Assembly: GCF_029761915.1 (NCBI RefSeq)
Contig: NZ_CP121695.1
Coordinates: 9,143,501-9,207,500, forward strand
Origin: Bradyrhizobium sp. CB1650
GTDB taxonomy: Bacteria > Pseudomonadota > Alphaproteobacteria > Rhizobiales > Xanthobacteraceae
Length of the DNA stretch: 64,000 nt
Reading direction: 5' to 3'
Shown: piece after piece, positions 1-64,000 of the stretch
Position numbering within the stretch: position 1 is the stretch's first letter
How the letters are laid out: each line of letters starts with the position of its first letter
Notes under the pieces: model-generated
Seen by the model: only the letters and a program-made list of their open reading frames with translations
What the model was told of the DNA's origin: nothing
Database searches by the model: none
Position numbers and translations under genes: made by a program

Positions 1-164
1 ATGATCAGATCGAGATTTTGTCCGAGCGCTTCCTCCGCTGAGAAGCCGAACAAGACGGCTGAAGCGCGATTCCAGCGCAGGATCGTGCCAGACCGATCCG
101 AATAGATCAGCGCGTCGGCAACGTTTTCGACGATCTGCGCGTCGAGCTCGGATTGGTCTGTCAT
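1..164 (-). CDS. PAS-domain protein, partial (N-terminus only)
   Basis: The first 54 codons of a gene that runs off the left edge. The start ATG is at 162-164 behind a strong ribosome binding site (GAGGTGACGAG just upstream). The visible residues read like the opening of a PAS sensor domain: an 'IVENVADALIYSDRSG' stretch followed by 'ILRWNRASAVLFGFSAEEA', which is the usual PAS beta-strand/helix pattern found in sensor kinases and diguanylate cyclases. The output domain lies outside the window, so the type of signalling protein cannot be stated. Confidence 0.7.
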   Translation of the reverse strand, partial: MTDQSELDAQIVENVADALIYSDRSGTILRWNRASAVLFGFSAEEALGQNLDLI

Positions 165-269
165 CTCGTCACCTCGCACGAAATGTAGCCCGGATGCAGC
201 GCAGCGCAATCCGGGCTTTTTTGGTGGGGAGAGTTCCCGAATGTCGCCTCGCGACCTCACGCACATTCG

Positions 270-438
270 GTGTCATCGCCCGACTTGGTCGGGCGATCCA
301 GTATTCCAGAGGCCGCGACGAATACGGAGAGGCCGCGGCGTACTGGATTCCCCGCTTGCCGCCTACGCTAAAGCTTCGGCGGCCCAAGAGTGTAAGCCCC
401 GGCGAAGCCTTGGCATAGCCGCGTCGCGGGGAATGACC
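270..438. repeat. Intergenic inverted-repeat element (gap 165-537)
   Basis: The 373-base gap between the PAS gene and the dCTP deaminase gene holds no convincing gene. It contains a mosaic of palindromes: GTCATCGCCCGACTTGGTCG followed by its mirror, a 'GGCGATCCAGTATTCCAGA' segment, and an 'AGTGTAAGCCCCGGCGAAGC' segment ending at GGAATGACC. A second member of this family, in a different arrangement, lies at 35440-35541. Short flanking palindromes (CCCGGAT...ATCCGGG types) sit near 186-222 and 495-535. ORFs crossing the region are repeat translations. Confidence 0.6.
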
Positions 439-537
439 GCGGAGAAATATGCGAAACAGTCGCCCGCATCAGCGAAGCGACATGCGGGATCACCATATCC
501 CGGATTTCGCTTCGCTCATCCGGGCTACGAATTGCAG

Positions 538-1668
538 CTACACTCGAAAATGCTTGCTCAGCTTCAGGCCCTGGGCCTGGTAGTTGGAGCCGATGCGCTG
601 GCCGTACATCGCATCGGGCCGGGCCAGCATCTTCTCATAGACGAGGCGGCCGACGATCTGGCCGTGCTCGAGGATGAAGGGCACTTCGCGCGAGCGCACC
701 TCCAGCACCGCGCGAGCGCCCTGCCCGCCGGCGCCGGCATAGCCGAAACCGGGATCGAAGAAGCCGGCATAGTGCACGCGGAATTCGCCGACGAGCGGAT
801 CGAACGGCACCATCTCCGCGGCGTAATCGGGCGGCACCTGCACGGCTTCCTTGGAGGCGAGGATGTAGAACTCGCCGGGATCGAGGATGAGGCTGCCGTC
901 GGCACGCGCCGAGATCGGCTCCCAGAAATCCTCGACCGCGTAGCCCGAGCGGCGGTCGACATCGACCACGCCGGTGTGGCGCTTGGCGCGGTAGCCGACG
1001 AAGCCGCCGCCCTTCTCACCCGAGAGATCGACGGAGACGGCGACACCGCCGGAGAGATCGGCCTCGTCGATGTCGACGAGACGCTCGGCCGCATGCAGCG
1101 CATCGAGCTCGTCGGCATTGAGGATGGCATCGCCGGTGCGGAAGCGCACCTGCGACAGCCGCGAGCCCTCGCGCACCAGCACCGGAAAGGTCTTCGGGCT
1201 GATTTCGGCATAGAGCGGACCGTGATAGCCGGCGCCGATCATGTCGAAGCGGCGGGTGCCGTCGGCGATCACGCGGGTGAAGACGTCGAGCCGGCCGGTG
1301 GAGCTCTTCGGGTTCGCCGCGGCGACGATCTCCGGCGGCAGCGCGAGGCTCTCGAGCAGCGGCACGATGTAGACGCAGTTGGTCTCCAGCACCGCGCCAT
1401 CGGCGAGACTGAACTCGTGCAGCTTGAGCTCGTCGATGCGCTCGGCCACCGTGGCGCCGGGCCCGGGCAGAAAGCTCGCACGGACACGATAGGCGATGTC
1501 GCCGAGCCGCAGGTCAAGGCTCGCCGGCTGGATCTGGCTCTCGACGAAGTCGTAGGCGGGCAGGATGAGCCCGTCATCCGCCATCGCCGCGATCATGCGG
1601 TCGGGCAGGATACCATTGGCGTCGGCGGCAACCGTGAACGTCAAACGGTGGTCCTCAACTCGGGTCAA
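538..1668 (-). CDS. dcd: dCTP deaminase, two-domain alphaproteobacterial type
   Basis: A 376-residue member of the 2'-deoxycytidine 5'-triphosphate deaminase family, which turns dCTP into dUTP for thymidylate synthesis. It is about twice the length of the E. coli enzyme and seems to carry two copies of the fold. The N-terminal half shows QPASLDLRLG (47-56) and AGYHGPLYAE (146-155). The C-terminal half repeats the strand pattern with FFDPGFGY (303-310), VLEVRS (321-326) and a 'GQIVGRLVYE' end. Glu155 and Glu323 are the two candidate catalytic glutamates. The gene is transcribed away from metZ. The long ORF on the opposite strand is a shadow. Confidence 0.85.
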   Translation of the reverse strand: MTRVEDHRLTFTVAADANGILPDRMIAAMADDGLILPAYDFVESQIQPASLDLRLGDIAYRVRASFLPGPGATVAERIDELKLHEFSLADGAVLETNCVYIVPLLESLALPPEIVAAANPKSSTGRLDVFTRVIADGTRRFDMIGAGYHGPLYAEISPKTFPVLVREGSRLSQVRFRTGDAILNADELDALHAAERLVDIDEADLSGGVAVSVDLSGEKGGGFVGYRAKRHTGVVDVDRRSGYAVEDFWEPISARADGSLILDPGEFYILASKEAVQVPPDYAAEMVPFDPLVGEFRVHYAGFFDPGFGYAGAGGQGARAVLEVRSREVPFILEHGQIVGRLVYEKMLARPDAMYGQRIGSNYQAQGLKLSKHFRV

Positions 1669-1721
1669 AACGCATCCGAAATGCGAAAAAACGAACCTTT
1701 TACCGCTATCCGATGGACGCC

Positions 1722-1750
1722 TTGACGGGAAGGGCGCGGCGGAATAAGAG
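1722..1750 (+). promoter_or_regulatory. Candidate sigma-70-type promoter of metZ
   Basis: TTGACG at 1722-1727 and TAAGAG at 1745-1750 are separated by 17 bases. The -35 box is good and the -10 box weak. A start about 7 bases after the -10 box (near 1757) would place the transcript 5' end just before the SAM-II aptamer, which supports the assignment. Confidence 0.35.
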
Positions 1751-1760
1751 CATGACTTAT

Positions 1761-1815
1761 CCCGTGGTGATTTGAGCCGGCCGGCTTGCAGCCACGTTAA
1801 ATAAATCGCTAAACA
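1761..1815 (+). promoter_or_regulatory. SAM-II riboswitch aptamer (metA motif)
   Basis: The sequence matches the SAM-II consensus closely: GTGGTGATTTG, a GCCGGCCGGC segment, CTTGCAGCCAC, then GTTAAATAAATCGCTAAA. P1 is formed by GTGGT with GCCAC, and the 3' segment forms the pseudoknot. SAM-II elements are known in alphaproteobacteria before metA, metX and metZ, where S-adenosylmethionine binding lowers expression. Here the element lies about 95 bases before the metZ start, as expected for feedback control of methionine synthesis. Confidence 0.93.
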
Positions 1816-1868
1816 GGCCGGGGACCTCTGTGATCCCGGCCAGTGGAGATATCCAGGCCGGTTTTTTT
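1816..1868 (+). terminator. Terminator and competing antiterminator after the SAM-II aptamer
   Basis: CCGGCC (1836-1841) can pair with GGCCGG (1856-1861), with an inner TGGA/TCCA stem, followed by seven T residues (1862-1868): an intrinsic terminator. An alternative hairpin pairs GGCCGGGG (1816-1823) with TCCCGGCC (1834-1841). It shares 1836-1841 with the terminator, so the two are mutually exclusive. It begins directly after the aptamer. This suggests control by transcription attenuation; how SAM binding chooses between the hairpins is inference. Confidence 0.65.
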
Positions 1869-1907
1869 GTGACCATTTTCGCTCGCATGGTCATGTCGGA
1901 GGTTCTT

Positions 1908-3095
1908 ATGTCGAAGTCGCCTGCCAACTACCGTCCCGAAACCCGCCTGGTCCATTCCGGCACCCTGCGCTCGCAATATGGCGAGACGTCGGAGGCGCTG
2001 TTCCTGACGCAGGGCTACGTCTACGCCAGCGCCGAGGAGTGCGAGGCGCGGTTCAAGGGCGAGGATCCCGGCTTCATCTATTCGCGTTACTCCAACCCGA
2101 CCATCGCGATGTTCGAGCGCCGCATGATCGAGCTCGAGGGCGCCGAAGCCGCCCGCTCGGCGGCGACCGGCATGGCCGCGGTGACGACCGCGATCCTGGC
2201 GCCGCTGAAGGCCGGTGACCACGTGGTGGCCTCGCGGGCGCTGTTCAGCTCGTGTCTATACGTTGTGCAGGACTTGCTGCCGCGCTACGGCATCGAGACC
2301 ACGCTGGTCGACGGCCTCGACCTCGACCAGTGGCAGCGCGCGCTGAAGCCGAACACCAAGACGTTCTTCCTGGAAAGCCCGACCAATCCGACGCTGGACG
2401 TGCTCGACATTCCGGGGATCGCCGAGATCGCCCACAAGGGCGGCGCGCGGCTCGTTGTCGACAACGTGTTCGCAACCCCGATCTGGCAGAGCCCGCTCGC
2501 GCTCGGGGCCGACGTCGTGGTCTATTCCGCGACCAAGCATATCGACGGCCAGGGCCGGTGTCTGGGCGGCATCATCCTGTCCTCGGAAGCCTTCATCGCC
2601 GAGCACATCCATAATTTCATGCGCCAGACCGGACCGTCGATCTCGCCCTTCAACGCCTGGGTCCTGCTCAAGGGCCTGGAGACGCTGGGCGTGCGCGTGC
2701 GCGCGCAGACCGATACGGCCGCCCGCGTCGCCGAAGTGCTGGCGCGCCATCCGAAGATTTCGCGATTGATCTACCCCGGACGCGCCGATCATCCGCAGGC
2801 GGCGCTGGTGAAGAAGCAGATGCGCGGCGGCTCGACGCTGGTCGGCTTCGAGGTCAAGGGCGGCAAGGCGGCTGCCTTCCGCGTGCTCAATACGCTCAAG
2901 CTCGCGAAGATCTCCAACAATCTCGGCGACGCCAAGAGCCTCGTCACGCATCCGGCGACCACGACGCATCAGCGCCTAAAGCCGGAAGACCGCGCCGCGC
3001 TCGGCATCAGCGAAGGCTTCATCCGCTTCTCCGCCGGGCTGGAGCATGCGGACGATCTGATCGAGGATCTCACCGCCGCGCTGGAGCAGGCGTGA
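1908..3095 (+). CDS. metZ: O-succinylhomoserine sulfhydrylase
   Basis: A 395-residue PLP enzyme of the Cys/Met metabolism family. MetZ makes homocysteine from O-succinylhomoserine and sulfide in the cytoplasm. Visible motifs are YSRYSNPT (58-65, cofactor and substrate region), the aspartate of LVVDNVFATP near 185, and the PLP lysine in VVVYSATKH (Lys210). The C-terminal SLVTHPATTTH block is typical of the family. The start is the ATG at 1908, five bases after GGAGG (1898-1902); an in-frame upstream start at 1830 would lie in the riboswitch terminator and is rejected. The riboswitch in front fits a methionine-pathway enzyme. Confidence 0.93.
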   Translation: MSKSPANYRPETRLVHSGTLRSQYGETSEALFLTQGYVYASAEECEARFKGEDPGFIYSRYSNPTIAMFERRMIELEGAEAARSAATGMAAVTTAILAPLKAGDHVVASRALFSSCLYVVQDLLPRYGIETTLVDGLDLDQWQRALKPNTKTFFLESPTNPTLDVLDIPGIAEIAHKGGARLVVDNVFATPIWQSPLALGADVVVYSATKHIDGQGRCLGGIILSSEAFIAEHIHNFMRQTGPSISPFNAWVLLKGLETLGVRVRAQTDTAARVAEVLARHPKISRLIYPGRADHPQAALVKKQMRGGSTLVGFEVKGGKAAAFRVLNTLKLAKISNNLGDAKSLVTHPATTTHQRLKPEDRAALGISEGFIRFSAGLEHADDLIEDLTAALEQA

Positions 3096-3117
3096 GATCG
3101 CCGAGAACTCGCAAATC

Positions 3118-3232
3118 GTAGGGTGGGTTAGCCGAAGGCATAACCCACCACAGTCTATCGCCGCGGAAGCGAAAGAGGTGGGTTACGCCAGCCGACTGCG
3201 CTTCGCGCAGCCGCGGGGCTAACCCACCCTAC
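3118..3232. repeat. GTAGGGTGGGTTAG inverted repeat
   Basis: The element opens with GTAGGGTGGGTTAG and closes with its exact reverse complement, CTAACCCACCCTAC, about 90 bases later. Between them lie smaller copies of the same arm (AACCCACC and GGTGGGTT). It sits between the convergent metZ and SGNH genes and could fold as a long hairpin terminator. A related copy lies at 33028-33112. Confidence 0.75.
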
Positions 3233-3241
3233 ACAGCAGAC

Positions 3242-4243
3242 CTACATCGGCCGATACGTCCGCACATCCGCCGGCACGTTGACCCCGAGCTTGATCTGGC
3301 CGACGGAGCGGATGATGTCGTCGCCGAGGAGCTGGGCGAAGCAGGCATAGCCCCAGTCGTTCATGTGCAGGCCGTCGGCGATGACGAAGCCCTCCACCGG
3401 GATCGCCTGCTTCTCGTGCCAAGCGCGCATCACCTCGAAGCGCGGAAAGATGCCGACGTGACGGAGCTCGGCGACCTTGCCGAGCAGCTTCACCATCTTG
3501 CCGGCACTCTCGGCGCGTTGATTGACCTGTGGCGAATATTGCGGATCGACCAGCACGATATCGGCGCCGCCGCCGGCCTGGATGCGGGTGATGCCGTCCT
3601 CGACCAGCTTGGCGGTGTCGCCGGGATCGAGGTTGCGCAGCACGGCATTGGTGCCGACCTGCCAGATCACGAGATCCGGATGCACGTCGATCACCTGCGT
3701 CTGGAGGCGCTTCATCATCTCCGGCGCATCCTCGCCGCCGACGCCCGCATTGACGACGGTGATGTCGGCGGTCGGGTATTGCCGGCGAAGCTGGGCCGCT
3801 AGGCGGTTCGGGTAGTTGAACTCCGGCGAGCTCGCGCCGAAGCCGGCCGTCGATGACGACCCGAAGGCAACGATCACGACGGGCCGGCCTTCGACCAGCT
3901 TGTTCGCGACATGCGGCAGCGAGCCCATCGGCTTGGAGGCGCCCTTCGGCGGCAGGCAGGGCACGCGGCTGAAGATGTCGCCGGCGGATTTCGCCACCTG
4001 CTTCACCTTGTCGATCGCGCGCGCGGTGATGCCACGCTGCTCGCCGGGCGGCTGCGCGGTCGCGGCAACCGTGGTCTGGGACTGTGATGCGGAGGCAGGA
4101 TCAGCACCCGCCTGTTGCGGGGCCGGCGTTGCCTGCGCGGCCTGCGCCTGCACGGGCGACAGCGAGGCGGGCGTCAGCAGCAGCAGCACCGCCGCGGGCG
4201 CGGCCAGCCATGCCGACGGGCAAAAAGGGCGGAGAGAACTCAT
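3242..4243 (-). CDS. Periplasmic SGNH/GDSL-type hydrolase (active-site intact)
   Basis: A 333-residue exported protein. Residues 1-34 form a signal peptide, followed by an Ala/Gln/Pro-rich linker to about 70. The SGNH blocks are present: GSSSTAG (128-134, nucleophile Ser130), NAGVGGED (165-172), WQVGTNA (194-200, with the block III Asn199), and DGLH (290-293) carrying the Asp and His. This should be a working esterase or acyltransferase. It is the last gene of an operon behind opgC and a paralogue (12-base gap), so a role in placing or removing acyl groups on a periplasmic glycan is likely. The substrate cannot be named from sequence. Confidence 0.8.
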   Translation of the reverse strand: MSSLRPFCPSAWLAAPAAVLLLLTPASLSPVQAQAAQATPAPQQAGADPASASQSQTTVAATAQPPGEQRGITARAIDKVKQVAKSAGDIFSRVPCLPPKGASKPMGSLPHVANKLVEGRPVVIVAFGSSSTAGFGASSPEFNYPNRLAAQLRRQYPTADITVVNAGVGGEDAPEMMKRLQTQVIDVHPDLVIWQVGTNAVLRNLDPGDTAKLVEDGITRIQAGGGADIVLVDPQYSPQVNQRAESAGKMVKLLGKVAELRHVGIFPRFEVMRAWHEKQAIPVEGFVIADGLHMNDWGYACFAQLLGDDIIRSVGQIKLGVNVPADVRTYRPM

Positions 4244-4255
4244 TAACGCTAGACC

Positions 4256-5032
4256 TCAATTTTGCTGCTGGGCCGGTCCCAAATGGGCGGCATCGATCAC
4301 GAACTGCGCCAGCGCCCGGCCAAGGCAGTCATGGACCTGCTTTGCCAGCTCGGGGCCGCGCGATGGACTGAACAGGTCGAACTGACCCTGATCATTCCAT
4401 TGCCGCATGATCGCGAAACGATCGAACAGCGGCACATCATGCTCCTGGGCCACCACGCGCATATTGTCGAGATAGGGCGGCACCGAGATCATGGTTTCGG
4501 TTCGCGGGCTGTACTGCAAATTCATCAAGACGACGTCAGCCCCTGCATTTTGCAACGCAGCAACCCCTTCGGTGACGGCGCCGCGAAAATCGTCGGGATC
4601 GATGGATCGGATAGCATCCACGGTCCCGGTCTGCCAGATGACCAAAGTAGGCTTTTTCTCTTCCATCAGCTTAACGAAGGTGGAGGCGGCCTCCTCCGCG
4701 GTTCTCTTGCTCTGTATTTCTACGGAGACGTGCACCGCCTCGGACGGCAGCTTCTCTTTCAGGATCGCCTCCATACGCGCCGGATAGGAGCTGTTCTCCG
4801 AGGACGGAATGGTGGTCGAACGGCTGCCGATGACCAGGATATCGAGCGGCTTGCCCGCCTTGACGGTGTCGGCAACCTTGTGGAGCCGGCTGTCGGTCGT
4901 GAGCAGATAGGACGGCAGTTCGCAGGCGGGGGGGACGGCGGGAGCGGCCGGCGCAGCATCTTCCGCGCACGCCGATGGCGCGGCGAGGCCACCGCATAGC
5001 AGGATCAGGCTCAGGAGAACCTTCGCCTTCAT
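4256..5032 (-). CDS. SGNH-like periplasmic protein lacking catalytic residues
   Basis: A 258-residue paralogue of the downstream SGNH protein, with a signal peptide (1-23). Shared landmarks are VIWQTGT (131-137), NLQYSP (171-176) and FAIMRQW (206-212). The block I motif reads GSRST (69-73), placing Arg71 where the partner has its nucleophile serine. The block III Asn is replaced (GTVDA), and there is no C-terminal DxxH motif. It is therefore probably a pseudoenzyme, perhaps a binding or scaffold partner. Its ATG (5030-5032) overlaps the opgC stop by one base (TGATG), indicating translational coupling. Confidence 0.75.
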   Translation of the reverse strand: MKAKVLLSLILLCGGLAAPSACAEDAAPAAPAVPPACELPSYLLTTDSRLHKVADTVKAGKPLDILVIGSRSTTIPSSENSSYPARMEAILKEKLPSEAVHVSVEIQSKRTAEEAASTFVKLMEEKKPTLVIWQTGTVDAIRSIDPDDFRGAVTEGVAALQNAGADVVLMNLQYSPRTETMISVPPYLDNMRVVAQEHDVPLFDRFAIMRQWNDQGQFDLFSPSRGPELAKQVHDCLGRALAQFVIDAAHLGPAQQQN

Positions 5033-6273
5033 CAGCCCCCTCCCGCCAGATCGGCGTTGCCGACGGCGTTTTTGGTTTTCGCACCGCTCTTGTCAGCCAC
5101 GCGCTTGTACCACGAAATCACCCAGGCCATGCCCCACATGATCAGGATTCCGCAGAGACTAATCAGCGCATGCATGGCTGGGCCGCCCGAGACCTCGGCC
5201 AGGATGAAGTGACCGGCGAAGGCCAGGAAGACGCCGAGGCAGAATATCTCCAGCGAGTGCTGGCCGCACAGGATCAGCGGCCGCAGCCAGGGCGATTTCA
5301 GACCCGGCCAGTCCCGTGGCAGGAAGCGCACGGTGAGCGCGGCGAGCGCCAGGAAATGCGTGAAGCGCAGCACGTCGAGATCGGTCTTGTCGATCGGATA
5401 CATCCACTGTTCGATCCGCTTCGGCATGAAGTGAGAGAGCTGCGGCACGTACCAGGTCAGCGTCACGTAGAACGCCGCGGCCAGATAGGCGATCGCGATC
5501 CACATCGTCACGGGTGAAGCGAGGATCCGCGACATGCGCCGCGCCCCCCCGAGCGCGCACCAGGCCCCGAACACGAACAGCAATTGCCAGGCCAGCGGAT
5601 TGAACGCCCAGAAGCCGTTCGGATAGGCCGAGAAATAGAGATCGAATTCCCAGGTGACGACATAGAGGACGACCGAGAGGCCGAGCGTGACGTCGGGCTT
5701 CCACTTCATCGACCAGAGGATCACGGGCAGCGCCAGCATCAGGACGATGTAGAGCGGCAGCACGTCCATGTTGACCGGACGGAAGCGCAACAGCAGCGCC
5801 TGCACGATGGTGACATCGGGCTGCTTGAGGAAGTCCATGATGCCCATCTCTTCCGTGTAGAGCGGGTTCTCGAAGCTCGTCGCGACGTAGGAAATTTCCG
5901 CGAGGAAGATCGTGAACAGGAAGACGTGGGCGACGTAGATCTGCCAGACCCGGCGCAGGATGCGCGCGGTGGCAATGACGAAGCCGGATTCCAGCATCGC
6001 GCGCCCGTAGACGAAGGCGGCGGTATAGCCGGAGATGAAGATGAATATCTCGGTGGCGTCGCTGAAGCCGTAGTTGCGGATCGTGAACCAGGTCAAGAGG
6101 TTCGGCGGCAGGTGGTCAATGAAGATCAGCCACAGCGCGAGCCCGCGGAAGAGATCGAGCCGCAGCTCGCGCTCGCCGATCGCAGGCAGCGTGATGGCCG
6201 GGGCGGCCGCGCGCGACTTGGCGTTGGCGGTTCCCGCGATCGGCGATCCCGTCACTTGGTCGGCAATGGTCAT
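5032..6273 (-). CDS. opgC: OpgC-family membrane acyltransferase
   Basis: A 413-residue polytopic membrane protein with about ten hydrophobic segments. It belongs to the OpgC family, whose founding members succinylate osmoregulated periplasmic glucans. The family signature near the N-terminus is RLDLFRGLALWLIFIDHLPP, followed by a 'FSDATEIFIFISGYTAAFVYG' segment. The start is placed at the ATG at 6273 because the upstream extension to 6453 would overlap the divergent apaG gene and has no family-like residues. It is the first gene of a three-gene operon with two SGNH-type periplasmic proteins. The acyl donor and the glycan are unknown here; OPG modification is the best family-based guess. Confidence 0.8.
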   Translation of the reverse strand: MTIADQVTGSPIAGTANAKSRAAAPAITLPAIGERELRLDLFRGLALWLIFIDHLPPNLLTWFTIRNYGFSDATEIFIFISGYTAAFVYGRAMLESGFVIATARILRRVWQIYVAHVFLFTIFLAEISYVATSFENPLYTEEMGIMDFLKQPDVTIVQALLLRFRPVNMDVLPLYIVLMLALPVILWSMKWKPDVTLGLSVVLYVVTWEFDLYFSAYPNGFWAFNPLAWQLLFVFGAWCALGGARRMSRILASPVTMWIAIAYLAAAFYVTLTWYVPQLSHFMPKRIEQWMYPIDKTDLDVLRFTHFLALAALTVRFLPRDWPGLKSPWLRPLILCGQHSLEIFCLGVFLAFAGHFILAEVSGGPAMHALISLCGILIMWGMAWVISWYKRVADKSGAKTKNAVGNADLAGGG

Positions 6274-6451
6274 CGGGGCCAAGAACCCTTTGCAAATCGC
6301 GACGTTGGAGGAGTGTACTGGCCCGGCGCCGCTTCGCAAAGCAACCGGATCACAATCGAGGTTTACTTCCCTGTCAATTCGGGCGGGACGATGTCGCGAA
6401 AGGCGCCGCGGGCGTTTGGTTCCCGGGCGGGATTTCGGTATGATGGCAGCC

Positions 6452-6844
6452 ATGTACCGCGCCGTGACCCGCCAGATCGAAGTGACCGTCGAGCCGAACT
6501 TTGTTCCGGAGCAGTCGTCGGCCGAACGCTCGCGCTATTTCTGGTCCTACACCATCGTCATCATCAATTCCGGCGAGGAGACCGTGCAGCTCAAGACGCG
6601 GCACTGGATCATCACCGACGCCTCCGGCCGGCAGCAGGAGGTCAAGGGCGAAGGCGTGGTCGGCGAGCAGCCGATCCTGGCCCCCGGCGAGCGCTTCGAA
6701 TACACCTCGGGCGTGCCGCTCTCAACCGCGTCAGGCTTCATGACCGGCCGCTACCAGATGGTCAGTGAAAGCGGCGAGCGCTTCGAGATCGACGTGCCGA
6801 CATTCTCGCTGGACAGCCCGGACAACAAGCGGGTGTTGAACTAG
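6452..6844 (+). CDS. apaG: ApaG (CO2+/MG2+ efflux-associated protein family)
   Basis: A 130-residue protein matching ApaG: it opens MYRAVTRQIEVTVEP and contains FWSYTIVIINSG, the TRHWIITDASGRQQEV block and EGVVGEQPILAPGE. The fold is an immunoglobulin-like beta sandwich; the precise biochemical role remains poorly defined, with links to diadenosine tetraphosphate and metal homeostasis. In-frame ATGs also occur at 6440 and 6443, so the true start could be three or four codons earlier. It is divergent from opgC. Confidence 0.88.
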   Translation: MYRAVTRQIEVTVEPNFVPEQSSAERSRYFWSYTIVIINSGEETVQLKTRHWIITDASGRQQEVKGEGVVGEQPILAPGERFEYTSGVPLSTASGFMTGRYQMVSESGERFEIDVPTFSLDSPDNKRVLN

Positions 6845-6888
6845 CGCGCTGCCGTAAGGTGGGCGAAGGCGCGAAGCACCCCAAGCTC

Positions 6889-6966
6889 GTCATTGCGGTC
6901 GCAGCGAAGCAATCTAGAATTTCACCGCGGCGACGGTCTGGATTGCTTCGCTGCGCTCGCAATGAC
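6889..6966. repeat. 78-bp palindromic element, copy 1
   Basis: The element begins GTCATTGCGGTCGCAGCGAA and ends with the near reverse complement GCTTCGCTGCGCTCGCAATGAC. Two other copies of exactly the same length occur at 52345-52422 and 59169-59246. Arms are conserved and the centre varies, as expected for a mobile palindromic repeat or a structured RNA. Confidence 0.85.
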
Positions 6967-6994
6967 GGAGGGCGAGCGACTGATCGCGACGCAC

Positions 6995-8002
6995 TCACGC
7001 GTTTTCGACGCCCGCCTCGTGCGGCGTGAATTGATATACCGAGCTACAGAACTCGCAGGTCACGACGACCTTGTCGTCCTTGACCATCGCGGCGCGGTCG
7101 TCGGGCGAAAAGCTCTTCAGCATGGCGGCGACCGCGTCGCGCGAGCATGAGCACTGCGCCTTCAGGTCCTGCGGATTGAACACGCGCACGCCGCGCTCAT
7201 GGAACAGGCGGTAGAGCAACCGCTCGCCGGAGAGCTCGGGATCGATCAGCTCGACATCCTCGACGGTTTCGATCAGCGAGCGCGCCTCGACCCAGGCGTC
7301 GTCCTCGGCGATGCTGTGCACCTCGGTGCCTTCCGGCGCATCGCCGGGATGCAAGTCGGCCTGCCGCGCACGTTCCGGCGCCTTCGGCAGGAACTGCATC
7401 AGCATGCCGCCGGCGCGCCAGCGATGTTTGCCGCCGTCGCTTGAACGCCACTCCTCGCCGACGGCGAGGCGAATGCGGGTCGGGATCTGCTCGGAGCGCA
7501 GGAAATATTCGTGGGCGGCGCCTTCCAGACCGCCGCCGTCGAGCGCCACCATGCCCTGGTAGCGACTCATGTCGGGACCCTGGTCGATGGTCATGGCGAG
7601 ATGGCCACGCCCGAGCAGCGATCCGGAGTCCTGCGCTTCGCCAAGCCGCACGGCATCGTAGCGCGCATAGGCGCGCAGGCGATCCGGCGCCTTGTAGTCG
7701 ACGACCAGGAACGACACCGGGCCGTCGGTCTGGGCCTGGAGGATGAAGCGCCCTTCGAATTTCAGCGCCGAGCCGAGCAGCGTTGTCAGCACGATGGCCT
7801 CGCCGAGCAGCTTGCCGACCGGCGCGGGATAGTCGTGCTTGGTCAGGATCTCGTCGAGCGCAGGACCAAGCCGTACCAGGCGCCCGCGCACGTCGAGCGC
7901 GTCGACCTCGTAAGGCAGCGCGGCGTCATCGATCGGAACCGCCGATGGCGCGCGAACCGGGCCTTCAGGCCCGGTTTTCATGTCAGGGGATTGCGAAACC
8001 AT
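6995..8002 (-). CDS. hslO: Hsp33 redox-regulated chaperone
   Basis: A 335-residue Hsp33. This cytoplasmic holdase is activated by oxidation of a zinc-binding cysteine centre. That centre is visible at the C-terminus as CSC (Cys284, Cys286) and CEFC (Cys316, Cys319), giving the CxC...CxxC pattern. The N-terminal chaperone domain carries 'LGEAIVLTTLLGSALKFEG'. A later ATG (residue 8) is a possible alternative start; neither has a strong ribosome binding site. It is about 280 bases downstream of argF on the same strand, in line with the common argD-argF-hslO order in this group. Confidence 0.92.
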   Translation of the reverse strand: MVSQSPDMKTGPEGPVRAPSAVPIDDAALPYEVDALDVRGRLVRLGPALDEILTKHDYPAPVGKLLGEAIVLTTLLGSALKFEGRFILQAQTDGPVSFLVVDYKAPDRLRAYARYDAVRLGEAQDSGSLLGRGHLAMTIDQGPDMSRYQGMVALDGGGLEGAAHEYFLRSEQIPTRIRLAVGEEWRSSDGGKHRWRAGGMLMQFLPKAPERARQADLHPGDAPEGTEVHSIAEDDAWVEARSLIETVEDVELIDPELSGERLLYRLFHERGVRVFNPQDLKAQCSCSRDAVAAMLKSFSPDDRAAMVKDDKVVVTCEFCSSVYQFTPHEAGVENA

Positions 8003-8098
8003 GGCGCTCTATCTGGGGTCGGAGGAGGTGAAATGGAAGGGGTGCGGAGCAACGCACCCCGCACGCTGTAATGATCGCACGCGATACCTCAATTCGGT

Positions 8099-8208
8099 GT
8101 CGTCCTGGCGAAAGCCTGGAGCCGTAACCCCAGGGAGCAGTTGTGGCGCGAGATGCGGGTCACGCAGTCTTCGCCGAACTTGACCCCGCTTCGCTTGTCC
8201 GGGACGAC
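8099..8208. repeat. GTCGTCC...GGGACGAC inverted repeat
   Basis: Fills much of the 276-base gap between hslO and argF. It starts GTCGTCCTGGCGAAAGCCTGG and ends CTTGTCCGGGACGAC, and carries an internal GCGCGAGATGCGGGTCACGC segment. A second, longer member with matching arms and interior is at 11433-11597. Short hairpin-only versions are at 25119-25142 and 63840-63869. Confidence 0.65.
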
Positions 8209-8278
8209 GAGCGGTATGCGGGACGGACGCCACGCACTCCACTATCGTCCCGGCCACGGCCAGGGCGACGATCCGAAC

Positions 8279-9202
8279 TTACTTCACCGCGTCAAAGCAC
8301 CAGGCCAAAATGCCCTTCTGCGCATGCAGGCGGTTTTCGGCCTCGTCGAACACGACCGATTGCGGGCCGTCGATCACCTCGTCGGTGACCTCCTCGCCGC
8401 GATGAGCGGGCAGGCAGTGCATGAACAGCGCATCGGGCTTCGCCAGCGACATCAGCTTGGAATTGACCTGATAGGGCTTGAGCACGTTATGGCGGTGCTC
8501 GCCTTCCTTGTCGCCCATCGACACCCAGGTGTCGGTGACGACGCAATCGGCGCCGCGCACGGCGACCTCGGGATCGGTGCCGAGCACGATCGGGGCGTCG
8601 GTCGCCTTGATCCAGTCGCGCATCGCCTTCTTCGGCGCGAGCTCCGGAGGCGTGGCCACGTTGAGCTTGAACTTGAAGCGCTCGGCGGCGTGCGCCCAGG
8701 ACGCCAGCACGTTGTTGTCGTCGCCGGTCCAGGCGACCGTCTTGCCCTCGATCGGGCCACGATGCTCCTCATAGGTCATGAGGTCGGCCATCACCTGGCA
8801 GGGATGCGAGCGCCGCGTCAACCCGTTGATGACGGGCACGGTCGCGTTCGCCGCAAGCTCGAGCAGCGCATCATGATTGAGGATGCGGATCATGATCGCA
8901 TCGACATAGCGCGACAGCACGCGCGCGGTGTCGGCGATGGTCTCGCCGCGGCCGAGCTGCATCTCGGCGCCGGTGAGCATGATCGCCTCGCCGCCGAGCT
9001 GGCGCATGCCGACGTCGAACGACACGCGCGTGCGCGTCGAGGGGCGCTCGAAGATCATCGCCAGCGTCTTGCCTTCGAGCGGCTTGACCGGCTGATGCGC
9101 CTTCTGCTTCGCCTTGATGGCGGAGGATGCGGCGAGCATACGCTTGAGCTCCGACAGCGGGAGCTCGTTGATATCCAGGAAGTGCTTGGGCGTCTTGCTC
9201 AT
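8279..9202 (-). CDS. argF: Ornithine carbamoyltransferase
   Basis: A 307-residue enzyme that makes citrulline from ornithine and carbamoyl phosphate in arginine synthesis. The carbamoyl-phosphate motif STRTR is at 55-59. The ornithine-side motif [10 protein letters not shown] lies near 262-271, and '[13 protein letters not shown]' is the SMG loop. The start ATG (9200-9202) overlaps the argD stop as TGATG, so the two genes are translationally coupled. Confidence 0.95.
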
Positions 9203-10404
9203 CAGCCTGCCGTCCGCTTGCTGCCGGAAAGCGCAGCGCAGGCGCGCTCGAGCCGCGCGACGCTGTCCTCGATCTCGGCTTCGGTAACGATCAAAGGCGG
9301 CAGGAAGCGCACGACATTGTCGCCGGCCCCGACGGTGAGCAGCTTTTCGTCGCGTAAGGCGGTGACCAGATCACCCGAGGGCACCACGGCCTTGATGCCG
9401 ACCAGGAGCCCCTCGCCGCGAACCTCACTGACCACGTCGGGATGGCGATCGATCACGGACGCGAGCTTCTGCTTCAACAAGAGCGACATCTTCTGCACGT
9501 GGTCAAAGAAGCCCGGCTTGAGCATGACGTCGAGCACCGCATTGGCGGCGGAGATCGCGAGCGGATTGCCGCCAAAAGTCGAACCATGCGAGCCCGGCGT
9601 CATGCCCGAGGCCGCTTCCGCGGTTGCAAGGCAGGCCCCGATCGGGAAGCCGCCGCCGAGCGCCTTGGCCAGCGACATCACGTCGGGCGTGACGCCGAAA
9701 CGGCGGTGTGCGAAGAGATCGCCGGTGCGGCCCATGCCGGTCTGCACCTCGTCGAATGCGAGCAACAGGCCATGCTCGTCGCAGAGCTGACGCAGCGACT
9801 TGAGGAATGCGGGCGTCGCCGAGCGCACACCGCCCTCACCCTGGATCGGCTCGATCAGGATGCCGGCGGTCTGCGGACCGATCGCCTTCTTGACGGCGTC
9901 GAGAGCACCATGCGGCACCTGGTCGAAGCCTTCCATCGGCGGACCGAAGCCCTCGAGATATTTGGCCGAGCCGGTCGCGGCGAGCGTCGCGAGCGTGCGG
10001 CCATGGAAAGCGCCCTCGAAGGTGATCATGCGGTAGCGCTCGGGATGAGCTTTCGACGCGTGATAGCGGCGCACGACCTTGATCACGCATTCCAGCGCTT
10101 CGGCGCCGGAATTGCAGAAGAACACGAAGTCCGCGAAGCTCTCGTTGCAGAGGCGCGCCGCAAGACGTTCGCCGTCCGGGCTCTGGAACAGGTTCGACAT
10201 GTGCCAGAGTTTGGTTGCCTGCTCCTGCAAGGCCTTGACCAGCGCGGGATGGGCATGGCCGAGCGCGTTCACCGCCACGCCCGAGGTGAAATCGAGATAG
10301 CGCTCTCCATTCGTGGCGATCAGCCAGCAGCCTTCGCCGCGCTCGAAACCGATGTCGGCTCTGGCGAAAACGGGAAGCAGATGCGGCGCGGCGCTCTTGG
10401 TCAT
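9202..10404 (-). CDS. argD: Acetylornithine aminotransferase
   Basis: A 400-residue class III PLP aminotransferase that makes N-acetylornithine. Motifs: NSGAEALE (98-105, phosphate loop), the aspartate in [15 protein letters not shown] near 218, and the PLP lysine in SLAKALGGG (Lys247). The start is set at 10404 because the family begins here; an upstream ATG at 10458 would add 18 residues not typical of the family, and neither start has a clear ribosome binding site. First gene of the argD-argF pair. Confidence 0.92.
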
Positions 10405-10478
10405 GACCGTCACATGGATGTTGAGGACGGCCTCAACGCGCATTACGCAGCGCACCATTGACCGCCCCGGAAAACGAA

Positions 10479-10505
10479 ACGTGCCGCCTTTTCAGGGCGG
10501 CACGT
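10479..10505 (-). promoter_or_regulatory. Hairpin in the argD leader
   Basis: A perfect 10-base inverted repeat (ACGTGCCGCC at 10479-10488 with GGCGGCACGT at 10496-10505) around a 7-base loop, about 75 bases before the argD start. Read in the argD direction it is followed by a moderately T-rich stretch (TTTCGTTTT). It could be an attenuator, a repressor site, or a terminator for transcription from upstream. Confidence 0.4.
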
Positions 10506-10566
10506 CCGGCTATCTTATGCTTGGTAGAACGCCTGTCAATGCCGCCGGCAAGCCTCGGGAAACGCA

Positions 10567-10780
10567 GAATCCGTAGTCTTGCGGTGTAGATTTTGCGTGG
10601 GTTTCGTCACGGAACATGTGGACGCGAGTCGGCGGACTCTTGCGCGTGACTCACGCCATATTGTAGCGTTTGGCTTGTCAGATACGACATCTCGTGCAGC
10701 GGTTCTGATCCTCTAAGTCCTCATGTACCGGCGTAAACGTTCGGGCGTTCTAGTCGCGCCCGGCGAGCCTTAAGGGATTC
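10567..10780. promoter_or_regulatory. GANTC (CcrM) site cluster in front of gcrA
   Basis: The 456-base gap between argD and gcrA has no gene but holds five GANTC sites: GAATC 10567-10571, GAGTC 10626-10630, GACTC 10635-10639, GACTC 10648-10652 and GATTC 10776-10780. Three fall within 27 bases. CcrM methylates GANTC in alphaproteobacteria, and GcrA acts at methylated GANTC promoters. The cluster is thus a likely cell-cycle control region for gcrA, possibly autoregulatory. Confidence 0.55.
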
Positions 10781-10860
10781 TGGCCGCACGGGTTTTTCGA
10801 GGCTTAGGCAATCGCCGCGAGGCCCCAGGATGGCTGGCGCGCGGCGAGGGAAAGGGTGCA

Positions 10861-11373
10861 ATGACGGTTTTGACCTGGTCCGACGATCGCGTCGAGCAGT
10901 TGAAAAAGCTCTGGGAGGCCGGACTTTCGGCCAGCCAGATCGCAGCCGAGCTCGGCAATGTCACCCGCAATGCCGTGATCGGCAAGGTGCACAGGCTCGG
11001 CCTGTCCGGCCGCGCCAAGAGCCCCTCGTCGGCGGCGCCGCGGCCGCGCAAGGCGCGTCCCGCGCAGCACATGATGCGGGTGACTCGGCCGATGTCGCGC
11101 GGCAACACCGCGCTGGCGCAGGCCTTCGAGGTCGAGGTGGAGCCTGATCCGGTCACCTACGACAATGTGGTGCCGATGAACCAGCGGCTGTCGCTGCTCG
11201 AGCTGAACGAGGCGACCTGCCATTGGCCGGTCGGCGATCCCTCGAGCCCGGATTTCTTCTTCTGCGGCGGCAAGGCGCTCACCGGCCTGCCCTATTGCGC
11301 CCAGCACTCGCGCGTCGCCTATCAGCCGGCCGCCGATCGCCGCCGTGCGCCGGCGAAGCCGAGCACGCGGTGA
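10861..11373 (+). CDS. gcrA: GcrA cell-cycle regulator
   Basis: A 170-residue GcrA. The N-terminal 45 residues are the DNA-binding helix-turn-helix, opening WSDDRVEQLKKLW and including the 'NAVIGKVHRLGLSGR' recognition block. The middle is a basic, Pro/Ala/Arg-rich linker. The C-terminal SIDR-like domain has CHWPVGDP and a 'FFFCGGKALTGLPYCAQHS' cysteine/histidine motif. In Caulobacter, GcrA binds sigma-70 holoenzyme and stimulates promoters methylated at GANTC. The start ATG follows an AGGGAAAGG ribosome binding site. Confidence 0.93.
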   Translation: MTVLTWSDDRVEQLKKLWEAGLSASQIAAELGNVTRNAVIGKVHRLGLSGRAKSPSSAAPRPRKARPAQHMMRVTRPMSRGNTALAQAFEVEVEPDPVTYDNVVPMNQRLSLLELNEATCHWPVGDPSSPDFFFCGGKALTGLPYCAQHSRVAYQPAADRRRAPAKPSTR

Positions 11374-11432
11374 GTATTTAGTCGGCGATCTTAAGGTGCG
11401 TCGTCACATGGCGGCGCTTCAACCAACCCGTT

Positions 11433-11597
11433 GTCGTCCCGGCGAAGGCCGGGCCCCATAACACCAGGCCGCAGTTGTTGCGCGAGATGGTAACTCCGAG
11501 TCTTCGCCAAACCACGCCCTGGTGATGGGCCCCGGATCTGCGTTCCGCTACGGGACAGCGCTACGCGCTGCCCGGCGCTGCGCTTGTCCGGGACGAC
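11433..11597. repeat. GTCGTCC...GGGACGAC inverted repeat, long copy
   Basis: Occupies most of the gap between the convergent gcrA and phoB genes. It opens GTCGTCCCGGCGAAGGCCGG and closes CTTGTCCGGGACGAC, with an inner palindrome around CTACGGGACAGCGCTACGCG. It resembles the copy at 8099-8208. Confidence 0.65.
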
Positions 11598-11639
11598 GAG
11601 GGGTGAGTGGAGCCCGAGCTGAGACCCTCAAATCACTTT

Positions 11640-12347
11640 TTAAGTCTGCTCCGCCTTCGCGAAACGGTCATCCAGCGCATAGCCGGCGCCGCGCACGGTG
11701 CGGATCGGGTCCTGCTCGCGGCCGAGATTGAGCAGCTTGCGCAGGCGACCGATATGCACATCGACGGTGCGTTCGTCGATGTAGATGTCGCGGCCCCAGA
11801 CACTGTCGAGAAGCTGCTCGCGCGAGAACACGCGGCCCGGATGCTCAAGGAAGAACTCCAGGAGGCGATATTCGGTCGGACCGAGATCGATCGGCCGGCC
11901 CGAGCGCGCCACGCGGCGCTTTTCACGATCGAGCTCGATGTCGCCATAGGCGAGCACGGTGGCAAGCCGCTCGGGGCTTGCGCGCCGAAGCAGGCCCTTC
12001 ACGCGCGCCAGGAGCTCCGGCACCGAGAACGGCTTGACGATGTAGTCGTCGGCGCCGGTCGCAAGCCCCCGCACCCGCTCGCTCTCCTCACCGCGCGCGG
12101 TGAGCATGATGATCGGGAGCTGCTTGGTGTCCGGGCGCGTGCGCAGCCGCCGACAGAGCTCGATGCCGGACAGGCCCGGCAGCATCCAGTCGAGCACGAT
12201 CAGATCCGGGATGTGCTCCTTGAGACGGGTATCGGCGTCGTCGCCGCGCATCACCGTCTCGACGTCATAGCCGTCGCCTTCGAGGTTGTAACGAAGGAGC
12301 TCGGTCAGGGCTTCCTCGTCCTCAACCACCATAATGCGTGCGCCCAT
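11640..12347 (-). CDS. phoB: Phosphate regulon response regulator PhoB
   Basis: A 235-residue OmpR/PhoB-type response regulator. The receiver domain (about 1-120) has the acidic pair near Glu9/Asp10, phosphoacceptor Asp53 in IVLDWMLPG, the 'PIIMLTARGEE' threonine and the 'DYIVKPFSV' lysine. The C-terminal winged helix carries the 'RTVDVHIGRLRKLL' recognition helix. Phosphorylated PhoB binds PHO boxes under phosphate limitation. It is the last gene of the pst-pho cluster, 14 bases after phoU. Confidence 0.95.
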   Translation of the reverse strand: MGARIMVVEDEEALTELLRYNLEGDGYDVETVMRGDDADTRLKEHIPDLIVLDWMLPGLSGIELCRRLRTRPDTKQLPIIMLTARGEESERVRGLATGADDYIVKPFSVPELLARVKGLLRRASPERLATVLAYGDIELDREKRRVARSGRPIDLGPTEYRLLEFFLEHPGRVFSREQLLDSVWGRDIYIDERTVDVHIGRLRKLLNLGREQDPIRTVRGAGYALDDRFAKAEQT

Positions 12348-12361
12348 GGGGTCGTCGCTCC

Positions 12362-13078
12362 TTAGCTATTCGGGATCGTCGTGGCAAAAGTCGTCATGTC
12401 GCCCTTCGGCCGCTTGTCGGCGATGGCCTGACCTTCGATCATGTAGAACACGGTCTCGGCGATGTTGGTGGCATGGTCGCCGATCCGCTCGATGTTCTTT
12501 GCGCAGAACATCAGATGGATGCAGAAGGAGATGTTGCGCGGATCCTCCATCATATAGGTGAGGAGCTCGCGGAACAGCGAGGTGCAGATGGCGTCGACTT
12601 CCTCATCACCCTTCCACACCGCCATCGCCGCCGGCAGGTCATGCGCGGCATAGGCGTCCAGCACTGACTTGACCTGCTGCTGCACCAGGTCGGTCATGTG
12701 TTCCAGGCCGCGGAACAGCTTCAGCGGATGGAAGTCCGTCTCCAGCGCGGCGACGCGCTTGCCCATGTTCTTGGCAAGGTCGCCGATGCGCTCGAGGTCG
12801 GTCGCCACGCGCATCGCACCGACGATCTCGCGCAGGTCGACCGCCATCGGCTGGCGGCGGGCGATGGTGAGCACGGCACGCTCCTCGATGCGCTTCTGCA
12901 GCGCGTCGATCTCGGCGTCGGTTGCAACCACGCGCTGGCCGAGCGCGACGTCGCGGCGGATCAGCGCATCGACGGAATCGACGATCATGCGCTCGGCGAG
13001 ACCGCCCATCTCCGCGACGAGCCGGGTGAGCTCCTGAAGGTCGGTGTCGAAGGCCTTTGCGGTGTGTTCGGAACCCAT
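12362..13078 (-). CDS. phoU: Phosphate signalling protein PhoU
   Basis: A 238-residue all-helical PhoU with two three-helix repeats. The metal-binding acidic motifs are visible in 'DLERIGDLAKNMGKR' and, in the second repeat, 'NIERIGDHATNIAE'. PhoU passes the state of the PstSCAB transporter to PhoR and restrains the regulon when phosphate is plentiful. It lies 10 bases after pstB and 14 before phoB. Confidence 0.95.
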   Translation of the reverse strand: MGSEHTAKAFDTDLQELTRLVAEMGGLAERMIVDSVDALIRRDVALGQRVVATDAEIDALQKRIEERAVLTIARRQPMAVDLREIVGAMRVATDLERIGDLAKNMGKRVAALETDFHPLKLFRGLEHMTDLVQQQVKSVLDAYAAHDLPAAMAVWKGDEEVDAICTSLFRELLTYMMEDPRNISFCIHLMFCAKNIERIGDHATNIAETVFYMIEGQAIADKRPKGDMTTFATTIPNS

Positions 13079-13088
13079 GTCTGTCTCC

Positions 13089-13910
13089 TCAGCCGAAACG
13101 GCCGGTGATGTAATCCTGCGTCCGCCGATCGCTCGGCGACGTGAAGATCTTGCTGGTGTCGTCGAACTCGATCAGCTCGCCGAGATACATGAAGGCGGTT
13201 TTGTCGGAAACGCGCGCCGCCTGCTGCATGTTGTGGGTGACGATCGCGATCGTATAGTTCTCGGACAGCTCCTGGATCAACTCCTCGACCTTGGCGGTCG
13301 AGATCGGGTCGAGCGCCGAGCACGGCTCGTCGAACAGGATCACCTCGGGACGCACCGCCACGGTGCGCGCGATGCAGAGGCGCTGCTGCTGGCCGCCGGA
13401 GAGCGAGAGGCCCGAGGCGTTGAGCTTGTCCTTGACCTCGTTCCAGAGCGCGCCGCCGCGCAGCGCCTTCTCGACGCGGTCGTCCATCTCCGACTTCGAG
13501 ATCTTCTCATAGAGGCGGATACCGAAGGCGATGTTCTCGTAGATCGTCATCGGGAACGGCGTCGGCTTCTGGAACACCATGCCGACGCGGGCTCGCAGCA
13601 GGTTGAGGTCGAGCTTGGGGTCGAGAATGTTGGTCTGATCGAGCATGAGCTGACCGGTGACGCGCTGGCCCGGATAGAGATCGTACATCCGGTTGAAGAT
13701 GCGCAGCAGGGTCGACTTGCCGCAACCCGACGGGCCGATGAATGCCGTGACGCGGTTGGTGCCGAGCGTCAGGTTGATGTTCTTCAGCGCGTGGTGCTCG
13801 CCGTAGTAGAAGTTGAGGTTGCGGACCGTCACCTTGGCGGGGGCTTCCGGCAGCGGTTGCTGCGACGCCAGGTGACCGTTGGAACTCACGGATACGGACA
13901 GGTCGGTCAT
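13089..13910 (-). CDS. pstB: Phosphate ABC transporter ATP-binding protein PstB
   Basis: A 273-residue ABC ATPase of the high-affinity phosphate importer. Walker A is GPSGCGKST (59-67), the signature is LSGGQQQRL, and Walker B is VILFDEP, followed by '[16 protein letters not shown]'. The first 25 residues are a short variable extension. The start overlaps the pstA stop by four bases. Confidence 0.96.
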
Positions 13911-14752
13911 TTTGCGGTCCTCTCGGCGCCAAGGATGCGCGCGCCAATGTTCAGGGCAAGCACGGTGAGCGTGATCAGCAGCGCGCCGCTCCAGGCGAGC
14001 TGCTTCCAGTAAGCGTACGGGCTCTGCACGAAGTTGTTGATGGTGACCGGCAGGTTGGCCATCGTCTTGTTCAGGCTCAGGCTCAAGAACTGGTTCGACA
14101 GCGCGGTGAACAGCAGCGGCGCGGTCTCGCCGGCGACACGCGCGGTGGCAAGCAGCACGCCGGTGATGAGGCCGGAGCGCGCCGCGCGATAGGCGATCCG
14201 CTTGATCACAAGCGAGCGCGGCAGGCCGAGCGCGGAGGCCGCCTCGCGCAGCGCATTCGGCACCAGGAGCAGCATGTCCTCGGTCGTGCGCAGCACCACC
14301 GGGATCACGATGACGGCGAGTGCCAGGCTACCTGCTATCGCCGAGAAGCCGCGCATCGGCACCACCACGGCGCCGTAGATGAACAGGCCGATGATGATCG
14401 AGGGCGCGCTGAGCAGGATGTCGTTGATGAAACGGATCACCGAGGTCAGCTTGTCGTTGCGGCCGTACTCGGCGAGATAGGTGCCGGCGAACAGACCGAG
14501 CGGTGCACCGATGCCGACGCCGAGCACGGTCATGATCAGCGAGCCGACGATGGCGTTGAGCAGGCCGCCTTCGTTCGAGCCTGGCGGCGGCGTACTTTCG
14601 GTGAAGATCTGGAGGTTGAGGCCGGTCAGGCCGTTGTAGAGCAGCGTGATCAGGATCAGCGCAAGCCAGGTCACGCCGAAGGCGGCTGCGGCGATGCACA
14701 GACCGCGGATGACGATGTCCTTGCGGCGGCGACGTGCGTAAATCGGGTTCAT
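13907..14752 (-). CDS. pstA: Phosphate ABC transporter permease PstA
   Basis: A 281-residue inner-membrane permease with about six transmembrane segments. The cytoplasmic EAA-type loop is '[20 protein letters not shown]'. It pairs with PstC to form the phosphate channel. Four bases separate it from pstC. Confidence 0.95.
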
Positions 14753-14756
14753 GGCG

Positions 14757-15755
14757 TCACTTCCCCGCCTTCTTTTCGAGACGCAGCAGCATCAGCCGCG
14801 CGGCCGCGAGCACGAAGAACGTCAGCACGAACAGCAAGAGGCCGAGCAGGATCAGGCCGGACTGATGCAGGCCGTCGCTTTCGGCGAACTCGCTCGCGAT
14901 CGCCGCCGAGATCGTGGTGCCCGGCGCGAAGATGGATGAGGAGATCCGGAACGAGTTGCCGATGATGAAGGTCACCGCCATGGTCTCGCCGAGCGCGCGG
15001 CCCAGCGCCAGCATGACGCCGCCGATGATGCCGACGCGGGTGTAGGGGATCACCACGCTGCGGACGACTTCCCAGGTGGTGCAGCCGACGCCATAGGCGG
15101 CCTCTTTTAGCACCGGCGGCACCGTCTTGAACACGTCGACCGAGATCGAGGTGATGAAGGGCAGCACCATGATCGCCAGGATCAGCGCGGCGTTGAACAG
15201 GCTGAGATAGGACGGTGGTCCCACGAAGATCGCGCCCAGCACGGGAACGCCGTCGAATATCTTGATCATGAAGGGCTGAAAGGTGTTGGCCAGGAACGGC
15301 CCCAATACGAAGAAGCCCCACATGCCGTAGATGATCGAGGGAATGCCGGCGAGCAGCTCGACCGCCATGCCGATCGGACGGCGCAGCCATTGCGGGCAGA
15401 GCTCGGTCAGGAAGATCGCAATGCCGAGACCGACCGGAATGGCGATCAGCATCGCAATGAAGGAGGTGACGAGCGTGCCGTACATCGGCCCGAGCGCGCC
15501 GAGCACGGGCGGATCGGCGGACGGCGCCCAGCGCTGCGTCCACAGGAACGACAGGCCATACTCCTTCATCGCCGGGAAAGCACCGACGATCAGCGACACG
15601 ATGATGCCGCCGAGGATGAGGAGGACCGAGATCGCGCTCAGCCGCGTGATCCAGTAGAAGGTGAGGTCACCCAGCTTGAACGCGCTCAACGCCTTGGCGC
15701 GATCATAGGGTCCGGCGTCATCTATCACGTCGCTCTGAACGGCCATCTCTGCCAC
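14757..15755 (-). CDS. pstC: Phosphate ABC transporter permease PstC
   Basis: A 332-residue permease with six or more membrane segments and an extended N-terminus. It has a '[20 protein letters not shown]' EAA loop and the 'RALGETMAV' motif found in PstC. The start is read as GTG at 15755 with AGGGGA upstream; an ATG three codons later is possible. It follows pstS after about 157 bases, which contain small GC-rich palindromes likely to act as an attenuating hairpin between the binding protein and the rest. Confidence 0.93.
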
Positions 15756-15912
15756 GCCGATCCCCTATACTAGCTTACTTGTTCTTGTGCCACCGCGCCC
15801 CGGAGGCGACGCCACGCCTAAGCGGTGCGCTGCTGGCCCGGGGCCGAAGTCTTGTGGGTCCCGGCGCAGCGGCGCGGCATTTGATGCCGCGCCGCGTCCG
15901 GGACAGGCCGCC

Positions 15913-16923
15913 TTAGCTCTTGATCTCGGCAGCCCAGGTCTTCTCGATGAGCTGCACGACGCCGGCGGGCATCGGGATGTAGTCGAGCTCCTCAGCCGCC
16001 TTGCCGCCGTTCTTGAAGGCCCAGCGGAAGAACTTGATGGCTTCCTGCGAGGCCGCCTTGTCGGTGGCTTCCTTGTGCATGAGGATGAAGGTCGCCGCGG
16101 TGATCGGCCAGGACTTGTCGCCGGGCTGGTCGGTGAGGATGACGTAGTAGCCGGGCGCCTTGGCCCAGTCGGCGTTGGAGGCGGCCGCCTGGAAGGCTTC
16201 GACGGTCGGCTGCACCGGCTTGCCGGCCTTGTTGACGAGACCGGTATAGGTCAGCTTGTTCTGCTTGGCATAAGCGTACTCGACGTAGCCGATCGAGTTC
16301 TTGGTCTGGCTGATGTTGCCCGACACGCCTTCGTTGCCCTTGGCGCCGACGCCGACCGGCCACTCGACGGCCGTGCCCTCGCCGACCTTGCTCTTCCAGT
16401 CAGCGCTGGCCTTGGAGAGGTAGTTGGTGAAGTTGAAGGTCGTACCCGAACCGTCCGAGCGGCGCACCACGGTGATCGCCTCCGACGGCAGCTTCACGTT
16501 CGGATTGAGCTTCTTGATCGCGGCGTCATCCCACTTGGTGATCTTGCCGAGATAGATGCTGGCGAGGGTCTCGCCGTCGAACACCAGCTCACCGGGCTTC
16601 ACGCCCTCGAGGTTGACGACGGGAACGATGGCGCCCATCACCATCGGCCACTGGACGAGGCCGTCCTTCTCGAGCTGCTCGGCCTTGAGCGGCGCGTCGC
16701 TGGCGCCGAAGGTCACGGTCTTGGCCTGGATCTGCTTGATGCCGCCGCCGGAGCCGATCGACTGGTAGTTCAGACCATTGCCGGTCTCCTTCTTGTAGGC
16801 GTCAGCCCACTTCGAATAGATCGGGAACGGGAACGTCGCACCGGCGCCGGTGATATCGGCGGCGAAAGCCGACGTCGATGCGGCGACCAAGCCAGCAGCG
16901 ACGATAGTTTTAAGGAAATTCAT
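15913..16923 (-). CDS. pstS: Phosphate-binding protein PstS
   Basis: A 336-residue periplasmic phosphate receptor. It has a signal peptide of about 22 residues ending SAFA, then the family opening [18 protein letters not shown]. Ligand-site segments are '[16 protein letters not shown]' and '[11 protein letters not shown]'. The second ATG (16923) is chosen over the one at 16935 because it has GGAG six bases upstream. Transcription is expected from the PHO box about 100 bases upstream. Confidence 0.96.
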
Positions 16924-17021
16924 GCTGGTCTCCATACTGGGGAGCGAAGCGCCGTCCGCGCCCGATCGCGCTCCCGCGCCGCCCCTTTAGGAGCGGTCGG
17001 CTGTGCTTTTACGAAGGTTTG

Positions 17022-17039
17022 GTGACAGTCAGATGACAG
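17022..17039 (-). promoter_or_regulatory. PHO box for pstS
   Basis: Read in the pstS direction, the site is CTGTCAT, CTGA, CTGTCAC: two 7-base direct repeats with the standard 4-base spacer, a near-perfect PhoB-binding site. It lies between phoR and pstS, 28 bases after the phoR stop and about 99 bases before the pstS start, so PhoB can boost pstSCAB-phoUB independently of phoR. Confidence 0.92.
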
Positions 17040-17066
17040 CTTTAAGCGGCTGAAATCGCTTGATTT

Positions 17067-18362
17067 TCAGGCTGATCCGGAGGCCTTCGCCTGGGGAAAA
17101 CAGGCGGTGAAAGTGGCGCCCTGCTTGGGCACGCTTTCGATCAAAAGCCGGCCGCGATGACGGTTAAGAATATGTTTCACCAGCGATAATCCGAGCCCCG
17201 TCCCGCCTTGCGAGCGGCTGTCGCCGACATCGACCCGGTAGAAGCGCTCGGTCAGCCTCGGCAGGTGCTCAGGCGCGATGCCGGGACCGAAATCGCGCAC
17301 GAAGACACGGATTTCCTGAGTTCCATCGGTGGCCGCGTTCATGTTGAGCGACACGATGACGCGGCCGCCCGAGGCGCCGTATTTCAGCGCGTTCTCGATC
17401 AGGTTCTCGAACAGGCGCAAGAGCTCCTCGCGGTCGCCTGCGATCATCACCGGGCTCTCCGGCAGGTGGGTCTCGACCTCGACCTGTCGCTCGCGGGCCA
17501 GCGGCTCGAGCCCGTCTGCGACCTGACGAATGATCGGCACGAGATCGACCAGGGTATCGGGCCGCACATGGGCGGACAGCTCGACCCGTGACAGTGACAA
17601 GAGGTCGTCGATCAGGCGCGCCATGCGGGTAGCCTGATTGTGCATGATGCCGAGGAAGCGCTCGCGCGCCTTGGGATCGTCCTTGGCCTGCCCCTGGAGC
17701 GTATCAATGAATCCCGACAGCGCGGCGAGCGGGGTGCGCAATTCGTGGCTGGCATTGGCGACAAAGTCGGCGCGCATCTCCTCGACCCGACGCAGCGGCG
17801 TCTGGTCGTGGAAGGTCATCAACATGCATTTGTCGGCGCCGCCGAAGGTGGTGGGCACCGGCACCGGCGTGATGATCAGCTCCATCCAGCGATCGACCGG
17901 CACATGGTCGAGATAGTCCGCGCGACGCGGCTCGGTGGTGGCGATGGCCTCGCGCAGCGCGCCGATGATCTCGGGCGAGCGCAGGGCGAATTGCGCGAGC
18001 TCGTTCTTGCGCAGCGCAGGCGCGAGCTGGGCGGCGGCCGCATTGAGATGGATGACGCGGCCGGCACGGTCGAGCAGCACCGCCGGATCCGGTATGCCGG
18101 CGACGACGGCCGCAACCGCGGCGCTTTCGACCGGATTGATGCGGCGGACGTCATCGCGCGAGGCCGCATTGTCGTGCAGCCGCCACGGGATCAGCGCCGC
18201 GGCCGCGATGCAGAGAAACACCGTCACTGCGCGCACCGCCGACAATTCGCCGAGCGAAACCACGACCGACAGCGCCAGCGCCGCGGCGATCAGGATGATG
18301 GTCGAGTGCCGCAGCCGGTCGGACCAGGGCTGGGCGGGAGAAGGAGGGGCGTCAATCGCCAT
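17067..18362 (-). CDS. phoR: Phosphate regulon sensor kinase PhoR
   Basis: A 431-residue membrane histidine kinase. Two transmembrane segments lie at about 21-40 and 45-60, followed by a PAS domain (about 85-190, 'PDPAVLLDRAGRVIHLN'). The dimerisation domain has the phosphoacceptor His206 in NASHELRTPL. The ATPase domain shows 'LFENLIENALKYG' (N box), 'DFGPGIAPEH' (G1) and 'GGTGLGLSLVKHI' (G2). It phosphorylates PhoB when phosphate is low. The upstream flippase-like gene ends 33 bases before it, so the two may be co-transcribed. Confidence 0.94.
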   Translation of the reverse strand: MAIDAPPSPAQPWSDRLRHSTIILIAAALALSVVVSLGELSAVRAVTVFLCIAAAALIPWRLHDNAASRDDVRRINPVESAAVAAVVAGIPDPAVLLDRAGRVIHLNAAAAQLAPALRKNELAQFALRSPEIIGALREAIATTEPRRADYLDHVPVDRWMELIITPVPVPTTFGGADKCMLMTFHDQTPLRRVEEMRADFVANASHELRTPLAALSGFIDTLQGQAKDDPKARERFLGIMHNQATRMARLIDDLLSLSRVELSAHVRPDTLVDLVPIIRQVADGLEPLARERQVEVETHLPESPVMIAGDREELLRLFENLIENALKYGASGGRVIVSLNMNAATDGTQEIRVFVRDFGPGIAPEHLPRLTERFYRVDVGDSRSQGGTGLGLSLVKHILNRHRGRLLIESVPKQGATFTACFPQAKASGSA

Positions 18363-18395
18363 CGGGGCGGGCTTCTCCGTAACGGCTTGCGCGGT

Positions 18396-19451
18396 TCAGG
18401 CGCCGCTGTCGCTGCGCTCTCTCACATAGGCGGCCTCGGGTGCCGGACCGGGGTCGAGCTTGAGCGCCGCCTGCTGCAGACGCTTCGATCGGGCGCCTAT
18501 GATAACCTCGCGAAACGTCAGCAAGATTACAGATATGACGAAGGGCGAAAGATAGTAGAGCACCCGGAACAGGAGCATGCCACCCAGGAGTTCCTCCCGG
18601 TCCATCTGCCAGAGGCCGACCAGCATGGCAGCGTCGAAGACCCCGAGGCCCCCGGGCGAATGGCTGGCGAAGCCGAGCAGCGTCGCCGAGACGAAGATCA
18701 CCGCGACCACGACGAAGCCGAGATTGGGCTCGTCCGGGACCAGCACGTACATCGCGAGCGCGCAGAAGCCGAGATCGACGATGCCGATCGCGATCTGGAG
18801 CAACGTCAGCGGGCCGCCCGGCAACACCACCGTCCACGGCCCGCGGCCGACCACCCGCGGCTGGGTCCAGACCCAGACCACATAGGCGACCAGCGCGACG
18901 ATGATCCCCATCGCCGCCGTGCGGTTCAGCCAGGGCGGAAGCTGGTCGATCGAGGCGGCCGCCTCCGGATGGTAGGTGATGCCGAGGCCCAGCACGGCGG
19001 CGTTGCCGAGCCAGAAGGTCAGACCGGCAAGGAAGCAGATCTTCGCGACGTCGATCGCGTTCAGGCCATAGGCGGAGTAGATGCGGTAGCGCACCGCGCC
19101 GCCGGTGAAGACGCTGGCGCCGACATTGTGGCCGATCGAGTAGCTCGTGAAGGCGGCCAGCGCGTTGATGCGATAGGGCACATGGGAATGGCCGATCGCG
19201 CGCACGGCGAACAGGTCGTAGAAGGTCAGGGTAAAATAGCCCGCGGCGACGAACAGCGCCGCCATCGCAATCTGACGCGGTTCGGTGCTCTTGATCGCTT
19301 CAACCACCTCGTTGAAATCGATGCCGCGCAGCATGTGGTAGAGCACATAGCAAGCGATGCCGATGACCGTGACGCTGATCACAACGCCAAGCTTATGCAG
19401 GATTTGCTTCTGGCGCAGAAACGACATCGCCCTGCGTATGGCTCCCAGCAT
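18396..19451 (-). CDS. Flippase-like membrane protein (MprF N-domain / YbhN family)
   Basis: A 351-residue polytopic protein with about eight membrane segments, related to the integral-membrane half of lysylphosphatidylglycerol synthase/flippase MprF. Family marks are 'FTGGAVRYRIYSAYGLN' and 'FASHSPGGLGVFDAAMLVGL'. The soluble aminoacyltransferase domain of MprF is absent, so it is more likely a lipid translocase than a synthase. It lies just upstream of phoR on the same strand, which raises the possibility of a link to membrane lipid remodelling under phosphate limitation; that is inference from position. Confidence 0.8.
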   Translation of the reverse strand: MLGAIRRAMSFLRQKQILHKLGVVISVTVIGIACYVLYHMLRGIDFNEVVEAIKSTEPRQIAMAALFVAAGYFTLTFYDLFAVRAIGHSHVPYRINALAAFTSYSIGHNVGASVFTGGAVRYRIYSAYGLNAIDVAKICFLAGLTFWLGNAAVLGLGITYHPEAAASIDQLPPWLNRTAAMGIIVALVAYVVWVWTQPRVVGRGPWTVVLPGGPLTLLQIAIGIVDLGFCALAMYVLVPDEPNLGFVVVAVIFVSATLLGFASHSPGGLGVFDAAMLVGLWQMDREELLGGMLLFRVLYYLSPFVISVILLTFREVIIGARSKRLQQAALKLDPGPAPEAAYVRERSDSGA

Positions 19452-19860
19452 CTAGACCTCGAACAACGCTCCAGCGGCCATGTTGGCCGGCGAATTGACG
19501 GCCGGCGAACCCGCGTCGCCGCGGCCGGCATCGCGCATTCCCCCCGTCCCTCCACTAGCGCGTTTTGGGCCCGAGTGGAATTCGCCAATGCGAACAAAAA
19601 GCCGTTCCTTCAATGTTTTAGATAGGCTTTCGGCCAGGGAATACACGGGGTCGGCTCTTTCGGCGGCAAGTTGACGCGAATCTCCATGGCAATCCTGCGC
19701 AGGGGCCATGAAGTTTTGATGATTTCGACCGTGCAATGTTCCGTCCGGTCTTAAGTCGACGTCAATCTATGGGCCCCGCCCGTCTGTTGAAAGGCAGGAT
19801 CGCACGGCCGGTTTTGCACGGATTGTCCGCTGCGTTGAGAGGTCGCAGTACAAGCGCTGC
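19452..19860. other. 409-base gap without recognised gene
   Basis: Between the flippase-like gene and the GNAT gene. ORFs here (for example 19452-19736 on the minus strand) have no protein-like features I can recognise. The segment contains GGCCGGCGAA repeats near 19487-19510 and an AT-richer stretch around 19590-19740, which may hold the promoter of the flippase-phoR unit. No operator or RNA was identified. Confidence 0.4.
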
Positions 19861-20292
19861 CTAGGGTGCGGTCAAATAGCCGCGCTCATAGGCACGGGTC
19901 TGATCCTCGAAGATCGCCATGGCAGTGGTCATCCGGCGGAAGCCGAGGCGTTCGTAGAAGGCTTCCTTGCCGGGCACAGCGTAGAGGATGATCTTGCGGT
20001 GCGAGCCGCAGCGCGCAAGCAGCCGCTCGATGATCTGGCGACCGAGACCCTGGCCCTGATAGTCCGGGTGCACCGCGATATCGCAGACATAAGCGCAGTC
20101 GCGGCCGTCGGCGAGTACGCGGCCCGCGCCGACGAGGCGGCCGGCGTCATAGGCGAACGCCCGGAACATGCTGTTACCGAATACCAGCGCTAGATCGGCC
20201 GGCGCCTTGTTGCCCAGCGGCGCGATGCGGTAGAGCGCGGCGAGTTCGTCCCAGTCGACGGCGGTGACATCGTCCGTCCAGACAATCGACAT
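19861..20292 (-). CDS. GNAT family N-acetyltransferase
   Basis: A 143-residue acetyltransferase of the GNAT fold. Motif A, which binds the acetyl-CoA pyrophosphate, is VHPDYQGQGLGRQIIERLL, and motif B includes 'FYERLGFRRM'. The substrate is not evident. It is the fourth gene of a probable tetR-dbjA-Rdx-GNAT unit (gap of 23 bases from the Rdx gene). Confidence 0.8.
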   Translation of the reverse strand: MSIVWTDDVTAVDWDELAALYRIAPLGNKAPADLALVFGNSMFRAFAYDAGRLVGAGRVLADGRDCAYVCDIAVHPDYQGQGLGRQIIERLLARCGSHRKIILYAVPGKEAFYERLGFRRMTTAMAIFEDQTRAYERGYLTAP

Positions 20293-20315
20293 CGGCGAAC
20301 CTTTCCCGTGCTTAA

Positions 20316-20543
20316 TCAGCGTCGCGCGGTGGCAACGGCGGCGACGATCTCGTCAGGCCCGGGAAAATGCCCCTTGCTGCGACTGGCGACAATCCTGTCG
20401 CCGAGCTTGACCTGGAAGATCCCGCCCTTGCCGGGCACGAGATCCGACTCCAGCGCCAACTGTTCATGCAGCGCAGCGGCTGCTTCCTTCGCGCGTTTTT
20501 CGTAGCCGCAGGGGCGGCAATAGACGATCGTCACGTCTGACAT
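20316..20543 (-). CDS. SelT/SelW/Rdx-family thioredoxin-like protein
   Basis: A 75-residue protein with a thioredoxin-like fold of the selenoprotein W (Rdx) family. The redox motif is CRPC (Cys9-Cys12) after the first strand 'VTIVYC'; a C-terminal 'SKGHFPGPDEIV' resembles the family's 'G.FP....' strand. The family's selenocysteine is replaced by cysteine. It lies 12 bases after dbjA and is probably co-transcribed. Its redox partner is unknown. Confidence 0.8.
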   Translation of the reverse strand: MSDVTIVYCRPCGYEKRAKEAAAALHEQLALESDLVPGKGGIFQVKLGDRIVASRSKGHFPGPDEIVAAVATARR

Positions 20544-20555
20544 CTTGCCCTCCGT

Positions 20556-21488
20556 TCAAGCCGCAAGCTGCGGACGCACCGCTTCGATGCCGGCGATCCA
20601 GCCCGCGACGGAGCGGCCGATCGCTTCGGGATGATCCTCCTGGAGGAAATGCAATCCGGGTCCGAGGCGCACCAGCGCACAATGCTTCAACGAAGCTGCG
20701 AACCGCTCGGCAAATTCAGGCGAGACCAGCGCGCCAGGCTCGCCCGTGAACAGCAGTTTTGGATAGGCCGATGTTGCCAGTGCCGAATGGGCGGACTGAA
20801 GCTTTTCGTAGACGTCGGCAGGCTCGCCGGCGATCGGCAGTTCGCGGGGAAGGGCGAGAACGGGGCGGCGGCTCTCGGGGGTCGGGTACGGCGCGCGATA
20901 GAACGTCATCTCCTCCTCGCCGAGCTTGCGCACGATGCCGCCGGGCAGCACGCGCTCGACGAACGCGTTGGCCTGAAGGATCATGGCTTCGCCCTCGCCC
21001 GGTGTCCTGAACTTGCGAAAGACGGCCCTCGCCGCCTCCGCGTGGCCTTGCTCCTCCGCGACCTCGGTGTGATGGAAGTCCTGCCAGGTCGGCATCGGGC
21101 GGATGAACTCCATGAAAGCGAGGCCGCGGATGAAGTTCGGCCGGCGCGCGGCGAGATGAAATGCGAGCGCGGTGCCCCAGTCCTGCGCGACGAGATAGGC
21201 CGAGGAGATGCCGAGCTCATCGATCAACGCATCGAGATGGCGGACATGATCGAAGAACCGATAGGCGATGTCCGGCTTGCCGGACTGGCCGAAGCCGATG
21301 AGGTCGGGCGCGATGCAATGAGCTACCGGCGCCACCAGCGGCAGGATGTTGCGCCAGATGTACGACGAGGTGGGATTGCCGTGCAGGAACAGCGCGACTG
21401 GCGCGTCGTTAGCGCCGGCGCTGCGCCAAGCCATGGTCGTTCCCAGGATGGACGTGTTGCGAATCTCGATCTTGGCTTGCTGGCTCAT
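20556..21488 (-). CDS. dbjA: Haloalkane dehalogenase, DbjA type
   Basis: A 310-residue alpha/beta hydrolase closely matching DbjA of Bradyrhizobium from memory of that sequence. It hydrolyses carbon-halogen bonds of haloalkanes to alcohol and halide. Catalytic residues are Asp103 (QDWGTA), Glu127 (MEFIRP) and a histidine in the C-terminal 'GLHFLQEDHPE' region. Halide-binding Asn38 (HGNPTSS) and Trp104 are present. The extra 'HHTEVAEEQGHAEA' segment is typical of DbjA. The start overlaps the tetR stop by four bases, so the regulator and enzyme are coupled. Confidence 0.92.
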   Translation of the reverse strand: MSQQAKIEIRNTSILGTTMAWRSAGANDAPVALFLHGNPTSSYIWRNILPLVAPVAHCIAPDLIGFGQSGKPDIAYRFFDHVRHLDALIDELGISSAYLVAQDWGTALAFHLAARRPNFIRGLAFMEFIRPMPTWQDFHHTEVAEEQGHAEAARAVFRKFRTPGEGEAMILQANAFVERVLPGGIVRKLGEEEMTFYRAPYPTPESRRPVLALPRELPIAGEPADVYEKLQSAHSALATSAYPKLLFTGEPGALVSPEFAERFAASLKHCALVRLGPGLHFLQEDHPEAIGRSVAGWIAGIEAVRPQLAA

Positions 21489-22075
21489 GTCGGCTCCTTG
21501 AACACGGTTTGGAATGCGATGGTCTTGAAGCGTTCGAGTGCTTTGGGGTTGCGATCGACCTTCATGCGCAGGATCGCGCCCTGCCAGGATGCGAGCAGGA
21601 AGTCGGCAAGCTCCTCAGGCTCGAAATCCGATGCGATCTCGCCGCGTGCCTGGGCTTCCGCGATGCAGGCGGCGAACGGCGCGCGCCATTCGGCAAAGAT
21701 CTCGGCGAGGCGCGTGCGCAACAGCTCACTGCTGCCGGTGGCCTCCAGGCTGAGATCGCCGATCAGGCAGCCGCGGCCATAACCGTCGGCCTCCAACCTG
21801 CCGGTAATGATGTCGAGATAGCGGCGGAGCCGCGCGCGCGGCGTCAGCGAGGTGTCCTCGAGCGCCGCCGCGACAAGCCCTCTGGTGACGCCAAAATAGC
21901 GGTCGAGCACTTCGGAGGCGAAAGCCTCCTTGGAACGGAAATGGTTGGTGAAGGAGCCCTGTGGCGCGCCCGCCGCAGCAGTGACGTCGCGCACGCTGGT
22001 GCCGTGATAGCCGGTGCGGAACATGACCTTGAGACCGGCGTCGAGGATGGCGTCTTTGAGCGAGGGCTTTGGCAT
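21485..22075 (-). CDS. TetR-family repressor of the dbjA operon
   Basis: A 196-residue TetR/AcrR-type regulator. The N-terminal helix-turn-helix is 'TGYHGTSVRDVTAAAGAPQG' with 'SFTNHFRSKEAFASEVLDRY' following. The C-terminal ligand domain is about 130 residues. It is the first gene of the operon and directly follows a perfect palindromic site that overlaps its promoter, so autorepression relieved by a ligand, perhaps a haloalkane or its product, is likely. Confidence 0.88.
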   Translation of the reverse strand: MPKPSLKDAILDAGLKVMFRTGYHGTSVRDVTAAAGAPQGSFTNHFRSKEAFASEVLDRYFGVTRGLVAAALEDTSLTPRARLRRYLDIITGRLEADGYGRGCLIGDLSLEATGSSELLRTRLAEIFAEWRAPFAACIAEAQARGEIASDFEPEELADFLLASWQGAILRMKVDRNPKALERFKTIAFQTVFKEPT

Positions 22076-22081
22076 GAGCCA

Positions 22082-22110
22082 AATAATACGTACGTACGTA
22101 TTATTGTCAA
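22082..22110 (-). promoter_or_regulatory. Promoter and 24-base perfect palindrome of the tetR-dbjA operon
   Basis: A 24-base perfect palindrome (22082-22105) has half-site AATAATACGTAC. In the tetR direction it overlaps a consensus promoter: -35 TTGACA (22105-22110), a 16-base spacer, and -10 TATTAT (22083-22088). Only seven bases separate the -10 box from the ATG, so transcription should begin at or next to the start codon, giving a leaderless mRNA. A repressor bound here would block polymerase directly. Confidence 0.8.
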
Positions 22111-22198
22111 GCGAAGTTTTGCTTCTCGGCAGTCGCCTTCTTGATCAAATAGTTAGCGCGTTGTCGGATGGCCGCCGACCTATAAGCCGGCTGGAAGC

Positions 22199-22501
22199 TC
22201 AGGCCGCTGGCGTGCTGCGCGAGACCACGCGGTCCCGCAGCCACGCGCCGATGGTGCAGCCCACCAGATAGCAGGCAAAGATAATCAGACCGAGGTCGAG
22301 CCAGTAGCCGAACCGTCCCGGCACCACATGGGTCAGCGACGCCGCGACCAGTCCTGCGACGAGAACGGCCAGCCAGCGCGCTGTCACCTTCGAGGTGCCG
22401 TTGCCGCGCTGGACCACCGAGATCCAGCCCATCGCCAGGCCCAACAGCAGCGATCCGATCAGCCAGCCCAAATGAAACGAGACGAGATACGGCATCGTCA
22501 C
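22199..22501 (-). CDS. Small conserved-looking membrane protein
   Basis: A 100-residue protein with three hydrophobic segments (about 8-27, 41-58 and 66-88) and a basic C-terminal tail. I do not recognise the family. Its start overlaps the stop of the upstream OmpA/BON gene by four bases, so the two are probably co-translated and may work together in the envelope. Confidence 0.65.
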   Translation of the reverse strand: MTMPYLVSFHLGWLIGSLLLGLAMGWISVVQRGNGTSKVTARWLAVLVAGLVAASLTHVVPGRFGYWLDLGLIIFACYLVGCTIGAWLRDRVVSRSTPAA

Positions 22502-23892
22502 CTCACCAGAAATTCGATGCGGCGGTTCTGCGCCTTGCCATCGTCGGTGTCATTGCCGGCGACAGGCTGCGTCGCGCCATAGCCGACCGCGGTGAAGCGG
22601 GTGGCCGGCAGTCCGGCCTTGACCAGATAGTCGATCACCGCCTGCGCGCGCTTTTCCGAGAGGGCCTGGTTGAAGGAATCCTCGCCGTCGGCATCGGTGT
22701 GGCCGGCGACCTCGATGTTGGTGGTGGGACAGCGCAGCGCCGTCTCGATGAGATGGTCGAGAATGCCTGCGGAATCCGGATCGATATCGGCGCGCTTCGG
22801 CTCGAAGCGGATTTTGCCCTTGCCCAGGAGCTCCGAGAACAATTGCTGGCAGACGGTGCCATCGACCGGGCCCGCCGCAGGCTTCACCGTGATTTCCGGC
22901 TTGTACTGCCAGGTCTTTGGAAAATCCTTGCCGAGGCCGGCGCGGATGTCGTTGGCCGCGCCTTCATACAGCGCATCGCCCGACAGCTTCACCTCGCGGT
23001 CGGACACCACGAGCGTGCCGGTCGACAGCCGCGACAGCGCGCCGAGGGCCGCGACCACCGCCGTGCTGAAAGAGCTAGGCGCCCCGATGCTGGACTTGAG
23101 ATTGTCGACGACCTTTTCGGTGAAGAACTTTCGCGAGGCACTGCTTGCGATAGCCGCGTGCAAATTGTTGTCGGGCACGTAGCCGGTCAGCGTCAGCGTC
23201 GCGGCGACCGGATCCTTGTAGGCCTGGAAGATATAGGGCGGCGCCTTGACCTCGTTCGCGGCGATTGAAAAACCTTCGGGCAGATCCTTCAGCGCCGCCG
23301 CAATCGCCTCGCGGCCGCCGAGCTCCCGCGCCATGCCCGACAAGCTGGCCTTGGTATCGGAGATCGTGATCTTGCCTTCCTTGAGCTTGCCGATCTGGTC
23401 GAGCAGGAGCATCGCTGCCACCTCGAACCGCGGCGGTGCGCCGCGCGCCAGCCCCATCTGATCGGCCACCTCGACCCCGCCAAGCTCCTTGCGCGCCGCC
23501 TCCACCAGCCGGGCCTTCATCGCAGGCAACGGCGCGCTGCCCGACAGCGTCACCCGGACCACGTCGCGCTCGGCGTTCCAGACAAAGGGCTTGGCTTCGG
23601 GAACGAGGCGGGTCGCATCGTCGACGAGGCGGACGCCGGGAACGTTCTCGACCGCCATCACCGCATCGCGGCGGCCCTCCTCGGAGAAGGCGTCTGCGGC
23701 CAGGCTGACATCGCGGCCATCGACGGCAATCCGGGTCTTGTCCAGAACGGTGCCCTTGAGCGCGGCGCTGCTTCGGGCCGACAGGTCGGCCTCGACCGGC
23801 AAGGTGTTATTCCAGGCCGCAAATCCCCACATGACGGCCAGGGGGATCAGCCCCGGCCACCATTTGCTGGCCCACCTGAAAAGCTTCTGCAT
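22498..23892 (-). CDS. OmpA-family protein with BON-type repeats
   Basis: A 464-residue envelope protein. A single N-terminal membrane anchor (WWPGLIPLAVMWGFAAWNN) is followed by tandem BON-like segments such as 'GTVLDKTRIAVDGRDVSLAA' and, later, 'LSTGTLVVSDREVKLSGDAL'. The C-terminal OmpA peptidoglycan-binding domain has 'NIEVAGHTDADGEDSFNQAL' and ends 'DGKAQNRRIEFLVR'. It probably tethers the inner membrane to peptidoglycan. The start is set at 23892 rather than 23928 because the anchor begins there; the ribosome binding site is weak. Confidence 0.8.
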   Translation of the reverse strand: MQKLFRWASKWWPGLIPLAVMWGFAAWNNTLPVEADLSARSSAALKGTVLDKTRIAVDGRDVSLAADAFSEEGRRDAVMAVENVPGVRLVDDATRLVPEAKPFVWNAERDVVRVTLSGSAPLPAMKARLVEAARKELGGVEVADQMGLARGAPPRFEVAAMLLLDQIGKLKEGKITISDTKASLSGMARELGGREAIAAALKDLPEGFSIAANEVKAPPYIFQAYKDPVAATLTLTGYVPDNNLHAAIASSASRKFFTEKVVDNLKSSIGAPSSFSTAVVAALGALSRLSTGTLVVSDREVKLSGDALYEGAANDIRAGLGKDFPKTWQYKPEITVKPAAGPVDGTVCQQLFSELLGKGKIRFEPKRADIDPDSAGILDHLIETALRCPTTNIEVAGHTDADGEDSFNQALSEKRAQAVIDYLVKAGLPATRFTAVGYGATQPVAGNDTDDGKAQNRRIEFLVR

Positions 23893-24057
23893 TCGACGAC
23901 CCGAACTCTGGAACCGGAGACAAAACAAACCCTTGGCAGGCTGTCAAACCGGAAATGCCGGCCGTCTGAAGGCCTTGCGTGGACAATTGGAATAACTTTT
24001 TCTTCAAGGGTCCTTCCTTAAGTTGAAGGCGGAATGCCAGGGGTCCGCCAGCCTTCG

Positions 24058-25116
24058 ATGAAACAACTCCGCAACAACGTCATCCGCGCCGGGCTGGGAG
24101 CACTCTATTTCAGCGGGGCGCACCACCTTCTGCGCCCACTTTTGTCGGGCGTCGGCGCCATTTTCATGCTGCACCACGTGCGGCCGGCCCGTGACGGCGC
24201 GTTCCAGCCCAACCGGCACCTCGAGGTCACCCCGGATTTCCTGCGCGCGACCCTTTGCCACCTGCGCTCCCGCGACATCGACATTGTCGGCATGGACGAG
24301 TTGCATGAGCGGCTGGTCCAAGGCAACTTCGCCCGCCGCTTCGCCGCCTTCACCCTCGACGACGGTTACCGCGACAATCTGGAGTTTGCGCTGCCGGTGC
24401 TGCGCGAGTTCGACGCGCCCTTGACCGTCTATGTCACGAGCGACTTCGCCGAAGGCACCGGGCACCTGTGGTGGATCGCGCTGGAAGCGGTGATCGCCAA
24501 GGCCGAACAGATCGACGTCCAGATCGGCAAGGCCGCGCTTCACCTCGACGCGAAGACGCCTGCGGCGAAGCAGGCGGCGTTCGACCGCCTGCACGACTGG
24601 CTGCGCACGCTGCCGGGCGAGCATGATCTCAAGCGCGAGATCGAGTCACTCTGCATCAAATACGACGTCGACATGGCCGCGCTGTGCCGCGGCCTCTGCC
24701 TGCCCTGGGCCGAGGTGAAGACGCTTGCCGCCGATCCGCTGGTCACGATCGGCGCCCACACCATCAGCCATTGCAATCTCGCCAAGCAGAACGAGGAGGT
24801 TGCCGCGCAGGAAATGGCAGCCAGCCGCACCCGGATCGAACAGGCGCTCGGGCGTCCTGTGCTGCATTTTGCCTACCCCTATGGCGACCGCGAGGCAGCG
24901 GGTAAGCGCGAATTCGCGCTGGCCGCGTCCGCCGGCTTCAAGACCGCCGTGACGACGCGACCCGGCATGCTGTTCGCGGAAAATGCCGGCCACATGACCG
25001 CGCTGCCGCGTGTCTCGCTCAACGGCAACTACCAGGACGCTCGCATCCTGCCCGTCCTGACCTCAGGCGCCGCTACCGCGATGTGGAACGGCCTGCGCCG
25101 GATCGCGGCGGCCTAA
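24058..25116 (+). CDS. Polysaccharide deacetylase (NodB-fold) family protein
   Basis: A 352-residue carbohydrate esterase family 4-like protein. The first metal-binding motif is FTLDDGYRDN, the second is HTISH, and a later catalytic segment is 'FAYPYGDREAAGKREFALA'. N-terminal residues 1-35 are hydrophobic and amphipathic ('LSGVGAIFMLHHV') without a classic signal peptide. Such proteins remove N-acetyl groups from surface polysaccharides or peptidoglycan. It is not NodB: it is much longer and has no nodulation genes nearby. An ATG at 24034 is an alternative start. Confidence 0.8.
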   Translation: MKQLRNNVIRAGLGALYFSGAHHLLRPLLSGVGAIFMLHHVRPARDGAFQPNRHLEVTPDFLRATLCHLRSRDIDIVGMDELHERLVQGNFARRFAAFTLDDGYRDNLEFALPVLREFDAPLTVYVTSDFAEGTGHLWWIALEAVIAKAEQIDVQIGKAALHLDAKTPAAKQAAFDRLHDWLRTLPGEHDLKREIESLCIKYDVDMAALCRGLCLPWAEVKTLAADPLVTIGAHTISHCNLAKQNEEVAAQEMAASRTRIEQALGRPVLHFAYPYGDREAAGKREFALAASAGFKTAVTTRPGMLFAENAGHMTALPRVSLNGNYQDARILPVLTSGAATAMWNGLRRIAAA

Positions 25117-25118
25117 GG

Positions 25119-25142
25119 GTCGTCCCGGAAGGCCGGGACGAC
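25119..25142. terminator. Hairpin after the polysaccharide deacetylase gene
   Basis: GTCGTCCCGG (25119-25128) pairs perfectly with CCGGGACGAC (25133-25142) around an AAGG loop, three bases after the stop codon. There is no T-run, so termination is only a possibility; the hairpin is a minimal form of the GTCGTCC repeat family. A second palindrome (GTCGTCCTGGAC...GATCCAGGACC) lies at about 25177-25220. Confidence 0.5.
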
Positions 25143-25237
25143 GATCGAGAGTTAGGCGGCGGCGCCCATCCTCATGTCGTCCTGGACAAGCGAGCGGAGC
25201 GAGCGCTGATCCAGGACCCGGGGAGAGGTGAAGCGCC

Positions 25238-26689
25238 TTACGACTCGATCTTCACGTATTCGAAATCGCCGGGCTTGTTGTCGATGCCGACTTTCGGCGG
25301 CGAGATCCAGGAGGCGAACTTGCCGATCTCGGTGACGGGCTGCATCAGCGAGGCGATGAAGTCGCCGTCGGCGGTCGAGGGCAGCCATTCGTCCTTGCGC
25401 TTGGTCCAGGTGGCATCGTCGATCAGGATGCCGTCGGGCGTCGCATGGACGTCCTTGAACTCGCCGATGTGGCGGTGGAAGGCGACGTTGGGCAAGGTCA
25501 GCTTGAAGTCGTAGCCCGCGGTCGTGATCACCTTGTTCCAGCGCAGCATGCCCTTGACGCAGTCCTGGCTGTAGTCGTCGCGCAGGCGCATGTTGAGCGC
25601 GGTCAGCGCCGGCTCGTCGACCAGCTTGGCCTCGCCGTTGATGAGCTTGAGCACCGGATAGGTGGCGGTCTTGAGCTGGTGATCGTCCTCGATCTGGGTC
25701 TCGTGGTAGCGGCCCTTGATGCCGGCGTTGAAGGCGTTCGCCGCGTTGGTCGAGACCTCCGAGCCGAACAGATCGAGCGACAGCGAATAGTGCAGGTTCA
25801 GCTTCTTCTGGATGGTCGGCAGGTCGATGACGCCGAGCGCGCGGACTTTCGCGATCTCGGTGGGATCGGAGATGCCGGCCTCCTTCATCGCATCGCAGGT
25901 GCGCTGCACGACGCGGGTGATGCCGGTCTCGCCGACGAACATGTGGTGCGCTTCTTCCGTGAGCATGAAACGGCAGGTGCGCGACAGCGGATCGAAGCCC
26001 GACTGCGCGAGGCTGTGGAGCTGCATCTTGCCGTCGCGGTCGGTGAAGTAGGTGAACATGAAGAAGGACAGCCAGTCCGGCGTGGCCTCGTTGAAGGCAC
26101 CCAACATGCGCGGGGCATCCGCATCGCCCGAGCGACGGCGCAACAGCTCGTCCGCCTCTTCGCGGCCGTCGCGGCCGAAATACTTTTGCAGCAGGTACAC
26201 CATCGCCCAGAGGTGACGGCCTTCCTCGACATTGACCTGGAACAGGTTGCGCATGTCGTAGAGCGAGGGCGCGGTCTTGCCGAGATGGCGTTGCTGCTCG
26301 ACTGAAGCGGGCTCGGTGTCGCCCTGGATCACGATCAGGCGGCGCAGCATGGCGCGATGCTCGCCCGGGACTTCCTGCCAGGCCGGCTCGCCATAATGCT
26401 CGCCGAACGGCACGACGCGATTTTCTTCCTGCGGCGCAAGCAGAATGCCCCAGCGATATTCGGGCATGCGCACATAATCGAACTTGGCCCAGCCGCGCGG
26501 ATCGACCGAGTAGGCGGTGCGCAGGTAAACCAGCGACTCCTGGAAGCCTTCCGGCCCCATGTCGCTCCACCAATCCATGTAGCCGGGATGCCAGCCTTCG
26601 AGCGCTTTCAGCACCTGGCGGTCTTCGGCGAGATTCACGTTGTTCGGAATCTTGGTCGAGTAGTCGACGTTCATGATGTTCATGTTCAT
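25238..26689 (-). CDS. boxB: Benzoyl-CoA 2,3-epoxidase, oxygenase subunit BoxB
   Basis: A 483-residue di-iron monooxygenase of the aerobic benzoyl-CoA (box) pathway. BoxB forms 2,3-epoxybenzoyl-CoA using electrons from the BoxA reductase. Di-iron ligand motifs include 'VEEGRHLWAMVYLLQKYFG' and 'LTEEAHHMFVGETG'. The start ATG at 26689 has GGAG about 11 bases upstream; an ORF extension to 26794 runs into an intergenic repeat and is rejected. It is downstream of boxC on the same strand. No boxA is in this window, so the reductase must be encoded elsewhere or replaced. Confidence 0.92.
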   Translation of the reverse strand: MNMNIMNVDYSTKIPNNVNLAEDRQVLKALEGWHPGYMDWWSDMGPEGFQESLVYLRTAYSVDPRGWAKFDYVRMPEYRWGILLAPQEENRVVPFGEHYGEPAWQEVPGEHRAMLRRLIVIQGDTEPASVEQQRHLGKTAPSLYDMRNLFQVNVEEGRHLWAMVYLLQKYFGRDGREEADELLRRRSGDADAPRMLGAFNEATPDWLSFFMFTYFTDRDGKMQLHSLAQSGFDPLSRTCRFMLTEEAHHMFVGETGITRVVQRTCDAMKEAGISDPTEIAKVRALGVIDLPTIQKKLNLHYSLSLDLFGSEVSTNAANAFNAGIKGRYHETQIEDDHQLKTATYPVLKLINGEAKLVDEPALTALNMRLRDDYSQDCVKGMLRWNKVITTAGYDFKLTLPNVAFHRHIGEFKDVHATPDGILIDDATWTKRKDEWLPSTADGDFIASLMQPVTEIGKFASWISPPKVGIDNKPGDFEYVKIES

Positions 26690-26712
26690 GGCCGTGCTCC
26701 TTGGATTTTTCT

Positions 26713-26798
26713 CGTCATGCCCGGCCTTGGGCCGGGCATCCACGTTCTTGCTTTTTGAGCCAAGGACGTGGATGGCCGGGACAAGCCCGGCCATGACG
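26713..26798. repeat. GTCATGCCCGGCC inverted repeat between boxC and boxB
   Basis: Opens GTCATGCCCGGCCTTGGGCC and ends with GGCCGGGACAAGCCCGGCC followed by ATGAC; inner arms CCACGTTC and GGACGTGG also pair. It nearly fills the 120-base gap between boxC and boxB and could modulate the ratio of the two gene products. Confidence 0.7.
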
Positions 26799-26809
26799 CT
26801 GCAAATTCG

Positions 26810-28498
26810 TTACACCCGCGTCATATCGAATTTCGGCTTCTGCCCGCTGCCGTAGCGGCGCAGCGCGCCTTCTTCGCCGACCGCGTTGGGGCGCTGGAAG
26901 ATCCAGTTCTGCCATGCGGTCAGGCGCGCGAAGATTTTCGACTCCATCGTCTCCGGGCCGACGAAGCGCAGGCTGGCTTCCATGCCGGTGAGACTGTCGG
27001 GCGAGAAACTGGCGCGCTCCTCGAGGAAGACGCGGACCTCGTCGTCCCAGTCGATGTCGTCGAGTGCGAAGGTGACGAGACCGAGCTCCTCGGCTTCCTC
27101 GGCATCGAGGCTGGTACCGACGGTGGCTTCCGCGCGCTCCACATCAGACGGGTCGGCCTGGAAGCGCGATTGCAGGCGTGTCAGCCCGTGGCTCATCGGA
27201 TACGGGCCAAAATTCATCGCGGAGAGCTCGATCGAGGGCGGCGGGCGGTTATCGCCCTGGCGCGTGCCGATCAGCATGTAGGAGCGGTCGGCGGCGAAGA
27301 CGAGCTCGGCGAGCGTACCGGCAAAGCAGGACCCGGGCTCGACCAGCGTCACCAGCGTGCGCGAGGTCACGTCGATGCGCTTCAGGACGCGCTTCCAGTG
27401 GTGCCTGATCTCGTTGACCAGCCAGTGCGCCTTGTTGGCTTCGAGGAAGGCATCGCAGGCGAGCACATGGGCGCGGTCGCCATGGCTCTTGAACACCAGC
27501 ATGGCGATCTCGAGCTCATTGATGCGCAGATGCAGGATGGCATCGTCGAGCTCGCGCGCGACCTGCAGCGGCCAGAACGAGGCGGCTTGCGCCATCATGC
27601 CGTCGATGTCGGACGGCGGGGCTGCTTCCGGCGCCTTGATCGAGATGGAAGCAATGCGAGCGGCGCGGTCGATGTCGACGCTGACGAAGCCATAGCGGAC
27701 GCTGTTCTCGTCGATCACGCGCTTGAGCGGCGTCAGCGCGATGCCCTTGCCGCTGCCGTTGCGCTTCGACGCGGTCGCAAATTCCTTGGCGCGCTCGACG
27801 ATCTTGGCCTCGAGCTTGGAGTTCGGCGCGATCTCGTCGACGAGCCGCCAGGCGACGGCGCGCTTGCCCTTCACGCCTTCCTCGATGGTGCAGAAGAAAT
27901 CGGCGTGGTCGCGACGCACCTTGCGCTTGTCGACGACGCGAGTGAGACCGCCGGTGCCCGGCAGCACCGCGAGCAGCGGCACTTCGGGCAGTGCGACGGC
28001 GGAAGAGCCGTCGTCGGCGAGGATGATATGGTCGGTGGCGAGCGCAAGCTCGTAGCCGCCTCCGGCGGCGGAGCCGTTCACCACGGTGATGAAGCGCTGG
28101 CCGGAATTCTCCGAAGAGTCCTCCATGCCGTTACGAGTCTCGTTGGTGAACTTGCAGAAGTTGACCTTGTGGGCGTGGGTCGAGCCGGCAAGCATGCGAA
28201 TGTTGGCGCCGGCGCAGAACACGCGGTTCTTGGCCGAGCGCAGCAGAACGACCTTGACCTCCGGATGTTCGAAGCGCAGCCGCTGGATCGCATCGGCAAG
28301 CTCGATGTCGACGCCGAGATCGTAAGAGTTGAGCTTGAGCAGATAGCCCTCGAACAGGCCGCCATTCTCGTCGACATCCATGGTCAGCGTCGCGACGTCA
28401 CCGTCGACCGCGAGCTTCCAGTGCCGGTAGCGGGACGGATCGGTCTGGAAATCGATGAATGTCGCACCGCCTGCGAGGCGACGATCTTCCCCGGCCAT
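26810..28498 (-). CDS. boxC: 2,3-epoxybenzoyl-CoA dihydrolase (benzoyl-CoA-dihydrodiol lyase) BoxC
   Basis: A 562-residue protein with two crotonase-like halves. BoxC opens the ring of 2,3-epoxybenzoyl-CoA to 3,4-dehydroadipyl-CoA semialdehyde and formate. The first crotonase core includes 'CAGANIRMLAG' and 'GSAAGGGYELALATDHIILA', which form the oxyanion hole. The second half carries 'EPGSCFAGTLAELVFAADRS'. The start ATG at 28498 has AAGGGTGG upstream. It is the first gene of the boxC-boxB unit, with paired TGCA motifs in its promoter region. Confidence 0.92.
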   Translation of the reverse strand: MAGEDRRLAGGATFIDFQTDPSRYRHWKLAVDGDVATLTMDVDENGGLFEGYLLKLNSYDLGVDIELADAIQRLRFEHPEVKVVLLRSAKNRVFCAGANIRMLAGSTHAHKVNFCKFTNETRNGMEDSSENSGQRFITVVNGSAAGGGYELALATDHIILADDGSSAVALPEVPLLAVLPGTGGLTRVVDKRKVRRDHADFFCTIEEGVKGKRAVAWRLVDEIAPNSKLEAKIVERAKEFATASKRNGSGKGIALTPLKRVIDENSVRYGFVSVDIDRAARIASISIKAPEAAPPSDIDGMMAQAASFWPLQVARELDDAILHLRINELEIAMLVFKSHGDRAHVLACDAFLEANKAHWLVNEIRHHWKRVLKRIDVTSRTLVTLVEPGSCFAGTLAELVFAADRSYMLIGTRQGDNRPPPSIELSAMNFGPYPMSHGLTRLQSRFQADPSDVERAEATVGTSLDAEEAEELGLVTFALDDIDWDDEVRVFLEERASFSPDSLTGMEASLRFVGPETMESKIFARLTAWQNWIFQRPNAVGEEGALRRYGSGQKPKFDMTRV

Positions 28499-28544
28499 GA
28501 GCCACCCTTGAGCTTGATTATGAGCCTCGGTCTTTAACCGTTAG

Positions 28545-28600
28545 ATGCACAATAATGCATATTTTCGGATGCGTCTAGCCCATAATCGGCATTACATGCA
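28545..28600 (-). promoter_or_regulatory. TGCA-N6-TGCA motif upstream of boxC
   Basis: The 294-base gap before boxC holds ATGCA (28545-28549), six bases, TGCAT (28556-28560), plus a third TGCA at 28597-28600. BzdR/BoxR regulators of benzoate clusters in beta-proteobacteria are described as binding TGCA repeats. The encoded BoxR-type regulator is 3 kb away. The rest of the gap (28610-28790) contains coding-like but broken sequence I could not assign. Confidence 0.5.
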
Positions 28601-28792
28601 CTTTGCTTCATAGAGACTTCTGAGCACAACATCGTGCCAAGCCCGATCCAGTCAGCCTTGGAGAGTTGCGGGAGGCCCCGGCTTGGCCTGGAGCAGCGCG
28701 ACCAATGCGGGGACCGGAAAACTTTCGGCAAAGCCGACGCCGCCGGGGTCGCTCGCGTTTGGTGGCCCCATCAGAGGGGTGCCTCCAATAGA

Positions 28793-29611
28793 TCATGCGG
28801 CGCGTCCCTGCAGTCCCTCGTCGTCGCGCAAGGCGGCTGTTGCAAACTGCACAATCGCGTCAAGCGTCGCTGTCGGCGCTTCACGATGCGGGGAATGGCC
28901 CGCGCCTGAAATCACTTTCAAATCTACCGGACAATAACACTCTTCCTGCGCAATCTCGACCTGACGCAGTGTCCCATACTGATCATCGACGCCTTGCAGC
29001 ACCATGACAGGGACGCGGATGTAGGCGAGGTACTCTGAGATGTCCCAGTCGCGGAATCTGGGATCGAGCCAGGCGCCGTTCCAGCCGTAGAAGGCGTTGT
29101 CGACGTCCTTGTGCCAGCGCGCCAGCTTGGTTTTGAGGTCGGTGGTCTCGTAAGCGGTCTTGATTGCGGTGATCGATTTCACCGAGATGTCCTCGACGAT
29201 GAAATGCGGCGCCATCAGGACGAGGCCGCTCAGACGGTGATCCTGGTGCGCGCCGGCATAGACCGCCGCGATAGAGGCGCCGTCGGAATGGCCGAGCAAG
29301 AGGCCGCGCTTGAACCCGATTGCGTCGAGCACTTTCGGCAGCACATCCAACGCCTCGCGCTGCATGTAATCGAGCGGCCGCGGCAGGCTCACCGGGCTCG
29401 ACTGGCCGTAGCCGGCACGCGAGTAGGCGAAGATGCCGGCGCCGACCGCCTGCTGCAGCTTTTCGGGAAAATCGCCCCACAGCCCGACCGAGCCGAGCCC
29501 TTCATGCAGCATGACAATGGTCGGCGCGTCCGCTGATTGCGGCGCGAGCCATTTATATTCGAGGCTGGTGCCGTCGATGCTGAGGAAGCCGGTGGGGGTG
29601 AGATTTGTCAT
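28793..29611 (-). CDS. Alpha/beta hydrolase of the benzoate cluster
   Basis: A 272-residue alpha/beta hydrolase. The nucleophile elbow is GHSDGAS, the oxyanion region is 'LHEGLGSVGLWGDFP', and the catalytic histidine is in 'ISGAGHSPHRE'. Many aerobic benzoate clusters contain a hydrolase of this sort; roles suggested in such clusters include thioesterase or ester cleavage to supply benzoate. The ATG at 29611 is preferred; in-frame starts at 29644 and 29653 are possible. It lies between boxC and the benzoate-CoA ligase gene, all on the same strand. Confidence 0.78.
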   Translation of the reverse strand: MTNLTPTGFLSIDGTSLEYKWLAPQSADAPTIVMLHEGLGSVGLWGDFPEKLQQAVGAGIFAYSRAGYGQSSPVSLPRPLDYMQREALDVLPKVLDAIGFKRGLLLGHSDGASIAAVYAGAHQDHRLSGLVLMAPHFIVEDISVKSITAIKTAYETTDLKTKLARWHKDVDNAFYGWNGAWLDPRFRDWDISEYLAYIRVPVMVLQGVDDQYGTLRQVEIAQEECYCPVDLKVISGAGHSPHREAPTATLDAIVQFATAALRDDEGLQGRAA

Positions 29612-29676
29612 GCTGTCACTCTGCTCTTCCGTCTTGTCCGACATGGGACGCATTCACGTGGCACTTGCTCCGTCGT

Positions 29677-29829
29677 TCCCTCCCCCCTTGCGGGGGAGGG
29701 CTAGGGAGGGGGTGCCACACGGCACGCTCTCTCGATTTGAGCAAACGCAACGCGCGATGTTGTGACGACGGATAGACCTTTGCCTGGGCTACCCCCCTCC
29801 CCTGCCCTCCCCCGCAAGGGGGGAGGGAG
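29677..29829. repeat. Large C/G-tract inverted repeat (gap 29612-29996)
   Basis: TCCCTCCCCCCTTGCGGGGG... at 29677-29713 is mirrored by ...CCCCCGCAAGGGGGGAGGGA at 29791-29829, enclosing about 77 bases. It is a strong snap-back structure between the ligase and hydrolase genes. The rest of this 385-base gap (29850-29996) contains another diffuse inverted repeat around CTCGAGAT at 29920-29950. No gene is seen. Confidence 0.75.
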
Positions 29830-29996
29830 CGCGGCGGAATCTGTGGCTGCTACAGGTGTCATCGCGACTTTCCATTCACTCCGTCATTCTGGACAGCTCG
29901 CAACGTGAGTTGATCCGGAATCTCGAGATCGTAAGTTCACCGCTCGAGATTCCAGGCTCGCGCTTCGCGCTTTTGCCCGGCCATGACGGGCTGTGG

Positions 29997-31538
<1,542 letters not shown>

Positions 31539-31562
31539 GGACTTCTCCCCCGAATTTAGAAT

Positions 31563-31615
31563 TATAATTCATAGAAAGACACCACGCCGGCTTGCTGTCA
31601 ATGCTATCAGGCATT
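31563..31615. promoter_or_regulatory. Palindromes in the ligase/boxR divergent region
   Basis: AATGC (31600-31604), six bases, GCATT (31611-31615) is an inverted repeat in the middle of the divergent region. A 12-base AT palindrome, GAATTATAATTC (about 31559-31570), lies on the ligase side. Both are candidate sites for the BoxR-type regulator; the first shares the TGC...GCA core with the motif upstream of boxC but with a different spacing. Confidence 0.4.
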
Positions 31616-31660
31616 ATGTTTCATTAAATTGCGCCGCAGGACATCCGCTAAAGAAGGCCT

Positions 31661-32569
31661 ATGACCGAAAGTCCCGACGCCGAATCCCGATTTCTCGAAC
31701 AGCTCGGCCAGCGCGTGCGCACTATGCGCGCGCTGCGCGGCATGTCGCGAAAAGTACTCGCCAAGGTATCAGGAATTTCGGAGCGCTACATTGCGCAGCT
31801 CGAGAGCGGCAAGGGCAACGTCTCCATCGTGCTCTTGCGCCGTGTGTCGGACGCGATGGGCGCGCATCTCGAAGATCTGCTTCCCAGCGCCGATCCGACG
31901 CCGGACTGGCAAATGTTTCGCGATCTCCTGCGCAAGGCGACGCCGAGCCAGATCGCGCAGGCCAAGGATCTCCTCGCCGGCGGCAGCGCCTCTGCGCCGC
32001 GACGCGCGCCGTTCTGCGGTATCGCGCTGATCGGTCTGCGCGGCGCCGGCAAGTCCACGCTCGGCAAGATCTTGGCGAAGAAGATCGGCTGGAGCTTTGT
32101 GGAGCTCAACAAGACGATCGAGGAGCAGAACGGGCTTTCGATCGCCGAGATCATCGCGCTCTACGGCCAGGAAGGCTTTCGCCGCATGGAGCAGACGGCG
32201 CTGCAACAGCTCCTGGCACGCAACGAGCTGATGGTGCTGGCGACCGGCGGCGGCATCGTCTCGGAGCCGCTGACCTTCGACCAGATCCTGTCGTCGTTCT
32301 ACACGATCTGGCTGAAGGCCGAGCCCGAAGAGCACATGGCGCGCGTGCGGCGCCAGGGCGATCTGCGTCCGATGGCCGACGACCGCTCGGCGATGACGGA
32401 GTTGCGCAATATTTTGCTCAGCCGCGAGCCGCTGTATTCGCGCGCGACCGCTGTGGTGGATACCGCGGGACTAAGTGTCGATGCCGCCGCCGCCCGCCTG
32501 ATCGACGCGGTGCGTCCCGTGCTCCAGAACGAAGCGCGCAGCTTCGGCCTGCGCAGCGTGGCGCTGTAG
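31661..32569 (+). CDS. boxR: BoxR/BzdR-type regulator (HTH plus shikimate-kinase-like domain)
   Basis: A 302-residue two-domain regulator. The N-terminal XRE helix-turn-helix (about 12-67) has 'GMSRKVLAKVSGISERYIAQ'. A linker leads to a shikimate-kinase-like domain from about 123, with Walker A GLRGAGKST and 'VLATGGGIVSE'. In BzdR/BoxR proteins the kinase-like domain senses benzoyl-CoA and releases repression of the benzoate genes. It is divergent from the benzoate-CoA ligase gene, as expected for pathway control. Confidence 0.9.
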   Translation: MTESPDAESRFLEQLGQRVRTMRALRGMSRKVLAKVSGISERYIAQLESGKGNVSIVLLRRVSDAMGAHLEDLLPSADPTPDWQMFRDLLRKATPSQIAQAKDLLAGGSASAPRRAPFCGIALIGLRGAGKSTLGKILAKKIGWSFVELNKTIEEQNGLSIAEIIALYGQEGFRRMEQTALQQLLARNELMVLATGGGIVSEPLTFDQILSSFYTIWLKAEPEEHMARVRRQGDLRPMADDRSAMTELRNILLSREPLYSRATAVVDTAGLSVDAAAARLIDAVRPVLQNEARSFGLRSVAL

Positions 32570-32641
32570 ATAGTTGATCCCTCGATCCATCCAGACTCTC
32601 CGCTATCGTCCCGGCGAAGCAGCACGAATGAATTCGATCGC

Positions 32642-32974
32642 CTAGATCGACCAGTAGTTCGGATGCTGGTAGGGCGGCGAGCGGTCGCCCCAGTCGAATT
32701 CATCGCCGTCGACTTCGCAGGGGCCGCTGCTCAATTGCTCCGGCGTCAGCTCGACCTGGAAGGCCTGACGTGCCGGATCGTACTTCAGTGCGCTCCACTG
32801 CAGAGGATAGTGGTGGTGAGTGCCGAGCAGCCGGCCGGTCTTGATCACGGCGTAGGCGACCGTTCCGCTCACCTTGTCGAGCATCAATCGCTCAATCGTG
32901 CCGAGCTTCGTGCCGTCACAACCATAGACGGCGACGTGCTCCACGCGATCGCTGGGAACCATGGTGTGTTGCAT
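32642..32974 (-). CDS. PRC-barrel domain protein
   Basis: A 110-residue protein with a PRC-barrel-like core: 'VYGCDGTKLGTIERLMLDK' and 'VAYAVIKTGRLLGTHHHYPL'. The C-terminus is acidic and ends 'PYQHPNYWSI'. Such proteins are often stress-related or envelope-associated in rhizobia; the function is unknown. The ATG at 32974 has AGGGAG upstream and is chosen over 33016. It is a single gene, convergent with boxR. Confidence 0.75.
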   Translation of the reverse strand: MQHTMVPSDRVEHVAVYGCDGTKLGTIERLMLDKVSGTVAYAVIKTGRLLGTHHHYPLQWSALKYDPARQAFQVELTPEQLSSGPCEVDGDEFDWGDRSPPYQHPNYWSI

Positions 32975-33027
32975 GGCGTGCTCCCTGGGTCTTTTGTAGA
33001 GCAGATTATAGCACACACCGCGGGAAT

Positions 33028-33112
33028 GTAGGGTGGGATAGCGATAACCCGTCGCTTCTCTCGCGGAGCGGGACGCATAGAGGCGAGTTGCGCGGACGCC
33101 AACCCACCCTGC
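33028..33112. repeat. GTAGGGTGGG...CCCACCCT inverted repeat, copy 2
   Basis: Related to the element at 3118-3232: GTAGGGTGGGATAGCGATAA at one end, CCAACCCACCCTGC at the other, with a shorter and different middle. It fills the gap between the PRC-barrel and IclR genes. Confidence 0.7.
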
Positions 33113-33127
33113 GCAGTTCCTATGCAG

Positions 33128-33913
33128 CTACAGCAACTGCGACCGTACCGCCTCGGCACCGTCCCGCAGCAGCGGCAGGAAGCGGTCGAGCAGTTCCTGC
33201 GCCGGCACGCGGTCGACATGGGCGCCCATGTTGATAGCGGCGACGATCACGCCATCGTAGCGGCGGACGGGAACGGAGATCGAGCGGAAATGCGGCTCGG
33301 CCTCGCGATCGACCAGCGAATAGCCTTGCGCGCGGTCGGCGATGATGCGCGCGTGCAGTACCTTGGGATCGGTCACCGTCTGCGGCGTCAGCGCCTCGCG
33401 CTTCATGGTCTTCAGGCGCGCGGCGAGATCGGCATCCTCGATTTGACCGAGCATGGCGCGGCCGACCGAAGTGCAGAAGGCGGGCAGCCGGTAGCCGATT
33501 TCGAGCCCCCCTGAGAATACCCGCGCCGGCCCGCCGCGGGCGATGAACACCACCTCGTCGCCGTCGAGCACCGCGAGCGACGAGATCTCCTGCGCGGCGG
33601 TTGCAACACGGTCGAGCACGGGCTGAAGCACTGCGACGAGCTGGCTGGAGCGCAGATACGACGCCGCCAGTGTCAGCACATGCGGCGTCAGCGAGAACAG
33701 CTTGCCGTCACCAGCAACGAAGCCACCACGCTGGAGCGTGAACAGCATCCGCCGCGCCGTGGCGCGCGGCAGATCGGCGGCTCGGGCGAGATCGCTCAGC
33801 GTCATCGGGCCGGCGGTGGTGCCGAAGCACTGAAGCAGGCGCAGGCCGCGGTCGAGGCTTTCGACGAAATCCGTCGCGCGCTCCTCGCTCTCGTTCCGCT
33901 TCAGCTTGGGCAT
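33128..33913 (-). CDS. IclR-family regulator (PcaR/PobR-like)
   Basis: A 261-residue IclR-type regulator. The N-terminal winged helix has 'MTLSDLARAADLPRATARRM', and the C-terminal effector domain has 'RVSVPVRRYDG'-type segments ('SISVPVRRYDGVIVAAINMG'). PcaR/PobR relatives respond to aromatic acids. The start is placed at the ATG at 33913, since the upstream 31 residues of the longer ORF are not family-like. It is divergent from the Rieske oxygenase gene, which it most likely controls. Confidence 0.85.
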   Translation of the reverse strand: MPKLKRNESEERATDFVESLDRGLRLLQCFGTTAGPMTLSDLARAADLPRATARRMLFTLQRGGFVAGDGKLFSLTPHVLTLAASYLRSSQLVAVLQPVLDRVATAAQEISSLAVLDGDEVVFIARGGPARVFSGGLEIGYRLPAFCTSVGRAMLGQIEDADLAARLKTMKREALTPQTVTDPKVLHARIIADRAQGYSLVDREAEPHFRSISVPVRRYDGVIVAAINMGAHVDRVPAQELLDRFLPLLRDGAEAVRSQLL

Positions 33914-33970
33914 GGTTGCCGGGACATTCCTGCAAAATAGTGCTTGCTGGCGATCCAATGCATGGCATAA

Positions 33971-33995
33971 TTCGCCCATTCGTTCAATAGGCGAA
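33971..33995. promoter_or_regulatory. Candidate IclR operator between the regulator and Rieske genes
   Basis: TTCGCC (33971-33976) and GGCGAA (33990-33995) form an inverted repeat, and an inner CGTTCAATAGGCGAAC also has partial symmetry. It lies 35 bases before the Rieske start and about 60 before the IclR start, where an IclR activator or repressor would act. Confidence 0.45.
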
Positions 33996-34029
33996 CAAAA
34001 ACGCACTCCAGAAGAAGGACGCGACCGCC

Positions 34030-35388
34030 ATGATGAGCCAGGAGCAGAACGACCTGATCACCCGCACCGGGTCGAAGGACCCCTGCGGCAAGCTGATGCG
34101 GAGCTACTGGCAGCCGGCGGCGCTCGTGGACGAGCTGGAGGGCGCGCGGCCGATCCGCCCCATCAAGCTGCTCGGCGAAAACCTGGTGCTGTTCCGTGAC
34201 GAGCAGGGACGCTACGGCCTGATCGACCGCCACTGCGCCCATCGCGGCGCCGACCTCGCCTTCGGCCGGCTTGAGCATGGCGGCCTGCGCTGCGCCTTCC
34301 ATGGCTGGCTGTTCGACGCGACCGGCCAGTGCATCGAGACCCCGGCAGAGCCGAAGGGCTCAAAACTCTGCCAGAACATCCGCCAGCGCTCCTATCCCGT
34401 GGTGGAGAAGAGCGGCATCCTCTGGGCCTATCTCGGCGAGGGAGAGCCGCCGGCATTCCCGGAGATCGACTGTTTTGTCGCGCCTGGCACGCACACCTTT
34501 GCCTTCAAGGGCCACATGGCCTGCAACTGGCTGCAGGCGCTGGAGGTCGGCATCGATCCCGCGCACGCCTCCTATCTGCACCGCTTCTTCGAGGACGAGG
34601 ACACCTCGACCGCCTACGGCAAGCAGTTTCGCGGCGCTTCCGCAGGAAGCGACCTGCCGATGACCAAGATCCTGCGCGAGTACGACCGCCCGATCATCAA
34701 TGTCGAGCACACCGAATACGGCCTGCGGCTGATCGCGCTGCGCGAGATTGACGAGGAGCGAACCCATGTGCGGGTGACCAACCAACTCTTTCCGCACGGC
34801 TTCGTCATCCCGATGAGCACGGAGATGACGATCACGCAGTGGCACGTGCCGGTCGATGACGAGAACTGCTACTGGTACGCCATCTTCACCAGCTACACGA
34901 ACCCGGTCGACAAGGCCAAGATGCGCGAACAACGGCTCGAGCTCTATGAGCTGCCCGACTACACCTCGCGCAAGAACAAGAGCAACGATTACGGCTTCGA
35001 TCCGCACGAGCAGCAGACCGCGACCTACACCGGCATGGGCACCGATATCAACGTGCACGACCAGTGGGCAGTGGAATCGATGGGCGCGATCCAGGACCGC
35101 ACCAAGGAGCATCTCGGGCAGAGCGACAAGGCGATCGTGCAGTACCGCCGCCTGTTGCGGCAGGAAATCGAGAAGGTCGCCGGTGGCGAGCGGCCGATGC
35201 TGTTTTTGGACGAGAGCAAGGCCCGCAGCATCCAGGGGCCGGCCACCATGGACGGCATCGGGCCAACCCAGGGCTGGGAGCTCTACTGGATGGAAGTCGA
35301 CGTCAAGCGCCGCCGCGGTGCACCCTGGACCGCACCAGTGCCGAAGGAGATCGAAGGCAAGGTGCACCATTTGACGGCGGCGGAGTGA
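34030..35388 (+). CDS. Rieske non-haem iron oxygenase, alpha subunit
   Basis: A 452-residue ring-hydroxylating or O-demethylating oxygenase of the phthalate-dioxygenase-like group. The Rieske [2Fe-2S] ligands are Cys69-x-His71 and Cys88-x2-His91. The mononuclear iron site is in 'LEVGIDPAHASYLHRFF', which supplies the Asp and two His. There is no beta subunit and no reductase nearby, so electron donors are encoded elsewhere. Followed by a glutamine-synthetase-like gene about 190 bases on. The substrate is unknown; an aromatic acid is likely from the IclR regulator. Confidence 0.85.
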   Translation: MMSQEQNDLITRTGSKDPCGKLMRSYWQPAALVDELEGARPIRPIKLLGENLVLFRDEQGRYGLIDRHCAHRGADLAFGRLEHGGLRCAFHGWLFDATGQCIETPAEPKGSKLCQNIRQRSYPVVEKSGILWAYLGEGEPPAFPEIDCFVAPGTHTFAFKGHMACNWLQALEVGIDPAHASYLHRFFEDEDTSTAYGKQFRGASAGSDLPMTKILREYDRPIINVEHTEYGLRLIALREIDEERTHVRVTNQLFPHGFVIPMSTEMTITQWHVPVDDENCYWYAIFTSYTNPVDKAKMREQRLELYELPDYTSRKNKSNDYGFDPHEQQTATYTGMGTDINVHDQWAVESMGAIQDRTKEHLGQSDKAIVQYRRLLRQEIEKVAGGERPMLFLDESKARSIQGPATMDGIGPTQGWELYWMEVDVKRRRGAPWTAPVPKEIEGKVHHLTAAE

Positions 35389-35439
35389 CAATGTCGTCTC
35401 CCGTCGGCGGGTCACGACGGAGTCTCCATACGCTCCGCT

Positions 35440-35541
35440 GTCATGCCCCGCAAAAGCGGGGCATCCAGTACGCCGCGGCCTCTCGTGGACACGCTACCAT
35501 CTCTGGAATACTGGATCGCCCGCCTTCGCGGACGATGACAG
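35440..35541. repeat. GTCATGCCCCGC...GATGACAG inverted repeat
   Basis: Lies between the Rieske and GS-like genes. It shares 'ATCCAGTACGCCGCGGCCTC' and 'GGAATACTGGATCGCCCG' segments with the element at 270-438, in a different order. It ends about 40 bases before the GS-like start and may act as a hairpin between the two genes. Confidence 0.65.
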
Positions 35542-35581
35542 TGTGGAGTATGCTCTCACTGAGCGAGAAGGAGCAATCAAA

Positions 35582-37018
35582 GTGACTTTCGTCGCGCATC
35601 ATGCGCTGTGGTCGGATGAGCAGAAGGACGCGGCACTGCGGCTCTCCCGTATCGTCGAGGAGAAGAACCTCGAAGTCATCCGCCTCGCCTTCCCGGACCA
35701 GCACGGCATCTTGCGCGGCAAGACCATCATCGCCTCCGAGGCGATCGCCTCGCTGGAAAGCGGCTGCTCGATCACCACCACCATGCTCGCCAAGGACACC
35801 TCGCACCGGACTGTATTTCCGGTGTTCACCGCCGGCGGCGGATTTGGCATGAAAGAGATGGAGGGCGCGGCCGACGTGCTGATGGTCGCCGATCCCATCA
35901 CCTTCCGCGTGCTGCCCTGGGCGCCGGCCACGGGCTGGCTGCTGTGCGACCTCTACTTTGGCGACGGCCGTCCGGTCCCGTTCGCAACGCGCGGGCTCTA
36001 TCGCAAGGCGCTCGATGAGCTCGGAAGCCGCGGCTACGATTTCGTTGCGGGACTCGAGGTCGAATTCCACATTTTCAAGCTCGACGACGTGCATATGCGC
36101 GCCGAGGACGCCGGCCAGCCCGGCACGCCGCCCTCGGTGAGCCTGCTCAGCCACGGCTACCAATATCTCACCGAGCAGCGCTTCGATCAGATGGAGCCGG
36201 TGCTGGAGATCCTACGTCGCGACATCGTCGCGCTCGGGCTTCCCTTGCGCTCCGTCGAGGTCGAGTTCGGGCCGAGCCAGTGCGAGTTCACCTTCCAGCC
36301 GAAGAAGGGAATGGAGCCCGCCGACAACATGGTGCTGTTCCGTTCTGCCGTGAAGCAGATCGCGCGGCGGCACGGCTACCACGCCACCTTCATGTGCCGG
36401 CCGAAGCTGGCCAATTTGTTTGCGAGCGGCTGGCACCTGCACCAGTCGATCGTAGCGCGCGCCACGGGCGAGAATCTGTTCATGGCCAAGGGAGGCGGCG
36501 AGCCGCTGAGCGAATTCGGACGCGCTTATCTCGCCGGCCTCCTCGACCACGCTCGCGCGGCAACCGTGTTCACCACGCCGACCATCAACGGCTACAAGCG
36601 CTATCGCTCCTATTCGCTGGCGCCGGACCGCGCGATCTGGGGCCGCGACAATCGCGGCGTGATGATCCGCGTGCTCGGCGGGCCGAACGATGCTGCGACG
36701 CGCCTGGAAAACCGCGTCGGCGAGCCCGCCGCCAATCCCTATCTCTACATGGCCTCGCAAATTCTCTCAGGTCTGGACGGTGTCGACCGCAAGCTCGATC
36801 CCGGCCCGTCGGCCGATACGCCTTACGAGACCGAGGCCCCGCTGCTGCCGAAGAGCCTGCGGGACGCGGTCGCGGCGCTCAAGGACGATCCGTTCTTCCG
36901 CGAGCGCCTGGGCGCCGAGTTCGTCGATTACTACACCCACATCAAGAACGCCGAGATCGACCGCTTCCTCGCCGAGGTGACCGACTGGGAGCACCGCGAA
37001 TATTTCGAGATGTTTTAG
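35582..37018 (+). CDS. Glutamine-synthetase-like ligase
   Basis: A 478-residue member of the glutamine synthetase superfamily. Metal and substrate motifs: 'GLEVEFHIFK', 'VEFGPSQCEFTFQPK', 'GWHLHQSI' and 'NGYKRYRSYSLAPDRAIWG'. It diverges from GlnA and resembles the gamma-glutamyl-ligase-like enzymes found in amine catabolism (PuuA, GlnT, TdnQ types). The start is GTG at 35582 with AAGGAG eight bases upstream, better than the ATG at 35543 inside the repeat. Pairing with a Rieske oxygenase recalls aniline dioxygenase clusters, where a GS-like enzyme glutamylates the amine before oxidation; that role is inference here. Confidence 0.82.
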   Translation: MTFVAHHALWSDEQKDAALRLSRIVEEKNLEVIRLAFPDQHGILRGKTIIASEAIASLESGCSITTTMLAKDTSHRTVFPVFTAGGGFGMKEMEGAADVLMVADPITFRVLPWAPATGWLLCDLYFGDGRPVPFATRGLYRKALDELGSRGYDFVAGLEVEFHIFKLDDVHMRAEDAGQPGTPPSVSLLSHGYQYLTEQRFDQMEPVLEILRRDIVALGLPLRSVEVEFGPSQCEFTFQPKKGMEPADNMVLFRSAVKQIARRHGYHATFMCRPKLANLFASGWHLHQSIVARATGENLFMAKGGGEPLSEFGRAYLAGLLDHARAATVFTTPTINGYKRYRSYSLAPDRAIWGRDNRGVMIRVLGGPNDAATRLENRVGEPAANPYLYMASQILSGLDGVDRKLDPGPSADTPYETEAPLLPKSLRDAVAALKDDPFFRERLGAEFVDYYTHIKNAEIDRFLAEVTDWEHREYFEMF

Positions 37019-37163
37019 CCTCACGCCCCCGTGAGGCGGCTTCGTCCCGCGTGCTCCGACGACATAACTTCCCTCGCCGACGAAGCCATTTTCTTCATCC
37101 CACGAAAACCGCCGGAAAGACTGCGGTGTCAGGCTGGAAGTGATCAAACAGCGGAGTTCGATC

Positions 37164-37253
37164 ATGTGGGACCAATTGTTCAGCCTGATTTACCGACTGT
37201 CCTGCCGGACAACCTTGATCGAGATCGGCACGCATCACCTCGCGCGCGAGTAA
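37164..37253 (+). CDS. Possible 29-residue small protein
   Basis: In the 296-base gap between the GS-like gene and the ABC operon, an ATG at 37164 preceded by GGAG nine bases upstream opens a short ORF: it starts MWDQLFSLIYRLS and ends HHLARE. An in-frame GTG lies eight codons upstream. The central part is amphipathic. There is no family evidence and the ORF may not be expressed. Confidence 0.2.
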   Translation: MWDQLFSLIYRLSCRTTLIEIGTHHLARE

Positions 37254-37314
37254 CGGCGCGATTTAGGTAAGGTGTATTGACCGGAGGACAGCGGCTCACT
37301 CTCGAGCGTCGTCC

Positions 37315-38028
37315 TCAAATCCCCAGATACCGGTGTTGCAGCTCCGGCTCAGCCATCAGCTCGCTCGATGTGCCGCTCCATACCGTCCTGCCGCGCTCGA
37401 TGATGTAGTGGCGGTCGCAGATGCGGGCGAGGTGGTCGACGTTCTTGTCGACCACGAGGATCGACTGCCCGCGCTTCTTGAGCAACGACAGGCAATTCCA
37501 GATCTCCTCGCGGATCAGCGGCGCCAGACCCTCGGTCGCCTCGTCCAGGATCAGGAGTCTTGGATTCGTCATCAGCGCACGGCCGATTGCGAGCATCTGC
37601 TGCTCGCCGCCGGAGAGCTGGTTGCCCATGTTGGAGGCGCGCTCGGCGAGCCGCGGGAACAGGGAGTAGATCGCGGCCAGCGACCAGGGATTGTCGCTGC
37701 CGAAGCGGTCTGCGGCGGCCGCGACCAGATTCTCGCGCACGTTGAGGTTCGGGAAGATCTGGCGCCCCTCAGGCACCAGACCGACGCCCAGCTTTGCGAT
37801 CTTGTAGGACGGAAGCTGCCGCACTTCCGCGCCCGCAAAACGGATCGTTCCCGCGCGCGCCGGGGTGAGGCCCATGATGGAGCGAATGGTGGTGGTCTTG
37901 CCCATGCCGTTGCGGCCCATCAGCGAGACCATCTCGCCCGGCTTGATAGACAGGGACAGGCCGAACAGCACCTGGGAGAGGCCGTAGCAGGTTTCGATGC
38001 CGTCGACGTCGAGCAGCGTGTCAGCCAT
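37315..38028 (-). CDS. ABC transporter ATP-binding protein, LivF type
   Basis: A 237-residue ATPase of branched-chain-amino-acid-type importers. Walker A is GRNGMGKTT, the signature is 'NQLSGGEQQMLAIGRAL', and Walker B is 'RLLILDEATEGLAP'. Last gene of a livH-livM-livG-livF order on the minus strand, with overlap of 8 bases with livG. The operon is convergent with the Rieske/GS-like genes and is probably an importer for an aromatic or amine compound rather than an amino acid. Confidence 0.9.
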   Translation of the reverse strand: MADTLLDVDGIETCYGLSQVLFGLSLSIKPGEMVSLMGRNGMGKTTTIRSIMGLTPARAGTIRFAGAEVRQLPSYKIAKLGVGLVPEGRQIFPNLNVRENLVAAAADRFGSDNPWSLAAIYSLFPRLAERASNMGNQLSGGEQQMLAIGRALMTNPRLLILDEATEGLAPLIREEIWNCLSLLKKRGQSILVVDKNVDHLARICDRHYIIERGRTVWSGTSSELMAEPELQHRYLGI

Positions 38029-38788
38029 GGCGCGTCACCACATGCTGGTCGCCGAGATAGGCGCGCTTGACCTCCTCGTTCTGCCGGATCGCGGCCGGAT
38101 CGCCCGAGGCGATGACGCGGCCATAGACCAGCACAGAGATGCGGTCGGCGAGCGCGAACACCGCGGGCATATCGTGCTCGACCAGCACGATCGAGACTTC
38201 CTTGCGCAGCTCCTGCAGCAGCTTCACCATGCGCTGGGATTCGGTGGCGCCGAGGCCCGCCATCGGCTCATCGAGCAGCAGCAGCTTCGGCTTGCTCGCA
38301 AGCGCAACCGCGAGCTCGAGCTCGCGCCGCTCGCCATGGCTGAGCCGGGACACCACGACATCGGCGCGATGCGACAGGCCGACGCGGTCGAGTGCGGCAT
38401 GCGCGGCATCGCGCAGCCCCTTTTCCTTGCGCGCATTGGCGAAAAAGCGGAAAGACGTACCGGCATGCGCTTGCGCTGCCAGCGCGACATTGTCGGCAGC
38501 GGTGAAGTCGAGCAGCAGCGAGGTGATCTGGAACGAACGGGCGAGACCGAGCGCGCAGCGGCGATAGGCCGGCAGATACGTGATCTCGCGGCCGCCGAGC
38601 GAGACCGTGCCGGCATGCGGAGCAAGGTGTCCGGTGAGCTGGCTGATCAGCGTGGTCTTGCCGGCACCGTTGGGGCCGATGATGGCGTGCAGCTCGCCGG
38701 CCGCGACGTCGAGCGAGACGTTGTCCGTCGCGGTGATGCCGCCGAAGCGGCGCACCAGCTTTTCGACGCGAAGCAGCGGTTCAGCCAC
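38021..38788 (-). CDS. ABC transporter ATP-binding protein, LivG type
   Basis: A 255-residue ATPase with Walker A GPNGAGKTT, signature 'VSRLSHGERRELELAVALAS' (SHGE replaces the usual SYGE/SGGE) and Walker B 'LLLLDEPMAGLG'. Overlaps livM by eight bases and livF by eight, so the four genes form one tightly coupled operon. Confidence 0.9.
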   Translation of the reverse strand: MAEPLLRVEKLVRRFGGITATDNVSLDVAAGELHAIIGPNGAGKTTLISQLTGHLAPHAGTVSLGGREITYLPAYRRCALGLARSFQITSLLLDFTAADNVALAAQAHAGTSFRFFANARKEKGLRDAAHAALDRVGLSHRADVVVSRLSHGERRELELAVALASKPKLLLLDEPMAGLGATESQRMVKLLQELRKEVSIVLVEHDMPAVFALADRISVLVYGRVIASGDPAAIRQNEEVKRAYLGDQHVVTRHG

Positions 38789-39725
38789 GACCAGCCCTCC
38801 CGAGCAGGCCCATGATGCCGCCGCGCCCGAATAGCACGATGAGAAGCAGCAGCGGGCCCATGATCAGCGCCCAGTATTCGGTGATCTGCGACAAAAACTC
38901 TTCCAGCAGCAGATACACCACCGCGCCCATGATCGGGCCGAACAGCGTGCCCATGCCGCCGAGGATGACCATCACCATGAGGTCGCCGGAACGCGTCCAG
39001 TACATCACAGCGGGGCTGACGAAATCGGTGTTGTTGGCGAGCAGCGCGCCGGCGAGCCCGCACATCGTGCCCGATATCACGAAGCAGACGAGCTGGTAGC
39101 GCTTGGCGGGAAAGCCGATCGCCTGCATGCGCTGCTCGTTGGAGCGCAAGCCCTGCACCACGAGGCCGAAGCGCGAATTGACGATACGCCAGATCAGGAA
39201 GATCACGGCGAGGAGGCAGGCGAGGCAGAGATAGTAGAACTGCACGCGATCAGAGAGATTGATCAGGCCGTAGAAGTCGCTGCGCTTGTAGACCGTGAGC
39301 CCGTCGTCGCCGCCGTAACGCGCGAGGCCCGAGGCGACGTAATAGGCCATCTGCGCGAAGGCCAGCGTGATCATGATGAAATAGACGCCGCGGGTGCGCA
39401 ACGACAGCGCGCCGATCACGAGCGCGAACAGCGCGGACGCTGCGAGAGCGACCGGAAACTGGACGAAGCCGGAGCCGACGCCTTCCTGCGCCAGGATGCC
39501 GACCGCGTAGCCGCCGATGCCGAGATAGGCGGCGTGGCCGAAGCTCATCATGCCGCCATAGCCCATGATCAGGTTGAGGCTCGCGGCCGCCAGCGCCAGG
39601 ATGACGATGCGGGTGAACAGCGTCAGGATGAAGATGTTGCCCGAGAGCGACGAATAGAGAGGCAGGAGCACGAGGCCCGCCAGCATCAGGGCCGTGACGG
39701 CCTTGCTCACGCTCAAACCCTTCAT
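38781..39725 (-). CDS. ABC transporter permease, LivM type
   Basis: A 314-residue permease with about nine membrane segments and the family motif 'LNLIMGYGGMMSFGHAAYLG'. The start is the ATG at 39725, which overlaps the livH stop by four bases (ATGA). A much longer ORF in this frame continues upstream through livH in the wrong frame and is not real there. Confidence 0.9.
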   Translation of the reverse strand: MKGLSVSKAVTALMLAGLVLLPLYSSLSGNIFILTLFTRIVILALAAASLNLIMGYGGMMSFGHAAYLGIGGYAVGILAQEGVGSGFVQFPVALAASALFALVIGALSLRTRGVYFIMITLAFAQMAYYVASGLARYGGDDGLTVYKRSDFYGLINLSDRVQFYYLCLACLLAVIFLIWRIVNSRFGLVVQGLRSNEQRMQAIGFPAKRYQLVCFVISGTMCGLAGALLANNTDFVSPAVMYWTRSGDLMVMVILGGMGTLFGPIMGAVVYLLLEEFLSQITEYWALIMGPLLLLIVLFGRGGIMGLLGRAGRG

Positions 39726-40639
39726 CGACGGCTGGCCGGAAACAGCCCCTCCGGCCGCACCACCAGCACGATCGCCATCAAGAGATAGATCAGCATCGAG
39801 GACAGTGCGGAAGCGGCGGTGGAGGCCGCGGTCGAGCTCAAGACCTGCCGCAGCAGGTTGGGCAGGAAGGCGCGGCCGAGCGTGTCGATCATGCCGACGA
39901 AGATCGCGGCAAGGAACGCGCCGCGGATCGAGCCGATGCCGCCGATCACGATGATGACGAAGGCAAGGATCAGGATGTTCTCGCCCATGCCGATCTGCAC
40001 CGTGAGGATCGGCGCCTGCATCAGGCCGGCAAGGCCGGCGAGTGCGGCACCCAAGCCGAACACCAACGTGTAGAGCAGCTTGATGTTGATGCCGAGCGCG
40101 CCGATCATCTCGCGATTGGAGGCGCCGGCCCGGATCAGCATGCCGATGCGGGTGCGCATCACGCCGAGATAGAGCAAGAGCGCGACCAGAAGCGCGACGA
40201 CGATGATCGCGAGCCGATAGGCCGGATAGTGGATGCCCGGCAGGATCGGCACCGGCACGGTGAGCCAGGCCGGCAGCGGCAGCGCGAGCCCGGCAGGGCC
40301 CCAGATCAACCGCACGGCCTCGTTGAAGAACAGGATCAGGCCGAAGGTCGCGAGCACGTGGTCGAGATGATCGCGGCCGTAGAGATGGCGCAACGCCGTC
40401 ACTTCGAGCACGATGCCGAGCAGGAGCGTCGCGCCGAGCGCCATCAGCGCGCCGAGGACGAAGCTGCCCGTCCACGCCGCGAAGGTCGCGGCGAAATAGG
40501 CGCCCATCATGTAGAGCGAGCCGTGCGCGAGGTTGACGAGATCCATGATCCCGAACACCAGCGTCAGCCCGGCGGCGAGCAGGAACAGCAGCAGGCCGAA
40601 CTGCAATCCGTTCAAGAATTGTTCGACGACAAGCAGCAT
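39722..40639 (-). CDS. ABC transporter permease, LivH type
   Basis: A 305-residue permease with about eight membrane segments: 'GIMDLVNLAHGSLYMMGAY' near the N-terminus and 'GASNREMIGALGINIKLLYT' as the conserved cytoplasmic loop. First gene of the operon. No substrate-binding protein is encoded beside it; the solitary binding proteins at 52526-53704 and 55445-56656 are candidates within this window. Confidence 0.9.
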   Translation of the reverse strand: MLLVVEQFLNGLQFGLLLFLLAAGLTLVFGIMDLVNLAHGSLYMMGAYFAATFAAWTGSFVLGALMALGATLLLGIVLEVTALRHLYGRDHLDHVLATFGLILFFNEAVRLIWGPAGLALPLPAWLTVPVPILPGIHYPAYRLAIIVVALLVALLLYLGVMRTRIGMLIRAGASNREMIGALGINIKLLYTLVFGLGAALAGLAGLMQAPILTVQIGMGENILILAFVIIVIGGIGSIRGAFLAAIFVGMIDTLGRAFLPNLLRQVLSSTAASTAASALSSMLIYLLMAIVLVVRPEGLFPASRR

Positions 40640-41090
40640 GAAGGCTCTTTCAGGCGCGCCTCGAGCTGCGCCGATGTTCGAACACGGTCGCCATCAGTGA
40701 AAGAGCTCCCCCTGCCTCTTCAAGGCCGAAAAATGGGTAATGGCAGTATCGTTCCGAGGCAAGAGCGATTCTGCGCCAGACATGCACTTTGTTGCATCTC
40801 GATGCCTGCGGCGGAGCGGCTTTGCAAGAAGGTGGCCGCGCAGAATGGGTCAACCTGCCGCACCCGCCTGCCTCCAGGACGAAGCGGTTGGTGCGTGTTG
40901 AACGGCCAGGTTGCTGATGGCGCCCGGCTGCAACTCATCGCGCATGAGCCGGATGCGGCAGATGCGCGTGATCGGCGCGGGTCACGCCGACAGACGCCGC
41001 GCGACGCAGCTCCATTCGAAGAGCGTGAGCACCGTAGCTCGCAAAGGGCAGCGCAGTCGCATATGCCCTTGTGGCGCGAACGGGCTCGGC

Positions 41091-41220
41091 CTCATGGTTC
41101 GAGACGCGCCTTAAGGCAGCGCTCCTCACCGTGAGTGTCTAGGATTTCTCGCCGCGAAACACGACCTCATCCTCAGGAGCCCGCGACAAGCGGGCGTCTC
41201 GAAGGATGGGCCGCAAGGAG
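41091..41220. repeat. CCTCATGGTTCGAGACG repeat (gap 40640-41292)
   Basis: The 653-base gap upstream of livH holds no convincing gene. Near livH is a perfect 10-base palindrome TGTTCGAACA (40675-40684), a possible regulator site. At 41091-41220 are two blocks of a Bradyrhizobium-type repeat: CTCATGGTTCGAGACGCGCC with GCGCTCCTCACCGTGAG, and CCTCATCCTCAGGAGCCCGC with GCGGGCGTCTCGAAGGATG. ORFs across these are repeat translations. The stretch 40700-41090 shows nothing I recognise. Confidence 0.6.
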
Positions 41221-41292
41221 GCTGCCGGCCACGCCCTCTTTCGCGGGCGATTGCCCTGCCGCAAAGGAGAGGTCGAGAGCAAGAGGACGCGC

Positions 41293-41511
41293 CTAATGCG
41301 ACGTCATCTGCTGAGGGAAATCGTCCGGCTCGGCCATGACGGTGTTCACGGTGGAGGCTTCCAGCGCCGCCATCCGGAACAGATAGGCCAGCGTCGTCAG
41401 TCCGGAGTCCTCCGCCATTTGAGCAAGCTCGAGCGCCATGTCGGACATGTAGCCGAGGTTCTCGTCCTTTGTCTGCGGCATGATCCGGCAGTCCCGCATG
41501 ATGTTCGACAT
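41293..41511 (-). CDS. 72-residue protein downstream of bjaI
   Basis: A short acidic, mostly helical protein with 'MALELAQMAEDSGLTTLAYL' and a Met-rich middle. I do not recognise the family. The start ATG (41509-41511) comes one base after the bjaI stop codon, so it is almost certainly translated with bjaI. Products of this position might modulate AHL synthesis or be a quorum-regulated helper; the function is unknown. Longer N-terminal extensions overlap bjaI and are rejected. Confidence 0.65.
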   Translation of the reverse strand: MSNIMRDCRIMPQTKDENLGYMSDMALELAQMAEDSGLTTLAYLFRMAALEASTVNTVMAEPDDFPQQMTSH

Positions 41512-41512
41512 C

Positions 41513-42172
41513 TCAGGCGGTCTTTCGTTGCGCCGCGGCGAGGCCGCAGCCGTTGGCACGGGCAATGGCATCGAGGCGCGGACCATCCTGTTGGATGAGC
41601 TGTGTCACCCCGATGCGACTCCGGACGGTATCGAGCGACTCCTGACGAACCTCGATCGTTGCAGCCATGGTCCAGGAGTCGTCGATCAGGGACGGCAGTC
41701 CGAGGGGTGTCACGACGAATCCGATGTCGTGGAAGCGCGGCAACCACCACGTCTCCATGACCAGGCAGAGACGCTCGATGCCCTGGCCGAGACAGAACTC
41801 CTGCGCCGCCGCCATGAGCCGCAAGTTGAGCGCACCGTCGCGGCGATCGCGCGCGACGAAAAAGCGGGACCACTCCCAGACCAGCGGATCCGCGGGGCAG
41901 CCTCGCACCGCGGCGAGATGCGGAAACACCTCGCTCATCATCGTCGGCTTGGTGGTCGGATAGAGCCGATAGCCACCGAGCACGCGACGGTCCTCCAGAG
42001 CCAGGAAGTAGATCGCGTCCTCATTGTCGTAGACGTCGATCTCGCGGCCGTCGGGCTTGCGCAGCGCCTCCCACTTCCGCTCCTCGACGAAGATCTCGTG
42101 CCTTAGCCGGAAGTGCTGCTCGATGACGTCTTCATAGAGGTGCCGATTAACGGCGGAAATCACATGAATCAT
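41513..42172 (-). CDS. bjaI: Acyl-homoserine lactone synthase, BjaI type
   Basis: A 219-residue LuxI-family enzyme. The invariant residues Arg24, Phe28, Trp34 and Asp46 are all in place ('FRLRHEIFVEERKW'), with 'GGYRLYPTT' and 'EWSRFFVARD' further on. It resembles BjaI of Bradyrhizobium, which uses isovaleryl-CoA to make isovaleryl-homoserine lactone; the related BraI and RpaI use aryl-CoAs. The acyl donor cannot be settled by eye. The ATG at 42172 is the start; the upstream extension overlaps bjaR. A lux box lies 54 bases upstream. Confidence 0.92.
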   Translation of the reverse strand: MIHVISAVNRHLYEDVIEQHFRLRHEIFVEERKWEALRKPDGREIDVYDNEDAIYFLALEDRRVLGGYRLYPTTKPTMMSEVFPHLAAVRGCPADPLVWEWSRFFVARDRRDGALNLRLMAAAQEFCLGQGIERLCLVMETWWLPRFHDIGFVVTPLGLPSLIDDSWTMAATIEVRQESLDTVRSRIGVTQLIQQDGPRLDAIARANGCGLAAAQRKTA

Positions 42173-42225
42173 GGCGTCCCCATTGTTTGAAATGGGGGAA
42201 GCCTCGGGGAAAAACGCCGGGACGA

Positions 42226-42247
42226 CTATTGGGAAATTTCCCAGTAG
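42226..42247. promoter_or_regulatory. lux box of bjaI
   Basis: A 22-base inverted repeat with core TGGGAAATTTCCCA and flanks CTA..TAG; only one base pair of symmetry is broken. It lies between bjaR and bjaI, about 54 bases before the bjaI ATG, the expected position for activation by BjaR. It is 11 bases past the bjaR stop, so bjaI has its own promoter. Confidence 0.85.
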
Positions 42248-42257
42248 GCGCAGAGCC

Positions 42258-42986
42258 TCAGGGATTGATGATTCTGTGACGGATCGCGATCGCGACCGCA
42301 TGCGTCCGGTTGACCGCGCCGAGCTTGCGCGCGGCGGTTGCAAGATGCTCTTCCGCCGTACGTTGTGTGATGTCCAGGATCTCGCCGATCTCCCAGGCCG
42401 ACTTGCCTTGCGCGGCCCAGGCGATCACTTCGCGCTCGCGCGGCGTGAGCCGCGTCGAGGGATGCGGTGCCGGATCCAGCAGGCGGCGAATGTGGTCGAA
42501 GCCGTACATCGCCATCAGGTGCAGCGCCGGCTTGCTGCGCGCATTGAGGTCGAGATGGACGCCTGCGAGCGAGACGCCGGCTTCATAGCCGGTCAGCCCG
42601 TGGATCGGCACGACGAAGCCGCGGGACATGCGGAAATCGGCGGCCCGCCGCATCACCTCCACGGCGCCAGGCTCGAGCTCCGCATCATAAGGCGCCTCCG
42701 ACCATTCGAACGGATTCACCGTCTGCCGGCATTTGCGGACGACGGGATCGACGCGGTCGTAATTCCTCTCGATGTAGATGTTGAACCATTCCACCGGCCA
42801 GCGCTTGGCGAGCACCATCTGGGAGAAGCGCTGATCGGGATTCGGTAAACCCGTTACGATGACGTGCTCGAAGCCGTATCGGCCGAACGCAGTCGCGAGC
42901 GCATCCATGGCGTCAGGAACCCTGCTGTAGGCTCCCAGACCCTCGATGAAGTCGAGCGCTTCCCGGCCATAGTCAACGGCGGACAT
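42258..42986 (-). CDS. bjaR: LuxR-family quorum-sensing regulator BjaR
   Basis: A 242-residue LuxR-type receptor. The N-terminal autoinducer domain includes 'EWFNIYIERNYDRVDPVVRK', matching the conserved Trp, Tyr and Asp ligand residues. The C-terminal GerE helix-turn-helix is 'LTPREREVIAWAAQGKSAWE' followed by 'NRTHAVAIAIRHRI'. It should bind the BjaI signal and activate bjaI at the lux box. The start ATG at 42986 has AGGAAA upstream. Confidence 0.92.
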   Translation of the reverse strand: MSAVDYGREALDFIEGLGAYSRVPDAMDALATAFGRYGFEHVIVTGLPNPDQRFSQMVLAKRWPVEWFNIYIERNYDRVDPVVRKCRQTVNPFEWSEAPYDAELEPGAVEVMRRAADFRMSRGFVVPIHGLTGYEAGVSLAGVHLDLNARSKPALHLMAMYGFDHIRRLLDPAPHPSTRLTPREREVIAWAAQGKSAWEIGEILDITQRTAEEHLATAARKLGAVNRTHAVAIAIRHRIINP

Positions 42987-43154
42987 CGGTGGGTTTCCTG
43001 TCCCTTGCCGCTCGGTATAGCACGACTTTGGAGGACGCCTCAATTCGTCGCTCCCGTAGTTTCACGGCGTGTCACATGCGGGCTGAAGATTTAATCTACT
43101 TGTGGAAGAATGGGCGTCAAGTTACACCTTGAATGTCCGAAGCGGGAAACCACG

Positions 43155-43331
43155 ATGGAAGACGAGAACATCGCCCTCAACAGCGTGCTCGGCCTCGAAC
43201 TCAACCGCGTGTTTTTCGCCGTCCGCGAAACGGCAAACAAGCAGAAGATCATCGAGTTCGCACGCGGGGTGCTGGAAAGCGAACGCGCCACGCTCCCCGA
43301 CACCGCTTCGCCCGAGGGCCCGGCGAGCTAA
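43155..43331 (+). CDS. 58-residue hypothetical protein
   Basis: A short acidic protein beginning MEDENIALNSVLGLELNRVF. Composition and helical pattern look coding, in contrast with overlapping frames. No family is recognised. An in-frame ATG at 43110 would add 15 residues. It is divergent from bjaR across 168 bases. Confidence 0.5.
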   Translation: MEDENIALNSVLGLELNRVFFAVRETANKQKIIEFARGVLESERATLPDTASPEGPAS

Positions 43332-43636
43332 GCCACGCCATTGCCGCAACGTTGCCGATAAAACAGATCGGGCGACGCCACCGTCTCTCCATTTGAACGC
43401 GCTGATTTTAGTCGAAACAACCTGACCACGAAGTTGATCCGGCGCTATCATCGGCGTCCCGGCATCCACGAAGCTTTGGCGCCCCAAGCGCCAGCGCATA
43501 TGCGACTGCTCTGCCCTCCAGGGCAGGGTGAAGCGCCGCCTCCCGTTGATATTGACAGGCACTTGCCGCTGGATGACATCACGGCTGTCGTGAGATGATC
43601 GCCGCCGCGATCGCCTTTCGGGATGCCCAGGACATG
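43332..43636. other. Gap of about 300 bases before the LysR gene
   Basis: No gene is evident. It contains a palindrome TGCCCTCCAGGGCA near 43510 and a TTGACA near 43554 that could serve as a -35 box for the LysR gene. No repeat family member was recognised. Confidence 0.35.
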
Positions 43637-44572
43637 ATGACGCTGCGCCAGGTCGAAGTGATCCGTGCGGTGATGGTGACGGGTACCATCGGCGGCGCGG
43701 CGAAGCTGCTCAATGTGTCCGCGCCGGGCATCAGCCGGCTGGTCAAATACACCGAGCGCTCGCTCGGCATCCGCTTCTTCCAGCGCCAGAACGGCCGCTA
43801 CTTCCCGACGCCGGAGGCGGAGAACATTTTTGAGCAGATCAACGGCGTCTACAAGAAGGTCGACGATCTCTCCGAGATCATCTCCAAGATCGGACGCGGC
43901 GGATTGTCGGAGCTGCGCATCGGCTCGGTGCCGAGCATCTCGCAGGTGATGGTGCCGCGCGCGATCGAGCGCGTCCGACGGCGCTATTCGGATCTCGGCA
44001 TCGACATCAACATCCTCAAGCTCGAAGAGGCCATCGACTATCTCCTGCTCGGCCGCGGCGAGTGCGTGGCGATGAGCTACCGGCTCGAGCATTCCGGCCT
44101 CGACTTCCTGCCGCTCGCCTCGGGCGAGCTCTACTGCATCGTGCCGCCCGGTCACGAGCTCGCGGGGCGCAAGCAGGTTTCGGCGGCCGAGATCACGCGT
44201 TATCCGCTGATCGGCATCGACCCGAACGACCCTTACGGGCGGATCATGGCCGAGATCTTCGCGCGCCACCGGCTCGACTACAACATCACCATCCGGGCGC
44301 GTTTCGGTACCACCGTCTGCGCGCTGGTGAAGGCGGGCTTAGGGATCGCCATCATCGACCAGTTCACGGTGGCCCATGGCGGCTACCCCGGAATCGAGCT
44401 GTTGAAGATCACCGAGCCGACCCGGTTCGACACCTACATCGCAGTGAAGCGCGGCGCGCCGCTGTCGCTCCACGTCGAATATTTCATCGAGGCGCTGCGC
44501 GCCGAAATGCGCGCGGTCGAGCCCTCCCGCAGCAACGGAAAGGGCGGCGCGCCGCGCGGCCGGCGAAAATAA
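43637..44572 (+). CDS. LysR-family regulator of the shikimate operon
   Basis: A 311-residue LysR-type regulator. The N-terminal helix-turn-helix has 'GTIGGAAKLLNVSAPGISRL', and the effector domain has 'LRIGSVPSISQVMVPRAIERV' and 'PLIGIDPNDPYG'. It precedes, on the same strand, the aroE-ABC-quiC operon and most likely senses shikimate, quinate or an intermediate. AGGA sits just before the ATGATG pair; the second ATG (43637) gives better spacing. An upstream ATG at 43595 is also in frame. Confidence 0.83.
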   Translation: MTLRQVEVIRAVMVTGTIGGAAKLLNVSAPGISRLVKYTERSLGIRFFQRQNGRYFPTPEAENIFEQINGVYKKVDDLSEIISKIGRGGLSELRIGSVPSISQVMVPRAIERVRRRYSDLGIDINILKLEEAIDYLLLGRGECVAMSYRLEHSGLDFLPLASGELYCIVPPGHELAGRKQVSAAEITRYPLIGIDPNDPYGRIMAEIFARHRLDYNITIRARFGTTVCALVKAGLGIAIIDQFTVAHGGYPGIELLKITEPTRFDTYIAVKRGAPLSLHVEYFIEALRAEMRAVEPSRSNGKGGAPRGRRK

Positions 44573-44573
44573 C

Positions 44574-44698
44574 ATTGTGTTAGGTTTGTTGGATAAATGG
44601 GTAATTGTGTTAGCCGAAGGAAAGTCTATCGTCTCTCTTGGAATTGCGCGGATTTCCTCGCTAATGGCTGGGAATTGACGCCCCTTACGAGACGATAG
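44574..44698 (+). promoter_or_regulatory. Control region of the shikimate operon
   Basis: Two exact direct repeats ATTGTGTTAG lie at 44574-44583 and 44604-44613, 30 bases (about three helical turns) apart. A perfect 10-base inverted repeat pairs CTATCGTCTC (44626-44635) with GAGACGATAG (44689-44698), 63 bases apart. The last arm ends six bases before the aroE ATG and covers the expected ribosome binding site. Both pairs are candidate sites for the LysR protein; the second could also fold in RNA and hide the start. Confidence 0.55.
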
Positions 44699-44704
44699 TG
44701 GATC

Positions 44705-45583
44705 ATGTCGAAGCGCGGACCCGCCACCAGCAAGAAGCTCCTCACCGGCCTGCTCGGCGCGCCGATCGCACACTCCGCCTCACCCGCCATGCATGAGCGG
44801 GCCGCCGAGGCGCTCGGGCTTCGCGGCCACTACCAGCTCATCGAGATCGCCGGCGCCGATACCGCCCAGCTCAGCACCCTGCTCGAGGGCGTGCGCCGTC
44901 TCGGCTTTGCCGGCATCAATGTCACCTATCCCTACAAGGAGGCGGTGGTCCCTCTGCTCGACGAGCTGGCACCGGGCGCCGCCGCCATGGGCGCGGTCAA
45001 CACCGTCGTCGTCAAGGACGGCCGGCTGATCGGCCACAACACGGACACCACGGGCTTTGCGCGCGCGGTAGCGCCGCTGCTGGCGCCATCCGGCAACGCG
45101 GTCGCGGTGATCGGTGCCGGCGGTGTCGGCAAGGCGATCGCTTTCGCGTTGGCGAGCCTGGAGGTGGCCGACATCCGCATTTTCGACAGCGAGCCCGCGC
45201 GCGCCGAAACGCTCGCCTCGCTGCTTGCCCCACGCGGCGGTGCCAGGGTGGCCGGAAGCGTCGAGGACGCGCTCGATGGCGCAACCGGCCTCGTCAACGG
45301 CACGCCGCTCGGCATGCTGCCGAACCGGAGCATGGCGGTCCCGGCCGCGCTGCTGCACGGGCGATTGTGGGTTGCGGATGCCGTCTATTCGCCGCTGATC
45401 ACGCCGCTGCTGGCGGCGGCCCAGGCCACCGGCGCGCGCATCATGACCGGGCGGGAGCTCGCGATCTACCAGGCCGCCGACGCCTTCGAGCTGTTCACGG
45501 GCCTTGCCCCGTCGACCGAAGTCATGGGAGAGGCCTTCGACGAGGTGATGGCGGCGCGAAGCTCGGCCTATTACGCAGCGTAA
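44705..45583 (+). CDS. Shikimate/quinate dehydrogenase (AroE family), catabolic
   Basis: A 292-residue AroE-type dehydrogenase. Motifs: SASPAMH (24-30, substrate serines), NVTYPYKE (catalytic Lys78), GAVNT (96-100), HNTD (catalytic Asp114) and the nucleotide loop 'VIGAGGVGKAIA'. First gene of an operon with a transporter and QuiC, so it probably oxidises imported shikimate (or quinate) to 3-dehydroshikimate rather than serving aromatic amino acid synthesis. The cofactor (NAD or NADP) cannot be read with certainty. Confidence 0.85.
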   Translation: MSKRGPATSKKLLTGLLGAPIAHSASPAMHERAAEALGLRGHYQLIEIAGADTAQLSTLLEGVRRLGFAGINVTYPYKEAVVPLLDELAPGAAAMGAVNTVVVKDGRLIGHNTDTTGFARAVAPLLAPSGNAVAVIGAGGVGKAIAFALASLEVADIRIFDSEPARAETLASLLAPRGGARVAGSVEDALDGATGLVNGTPLGMLPNRSMAVPAALLHGRLWVADAVYSPLITPLLAAAQATGARIMTGRELAIYQAADAFELFTGLAPSTEVMGEAFDEVMAARSSAYYAA

Positions 45584-45638
45584 CCCAAGCGGCCGGACAC
45601 AAGGCCGCCCACGAATCAAGAGAACGGGAGGAGAGACG

Positions 45639-46769
45639 ATGAAATCGACCATTGTGGCGGGCGCCCTGCTTGCCTTTGCCGCCGCGACCAGCGCCCATGG
45701 CCAGGCGATCAAGCTTGCCGACGTCGCCGAGCTTTCGGGCGGCGGCGCCACCGTCGGCACCAACTGGAAGAACGGCATCGACCTCGCGATCGAGGAGATC
45801 AATGCCAAGGGCGGCGTGCTCGGCCGCAAGCTCGAAGTCACCCACGCCGACTCGCAATCAAACCCCGGCGTTGCGCGCGCCCAGGTACAGAAGGCGCTCG
45901 ACTCCGAGCCATATGTGCTGCTCGGACCCGGCTACTCCGGCTCGGTGAAGGTGACTGCACCGCTGGCGGCGGAGGCTGGCATCGCTCAGATCATGGGCGG
46001 CGAGGCCGCCGAACTGACGCAAGGAGGCAACAAATTCCTGTTCCGCACCTCGTTCGGCCAGCAATCCTCGATGCCGAAGGTCGCGAAATACATCCACGAC
46101 GAGATGAAGGCGAAGACGGTCGCGGTGGTCTGGGTCAACAATGACTTCGGCCGCGGCGGGCGCGACGTCATCGTCAAGGAGCTCGATCGGCTCGGTTCCA
46201 AGGTCGTCGCCGACCTCTCGACCGAAGCCGGCCAGGCCGACTTCGCCGCCGACGTCGGCAAGATCAAGGCCGCCAATCCCGATGCCGTCTTCGTTTATCT
46301 CAACGAGGAAGAGAGCGCGCGCATTCTGAAGGAGCTGAAACGCCAGGGCGTCACTGCGCCGCTGATGGGCGAGACCACATTGATCGGCCAGAAGGTGATC
46401 GAGCTCGCGGGCGACGCCGCCAACGGCGCGCGCGGCCATGTCGGCCTCACCACCGACGCGCCGGTCGACCTGATCAAGGCGTTCCGCGACAAGTTTTCCA
46501 AGAAGTACAATTACGTGCCGGACCACAACGGCCTGAAGGGCTATCTTGCCGTCTATATGATCAAAGCCACCACCGAAAAGATGGGCAAGGTCGATTCCAA
46601 GACGTTCGCGGACACGCTGCACGGGTTGACGATCAAGGCCGCGGACGAGCCGGGCATGCTGATGGACGTCACCTTCGATCAGAACGGCGACATTGATCGC
46701 CAAAGCTTTCTGGTCGAAGTCGTGGAAGGCAAGCAGGTCGTGAAGCAGGTGCTGCCGAAGCTGAAGTGA
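45639..46769 (+). CDS. Branched-chain-type ABC transporter substrate-binding protein
   Basis: A 376-residue periplasmic-binding protein. The signal peptide spans about 1-22 and ends AHGQA. The core has 'DVAELSGGGATVGTNWKNGI', the ligand-loop segment 'LLGPGYSGSVKVTAPLA' and 'VWVNNDFGRGGRD'. It belongs to the LivK-like family that in many bacteria binds aromatic or hydroaromatic acids. Its position suggests shikimate or quinate as ligand. Confidence 0.87.
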   Translation: MKSTIVAGALLAFAAATSAHGQAIKLADVAELSGGGATVGTNWKNGIDLAIEEINAKGGVLGRKLEVTHADSQSNPGVARAQVQKALDSEPYVLLGPGYSGSVKVTAPLAAEAGIAQIMGGEAAELTQGGNKFLFRTSFGQQSSMPKVAKYIHDEMKAKTVAVVWVNNDFGRGGRDVIVKELDRLGSKVVADLSTEAGQADFAADVGKIKAANPDAVFVYLNEEESARILKELKRQGVTAPLMGETTLIGQKVIELAGDAANGARGHVGLTTDAPVDLIKAFRDKFSKKYNYVPDHNGLKGYLAVYMIKATTEKMGKVDSKTFADTLHGLTIKAADEPGMLMDVTFDQNGDIDRQSFLVEVVEGKQVVKQVLPKLK

Positions 46770-46778
46770 GGCCTTTCG

Positions 46779-46913
46779 CCTCTCCCCGCTTGCGGGGAGA
46801 GGCCGGAATTTGCGCAGCAAATTCCGGGTGAGGGCGCTTCCGCGAGTCCAATTGTCACCACCCTTGCGGAGGCTCCCCCTCACCCCAACCCTCTCCCCGC
46901 AAGCGGGGAGAGG
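46779..46913. repeat. CTCTCCCCGC...GCGGGGAGAG repeat
   Basis: Between the binding-protein gene and livH. It has hairpin CTCTCCCCGCTTGCGGGGAG at the left, 'GGAATTTGCGCAGCAAATTC' palindrome in the middle and CTCTCCCCGCAAGCGGGGAG at the right. The same modules in reverse orientation make up 55272-55412; the hairpin alone is at 61253-61274. It could set a lower expression level for the permeases than for the binding protein. Confidence 0.75.
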
Positions 46914-46931
46914 GAGACGAGAGAGGGGAAA

Positions 46932-47807
46932 ATGTCCAATCTGTTCGATCTTCTGGTCGCGGGACTTGCCACAGGCGCGATCTATGCGCTGGTGGCGGTC
47001 GGCTTCACGCTGCTGTGGCAGACCTCGCAGACCATCAACTTCGCGCAAGGTGAGTTCGTGATGCTGCCGGCCTTCCTGATGCTGGCGGCGATGCATGTCG
47101 GGGCACCGTTCTGGCTCGCCATCATCCTCGGCATCCTGCTCTCGATGATCCTGCTCGGCCTCGCCTTCAAGCTGCTGCTGGTCGATCCCATGATGCGCCA
47201 CGGCGTTCTGCCGCTCGCGATCGCCACCATGGCGCTGGCGATCGGCATCAAGGAAGCGGTGAAGCAGTTCTTCAGCGCCGAAGCCTCCCCCTTCCCCTCG
47301 ATCGTGCCGACCGGTGACATCTCGGTGCTCGGACATGCCGTCTCGCTGCAAAGCATCGGCGTGCTCGTCGTCGCCATTCTCGCTGTCTTCGGCCTGACCA
47401 CGCTTTTGAACCGCACTTCGCTCGGCCACCAGATGCAGGCGGCGGCGCAGAACCCGACGGTCGCACGCATCATCGGCGTGCCCGTCGAGCGGATGATCCT
47501 CCTGACCTTCCTGATCAACGCCTTCCTGGTCGCGCTGGCTTCGCTGCTGATCACACCGATTTATCTGGCAAAATTCTCCTCCGGAGAGGTGCTGGGTCAG
47601 GCCGCCTTCATCGCCGCCATCGTCGGCGGCTTCAACCAGGTCCGCGGCGCCATCGCCGGCGGCCTGCTGATCGGCGTGCTCGACAATCTCGCGGCCGCAT
47701 ACGTGTCGACGCAATACCGCGCGGCCGTGCCGCTGATCTTCCTGATCGTCGTCATCCTGTTCCGGCCGCAAGGATTGCTCGGCCGCGCTGAGGAGCGCAC
47801 GGTATGA
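46932..47807 (+). CDS. ABC transporter permease, LivH type (shikimate operon)
   Basis: A 291-residue permease with about eight membrane segments; 'QTSQTINFAQGEFVMLPAF' is the family's N-terminal signature and 'AAAQNPTVARIIGVPVERMI' the conserved cytoplasmic loop. The ribosome binding site AGAGGGGAAA lies just before the ATG. Overlaps livM by four bases. Confidence 0.9.
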   Translation: MSNLFDLLVAGLATGAIYALVAVGFTLLWQTSQTINFAQGEFVMLPAFLMLAAMHVGAPFWLAIILGILLSMILLGLAFKLLLVDPMMRHGVLPLAIATMALAIGIKEAVKQFFSAEASPFPSIVPTGDISVLGHAVSLQSIGVLVVAILAVFGLTTLLNRTSLGHQMQAAAQNPTVARIIGVPVERMILLTFLINAFLVALASLLITPIYLAKFSSGEVLGQAAFIAAIVGGFNQVRGAIAGGLLIGVLDNLAAAYVSTQYRAAVPLIFLIVVILFRPQGLLGRAEERTV

Positions 47808-48802
47808 GCGGATTCGCCAAACCTCTGAAGATCGCGCTCGGACTCGCCGTCATCGCGGCGCTGATCGTGGTCCCCATGAACTTCAACCGCTACGGCCTGT
47901 TCATCCTGAGCCAGTGGGCGGTGATGACCATCGCCGCGATGGGACTGAACCTCACGCTCGGCTATGCCGGCCAGGTCTCGCTGGCACAGGGCGCCTTCGT
48001 CGGCATCGGCGCCTATGCCGCGGCGATCATGACGACGCATAGCTGGCCATTGCCGGCCGCGATCGTGGTGGCAATCGCCTTGAGCTTCGCGGTCGGCTGG
48101 GTGCTCGGTTATCCGGCGCTGCGCGTGCAGCACCACTATCTCGCCTTCGTCACGCTCGCCTTCTCCACCCTCGCCTTCCTGGTCTTCCGCAACGAAAGCT
48201 GGCTCACCGGCGGCATCTACGGCATCTCCAACATTCCGCGGCCGCATATTTTTGGTCTGGCGACCAACAAGCCGCTGCCTTTCTACTACGTCTGCCTCGG
48301 CTCGCTCGCGATCGTATCGTTGGCGGTGTGGTGGCTGATCCGCTCGCCCTGGGGCCGCGCCTTCATGGCGCTGCGCGAAAACCCGCTGCGCGCCCAGTCG
48401 CTCGGCGTCGACACACGGCGCTACACGCTGATGGCCTTTGCGATCGGCTCGGCGCTCGGCGGCATCGCCGGTGCGCTCTATGCGCCGCTGACGCAATATA
48501 TCGATCCCGTGCCGTTCAACCTGTCGCTCTCGCTCGACCTGTTGATGATGGTGATCGTCGGTGGCGCCGGCTTCTATTTCGGTCCCTTCCTGGGGGCGAT
48601 GATCGCGGTGCTACTGCCGGAATGGCTGCGCTTCACCGAAGGCTACTACCTGATGCTCTACGCCGTAGCGGTGATGCTGCTGCTGATCTGGTCGCCGACC
48701 GGCATTCTGGGAATCCTCGATCGCTACATGGCCGCGCGCCGCACCAAGGCAGCTTCCGCGCTGCGCGCCGTCGCAAAATCACGCCTGGAGACGGCGCAAT
48801 GA
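47804..48802 (+). CDS. ABC transporter permease, LivM type (shikimate operon)
   Basis: A 332-residue permease with about nine membrane segments. Signature 'LNLTLGYAGQVSLAQGAFVG' near residue 45 and 'ALRENPLRAQSLGVDTRRY' loop. Both ends overlap neighbouring genes by four bases (ATGA), showing a coupled operon. Confidence 0.9.
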   Translation: MSGFAKPLKIALGLAVIAALIVVPMNFNRYGLFILSQWAVMTIAAMGLNLTLGYAGQVSLAQGAFVGIGAYAAAIMTTHSWPLPAAIVVAIALSFAVGWVLGYPALRVQHHYLAFVTLAFSTLAFLVFRNESWLTGGIYGISNIPRPHIFGLATNKPLPFYYVCLGSLAIVSLAVWWLIRSPWGRAFMALRENPLRAQSLGVDTRRYTLMAFAIGSALGGIAGALYAPLTQYIDPVPFNLSLSLDLLMMVIVGGAGFYFGPFLGAMIAVLLPEWLRFTEGYYLMLYAVAVMLLLIWSPTGILGILDRYMAARRTKAASALRAVAKSRLETAQ

Positions 48803-49542
48803 GTGCGGTGCTCGAAGTCACCAACATCAAGAAGAATTTTGGCGGCATCAGCGCCGTCGACGGCGTCAGCTTCGACGTCCGCGAGGGCGAGATCCTCGGC
48901 CTGATCGGCCCGAACGGTTGTGGCAAGTCAACCCTGTTCAACTGCATCCTCGGCCAGCTCACTCCGAGCGGGGGCGAGGTCAAGCTCGACGGCAAGGTGG
49001 TGACGGGCCTGCGTCCCTCCGAGCTCAACAAGCTCGGGGTCAGCCGCACCTTCCAGCTCTTGCAGGTGTTTCCCAAGCTCTCGGTGCGCGAGAACCTGAT
49101 CCTTGCAGGGCAGGAGCACCAGGGCAACATGGCCTCGCGCCTGGTCGGCCGCTCCGACGCCGGGCTGACCGGCGCCGCCGACCAGATGATCGGCTTCTTC
49201 AAGCTCGATCATCTCGCCGCCGAGCCGGCCGGCGGCCTCTCCTACGGCCAGCAAAAGCTGCTCGACGCCGCCATGGCCTTCATGGGCGGACCGCGCCTGG
49301 TGTTGCTCGACGAGCCCGCCGGCGGCGTCAACCCGTCGATGCTGGCAGACCTCAAGGATCGCTTGATCGCGATCAACCGCGAGAAGAACGCCACCTTTGT
49401 GGTGATCGAGCACAACATGGAATTCGTGATGTCGCTGTGCTCGCGCGTGATGGTGATGGCGGAAGGCAAGGTGCTGGCGATGGGACGGCCCGACGAGGTC
49501 CGCAAGAACCCCGCGGTGATCGATGCCTATCTCGGACATTAG
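48799..49542 (+). CDS. ABC transporter ATP-binding protein, LivG type (shikimate operon)
   Basis: A 247-residue ATPase: Walker A GPNGCGKST, signature 'GGLSYGQQKLLDAAMAFMGG', Walker B 'RLVLLDEPAGGVNP'. The ATG at 48799 overlaps the livM stop; the ORF extending upstream in this frame through livM is a shadow. Confidence 0.9.
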   Translation: MSAVLEVTNIKKNFGGISAVDGVSFDVREGEILGLIGPNGCGKSTLFNCILGQLTPSGGEVKLDGKVVTGLRPSELNKLGVSRTFQLLQVFPKLSVRENLILAGQEHQGNMASRLVGRSDAGLTGAADQMIGFFKLDHLAAEPAGGLSYGQQKLLDAAMAFMGGPRLVLLDEPAGGVNPSMLADLKDRLIAINREKNATFVVIEHNMEFVMSLCSRVMVMAEGKVLAMGRPDEVRKNPAVIDAYLGH

Positions 49543-49552
49543 GAAACGAGCC

Positions 49553-50290
49553 ATGAGCGACCCGATCCTCTCGGTTCACAATCTCGTCGGCGGCTACGGC
49601 AAGATGACCATCCTGAACGGCACGACCTTCGCCGTGCCGCAGGCCACCATCACGACCATCATCGGACCGAACGGCGCCGGCAAGTCGACGGTGTTCAAGG
49701 CAATCTTCGGCCTGCTGAAGCTGCGCGAGGGCAAGATCAGCTTCGCTGGCCGCGACGTCACCAATTTGAGCCAGCGCGCGCTGCTCAATGCCGGCATCTG
49801 CTACGTGCCGCAAGGACGCAACATCTTTCCCGAGCTGTCGGTACGCCACAATATCGAGCTCGGCGGCGTAGCGGCCGAGAAGGGTATCGACCTGCCGAGG
49901 CGGATCGAGGCCGCGCTCGACCTGTTTCCGGCACTGCGGCGGAAATCGGCGCAGCAGGCCTCCACGCTGTCGGGCGGCGAGCAGAAGCAGCTCGAGATCG
50001 CGCGCTCGCTGCTGCTCGAGCCAAAGCTCGTGCTGATCGACGAACCCTCGATCGGGTTGTCTCCGCTGATGGTGCAGCAGACCTTCGACATCCTCAAATC
50101 CCTGCGCGACCGCGGCGTCACCATCCTGATGATCGAGCAGAACGCGCGCTCGGCGCTCGAAATCTCCGATTTCGGCATCGTGCTCGAGCTCGGCCAGACC
50201 CGCATGGTCGACAAGGCCGAACGCATCCTGAACGATCCCCGCATCGGCCAGCTCTTCCTCGGCGGCGTCATGGAGGAGAGCGCGGCATGA
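49553..50290 (+). CDS. ABC transporter ATP-binding protein, LivF type (shikimate operon)
   Basis: A 245-residue ATPase: Walker A GPNGAGKST, 'GICYVPQGRNIFPELSVR' Q-loop region, signature 'STLSGGEQKQLEIARSL' and Walker B 'LVLIDEPSIGLSP'. The start at 49553 follows AGGAAACGAG; the ATG at 49523 inside livG is rejected. Its stop TGA overlaps the ATG of the small remnant ORF. Confidence 0.9.
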   Translation: MSDPILSVHNLVGGYGKMTILNGTTFAVPQATITTIIGPNGAGKSTVFKAIFGLLKLREGKISFAGRDVTNLSQRALLNAGICYVPQGRNIFPELSVRHNIELGGVAAEKGIDLPRRIEAALDLFPALRRKSAQQASTLSGGEQKQLEIARSLLLEPKLVLIDEPSIGLSPLMVQQTFDILKSLRDRGVTILMIEQNARSALEISDFGIVLELGQTRMVDKAERILNDPRIGQLFLGGVMEESAA

Positions 50291-50415
50291 GCGCGCAAGT
50301 TCGCATCGCCGGCGCCGGCCTGATCGGCCGCCGCCATATTGTCGAGGCCGTCAGCGAAGCGGCCCGAAACGGACTCACCGTATCGTCGGACCGAATCATG
50401 GAGCAGGCAGCATGA
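50287..50415 (+). pseudogene. In-frame-deleted Gfo/Idh/MocA dehydrogenase remnant
   Basis: A 42-codon ORF between livF and quiC, overlapping both by ATGA. Residues 1-17 (RIAGAGLIGRRH) match the N-terminal Rossmann glycine motif of MocA-type oxidoreductases. The remainder (EAVSEAARNGLTVS) looks like the extreme C-terminus of the same family. The join lies at about His17/Ile18 with frame kept. I infer that some 300 or more codons were lost in one in-frame deletion while translational coupling to quiC survived. A functional small peptide cannot be excluded. Confidence 0.65.
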
Positions 50416-52283
50416 ACAAGCGCTCGATCGCGACCGTCTCCCTCTCCGGTGCTCTCGACGAAAAGCTCCGCGCCATCGCGGCGGCCGGCTTCGACGCGGT
50501 CGAGATTTTCGAGAACGATCTGTTGTCGTTCGGCGCAGGCCCGCGCGACATCGCAAAACTCTGCCGCGATCTCAATCTCGGGATATGTGCGTTCCAGCCG
50601 TTCCGTGATTTCGAGGGCATGCCGGAGCCGCAACGCACCCGCAATTTCGCCCGCGCCGAACGAAAGTTCGACCTGATGCAGGAGCTCGGGACCGACCTGC
50701 TGCTGATCTGCTCCAACGTCTCGCCGGCCTCGCTCGGCGGCATCGATCGCGCGGCAGACGATTTTCGCGAACTCGGCGAGCGTGCGGCCAAGCGATCCTT
50801 GCGCGTCGGTTACGAGGCGCTGGCGTGGGGACGGCATGTCAACGACTACCGCGACGCCTGGGAGATCGTGCGCCGCGCCGATCACCCCGCGATCGGCGTC
50901 ATCCTCGACAGCTTCCATGCGCTCGCGCCCGGCTTTCCGACCCGCGCGATGGCCTCGATCCCCGGCGACAAGATCTTTCTGGTGCAGCTTGCGGACGCGC
51001 CCAGGCTCGAGCTCGACATCCTGTCCTGGAGCCGGCATTTCCGCTCCTTCCCCGGCCAGGGCGATCTGCCGGTCGGCGAGTTCATGGAGGCGATCGCAGC
51101 GACCGGCTATGCCGGGCCGCTGTCGCTGGAGATCTTCAACGACCAGTTCCGCGCCGGCTCGGCCGCACAGACCGCGATCGACGGCCTGCGGTCGTTGATC
51201 CTGCTGCAGGATCAGCTAGCGGAGAAGTCGCCGAATGCTTCCGACAGGTCACTTGCACCAAGAGCCGTGAGCCGCGGCACCGGCTTCGTCGAGTTCGCGG
51301 TCAACGAGACCAAAGCCGGCGATCTCGCCCGGCTGTTCGCGCAGCTCGGCTTCCGCAAGACCGGCAAGCATCGCAGCAAGGCGGTGGAGCGCTGGACGCA
51401 GGGCAAGGTCGAGCTCGTGATCAATTGCGAGACCGACGGCTTTGCACATTCCCACTACGTCACGCACGGCCCCGGCGTCTGCGCCATCGCGCTCGACGTC
51501 GATGATGCCGGCCGCGCCATGGCGCGCGCGGAGGCACTGAAGGCGCGCACCTTCTACCAGCCGGTCGGACCGGGTGAGCTGGAGATCCCGGCGATTCACG
51601 GCGTCGGCGGCAGCCTTCTGTATTTCCTCGACCAGGCCGGCCGGAACTGGGACACGGATTTCGAGGCGGTTGCGAGCAATGCGGACAAAGACGCGCTGCT
51701 TGCCGTCGATCACATCGCGCAGTCCATGCCCTATGACGAGATGCTGTCCTGGCTGTTGTTCTACACCGGCATTCTCGACCTGACGCGGCTGCCGCAGATG
51801 GAGATCGCCGATCCCAGGGGGCTCGTGCAGAGCCAGGCCGTCATCAATGGCGACCAGAGCCTTCGCTTCGTGCTGAACGGCTCATCCGCCAACCGCACGC
51901 TGCCGGCGCGCTTCATCTCCGAGTTCTTCGGCTCGGGCGTGCAGCACGTCGCGTTCTCGTGCCGGGACATTTTTGCGACGGTCGCAGCGATGCGCGCCCG
52001 CGGCGCCGACTTCCTCGATATTCCGGACAACTACTACGACGATATCGAAGCTAAATACGACCTTGCGCCCGAAGTCATGGCGAAACTCCGCGCCAACCAC
52101 ATCCTCTACGACCGCGAGGGCGACGGCGAGTTCTTCCAGGTCTACACCCACATTTTTGATGAGCGCTTCTTCTTCGAGATCGTCGAGCGAAGGAGCTATC
52201 AGGGCTTTGGCGCGGCCAACGCCGGGATCAGGCTTGCAGCGCAAGCGCGCGAAGTGCGCCCCGCAAGCATGCCGCGGGTGTAA
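50412..52283 (+). CDS. quiC: 3-dehydroshikimate dehydratase, QuiC type (isomerase-HPPD fusion)
   Basis: A 623-residue fusion. The N-terminal half (about 1-275) is a sugar-phosphate-isomerase-like TIM barrel with metal-site segments 'GVILDSFHAL', 'KIFLVQLADAP' and 'GPLSLEIFND'. The C-terminal half (about 290-610) is a 4-hydroxyphenylpyruvate-dioxygenase-like pair of VOC folds with 'AVDHIAQSMP', 'GVQHVAFSCRDIF' and 'FFFEIVERRSYQGFGAAN'. Fusions of this build are bacterial 3-dehydroshikimate dehydratases that give protocatechuate. It completes the local route shikimate to 3-dehydroshikimate to protocatechuate. Confidence 0.87.
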   Translation: MNKRSIATVSLSGALDEKLRAIAAAGFDAVEIFENDLLSFGAGPRDIAKLCRDLNLGICAFQPFRDFEGMPEPQRTRNFARAERKFDLMQELGTDLLLICSNVSPASLGGIDRAADDFRELGERAAKRSLRVGYEALAWGRHVNDYRDAWEIVRRADHPAIGVILDSFHALAPGFPTRAMASIPGDKIFLVQLADAPRLELDILSWSRHFRSFPGQGDLPVGEFMEAIAATGYAGPLSLEIFNDQFRAGSAAQTAIDGLRSLILLQDQLAEKSPNASDRSLAPRAVSRGTGFVEFAVNETKAGDLARLFAQLGFRKTGKHRSKAVERWTQGKVELVINCETDGFAHSHYVTHGPGVCAIALDVDDAGRAMARAEALKARTFYQPVGPGELEIPAIHGVGGSLLYFLDQAGRNWDTDFEAVASNADKDALLAVDHIAQSMPYDEMLSWLLFYTGILDLTRLPQMEIADPRGLVQSQAVINGDQSLRFVLNGSSANRTLPARFISEFFGSGVQHVAFSCRDIFATVAAMRARGADFLDIPDNYYDDIEAKYDLAPEVMAKLRANHILYDREGDGEFFQVYTHIFDERFFFEIVERRSYQGFGAANAGIRLAAQAREVRPASMPRV

Positions 52284-52344
52284 CGACCTCCAGGGGGACT
52301 TCCCGTGAGTCAGATGACTGCTTTACTGAAGTCCTATCCACACC

Positions 52345-52422
52345 GTCATTGCGAGCGCAGCGAAGCAATCCAGAGTCTTTCCGCGGAGGGATTCTGGATT
52401 GCTTCGCTGCGCTCGCAATGAC
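52345..52422. repeat. 78-bp palindromic element, copy 2
   Basis: GTCATTGCGAGCGCAGCGAA to GCTTCGCTGCGCTCGCAATGAC, same length as the copies at 6889 and 59169. It lies in the 242-base gap between quiC and a convergent binding-protein gene. A partial CTCTCCC repeat with GAACGGGGAGAGGGAG follows at 52478-52522. Confidence 0.88.
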
Positions 52423-52525
52423 GTCGAGGAGAGTGTGCGCGATTACGGCGCGGGATTGCCTGTGGAAAGAGCCCCTGACCCCGACCCCTCTCCCTGTAAG
52501 AACGGGGAGAGGGAGAAGCGAGAGC

Positions 52526-53704
52526 TCACTTCATCGGGCACTTGTCGTGGAAGCGGTCCTGGTCGTTCTCGACGATGGTGGCGACCGTCTTCAGCGAGAG
52601 CTGGCCTTCTGCGTCCTTCACCACGTCCTGCAGATAGAAGCTCTGCACCGGGATATGGTTCTTCCCATATTTGAACGCTCCGCGCAGCGACTTGAAGTTG
52701 GCCTTCTCCATCTCGGCCTTCATCGCGTCCTTCTTGCTGGTGTCGCCTTTCACCGCGACCACCGCGCTGTTGATGAGCTGGGCGGCGTCATAGGACTGGG
52801 CGCCGTAATAGGTCGGTCGCAGGCCGGTGTACTTCTTGCGATAGTCGGCGACGAAGCGCTTGTTCTGCTCGTTGGGCAGGTCGTTGACCCATTCCTGCGC
52901 GCCGGGAACGCCAAGCGCGTTCTCCTTCTGCAGCGGCAGCGACAGCTCATCCACGGTGAAGGCGGTGTAGAGCGGCATCGTGCTCTTGAGGCCGGCCTGC
53001 ACATACTGGTTGAGGAACTGCACGCCGGCCGCGCCCGGATAGAACACGAAGATCGACTCGGCGCCGGACGCGCGCGCCTTGGAGAGCTCGGCGGAGAAAT
53101 CGAGCTGGCTCGGCCAGACCGTATATTCCTCGCCCTTGATCTCGCCCTTGAAGGTGCTCTTCACACCCGCGAGCATGTCCTTGCCGGCAGCATAGTTCGG
53201 CCCGATCAAGAAGACGCTCTTGACGCCCTTCTGGTTCATGTAGAGGCCCATCGCCTGCGGCGTCTGGTCGTTCTGCCAGGAGGTCGAGAAGACATAAGGC
53301 GAGCAGAGCTCGCCGGCGAGCTGCGACGGTCCGGCATTGGCGGAGATCATGAAGGTCTTCGAGTCGACCGCCGTCTTCAGCGAGGCCAGCAGCACGTTGG
53401 ACCAGATGTAGCCGACGATGAAATCGACCTTGTCGGACTGCACCAGCTTCTCGGTCTTCTGCTTGCCGACATCCGGCTTCTGCTGATCGTCCTCGTAGAT
53501 CACCTCGACCGGCTTGCCGTCCATCTTGCGCCCGAGATGATCGAGCGCCAGCTCGAACGAATTCCGCATGTCGTTACCGATCACGGCGGTCGGGCCGCTG
53601 AAGGTCGAAACGAAACCGATTTTGATGGTGTCGCCGGCGAACGCCGGGCTTGCCAACGCGAGCGCAGCCACGCCTGCCAGCCAGAATGCCGTCCTCATAA
53701 TCAC
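52526..53704 (-). CDS. Solitary ABC transporter substrate-binding protein (LivK-like)
   Basis: A 392-residue exported binding protein with a signal peptide ending SPAFA (about residue 23). 'IGFVSTFSGPTAVIGNDMRN' opens the mature part; 'GPNYAAGKDMLAGVKSTF' and 'FYPGAAGVQFLNQY' follow. No permease or ATPase is adjacent. It could serve the binding-protein-less LivHMGF operon at 37-41 kb. An in-frame ATG two codons later is the alternative start. Confidence 0.85.
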   Translation of the reverse strand: MIMRTAFWLAGVAALALASPAFAGDTIKIGFVSTFSGPTAVIGNDMRNSFELALDHLGRKMDGKPVEVIYEDDQQKPDVGKQKTEKLVQSDKVDFIVGYIWSNVLLASLKTAVDSKTFMISANAGPSQLAGELCSPYVFSTSWQNDQTPQAMGLYMNQKGVKSVFLIGPNYAAGKDMLAGVKSTFKGEIKGEEYTVWPSQLDFSAELSKARASGAESIFVFYPGAAGVQFLNQYVQAGLKSTMPLYTAFTVDELSLPLQKENALGVPGAQEWVNDLPNEQNKRFVADYRKKYTGLRPTYYGAQSYDAAQLINSAVVAVKGDTSKKDAMKAEMEKANFKSLRGAFKYGKNHIPVQSFYLQDVVKDAEGQLSLKTVATIVENDQDRFHDKCPMK

Positions 53705-54000
53705 TCCCCTCCTTGAATTATTGATCCCGGAAACGGGGTGATCGCCGCCTCCAGGTCGTCTCTATTGAACGCAAAATCTGTCGGGCCGCCAATGGCTCAG
53801 CGCCCGCCCCTGCACCATATTTCGCCCCAATCGGGGAAGGCAAGAAATATAATTCTACTCACTTTGGCGAAGGCTGAGGCGCGTTTTCGCGGATATCGAT
53901 ACACGGCGCCTATTCCTCAATTGATGACGGCTATTGGACCGCTGCGCCCGATCCGATCTTAAATGAAGGAAAGAGACCAAGCGAGATTCGAGGGCGCATC

Positions 54001-55266
54001 ATGACCACGACACCCCACCGCGTCGTCATCGTCGGAGCCGGCTTTGGCGGCCTCGAGACAACCTACCGGCTCGCAGGCGCCCCGGTCGCGATCACGCTGA
54101 TCGACCGCCGCAACCACCATCTGTTTCAGCCGCTGCTCTATCAGGTTGCGACCGCCTCGCTCGCGACCAGCGAGATCGCCTGGCCGGTCCGTCATCTCAT
54201 GCGCGACAGGCCTGAGGTGACGACGCTGTTTGCGACCGTCAGTGGCGTCGATGTGACACGGCGCTGCGTGCTGATCGACGACGGCAGCGAGGTGCCCTAC
54301 GACACGCTCGTGCTCGCGACCGGCGCGCGTCACGCCTATTTCGGCCACGACGAATGGGAGCAGTGGGCGCCGGGCCTGAAGACGCTGGAGGACGGGACCA
54401 CGCTGCGCCGCCACATCCTGGTGGCGTTCGAGCGCGCCGAGCGCGAGACCGACCCTGAGCGGCGCGCGGCCCGGCTCACCTTCGTCATCATCGGCGCCGG
54501 CCCCACCGGCGTCGAGCTCGCCGGCACCATCGCCGAGATGGCGCATCACACCTTGCCCGGCGACTTCCGCAACATCGACACGCGGAAGGCGCGCGTGGTG
54601 CTGATCGAGGCGGGCCCGCGCGTGCTGGCAGGATTTGCCGACGAGCTCTCCGCTTATGCGCAGGCATCGCTGGAAAAGATCGGCGTCGAGGTCGTGCTGG
54701 GACAGGCCGTCACGGAGATCGACCGCGACGGCGTGGTCTATGGCGGACAGCGATTGAATGCCAAGACCCGAATCTGGGCCGCCGGCGTGCGCGCCTCGCC
54801 CGCGGCCGAGTGGCTGGGCGCTCCGGCCGACCGCGCCGGGCGCGTGCAGGTCGAGGCTGACCTGACAATCCCCGGTCATCCCGAGATCTTCGCGATCGGC
54901 GACACTGTCAGCATCAACGCCTGGGAGGGCAAGCCGGTGCCCGGTATCGCACCGGCCGCCAAGCAGCAGGGACGTCATGTCGCGGAAACCATCAAGGCGC
55001 GCCTGCGCGGCCGAGCGACCGGCCCGTTCCGCTACAAGCACGCCGGCAGCCTCGCGCAGATCGGCAAGCGGCTCGCGGTGATCGACTTCGGCCGCATCAA
55101 GCTGCGCGGCGCGATCGCATGGTGGATCTGGGGCATCGCCCACATCTACTTCCTGATTGGCCTGCGCCATCGCCTCAGCGTCGCGCTGAGCTGGCTCTGG
55201 ATCTACGCCCGCGACCAGCGCGCCGCGCGGCTGATCACACAGGGAAGCAGCAAGGTGGTGGGGTGA
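54001..55266 (+). CDS. ndh: Type II NADH dehydrogenase-like flavoprotein
   Basis: A 421-residue NAD(P)H:quinone oxidoreductase of the NDH-2 type. FAD-binding 'VVIVGAGFGGLETTYRL' is at about 8-24, the NADH-binding 'FVIIGAGPTGVELAG' near 160, and the second FAD motif 'IFAIGDTVSI' near 298. The C-terminal amphipathic/membrane segment 'GAIAWWIWGIAHIYFLIGL' anchors it to the inner membrane. It passes electrons from NADH to quinone without pumping protons. It is divergent from the binding-protein gene across 296 bases in which no further gene is seen. Confidence 0.88.
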   Translation: MTTTPHRVVIVGAGFGGLETTYRLAGAPVAITLIDRRNHHLFQPLLYQVATASLATSEIAWPVRHLMRDRPEVTTLFATVSGVDVTRRCVLIDDGSEVPYDTLVLATGARHAYFGHDEWEQWAPGLKTLEDGTTLRRHILVAFERAERETDPERRAARLTFVIIGAGPTGVELAGTIAEMAHHTLPGDFRNIDTRKARVVLIEAGPRVLAGFADELSAYAQASLEKIGVEVVLGQAVTEIDRDGVVYGGQRLNAKTRIWAAGVRASPAAEWLGAPADRAGRVQVEADLTIPGHPEIFAIGDTVSINAWEGKPVPGIAPAAKQQGRHVAETIKARLRGRATGPFRYKHAGSLAQIGKRLAVIDFGRIKLRGAIAWWIWGIAHIYFLIGLRHRLSVALSWLWIYARDQRAARLITQGSSKVVG

Positions 55267-55271
55267 CTCTT

Positions 55272-55412
55272 CTCCCTCTCCCCGTTCTTACGGGGAGAGG
55301 GTCGGGGTGAGGGGCTCTCTCCGCGAAGACGGTGGGAGTTGGATTCGCGGAAGCCCCCTCACCCGGAATTTGCTGCGCAAATTCCGGCCTCTCCCCACAG
55401 GCGGGGAGAGGC
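55272..55412. repeat. CTCTCCCCG repeat, reverse orientation
   Basis: Carries the same modules as 46779-46913 (terminal GGGGAGAG hairpins and the GAATTTGCTGCGCAAATTC palindrome) in inverted order. It lies between the convergent ndh and binding-protein genes and may terminate both. Confidence 0.75.
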
Positions 55413-55444
55413 GAAGAAGATCGCGCTCGCGGCTATGCTGTTCG

Positions 55445-56656
55445 CTACTTCACCAGCTCGCACCCGCCCTCCGCCAGCGGCCGAAACGCCTGGTCCGCGG
55501 GAATCGTCGAGATCAGCTTGTAGTAGTCGTACGGATACCTCGACTCCTCCGGCTTCTTCACCTCGAACAGATACATCGGGTGCACGACGCGGCCGTCCTG
55601 GCGGATTGTCGTGTCACCGAACAGCTTGTCCCTGCCTTTGAACTTCTTCATCTCGGGCACGGCGTCCTTGGCATTGTCGCTGCCGGTGGCGGCGACTGCG
55701 TTGAGATAGGCGAGCGTCGAGGCATAGACGCCGGCCTGGTTGCCGCTCGGCATCTTGCCGTTCATGCCGGGCCGCGCGGCGAAGCGCTTCGCGAAGGCGC
55801 GGGTGTCGTCGTTCATGTCCCAGTAGAAGGCCTCCATGAGCTGGAGGCCCTGGGCAACCTTGATGCCCATGCCGTGAATGTCGTTGATGAAGAGCAGGAA
55901 GGCGACGAGCTTCTGGCCGCTTTGCTGGAGGCCGAACTCGGCCGCCTGCTTCACTGCGTTGATGGTATCGCCGCCGGCATTGGCGAGGCCGATCACCTGC
56001 GCTTTCGAGCCCTGCGCCTGCAGCAGGAACGAGGCGAAATCCGAGGTGCCGAGCGGATGTTTCGATGAGCCGAGCACCTTGCCGCCATGGCCCTCAATAT
56101 ACTTCTGCGCCTCCGCTTCGATGCCCTTGCCGAGCGCATAGTCGACCGTGAGAAAGTACCAGTCGTTGCCGCCACGCGACATCATCGCGGCCGCCGTGGT
56201 GTTGCCGGTCGCCCAGGCATCGTTGACCCATTGGATGGTGTTGGGCGAACAGGCCTTGCCGGTGAGATCTGAACTTGCCGTGGAGGACGCCAGGAACGTC
56301 ATGCGGCTGCCGCGCAGGAGCGAGTTGATGGAGAGGCCGACAGCCGAGTTCGGTACGTCGACGATGGCGTCGACGCCTTCGACATCGAGCCATTTGCGCG
56401 CGATCGCATTGCCGACATCGGCCTTGTTCTGGTGGTCGGCATAGACGATCTCAACCTTGATGTTCTTCCCGCCGCCGTTGAAATCCTCGGCGGCCATGCG
56501 CGCGGCCTCCACCGAGCCCATGCCGTTGGTGTCCTGGAAGATGCCGGAAATGTCGTTGAGCACGCCAACGCGCACGACATTGTCGGAGATCCCGGCGCTC
56601 GCCGCGCCACTCAGGAGGCTCGCGGCCAGCGCGAGCGCCCACTTCAGATGTTTCAT
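55445..56656 (-). CDS. ABC transporter substrate-binding protein of the CYP199A operon
   Basis: A 403-residue LivK-like binding protein with signal peptide ending GAASA (about 21). 'VRVGVLNDISGIFQDTNGMG' opens the mature domain; 'DHQNKADVGNAIARKWLDVE' and 'ALGKGIEAEAQKYIEGHGGK' are typical of binding proteins linked to aromatic catabolism. It is 57 bases after the ferredoxin gene on the same strand, so probably in one unit with the P450; a methoxylated or hydroxylated benzoate is a plausible ligand. No permease is adjacent. Confidence 0.83.
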   Translation of the reverse strand: MKHLKWALALAASLLSGAASAGISDNVVRVGVLNDISGIFQDTNGMGSVEAARMAAEDFNGGGKNIKVEIVYADHQNKADVGNAIARKWLDVEGVDAIVDVPNSAVGLSINSLLRGSRMTFLASSTASSDLTGKACSPNTIQWVNDAWATGNTTAAAMMSRGGNDWYFLTVDYALGKGIEAEAQKYIEGHGGKVLGSSKHPLGTSDFASFLLQAQGSKAQVIGLANAGGDTINAVKQAAEFGLQQSGQKLVAFLLFINDIHGMGIKVAQGLQLMEAFYWDMNDDTRAFAKRFAARPGMNGKMPSGNQAGVYASTLAYLNAVAATGSDNAKDAVPEMKKFKGRDKLFGDTTIRQDGRVVHPMYLFEVKKPEESRYPYDYYKLISTIPADQAFRPLAEGGCELVK

Positions 56657-56713
56657 AGTTCCCTCCCCTTTTGATTGATTGTCGCACCGGTCGTTGCCGG
56701 CACATTGGACGGT

Positions 56714-57037
56714 TCAGATCTGCCGCTCGGGCAGTCGCACGACGAGCCCGTCGAGATCGGGCGTGATCACGATCTGGCAGGACAGCCGGCTCGCCGGCTG
56801 GCGCTCCGCTGCGGCGCCGTCGAGCAGCGCGTCCTCGCCGTCGGCCATCGCGGGCAGCCGCGCCAGCCAGCTCTCGTCGACATAGACGTGACAGGTCGCG
56901 CACATGGCGTTGCCGCCGCATTCGGCCAAGATGCCGTCGAGGCCGTGGCGGGTCGCGGCCTGCATGGCGCTTTCGCCGTCGCTGGTCTCGACGCGATCCG
57001 ATTTGCCGTCGGGATGGATGAAGGTAATCGCAGGCAT
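56714..57037 (-). CDS. [2Fe-2S] ferredoxin partner of the P450
   Basis: A 107-residue vertebrate-type (adrenodoxin/putidaredoxin-like) ferredoxin. Cluster cysteines are in CGGNAMCATC (C-x5-C-x2-C) with the fourth in 'RLSCQIVIT'. The ATG at 57037 has GAGGAG five bases upstream. It follows the P450 gene by 12 bases and corresponds in position to palustrisredoxin of Rhodopseudomonas, which carries electrons to CYP199A2. The ferredoxin reductase is not in this window. Confidence 0.9.
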   Translation of the reverse strand: MPAITFIHPDGKSDRVETSDGESAMQAATRHGLDGILAECGGNAMCATCHVYVDESWLARLPAMADGEDALLDGAAAERQPASRLSCQIVITPDLDGLVVRLPERQI

Positions 57038-57049
57038 CAAGGCTCCTCG

Positions 57050-58270
57050 TCAGGCCGGGGTGATCGTGACCGGCAGGCTGTCGAGCCCGCGCAGCGTGTT
57101 GTTGAAACGGCGTATCGGCTCGCCGGTGATCTCGATCCTGGCGATGCGCCGGGCCAGCGCGCTCAGCATCACTTCGCCCTCGAGGCGGGCGACGAGTTGG
57201 CCGACGCACATGTGAATACCGGAGCCGAAGCCGACGTGGCCTGAGGTTCGGCGCGTGATGTCGTAGCTGTCCGGCTTGTCCCAGCGCCGCGGATCGCGAT
57301 TGGCGGCGGCAAGGAACATCAGCACCTTCTCGCCCTCGCCGATGGTCGCGCCGGAGAGCTCGACCTGCCGCGTCGTGGTGCGGAAGAAGGTCTGCACCGG
57401 GCTTTCGAACCGGACCGCCTCCTCGAAGGCGTTGCGTGCGAGCGTGGGATCGTCGCGCAGGCGCTGCCATTGATCGGGGAAACGTGCAAGACAATACACC
57501 GCGGCACCGATTCCGTTGACCGTGGTGTCGAGACCGGCCGACAGCAGCGAGCGCACCAGAAGCGGTGCCTCGGTGGCCGTGATCTCGCCCTCGTCGACAC
57601 GGGCGTGGATGCAGGCGCCAAACCCGCCGGGCGCGAGATTTTCGCGCTGGCACTGCTCGGCGACGTAGGCTTGGTGCGGTGCCGAGCGCGCGATCGCCTC
57701 CTGGCGGAGCTGGTTGGGTGGGCCGAAGGCGTTGAACACGACGCTCGCATAGGGAATGAGGTGCTCACGGCCGTCCGGCTTGAGGCCCAGCGCATCCGGG
57801 AAGATCGAGAGCGGGTAGGCCTCGGCAAGGTCCGCGATCGCATCAAAGCTGCGCTTCTCGAGCAGCGCGTCCACCCGTTCCTCTGCCGCTGCGGCAAAGC
57901 GGTCGCGCACCTGCTTCATCACGGTCGGCGACAGCACCTTTGACAGCACGGCGCGGGTACGGGTGTGCGCGGGCGGATCGGCCTCCAGGATCAGGCTCGG
58001 CGGCCGCCACGGCGTCTCCTTCTTGAAGTCGGAAAGGCCGACGCCGCGGCTGGAGCAGAACGTCGCTGGATCGTTCAGGACGGCATGGACCTCGGCATAG
58101 CGCGCCACGCCATAGACGTTCCACTTGTCGAGATAGACGACGGGCCCCGCCTCCCGCAGCACCTCATGCGTGGGATAGGGGTCGGCAAAAAAATTCATAG
58201 CGAAGGGGTCGACGTCGAGATGCGGAATGGCCGACAGACCACCGGATACGGGGGAGCCGGATGCACTCAT
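57050..58270 (-). CDS. Cytochrome P450, CYP199A type (4-methoxybenzoate demethylase)
   Basis: A 406-residue soluble P450. I-helix 'SAGLDTTVNGIG', ExxR in 'EEAVRFESPVQTFF', and haem-ligand loop FGSGIHMCVGQL. The sequence matches what I remember of R. palustris CYP199A2 over long stretches (for example 'AGPVVYLDKWNVYGVARYAE'). CYP199A enzymes O-demethylate 4-methoxybenzoate to 4-hydroxybenzoate and oxidise other para-substituted benzoates. Divergent from a MarR gene across 83 bases. Confidence 0.92.
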   Translation of the reverse strand: MSASGSPVSGGLSAIPHLDVDPFAMNFFADPYPTHEVLREAGPVVYLDKWNVYGVARYAEVHAVLNDPATFCSSRGVGLSDFKKETPWRPPSLILEADPPAHTRTRAVLSKVLSPTVMKQVRDRFAAAAEERVDALLEKRSFDAIADLAEAYPLSIFPDALGLKPDGREHLIPYASVVFNAFGPPNQLRQEAIARSAPHQAYVAEQCQRENLAPGGFGACIHARVDEGEITATEAPLLVRSLLSAGLDTTVNGIGAAVYCLARFPDQWQRLRDDPTLARNAFEEAVRFESPVQTFFRTTTRQVELSGATIGEGEKVLMFLAAANRDPRRWDKPDSYDITRRTSGHVGFGSGIHMCVGQLVARLEGEVMLSALARRIARIEITGEPIRRFNNTLRGLDSLPVTITPA

Positions 58271-58353
58271 GGAAGTTCTCCCTCACTTTGATCTTGTGAA
58301 AGGGCGACGCATGCCCTTAGGTCTGCGGGCGCACCGCGAGACAAAAGCCCGAC

Positions 58354-58860
58354 ATGCCTCCGCCTTCGACCAGAACCCGACAGAAGCCTGCGGCCTCGCA
58401 GGACGGACCGACGCTCGACCTCGACCGTTACGTCCCGGCCTTCATCACCTTCATCGCCAACAAGCTCTCGAACAGCGCGACCGCATTCTATCAGCGGCAG
58501 TTCGGCGTCAATGTCACGGAATGGCGGATCATGTCGCTGCTGGCGATCGAACCCGGCATTCCCGCCTCGCGCATCTGCCACGTCATCGGCTTCGACAAGG
58601 GGCCGGTGAGCCGGACGCTGGCGGGCCTCGAGAAGCGCGGGCTGGTATCGATCCGTACCGACCCCAACGACGGCCGCACCCATTCGATCGCGCTGACGGC
58701 GAAGGGCCGCACCACCCACGACAAGGTGATCGTCGCCGCGTTCGAGCGCGAGCGGCGCCTCCTGTCCTGCCTCAGCAAGGACGAGCGTGAGGTGTTGATC
58801 GACCTGCTGCGCCGGCTGCACGAGAATCTCGGCGCCGTGACGGCCGGCACCGACACCTGA
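58354..58860 (+). CDS. MarR-family regulator next to the CYP199A operon
   Basis: A 168-residue winged-helix regulator: 'VNVTEWRIMSLLAIEPGIPA' leads into the helix-turn-helix, followed by 'GFDKGPVSRTLAGLEKRGLV' and the wing 'RTDPNDGRTHSIALT'. MarR proteins often bind aromatic ligands or aromatic-CoA thioesters. Its divergent position makes it the likely regulator of the P450 operon. The N-terminal 25 residues are basic and probably disordered. Confidence 0.87.
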   Translation: MPPPSTRTRQKPAASQDGPTLDLDRYVPAFITFIANKLSNSATAFYQRQFGVNVTEWRIMSLLAIEPGIPASRICHVIGFDKGPVSRTLAGLEKRGLVSIRTDPNDGRTHSIALTAKGRTTHDKVIVAAFERERRLLSCLSKDEREVLIDLLRRLHENLGAVTAGTDT

Positions 58861-59008
58861 CACGCCGCGCCGCGCGCGCGATGCGATGTCGTCCTCGGGC
58901 GTGCACCGGCGTTCGCCGGCGGCGCCATTCCTGCCGAGCATGTTTCCTCCAGATCAGGCGCAGCGGTTCTCCCGCCGTCGTCCTGTCTGGAACGGTTCGC
59001 ATAAATTA

Positions 59009-59022
59009 GTTGCTTAGGCAAC
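59009..59022. promoter_or_regulatory. Isolated MarR-like palindrome
   Basis: GTTGC (59009-59013), TTAG, GCAAC (59018-59022) in an AT-rich island (CATAAATTA before, AAAAGAATT after). It resembles a MarR operator with promoter, but no gene start is close: marR ends at 58860 and the fcs gene ends at 59264. The rest of the 403-base gap 58861-59263 holds a CTCTCCCCGTCATTCACGGG hairpin near 59083 and a 78-bp repeat. Confidence 0.4.
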
Positions 59023-59168
59023 AAAAGAATTGAAGTGCGGCGATACGGCAAGCATGCTGCCCTAACTCGCGCTGCTTCGCTCCCTCTCCCCGTCATTCAC
59101 GGGGGTGGGGTGAGGGGCAGCCTCCGTGCTTTCGGTAACTATTGAAGCCGAGCCCGCGCCCCTTCTCC

Positions 59169-59246
59169 GTCATTGCGAGCGCAGCGAAGCAATCCAGAGT
59201 CTTTCCGCAGCAGGATTCTGGATTGCTTCGCTGCGCTCGCAGTGAC
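59169..59246. repeat. 78-bp palindromic element, copy 3
   Basis: Same arms and exact length as the copies at 6889-6966 and 52345-52422; this copy has one arm mismatch (GCAGTGAC for GCAATGAC). Confidence 0.88.
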
Positions 59247-59263
59247 GATGTGGCGCAAGAGAT

Positions 59264-61117
59264 TTAATCTGCGCAGCCGATCCACTCGGCCGAGGCATCG
59301 TCGTCCAGCCGCGCAACAGCATCTGCGCGGCGCGTCAGCACGGCGCGCTGGTTGATGTAGCCCTTGTCGGTGATCTCGCCGCCATCGACCGATGGCGGTT
59401 CGGCGAGCAGCAATGCCCGCGTCGCATGGCCGGAGGAGTTGGCCCCCTGCCGCCCCAGCTTTGCGAGCCCCTGCGCGATCGCGGTCCGGACCTTGTGGTG
59501 CGCAAGCACAGCGCTCACGCCGACATCTTCGCCCAGACCGGAATGGGCGCGGCAGGCAGCTAAGTTCGGGAACACCAGGAAACGCACCTCGTCGCCGCCA
59601 TGACCGGTGACCACGATGTCCTGCGCGAGCGGCGCCAGCGCGGCGATGCCGGCGACGCGCAGCGTGCCGACGCTGACCCAGGTGCCCGAATTGAGCTTGA
59701 AATCCTCCGCCACGCGGCCATCGAAGAACAGGCCGCGCTCCGGCCGCTGCGGGTCGGCAAATTTCACGGCGTCGCCGATGAGATAGAAGCCCTCGTCATC
59801 AAAGGCCTGCTTCGTCAGCTCTGGCGCCTTCCAGTAGCCCGGCGTGACGTTGGGTCCGCGCACGCGCACCTCGAGCTTGTCGCCGGAGGTGACGAGTTTC
59901 AGCTCGGTGCCGGGAATAGGCACGCCGATATTGCCGGAGCGCTCGGCGAGGAAATGACAGTCGGTCGCAAGCGGCGAGGTTTCGGTCGAGCCCCAGGCCG
60001 AGACCATCGGCAGCGCGCGGCCGACCGTCTCGATCGAGAGCTGCGCGAGCGCGTCCCAGAGATTCTGCGGCAGTGCGGCGCCGGCATAGAAGGCGAACTT
60101 CACCTCGCCGAAGAAGCGACGGCGCAGGTCTTCGTCGCCGCGGAGCGCCGCGATCAGCATGTCGAAGCCGCGCGGCACGTTGAAATAGACCGTCGGTATC
60201 ACGCTTTTCAAGTTTGCTAGCGACGTCGCAAAGAGACCCGGCGCGGGCTTGCCGCCGTCGATATAGAGCGAGCCGCCATTGCGCAAAACGAGGTTGAAAT
60301 TGTGGTTGGCGCCAAAGGTGTGGCTCCAGGGCAGCCAATCGAGAATGACGAGATCGCCGCGACCCTGCGCGAGAAAGGTCCAGGTCTGCGCCTTGGCCTC
60401 CTGGCTCGAGGTCAGCATGCGCTGGGTGTTGATGACGGCCTTGGGCGTGCCGGTCGAGCCCGAGGTAAACAGGAATTTTGCGATCGTATCCGGCCTCACC
60501 GCGGCAAAGGCTGTTGCAACGTTGGGAATTTCGGGGGTCGCGGCGATGGCGCGAAACGCGAGTGCATCGGCATCATCGACGTTGCCACTGATGATCTGTG
60601 CCTGATGCAGCGGCTTGATCGCGGCGAGCGCCGCAGCAAACGGCTTTGTGGCAGAGACATAGATCGCGCCGGGCTCCAGCAGCGCGATCATGCTCCTCAG
60701 TTTGTCGAAGTCCTTCGACATCAGCGAGTAGGCCGGCGAGATCGCGGCCGAGGGCACGCCGACGTGTTGGGCGGCCAGCGCGAGCAGCGCGTGGTCGATG
60801 CCGTTGTCGGAGAGGATGACGACGGGGCGTTCCGCGCTCAGACCCTGCGCCAGGATCCAGGACGCCGCCGCACGCACCTGCCGCAAGGCCTGCGCGTAGG
60901 TGACGGTGGTCCAGGGCGCTTCGACATTGCCGCGCTCGGCGAGGAAGGTCCTGTCGGGTGCTTGCTCTGCCCATTGCTCGAGCCAGTCACCGACGCAACG
61001 CGCGCCCTCACGCAGCCGCTCGGGCGAGCGCAGCACGATGCTGCCGTCGGTGCGATGCTCGGCGACGGTTTTGGGCGTTGCGAACAGGCTGGAAGCATCA
61101 CCGCTTGGCGTCGTCAT
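59264..61117 (-). CDS. fcs: Feruloyl-CoA synthase
   Basis: A 617-residue AMP-forming CoA ligase of the feruloyl-CoA synthase family, which activates ferulate, p-coumarate and similar hydroxycinnamates. The P-loop is LFTSGSTGTPKAV, with 'SAWGSTETSPLATDCHFLAE' as the adenine region and a C-terminal 'KLNSGTWVSVGTLR' typical of Fcs. The ATG at 61117 has AGGAGG directly upstream; the longer ORF start at 61231 is rejected. The hydratase/aldolase (Ech) and vanillin dehydrogenase that usually follow are not in the window. Confidence 0.88.
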   Translation of the reverse strand: MTTPSGDASSLFATPKTVAEHRTDGSIVLRSPERLREGARCVGDWLEQWAEQAPDRTFLAERGNVEAPWTTVTYAQALRQVRAAASWILAQGLSAERPVVILSDNGIDHALLALAAQHVGVPSAAISPAYSLMSKDFDKLRSMIALLEPGAIYVSATKPFAAALAAIKPLHQAQIISGNVDDADALAFRAIAATPEIPNVATAFAAVRPDTIAKFLFTSGSTGTPKAVINTQRMLTSSQEAKAQTWTFLAQGRGDLVILDWLPWSHTFGANHNFNLVLRNGGSLYIDGGKPAPGLFATSLANLKSVIPTVYFNVPRGFDMLIAALRGDEDLRRRFFGEVKFAFYAGAALPQNLWDALAQLSIETVGRALPMVSAWGSTETSPLATDCHFLAERSGNIGVPIPGTELKLVTSGDKLEVRVRGPNVTPGYWKAPELTKQAFDDEGFYLIGDAVKFADPQRPERGLFFDGRVAEDFKLNSGTWVSVGTLRVAGIAALAPLAQDIVVTGHGGDEVRFLVFPNLAACRAHSGLGEDVGVSAVLAHHKVRTAIAQGLAKLGRQGANSSGHATRALLLAEPPSVDGGEITDKGYINQRAVLTRRADAVARLDDDASAEWIGCAD

Positions 61118-61197
61118 CGTTTCCTCCTGGCCCAGTCGAGTGTCGGACCGGCGCAGCCTCGTTCCGGGCTGCTTGTCCGTAATGTTGGGCACGGCAA

Positions 61198-61213
61198 TTG
61201 TTGTCGTCAACAA
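61198..61213. promoter_or_regulatory. MarR-type operator between fcs and marR
   Basis: TTGTTG (61198-61203), TCGT, CAACAA (61208-61213): a perfect inverted repeat lying 81 bases before the fcs start and 99 before the marR start. This is the natural binding site for the adjacent MarR protein, by analogy with FerR/CouR systems released by hydroxycinnamoyl-CoA. Confidence 0.6.
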
Positions 61214-61252
61214 CAATCTTTCCTTCGGCACCGGCGAGCGCTAGGCTGCTTC

Positions 61253-61274
61253 CTCTCCCCGCAAGCGGGGAGAG
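61253..61274. repeat. CTCTCCCCGC hairpin, single module
   Basis: CTCTCCCCGCAAGCGGGGAG, the short module of the repeats at 46779 and 55272, here upstream of the marR start. Confidence 0.7.
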
Positions 61275-61311
61275 GCGAAGCAGGCGCCAGTGAAGTTTGC
61301 GGAGAAGGTAC

Positions 61312-61827
61312 GTGTCGGAGAGAGCGATCGATCGACAGACCGGCATTCCGGCCCGCACGCCACGCAAGCGGACCGGCAACAGCGCGGCGCTTGCCGATGT
61401 CGCGGACGAGATCGGCCTCGATGTGCTGGTCGGCCACGCCGGCTATGCAGTGCGGCGCTTCCAGATCTGGATCTTCCAGGATTTCATCAAGACGCTCGCC
61501 GACGTCGACATCCGCCCGACGCAGTATTCGGTGATGACCATCATCGGCGCGAATCCCGGCCTGTCCCAGATGGCGGTCGCAAAACGGCTCGGCATCGAGC
61601 GGGCCCGGCTGGTGCATCTGCTTGACAGCCTTGAAGCCCGCAGGCTGGTGAAGCGGATCAAGTCGAAGGCGGACCGGCGCTCCCACGCGCTGCATCTCAC
61701 CGCGCAAGGCGAGACGGCGCTGGCCAAGTTCAAGCGTCTCGCCGCCGAACACGAACGGCACGTCGAGAAGAAGATCGGCAAGGAGAACCGGGCGCACCTG
61801 CTCCGGATCCTCGCCTGCTTCACCTGA
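61312..61827 (+). CDS. MarR-family regulator of hydroxycinnamate catabolism (FerR/CouR-like)
   Basis: A 171-residue winged-helix regulator: 'VDIRPTQYSVMTIIGANPGL' and the helix-turn-helix 'QMAVAKRLGIERARLVHLL', with the basic wing 'RIKSKADRRSHALHLT'. Divergent from fcs, it probably represses fcs and is released by a hydroxycinnamoyl-CoA. The start is GTG at 61312 with GGAG seven bases upstream; the ORF reaches back only to a TTG. Confidence 0.85.
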   Translation: MSERAIDRQTGIPARTPRKRTGNSAALADVADEIGLDVLVGHAGYAVRRFQIWIFQDFIKTLADVDIRPTQYSVMTIIGANPGLSQMAVAKRLGIERARLVHLLDSLEARRLVKRIKSKADRRSHALHLTAQGETALAKFKRLAAEHERHVEKKIGKENRAHLLRILACFT

Positions 61828-62019
61828 TCCGGGCTGCCCAGGATTTGAGCAGATGCCCCTATTGGGGCGTGGACGCGGCGGCCCTTCGGCCATCGAAATA
61901 TCACCTAAGCACATGATCTCTCGATAATATCCGGAGCACCCGCCCTGCCCGGCTCCTGTACACAATGGCACATCGCTTGCTTCAATCCGGGCGAAGACAA
62001 TTGCCGGAGTTTCGTCGCC

Positions 62020-63828
62020 ATGGGGGCTGAACAGCCTGAAACGATCGCCGCGATCGTGGCCGCGCATCGCGCAGGCACGATCACGCCAGCGCAAACGATC
62101 GCGCGCTGCTATCGGCGCATCCGCGATCACAACGATCCCGCGGTCTTCATCAGCCTGCGCGACGAGGCGGATGCGATCGCCGAGGCCGACAAGCTCGCCG
62201 CACGGAAGGATGCAGCAAACCTGCCCCTCTACGGCGTTCCGGTCGCGGTGAAGGACAATATCGACGCGCTGGGCTTTGCGACCACGGCCGCGTGCCCAGC
62301 ATTCTCCTACACGCCGACGCATGATTCCACTGCGGTGGAGCGGCTGCGCGCCGCCGGCGCCATCATCATCGGCAAGACGAACCTCGACCAGTTCGCCACC
62401 GGCCTTGTCGGCGTCCGCTCGCCCTATGGCATCCCCAAAAATTCGATCCGCGAGGATCTGATCCCGGGCGGCTCGAGCTCGGGATCGGCGACCGCCGTCG
62501 GCGCAGGGCTGGTGCCGCTATCGCTCGGCACCGACACCGCCGGATCAGGCCGCGTGCCGGCGATGCTGAACAATATCGTCGGGCTGAAGCCGAGCCTCGG
62601 CATGATCCCGACCGCGGGTGTTGTGCCGGCCTGCCGCACGCTCGACTGCATCTCGGTGTTCGCGCTGACGGTCGACGACGCCGCACTCGCGCTCTCCGTG
62701 ATGGCGGGCCCAGACCAGGCCGATCCGTTCTCCCGCGACAGGCCACTGGGCGCGCTCACGCCGTTCCCGGCGAACTTGCGGCTCGGTGTGCCGCGCAACG
62801 GACAATTGATCTTCTTCGGCGACAAGAGGGCGGAGGCGGCCTACGCCGAGGCGCTGCAGCGCTGGACCGCGCTCGGCGCGACACTGGTCGAATTCGACCT
62901 CGAGCCGTTCTACGAGACGGCGCGGCTACTCTACGAAGGACCGTGGGTCGCCGAGCGTTATCTCGTGATCCGCAACCTGCTCGCCTCCGCACCGGATGCG
63001 ATCCACCCTGTCACGCGCGAAATCACCGCTGCCGGCGCGCGGCTCACGGCGGCGGAGACTTTCTCCGCGCTCTACCGCCTGCAGGGTCTGCGCAAGACCG
63101 CCGAGCGCACCTTCGCCGATCTGGATGCGCTGGTGCTGCCGACGGCGCCGACGGTCTATTCGACCGCGCAGGTGCTCGCCAACCCGATCGAGCTCAACAG
63201 CCGGCTCGGCACCTACACCAATTTCGTCAACCTGCTCGATCTCTGCGGCCTCGCGCTGCCGGCATCGATGCGGGCCGACGGCGCGCCGTTCGGCATCACG
63301 CTTCTCGCCCCCGCAGGACGCGATGCGCAGCTCGCCGGCATCGGCCGCGTTTTCCATGCCGATACCAAGCTGAGCGTCGGCGCGAAGGGCGTCGCGCAAC
63401 TACCGCTCGCTCGGCTTGCCGCGAGCACAAGCGACGAGATTCCGATCGCGGTGGTCGGCGCGCATCTCTCCGGCATGGCGCTGAACGGCGAATTGAAGGC
63501 GCTGGACGGACGCCTGATCGAGGCGACCAAAACCGCGCCGGACTACAAGCTCTATGCGCTTCAGACCACGCCGCCGAAGCCCGGGATGCTGCGTGTCGAA
63601 GCCGGCAAGGGCGCCGCGATCGAGCTGGAGATCTGGTCGCTGTCGGCGGCCGCCTTCGGCAAATTTGTCAATGCGATTCCCGCGCCGCTGTCGATCGGCA
63701 CGGTGCGCCTCGCCGATGGCCGCAGCGTGAAGGGTTTTATTGTCGAACCCGAAGCGCTGGGGGACGCACGCGACATCACTGCCTATGGCGGCTGGCGCGC
63801 GTATATGGCGGAGAAGGCGACGGCTTGA
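62020..63828 (+). CDS. atzF: Allophanate hydrolase
   Basis: A 602-residue amidase-signature enzyme that splits allophanate to ammonia and carbon dioxide, the second step of urea carboxylase-type urea use. The catalytic triad is Lys78 (VAVKDN), the serine of GGSSSGSA (about Ser153) and the nucleophile Ser176 (TDTAGSGRVP). The C-terminal domain (about 440-602), with 'VGAHLSGMALNGEL' and 'ITAYGGWRAYM', is the AtzF-type helper domain. No urea carboxylase or biuret/cyanurate hydrolase is in the window. Confidence 0.92.
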   Translation: MGAEQPETIAAIVAAHRAGTITPAQTIARCYRRIRDHNDPAVFISLRDEADAIAEADKLAARKDAANLPLYGVPVAVKDNIDALGFATTAACPAFSYTPTHDSTAVERLRAAGAIIIGKTNLDQFATGLVGVRSPYGIPKNSIREDLIPGGSSSGSATAVGAGLVPLSLGTDTAGSGRVPAMLNNIVGLKPSLGMIPTAGVVPACRTLDCISVFALTVDDAALALSVMAGPDQADPFSRDRPLGALTPFPANLRLGVPRNGQLIFFGDKRAEAAYAEALQRWTALGATLVEFDLEPFYETARLLYEGPWVAERYLVIRNLLASAPDAIHPVTREITAAGARLTAAETFSALYRLQGLRKTAERTFADLDALVLPTAPTVYSTAQVLANPIELNSRLGTYTNFVNLLDLCGLALPASMRADGAPFGITLLAPAGRDAQLAGIGRVFHADTKLSVGAKGVAQLPLARLAASTSDEIPIAVVGAHLSGMALNGELKALDGRLIEATKTAPDYKLYALQTTPPKPGMLRVEAGKGAAIELEIWSLSAAAFGKFVNAIPAPLSIGTVRLADGRSVKGFIVEPEALGDARDITAYGGWRAYMAEKATA

Positions 63829-63839
63829 GTTCAACAACA

Positions 63840-63869
63840 GTGTCGTCCCGGCCTTCGCCGGGACGACAC
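63840..63869. terminator. Hairpin between atzF and the GntR gene
   Basis: GTGTCGTCCCGG (63840-63851) pairs perfectly with CCGGGACGACAC (63858-63869), 12 bases with a CCTTCG loop. It lies 11 bases after the atzF stop between convergent genes and could serve both. There is no T-run. Confidence 0.6.
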
Positions 63870-63894
63870 TGGAGATGTGGAAGCCAGTGTCGCC

Positions 63895-64000
63895 CTAAAC
63901 CGACACCGCGTAGATCTCGTACTCCCCGCGCACCAGTTCGATATGCGCGCGCATGGCGGCGGCGGCGCCCTGCTTGTCGCCGCGCATGATGGCGACCACG
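63895..64000 (-). CDS. GntR-family regulator, partial (C-terminus only)
   Basis: The last 34 codons of a gene that continues beyond the right edge. The end reads 'VVAIMRGDKQGAAAAMRAHI' then 'ELVRGEYEIYAVSV', the pattern of the last helix of FCD-domain GntR regulators, in which each repeat ends in an 'A..AMR.HI' helix. It is convergent with atzF. Assignment rests on this short segment only. Confidence 0.6.
   Translation of the reverse strand, partial: VVAIMRGDKQGAAAAMRAHIELVRGEYEIYAVSV

Follow-up and report, generated by a model that had tools for sequence, protein, structure and literature searches.

A 42-codon in-frame remnant of mocA between livF and quiC, and the repeated absence of this gene from the same slot across Bradyrhizobium

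The window analysed here is a whole stretch of 64,000 nucleotides from a 9.43-Mb single-contig Bradyrhizobium genome (G000). It contains a gene run in the order aroE-type dehydrogenase, livK, livH, livM, livG, livF, a short remnant open reading frame and quiC. The features on which the following account relies are these:

44705-45583, + strand: aroE-type shikimate (quinate) dehydrogenase, head of the gene run, retained in the window (NCBIfam)
49553-50290, + strand: livF, ATP-binding subunit of a branched-chain-amino-acid-type ABC transporter (ORF; NCBIfam PRK11614 LivF)
50287-50290, + strand: ATGA overlap of the livF stop and the remnant start (sequence)
50287-50415, + strand: 42-codon remnant ORF of mocA, a Gfo/Idh/MocA oxidoreductase gene (translation; full-length counterpart in locus L004 and 63 other loci)
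50412-50415, + strand: ATGA overlap of the remnant stop and the quiC start (sequence)
50412-52283, + strand: quiC-like 3-dehydroshikimate dehydratase, TIM barrel plus HPPD-like domain (NCBIfam, Pfam)

The aroE-type product scores 415.8 bits against the NCBIfam shikimate dehydrogenase model PRK00258.3-3, for which the cut-off is 252. The livF product reaches 192.7 bits with PRK11614, below the cut-off of 441, and is therefore assigned at family level only. The quiC product matches DhshikDhtase_QuiC of NCBIfam with an E-value of 8.6e-219 and 728.2 bits, under the curated cut-off of 1200, and carries the Pfam domains AP_endonuc_2 and Glyoxalase_5. Behind quiC, at 52340-52425 of the window, lies a palindromic intergenic repeat, TCATTGCGAGCGCAGCGAAGCAATCCAGA ... 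TCTGGATTGCTTCGCTGCGCTCGCAATGA. Similar copies follow quiC in L324 and occur between livF and quiC in the Bosea-type loci L214 and L216, both of which are without mocA.

The translation of 50287-50415 is MSAQVRIAGAGLIGRRHIVEAVSEAARNGLTVSSDRIMEQAA*, a peptide of 42 residues. The nearest relative found, genome G218 (locus L004), has a quiC 98% identical to that of the window, and in the same slot it holds a 352-residue Gfo/Idh/MocA gene, here called mocA, with the same two ATGA overlaps. Alignment of the short ORF to this gene divides it as follows:

50287-50337, + strand: 5' piece, residues 1-17, corresponding to full-gene residues 1-19 minus V9-A10 (alignment to L004)
50337-50341, + strand: junction of a 924-bp in-frame deletion (alignment by eye; exact point ambiguous by about one codon)
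50338-50412, + strand: 3' piece, residues 18-42, corresponding to full-gene residues 328-352 (alignment to L004)

In total, 930 bp are missing with respect to L004, a multiple of three. We read them from the alignment as the 924-bp deletion plus a second one of 6 bp, also in frame, near 50310/50311, which removes V9-A10; because of this extra deletion, the automatically placed breakpoints for the window's locus (L001) are unreliable. The initial annotation had proposed that the slot between livF and quiC once held a complete Gfo/Idh/MocA gene, since deleted in frame, that the ORF joins its two termini and that the ATGA overlaps with both neighbours were kept, and the comparison of the livF-quiC interval in relatives that it recommended bears out all three points. 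Neither outcome that it had named beforehand as contrary to this view, a 42-codon ORF universal among relatives or homologues with mismatching ends, was encountered. Since a full-length gene occupies the same slot at 64 other loci, the remnant ORF is not a chance frame. On the other hand, the short direct repeat expected at the junction near 50338 did not materialise, the alignment read by eye offering only 1-2 bp of microhomology. The 42-residue peptide contains no Pfam or NCBIfam domain at an E-value of 0.001, and presumably retains only the first strand-turn and the last helix of the Gfo/Idh/MocA fold. The last 18 nucleotides of the 3' piece before quiC, presumed to be the quiC re-initiation site, are identical to those of L004, L005 and L007.

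The full-length protein of L004 passes the Pfam cut-offs of PF01408 (81.6 bits, cut-off 24), PF22725 (84.0, cut-off 27) and PF02894 (63.8, cut-off 22.9). Full-length mocA adjoins quiC and lies behind an aroE-type gene. The earlier suggestion that the lost enzyme perhaps acted on quinate gains no support: the best NCBIfam match of the L004 protein is inositol 2-dehydrogenase (TIGR04380), and at 139.5 bits against a cut-off of 355 this lies far below the threshold. A search of 265 genomes of the genus at an E-value of 1e-150 returned 65 mocA matches in 64 genomes, all adjoining quiC. Relocation of mocA elsewhere in the empty genomes was considered and set aside, as matches at this threshold, which hides more distant copies, adjoin quiC. 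The window's own genome has mocA paralogues of 47% and 49% identity elsewhere, together with three weaker ones, which are too distant to be moved copies of the gene. In genome G060 the mocA-quiC pair occurs twice in opposite orientation, at C16:656513-658381 and 801818-803686, about 145 kb apart and with the same score and identity.

Of the 265 genomes, 254 yielded a match to quiC, the weaker matches being mostly other genes. In a first set, upstream DNA was obtained for 149 of the 150 quiC places listed (the second quiC copy of G060 being left out), and the livF-quiC interval was empty in 80, full in 59, partial in four and of another kind in six. The latter comprise a full mocA behind a broken livF (L030), a large deletion spanning livK to the mocA end (L067) and four different upstream regions. 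A further set of 30 loci from 29 genomes added 13 empty and four full intervals, as well as 13 loci without the livF-quiC arrangement, among them L324, which is cut by a contig end with nothing visible upstream. Over the 179 quiC loci of the Bradyrhizobium group, this amounts to 93 empty, 64 full, four partial and 18 different. Two of the 64 full-length genes are frameshifted (L036, L040), and the partial ones are in frame in L001, L020 and L058 and out of frame in L144. Deletions of transporter genes just upstream of quiC, in which the livK start is joined to a late livF or to the mocA end, were observed in L065 (G245) and L067 (G013). A record titled Frankia sp. RB7 (L182, JAUEPE010000032.1) displays a typical Bradyrhizobium liv-mocA-quiC run at 82-96% identity and is probably mislabelled.

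The junctions of the full and empty states are exact. In every one of the 93 empty loci a single ATGA serves as livF stop and quiC start, with no scar, and both mocA ends carry ATGA in all 59 full loci tested. The two mocA ATGAs lie within an exact repeat of 4-13 bp, of 6 bp in 45 of those 59 loci and usually GCATGA, so that a single slip could excise mocA cleanly. The repeated, scar-free absence of mocA across the genus constitutes a larger fact than the in-frame deletion in the window, and one that the initial annotation had not claimed.

Gene order in the outgroups indicates the direction of change. The arrangement livF-mocA-quiC is found in Bosea-type loci (L210-L213, L217), in Tardiphaga (L189) and in the Bradyrhizobium outgroups L202 and L206, with ATGA at both mocA ends in the Bosea-type L211 and L217. 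The Bosea-type L214-L216 are without mocA. The Chelatococcus locus L219 and the Pseudolabrys loci L218 and L222 have a relative placed downstream of quiC. In addition, the divergence of mocA between the two Bradyrhizobium groups is in step with that of quiC (0.254 and 0.214), and the nearest neighbour agrees with that of quiC in 30 of 57 loci for mocA and in 19 of 57 for livF. From this gene order and from mocA distances that track quiC, we take the full state to be ancestral and the empty loci to be losses.

The state changes repeatedly on every tree that was built. On a quiC tree of 143 scored loci, from which the six loci of another kind in the first set were left out, 38 changes are counted, or 31-46 when only losses are allowed, depending on the branch support required. 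Two trees were restricted to the 109 loci of L033-L151 in which livH, livM and livG are all readable: a concatenation of livHMG, inner livF and inner quiC gives 26 changes (29-35 losses), and livHMG alone gives 28 (21-34 losses). These tree-based loss counts ignore recombination and are to be taken as upper readings. When the full/empty state and balanced livF SNPs are placed on one and the same tree, the state requires 0.297 changes per taxon and the SNPs on average 0.201 (20 sites, sd 0.047, maximum 0.302), though the 35 changes observed for the state fall within the range obtained with shuffled labels (mean 39.3, minimum 30 of 200). Linkage decays over about 20 bp to values close to background, and the change counts are uncertain to the extent that recombination blurs the assumed tree. 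Taken together, mocA has probably been lost through many separate events.

An alternative that deserves serious weight, although we do not favour it, is that the empty state has only a few origins and was passed on by homologous recombination across the livF-quiC flanks, recurrent precise deletion being rare. In the main group, a DN-type livF tail (mostly MEDNAA) is confined to empty loci (34 of 62, against none of 56 full ones). Moreover, in 20 hand-picked pairs of full and empty sisters, divergence is raised next to the junction on both sides: the final 60 bp of livF reach 0.142 (0.079 upstream), and the initial 60 bp of quiC reach 0.095 (0.066 deeper in the gene). In 20 pairs of like state it stays flat at 0.049-0.054. 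The DN-type tail and the raised junction divergence would indicate an old empty allele that spread by recombination, in which case fewer losses than the 29-35 counted, and fewer independent deletions, are needed. Against this, the remaining 28 of the 62 main-group empties do without the DN tail, and most of them have livF tails also found in full alleles; the diverged group has empties with livF tails of their own; and the state shows more homoplasy than the majority of balanced livF SNPs. Excess divergence on the livF side is absent from the sister pairs L068/L123 (2/57), L037/L091 (3/57) and L023/L088 (3/57), the quiC side being raised in L068/L123 (8/60). The SNPs linked to the state point both ways: they lie almost wholly in the last 60 bp of livF, as spread would have it, but the first 60 bp of quiC are at background. 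Neither process by itself, recombination or deletion, accounts for this one-sided linkage. It is probable that empty alleles have spread, and we read the data as the product of both processes, repeated clean deletion plus the spread of empty alleles. A more weakly folded initiation region was considered as the cause of the DN-type tail, but the mean folding energy of the quiC start region differs little between the DN-type empties (-8.6 kcal/mol), the other empties (-9.8) and the full loci (-10.2).

A parallel to the window was found in the Bosea group, a genus of 67 genomes reached by searching 397 genomes from the order. Here quiC is present at an E-value of 1e-250 in 30 genomes, with mocA sequence at 20 loci and none at 10. 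None of these 10 shares an ATGA between livF and quiC, the gaps ranging from 6 to 176 nucleotides. The integrity of mocA was examined in L270, and in L269 the gene ends early in a stop. In L270 (G693, 1304-1504), the middle of mocA has been lost in frame, leaving 66 codons that run through an ATGA into quiC, and untranslated DNA separates livF from this remnant. It is an independent parallel to the remnant of the window.

The initial annotation had gone further and proposed that selection keeps the ORF as a coupling linker, its translation carrying ribosomes into quiC. We regard this proposal as unlikely. In its favour, the frame is kept in four of five large internal deletions (L001, L020, L058 and L270, but not L144; P=0.045 against an expectation of 1/3), the remnant of L270 also ends in ATGA on quiC, and the second, 6-bp deletion in G000 is likewise in frame, with the last 18 nucleotides before quiC unchanged. 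However, once the two small frameshifts are added, the frame is kept in four of seven disruptions (P=0.17), a tally that leaves out the livK-to-mocA-end deletion of L067. The 42-codon form is found at one of the 179 loci, the out-of-frame copies of L036, L040 and L144 persist upstream of quiC, and the 93 empty loci, which join livF to quiC directly, do without any linker. The residues also drift: three of the last 24 are absent from all 55 intact in-group genes, in which such private residues average 0.35 with a maximum of 2, and the L020 remnant has three in 22. Two of the private changes, T338N and P344S, affect near-invariant residues. Counts of nonsynonymous and synonymous codons with respect to L004 (4:4, against 112:168 in intact genes) reveal no difference (Fisher P=0.72). 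A leader ORF would be shared among relatives with a conserved peptide, whereas this one occurs once in 179 loci and has three private residues in 24.

Repeated gain of mocA into an empty ancestor is very improbable: the excess of empty over full loci (93 versus 64) and the Bosea-type loci without mocA (L214-L216; 10 of 30 in the genus search) would favour it, but the outgroup gene order runs against it, and so does mocA divergence, which mirrors the relationships of quiC no less closely than livF. Least credible of all is a functional small protein of 42 residues, which would account for the intact frame and the start overlap of its own, but whose near-invariant positions have changed as described and whose only relative among proteins of similar length sharing 5-residue words is the window's own copy.

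In our preferred reading, which we hold with considerable confidence, the ORF was left behind when a recent in-frame deletion struck an ancestral mocA, a gene that would be dispensable and is repeatedly, mostly scar-free, lost, and the remnant could still feed ribosomes to quiC. According to this proposal, mocA would be an ancestral member of a livKHMGF-mocA-quiC run that became dispensable in much of Bradyrhizobium and was lost again and again, leaving no scar in most loci. Deletion between the ATGA-containing direct repeats, usually GCATGA, would remove the gene and let livF stop on the quiC start, and recombination with an already empty allele would be an alternative clean route. In the window's genome the event would have been a different one, an internal deletion of mocA. 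As the frame was kept, ribosomes starting at the remnant could run into the quiC ATGA and restart there, and the peptide itself would no longer matter. That short upstream regions may suffice for this is suggested by an excerpt of PMC10666635, in which the last 15 nucleotides of the upstream gene are enough for termination-reinitiation in two E. coli gene pairs and gaps of about 20 nucleotides nearly abolish it. In view of the 15-nucleotide reporter results, the remnant could carry ribosomes into quiC, and so could the empty junction. The remnant is most likely a recent decay intermediate whose ribosomes are still able to reach quiC, and a passenger that does not break the coupling is its simplest reading.

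Genes within operons are usually thought to be hard to lose, owing to polar effects on the genes downstream. With more reserve, we put forward a tentative generalisation, namely that ATGA overlaps make a gene in mid-operon a cassette that can be removed without a scar, and that mocA has been excised precisely some 20-40 times in the genus, in-frame remnants being a minority. If this were true, one deletion would both remove the gene and restore the overlap, the register of the repeat keeping the neighbours coupled, and the livF tail of empty alleles might be retuned as a quiC initiation site, and this could account for tail and state being linked on one side only. Were stop/start overlaps to double as deletion repeats, the geometry of the overlaps would foretell the clean disappearance of particular operon genes, and the 157 full or empty loci would offer a natural experiment on overlap-guided loss. 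The ORF of the window looks like an intermediate of a less clean route, and the in-frame remnants of Bradyrhizobium, together with that of the Bosea group, make it possible to test to what extent gene decay is limited by coupling.

In-frame deletion pseudogenes are known, as are deletions between short direct repeats, and coupling overlaps are likewise a known kind of junction. Among the matches listed in a search of the open-licence literature, which covers the openings of abstracts, there is no report of scar-free gene loss at ATGA overlaps or of mocA at this locus. The termination-reinitiation described by Huber et al. (excerpts of PMC6728339 and PMC10666635) takes place at ATGA overlaps like those at both junctions of mocA, and short upstream 3' regions suffice for the coupling, as the remnant would offer. 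Those studies used reporters for gene pairs that occur naturally in H. volcanii and E. coli, whereas here the upstream gene is internally deleted and the likeness is one of geometry only. MIRUs, as described in an excerpt of PMC12548453, also provide a short ORF with a -4 nt overlap to the downstream gene, likely sparing its expression, as does the ORF here; they are inserted mobile repeats, while the ORF of the window is the residue of a deleted gene. With regard to the Gfo/Idh/MocA oxidoreductases, the full gene of L004 belongs by all three Pfam families, and the remnant matches none. Like the known in-frame deletion pseudogenes, the remnant has an internal deletion and a kept frame, and, as in the known short-repeat deletions, the scar-free loss of mocA has short repeats at its ends. 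What distinguishes it from ordinary repeat deletions is that the stop/start overlap serves as the repeat, so that the gene is removed entire, with no scar, and its neighbours become overlapped.
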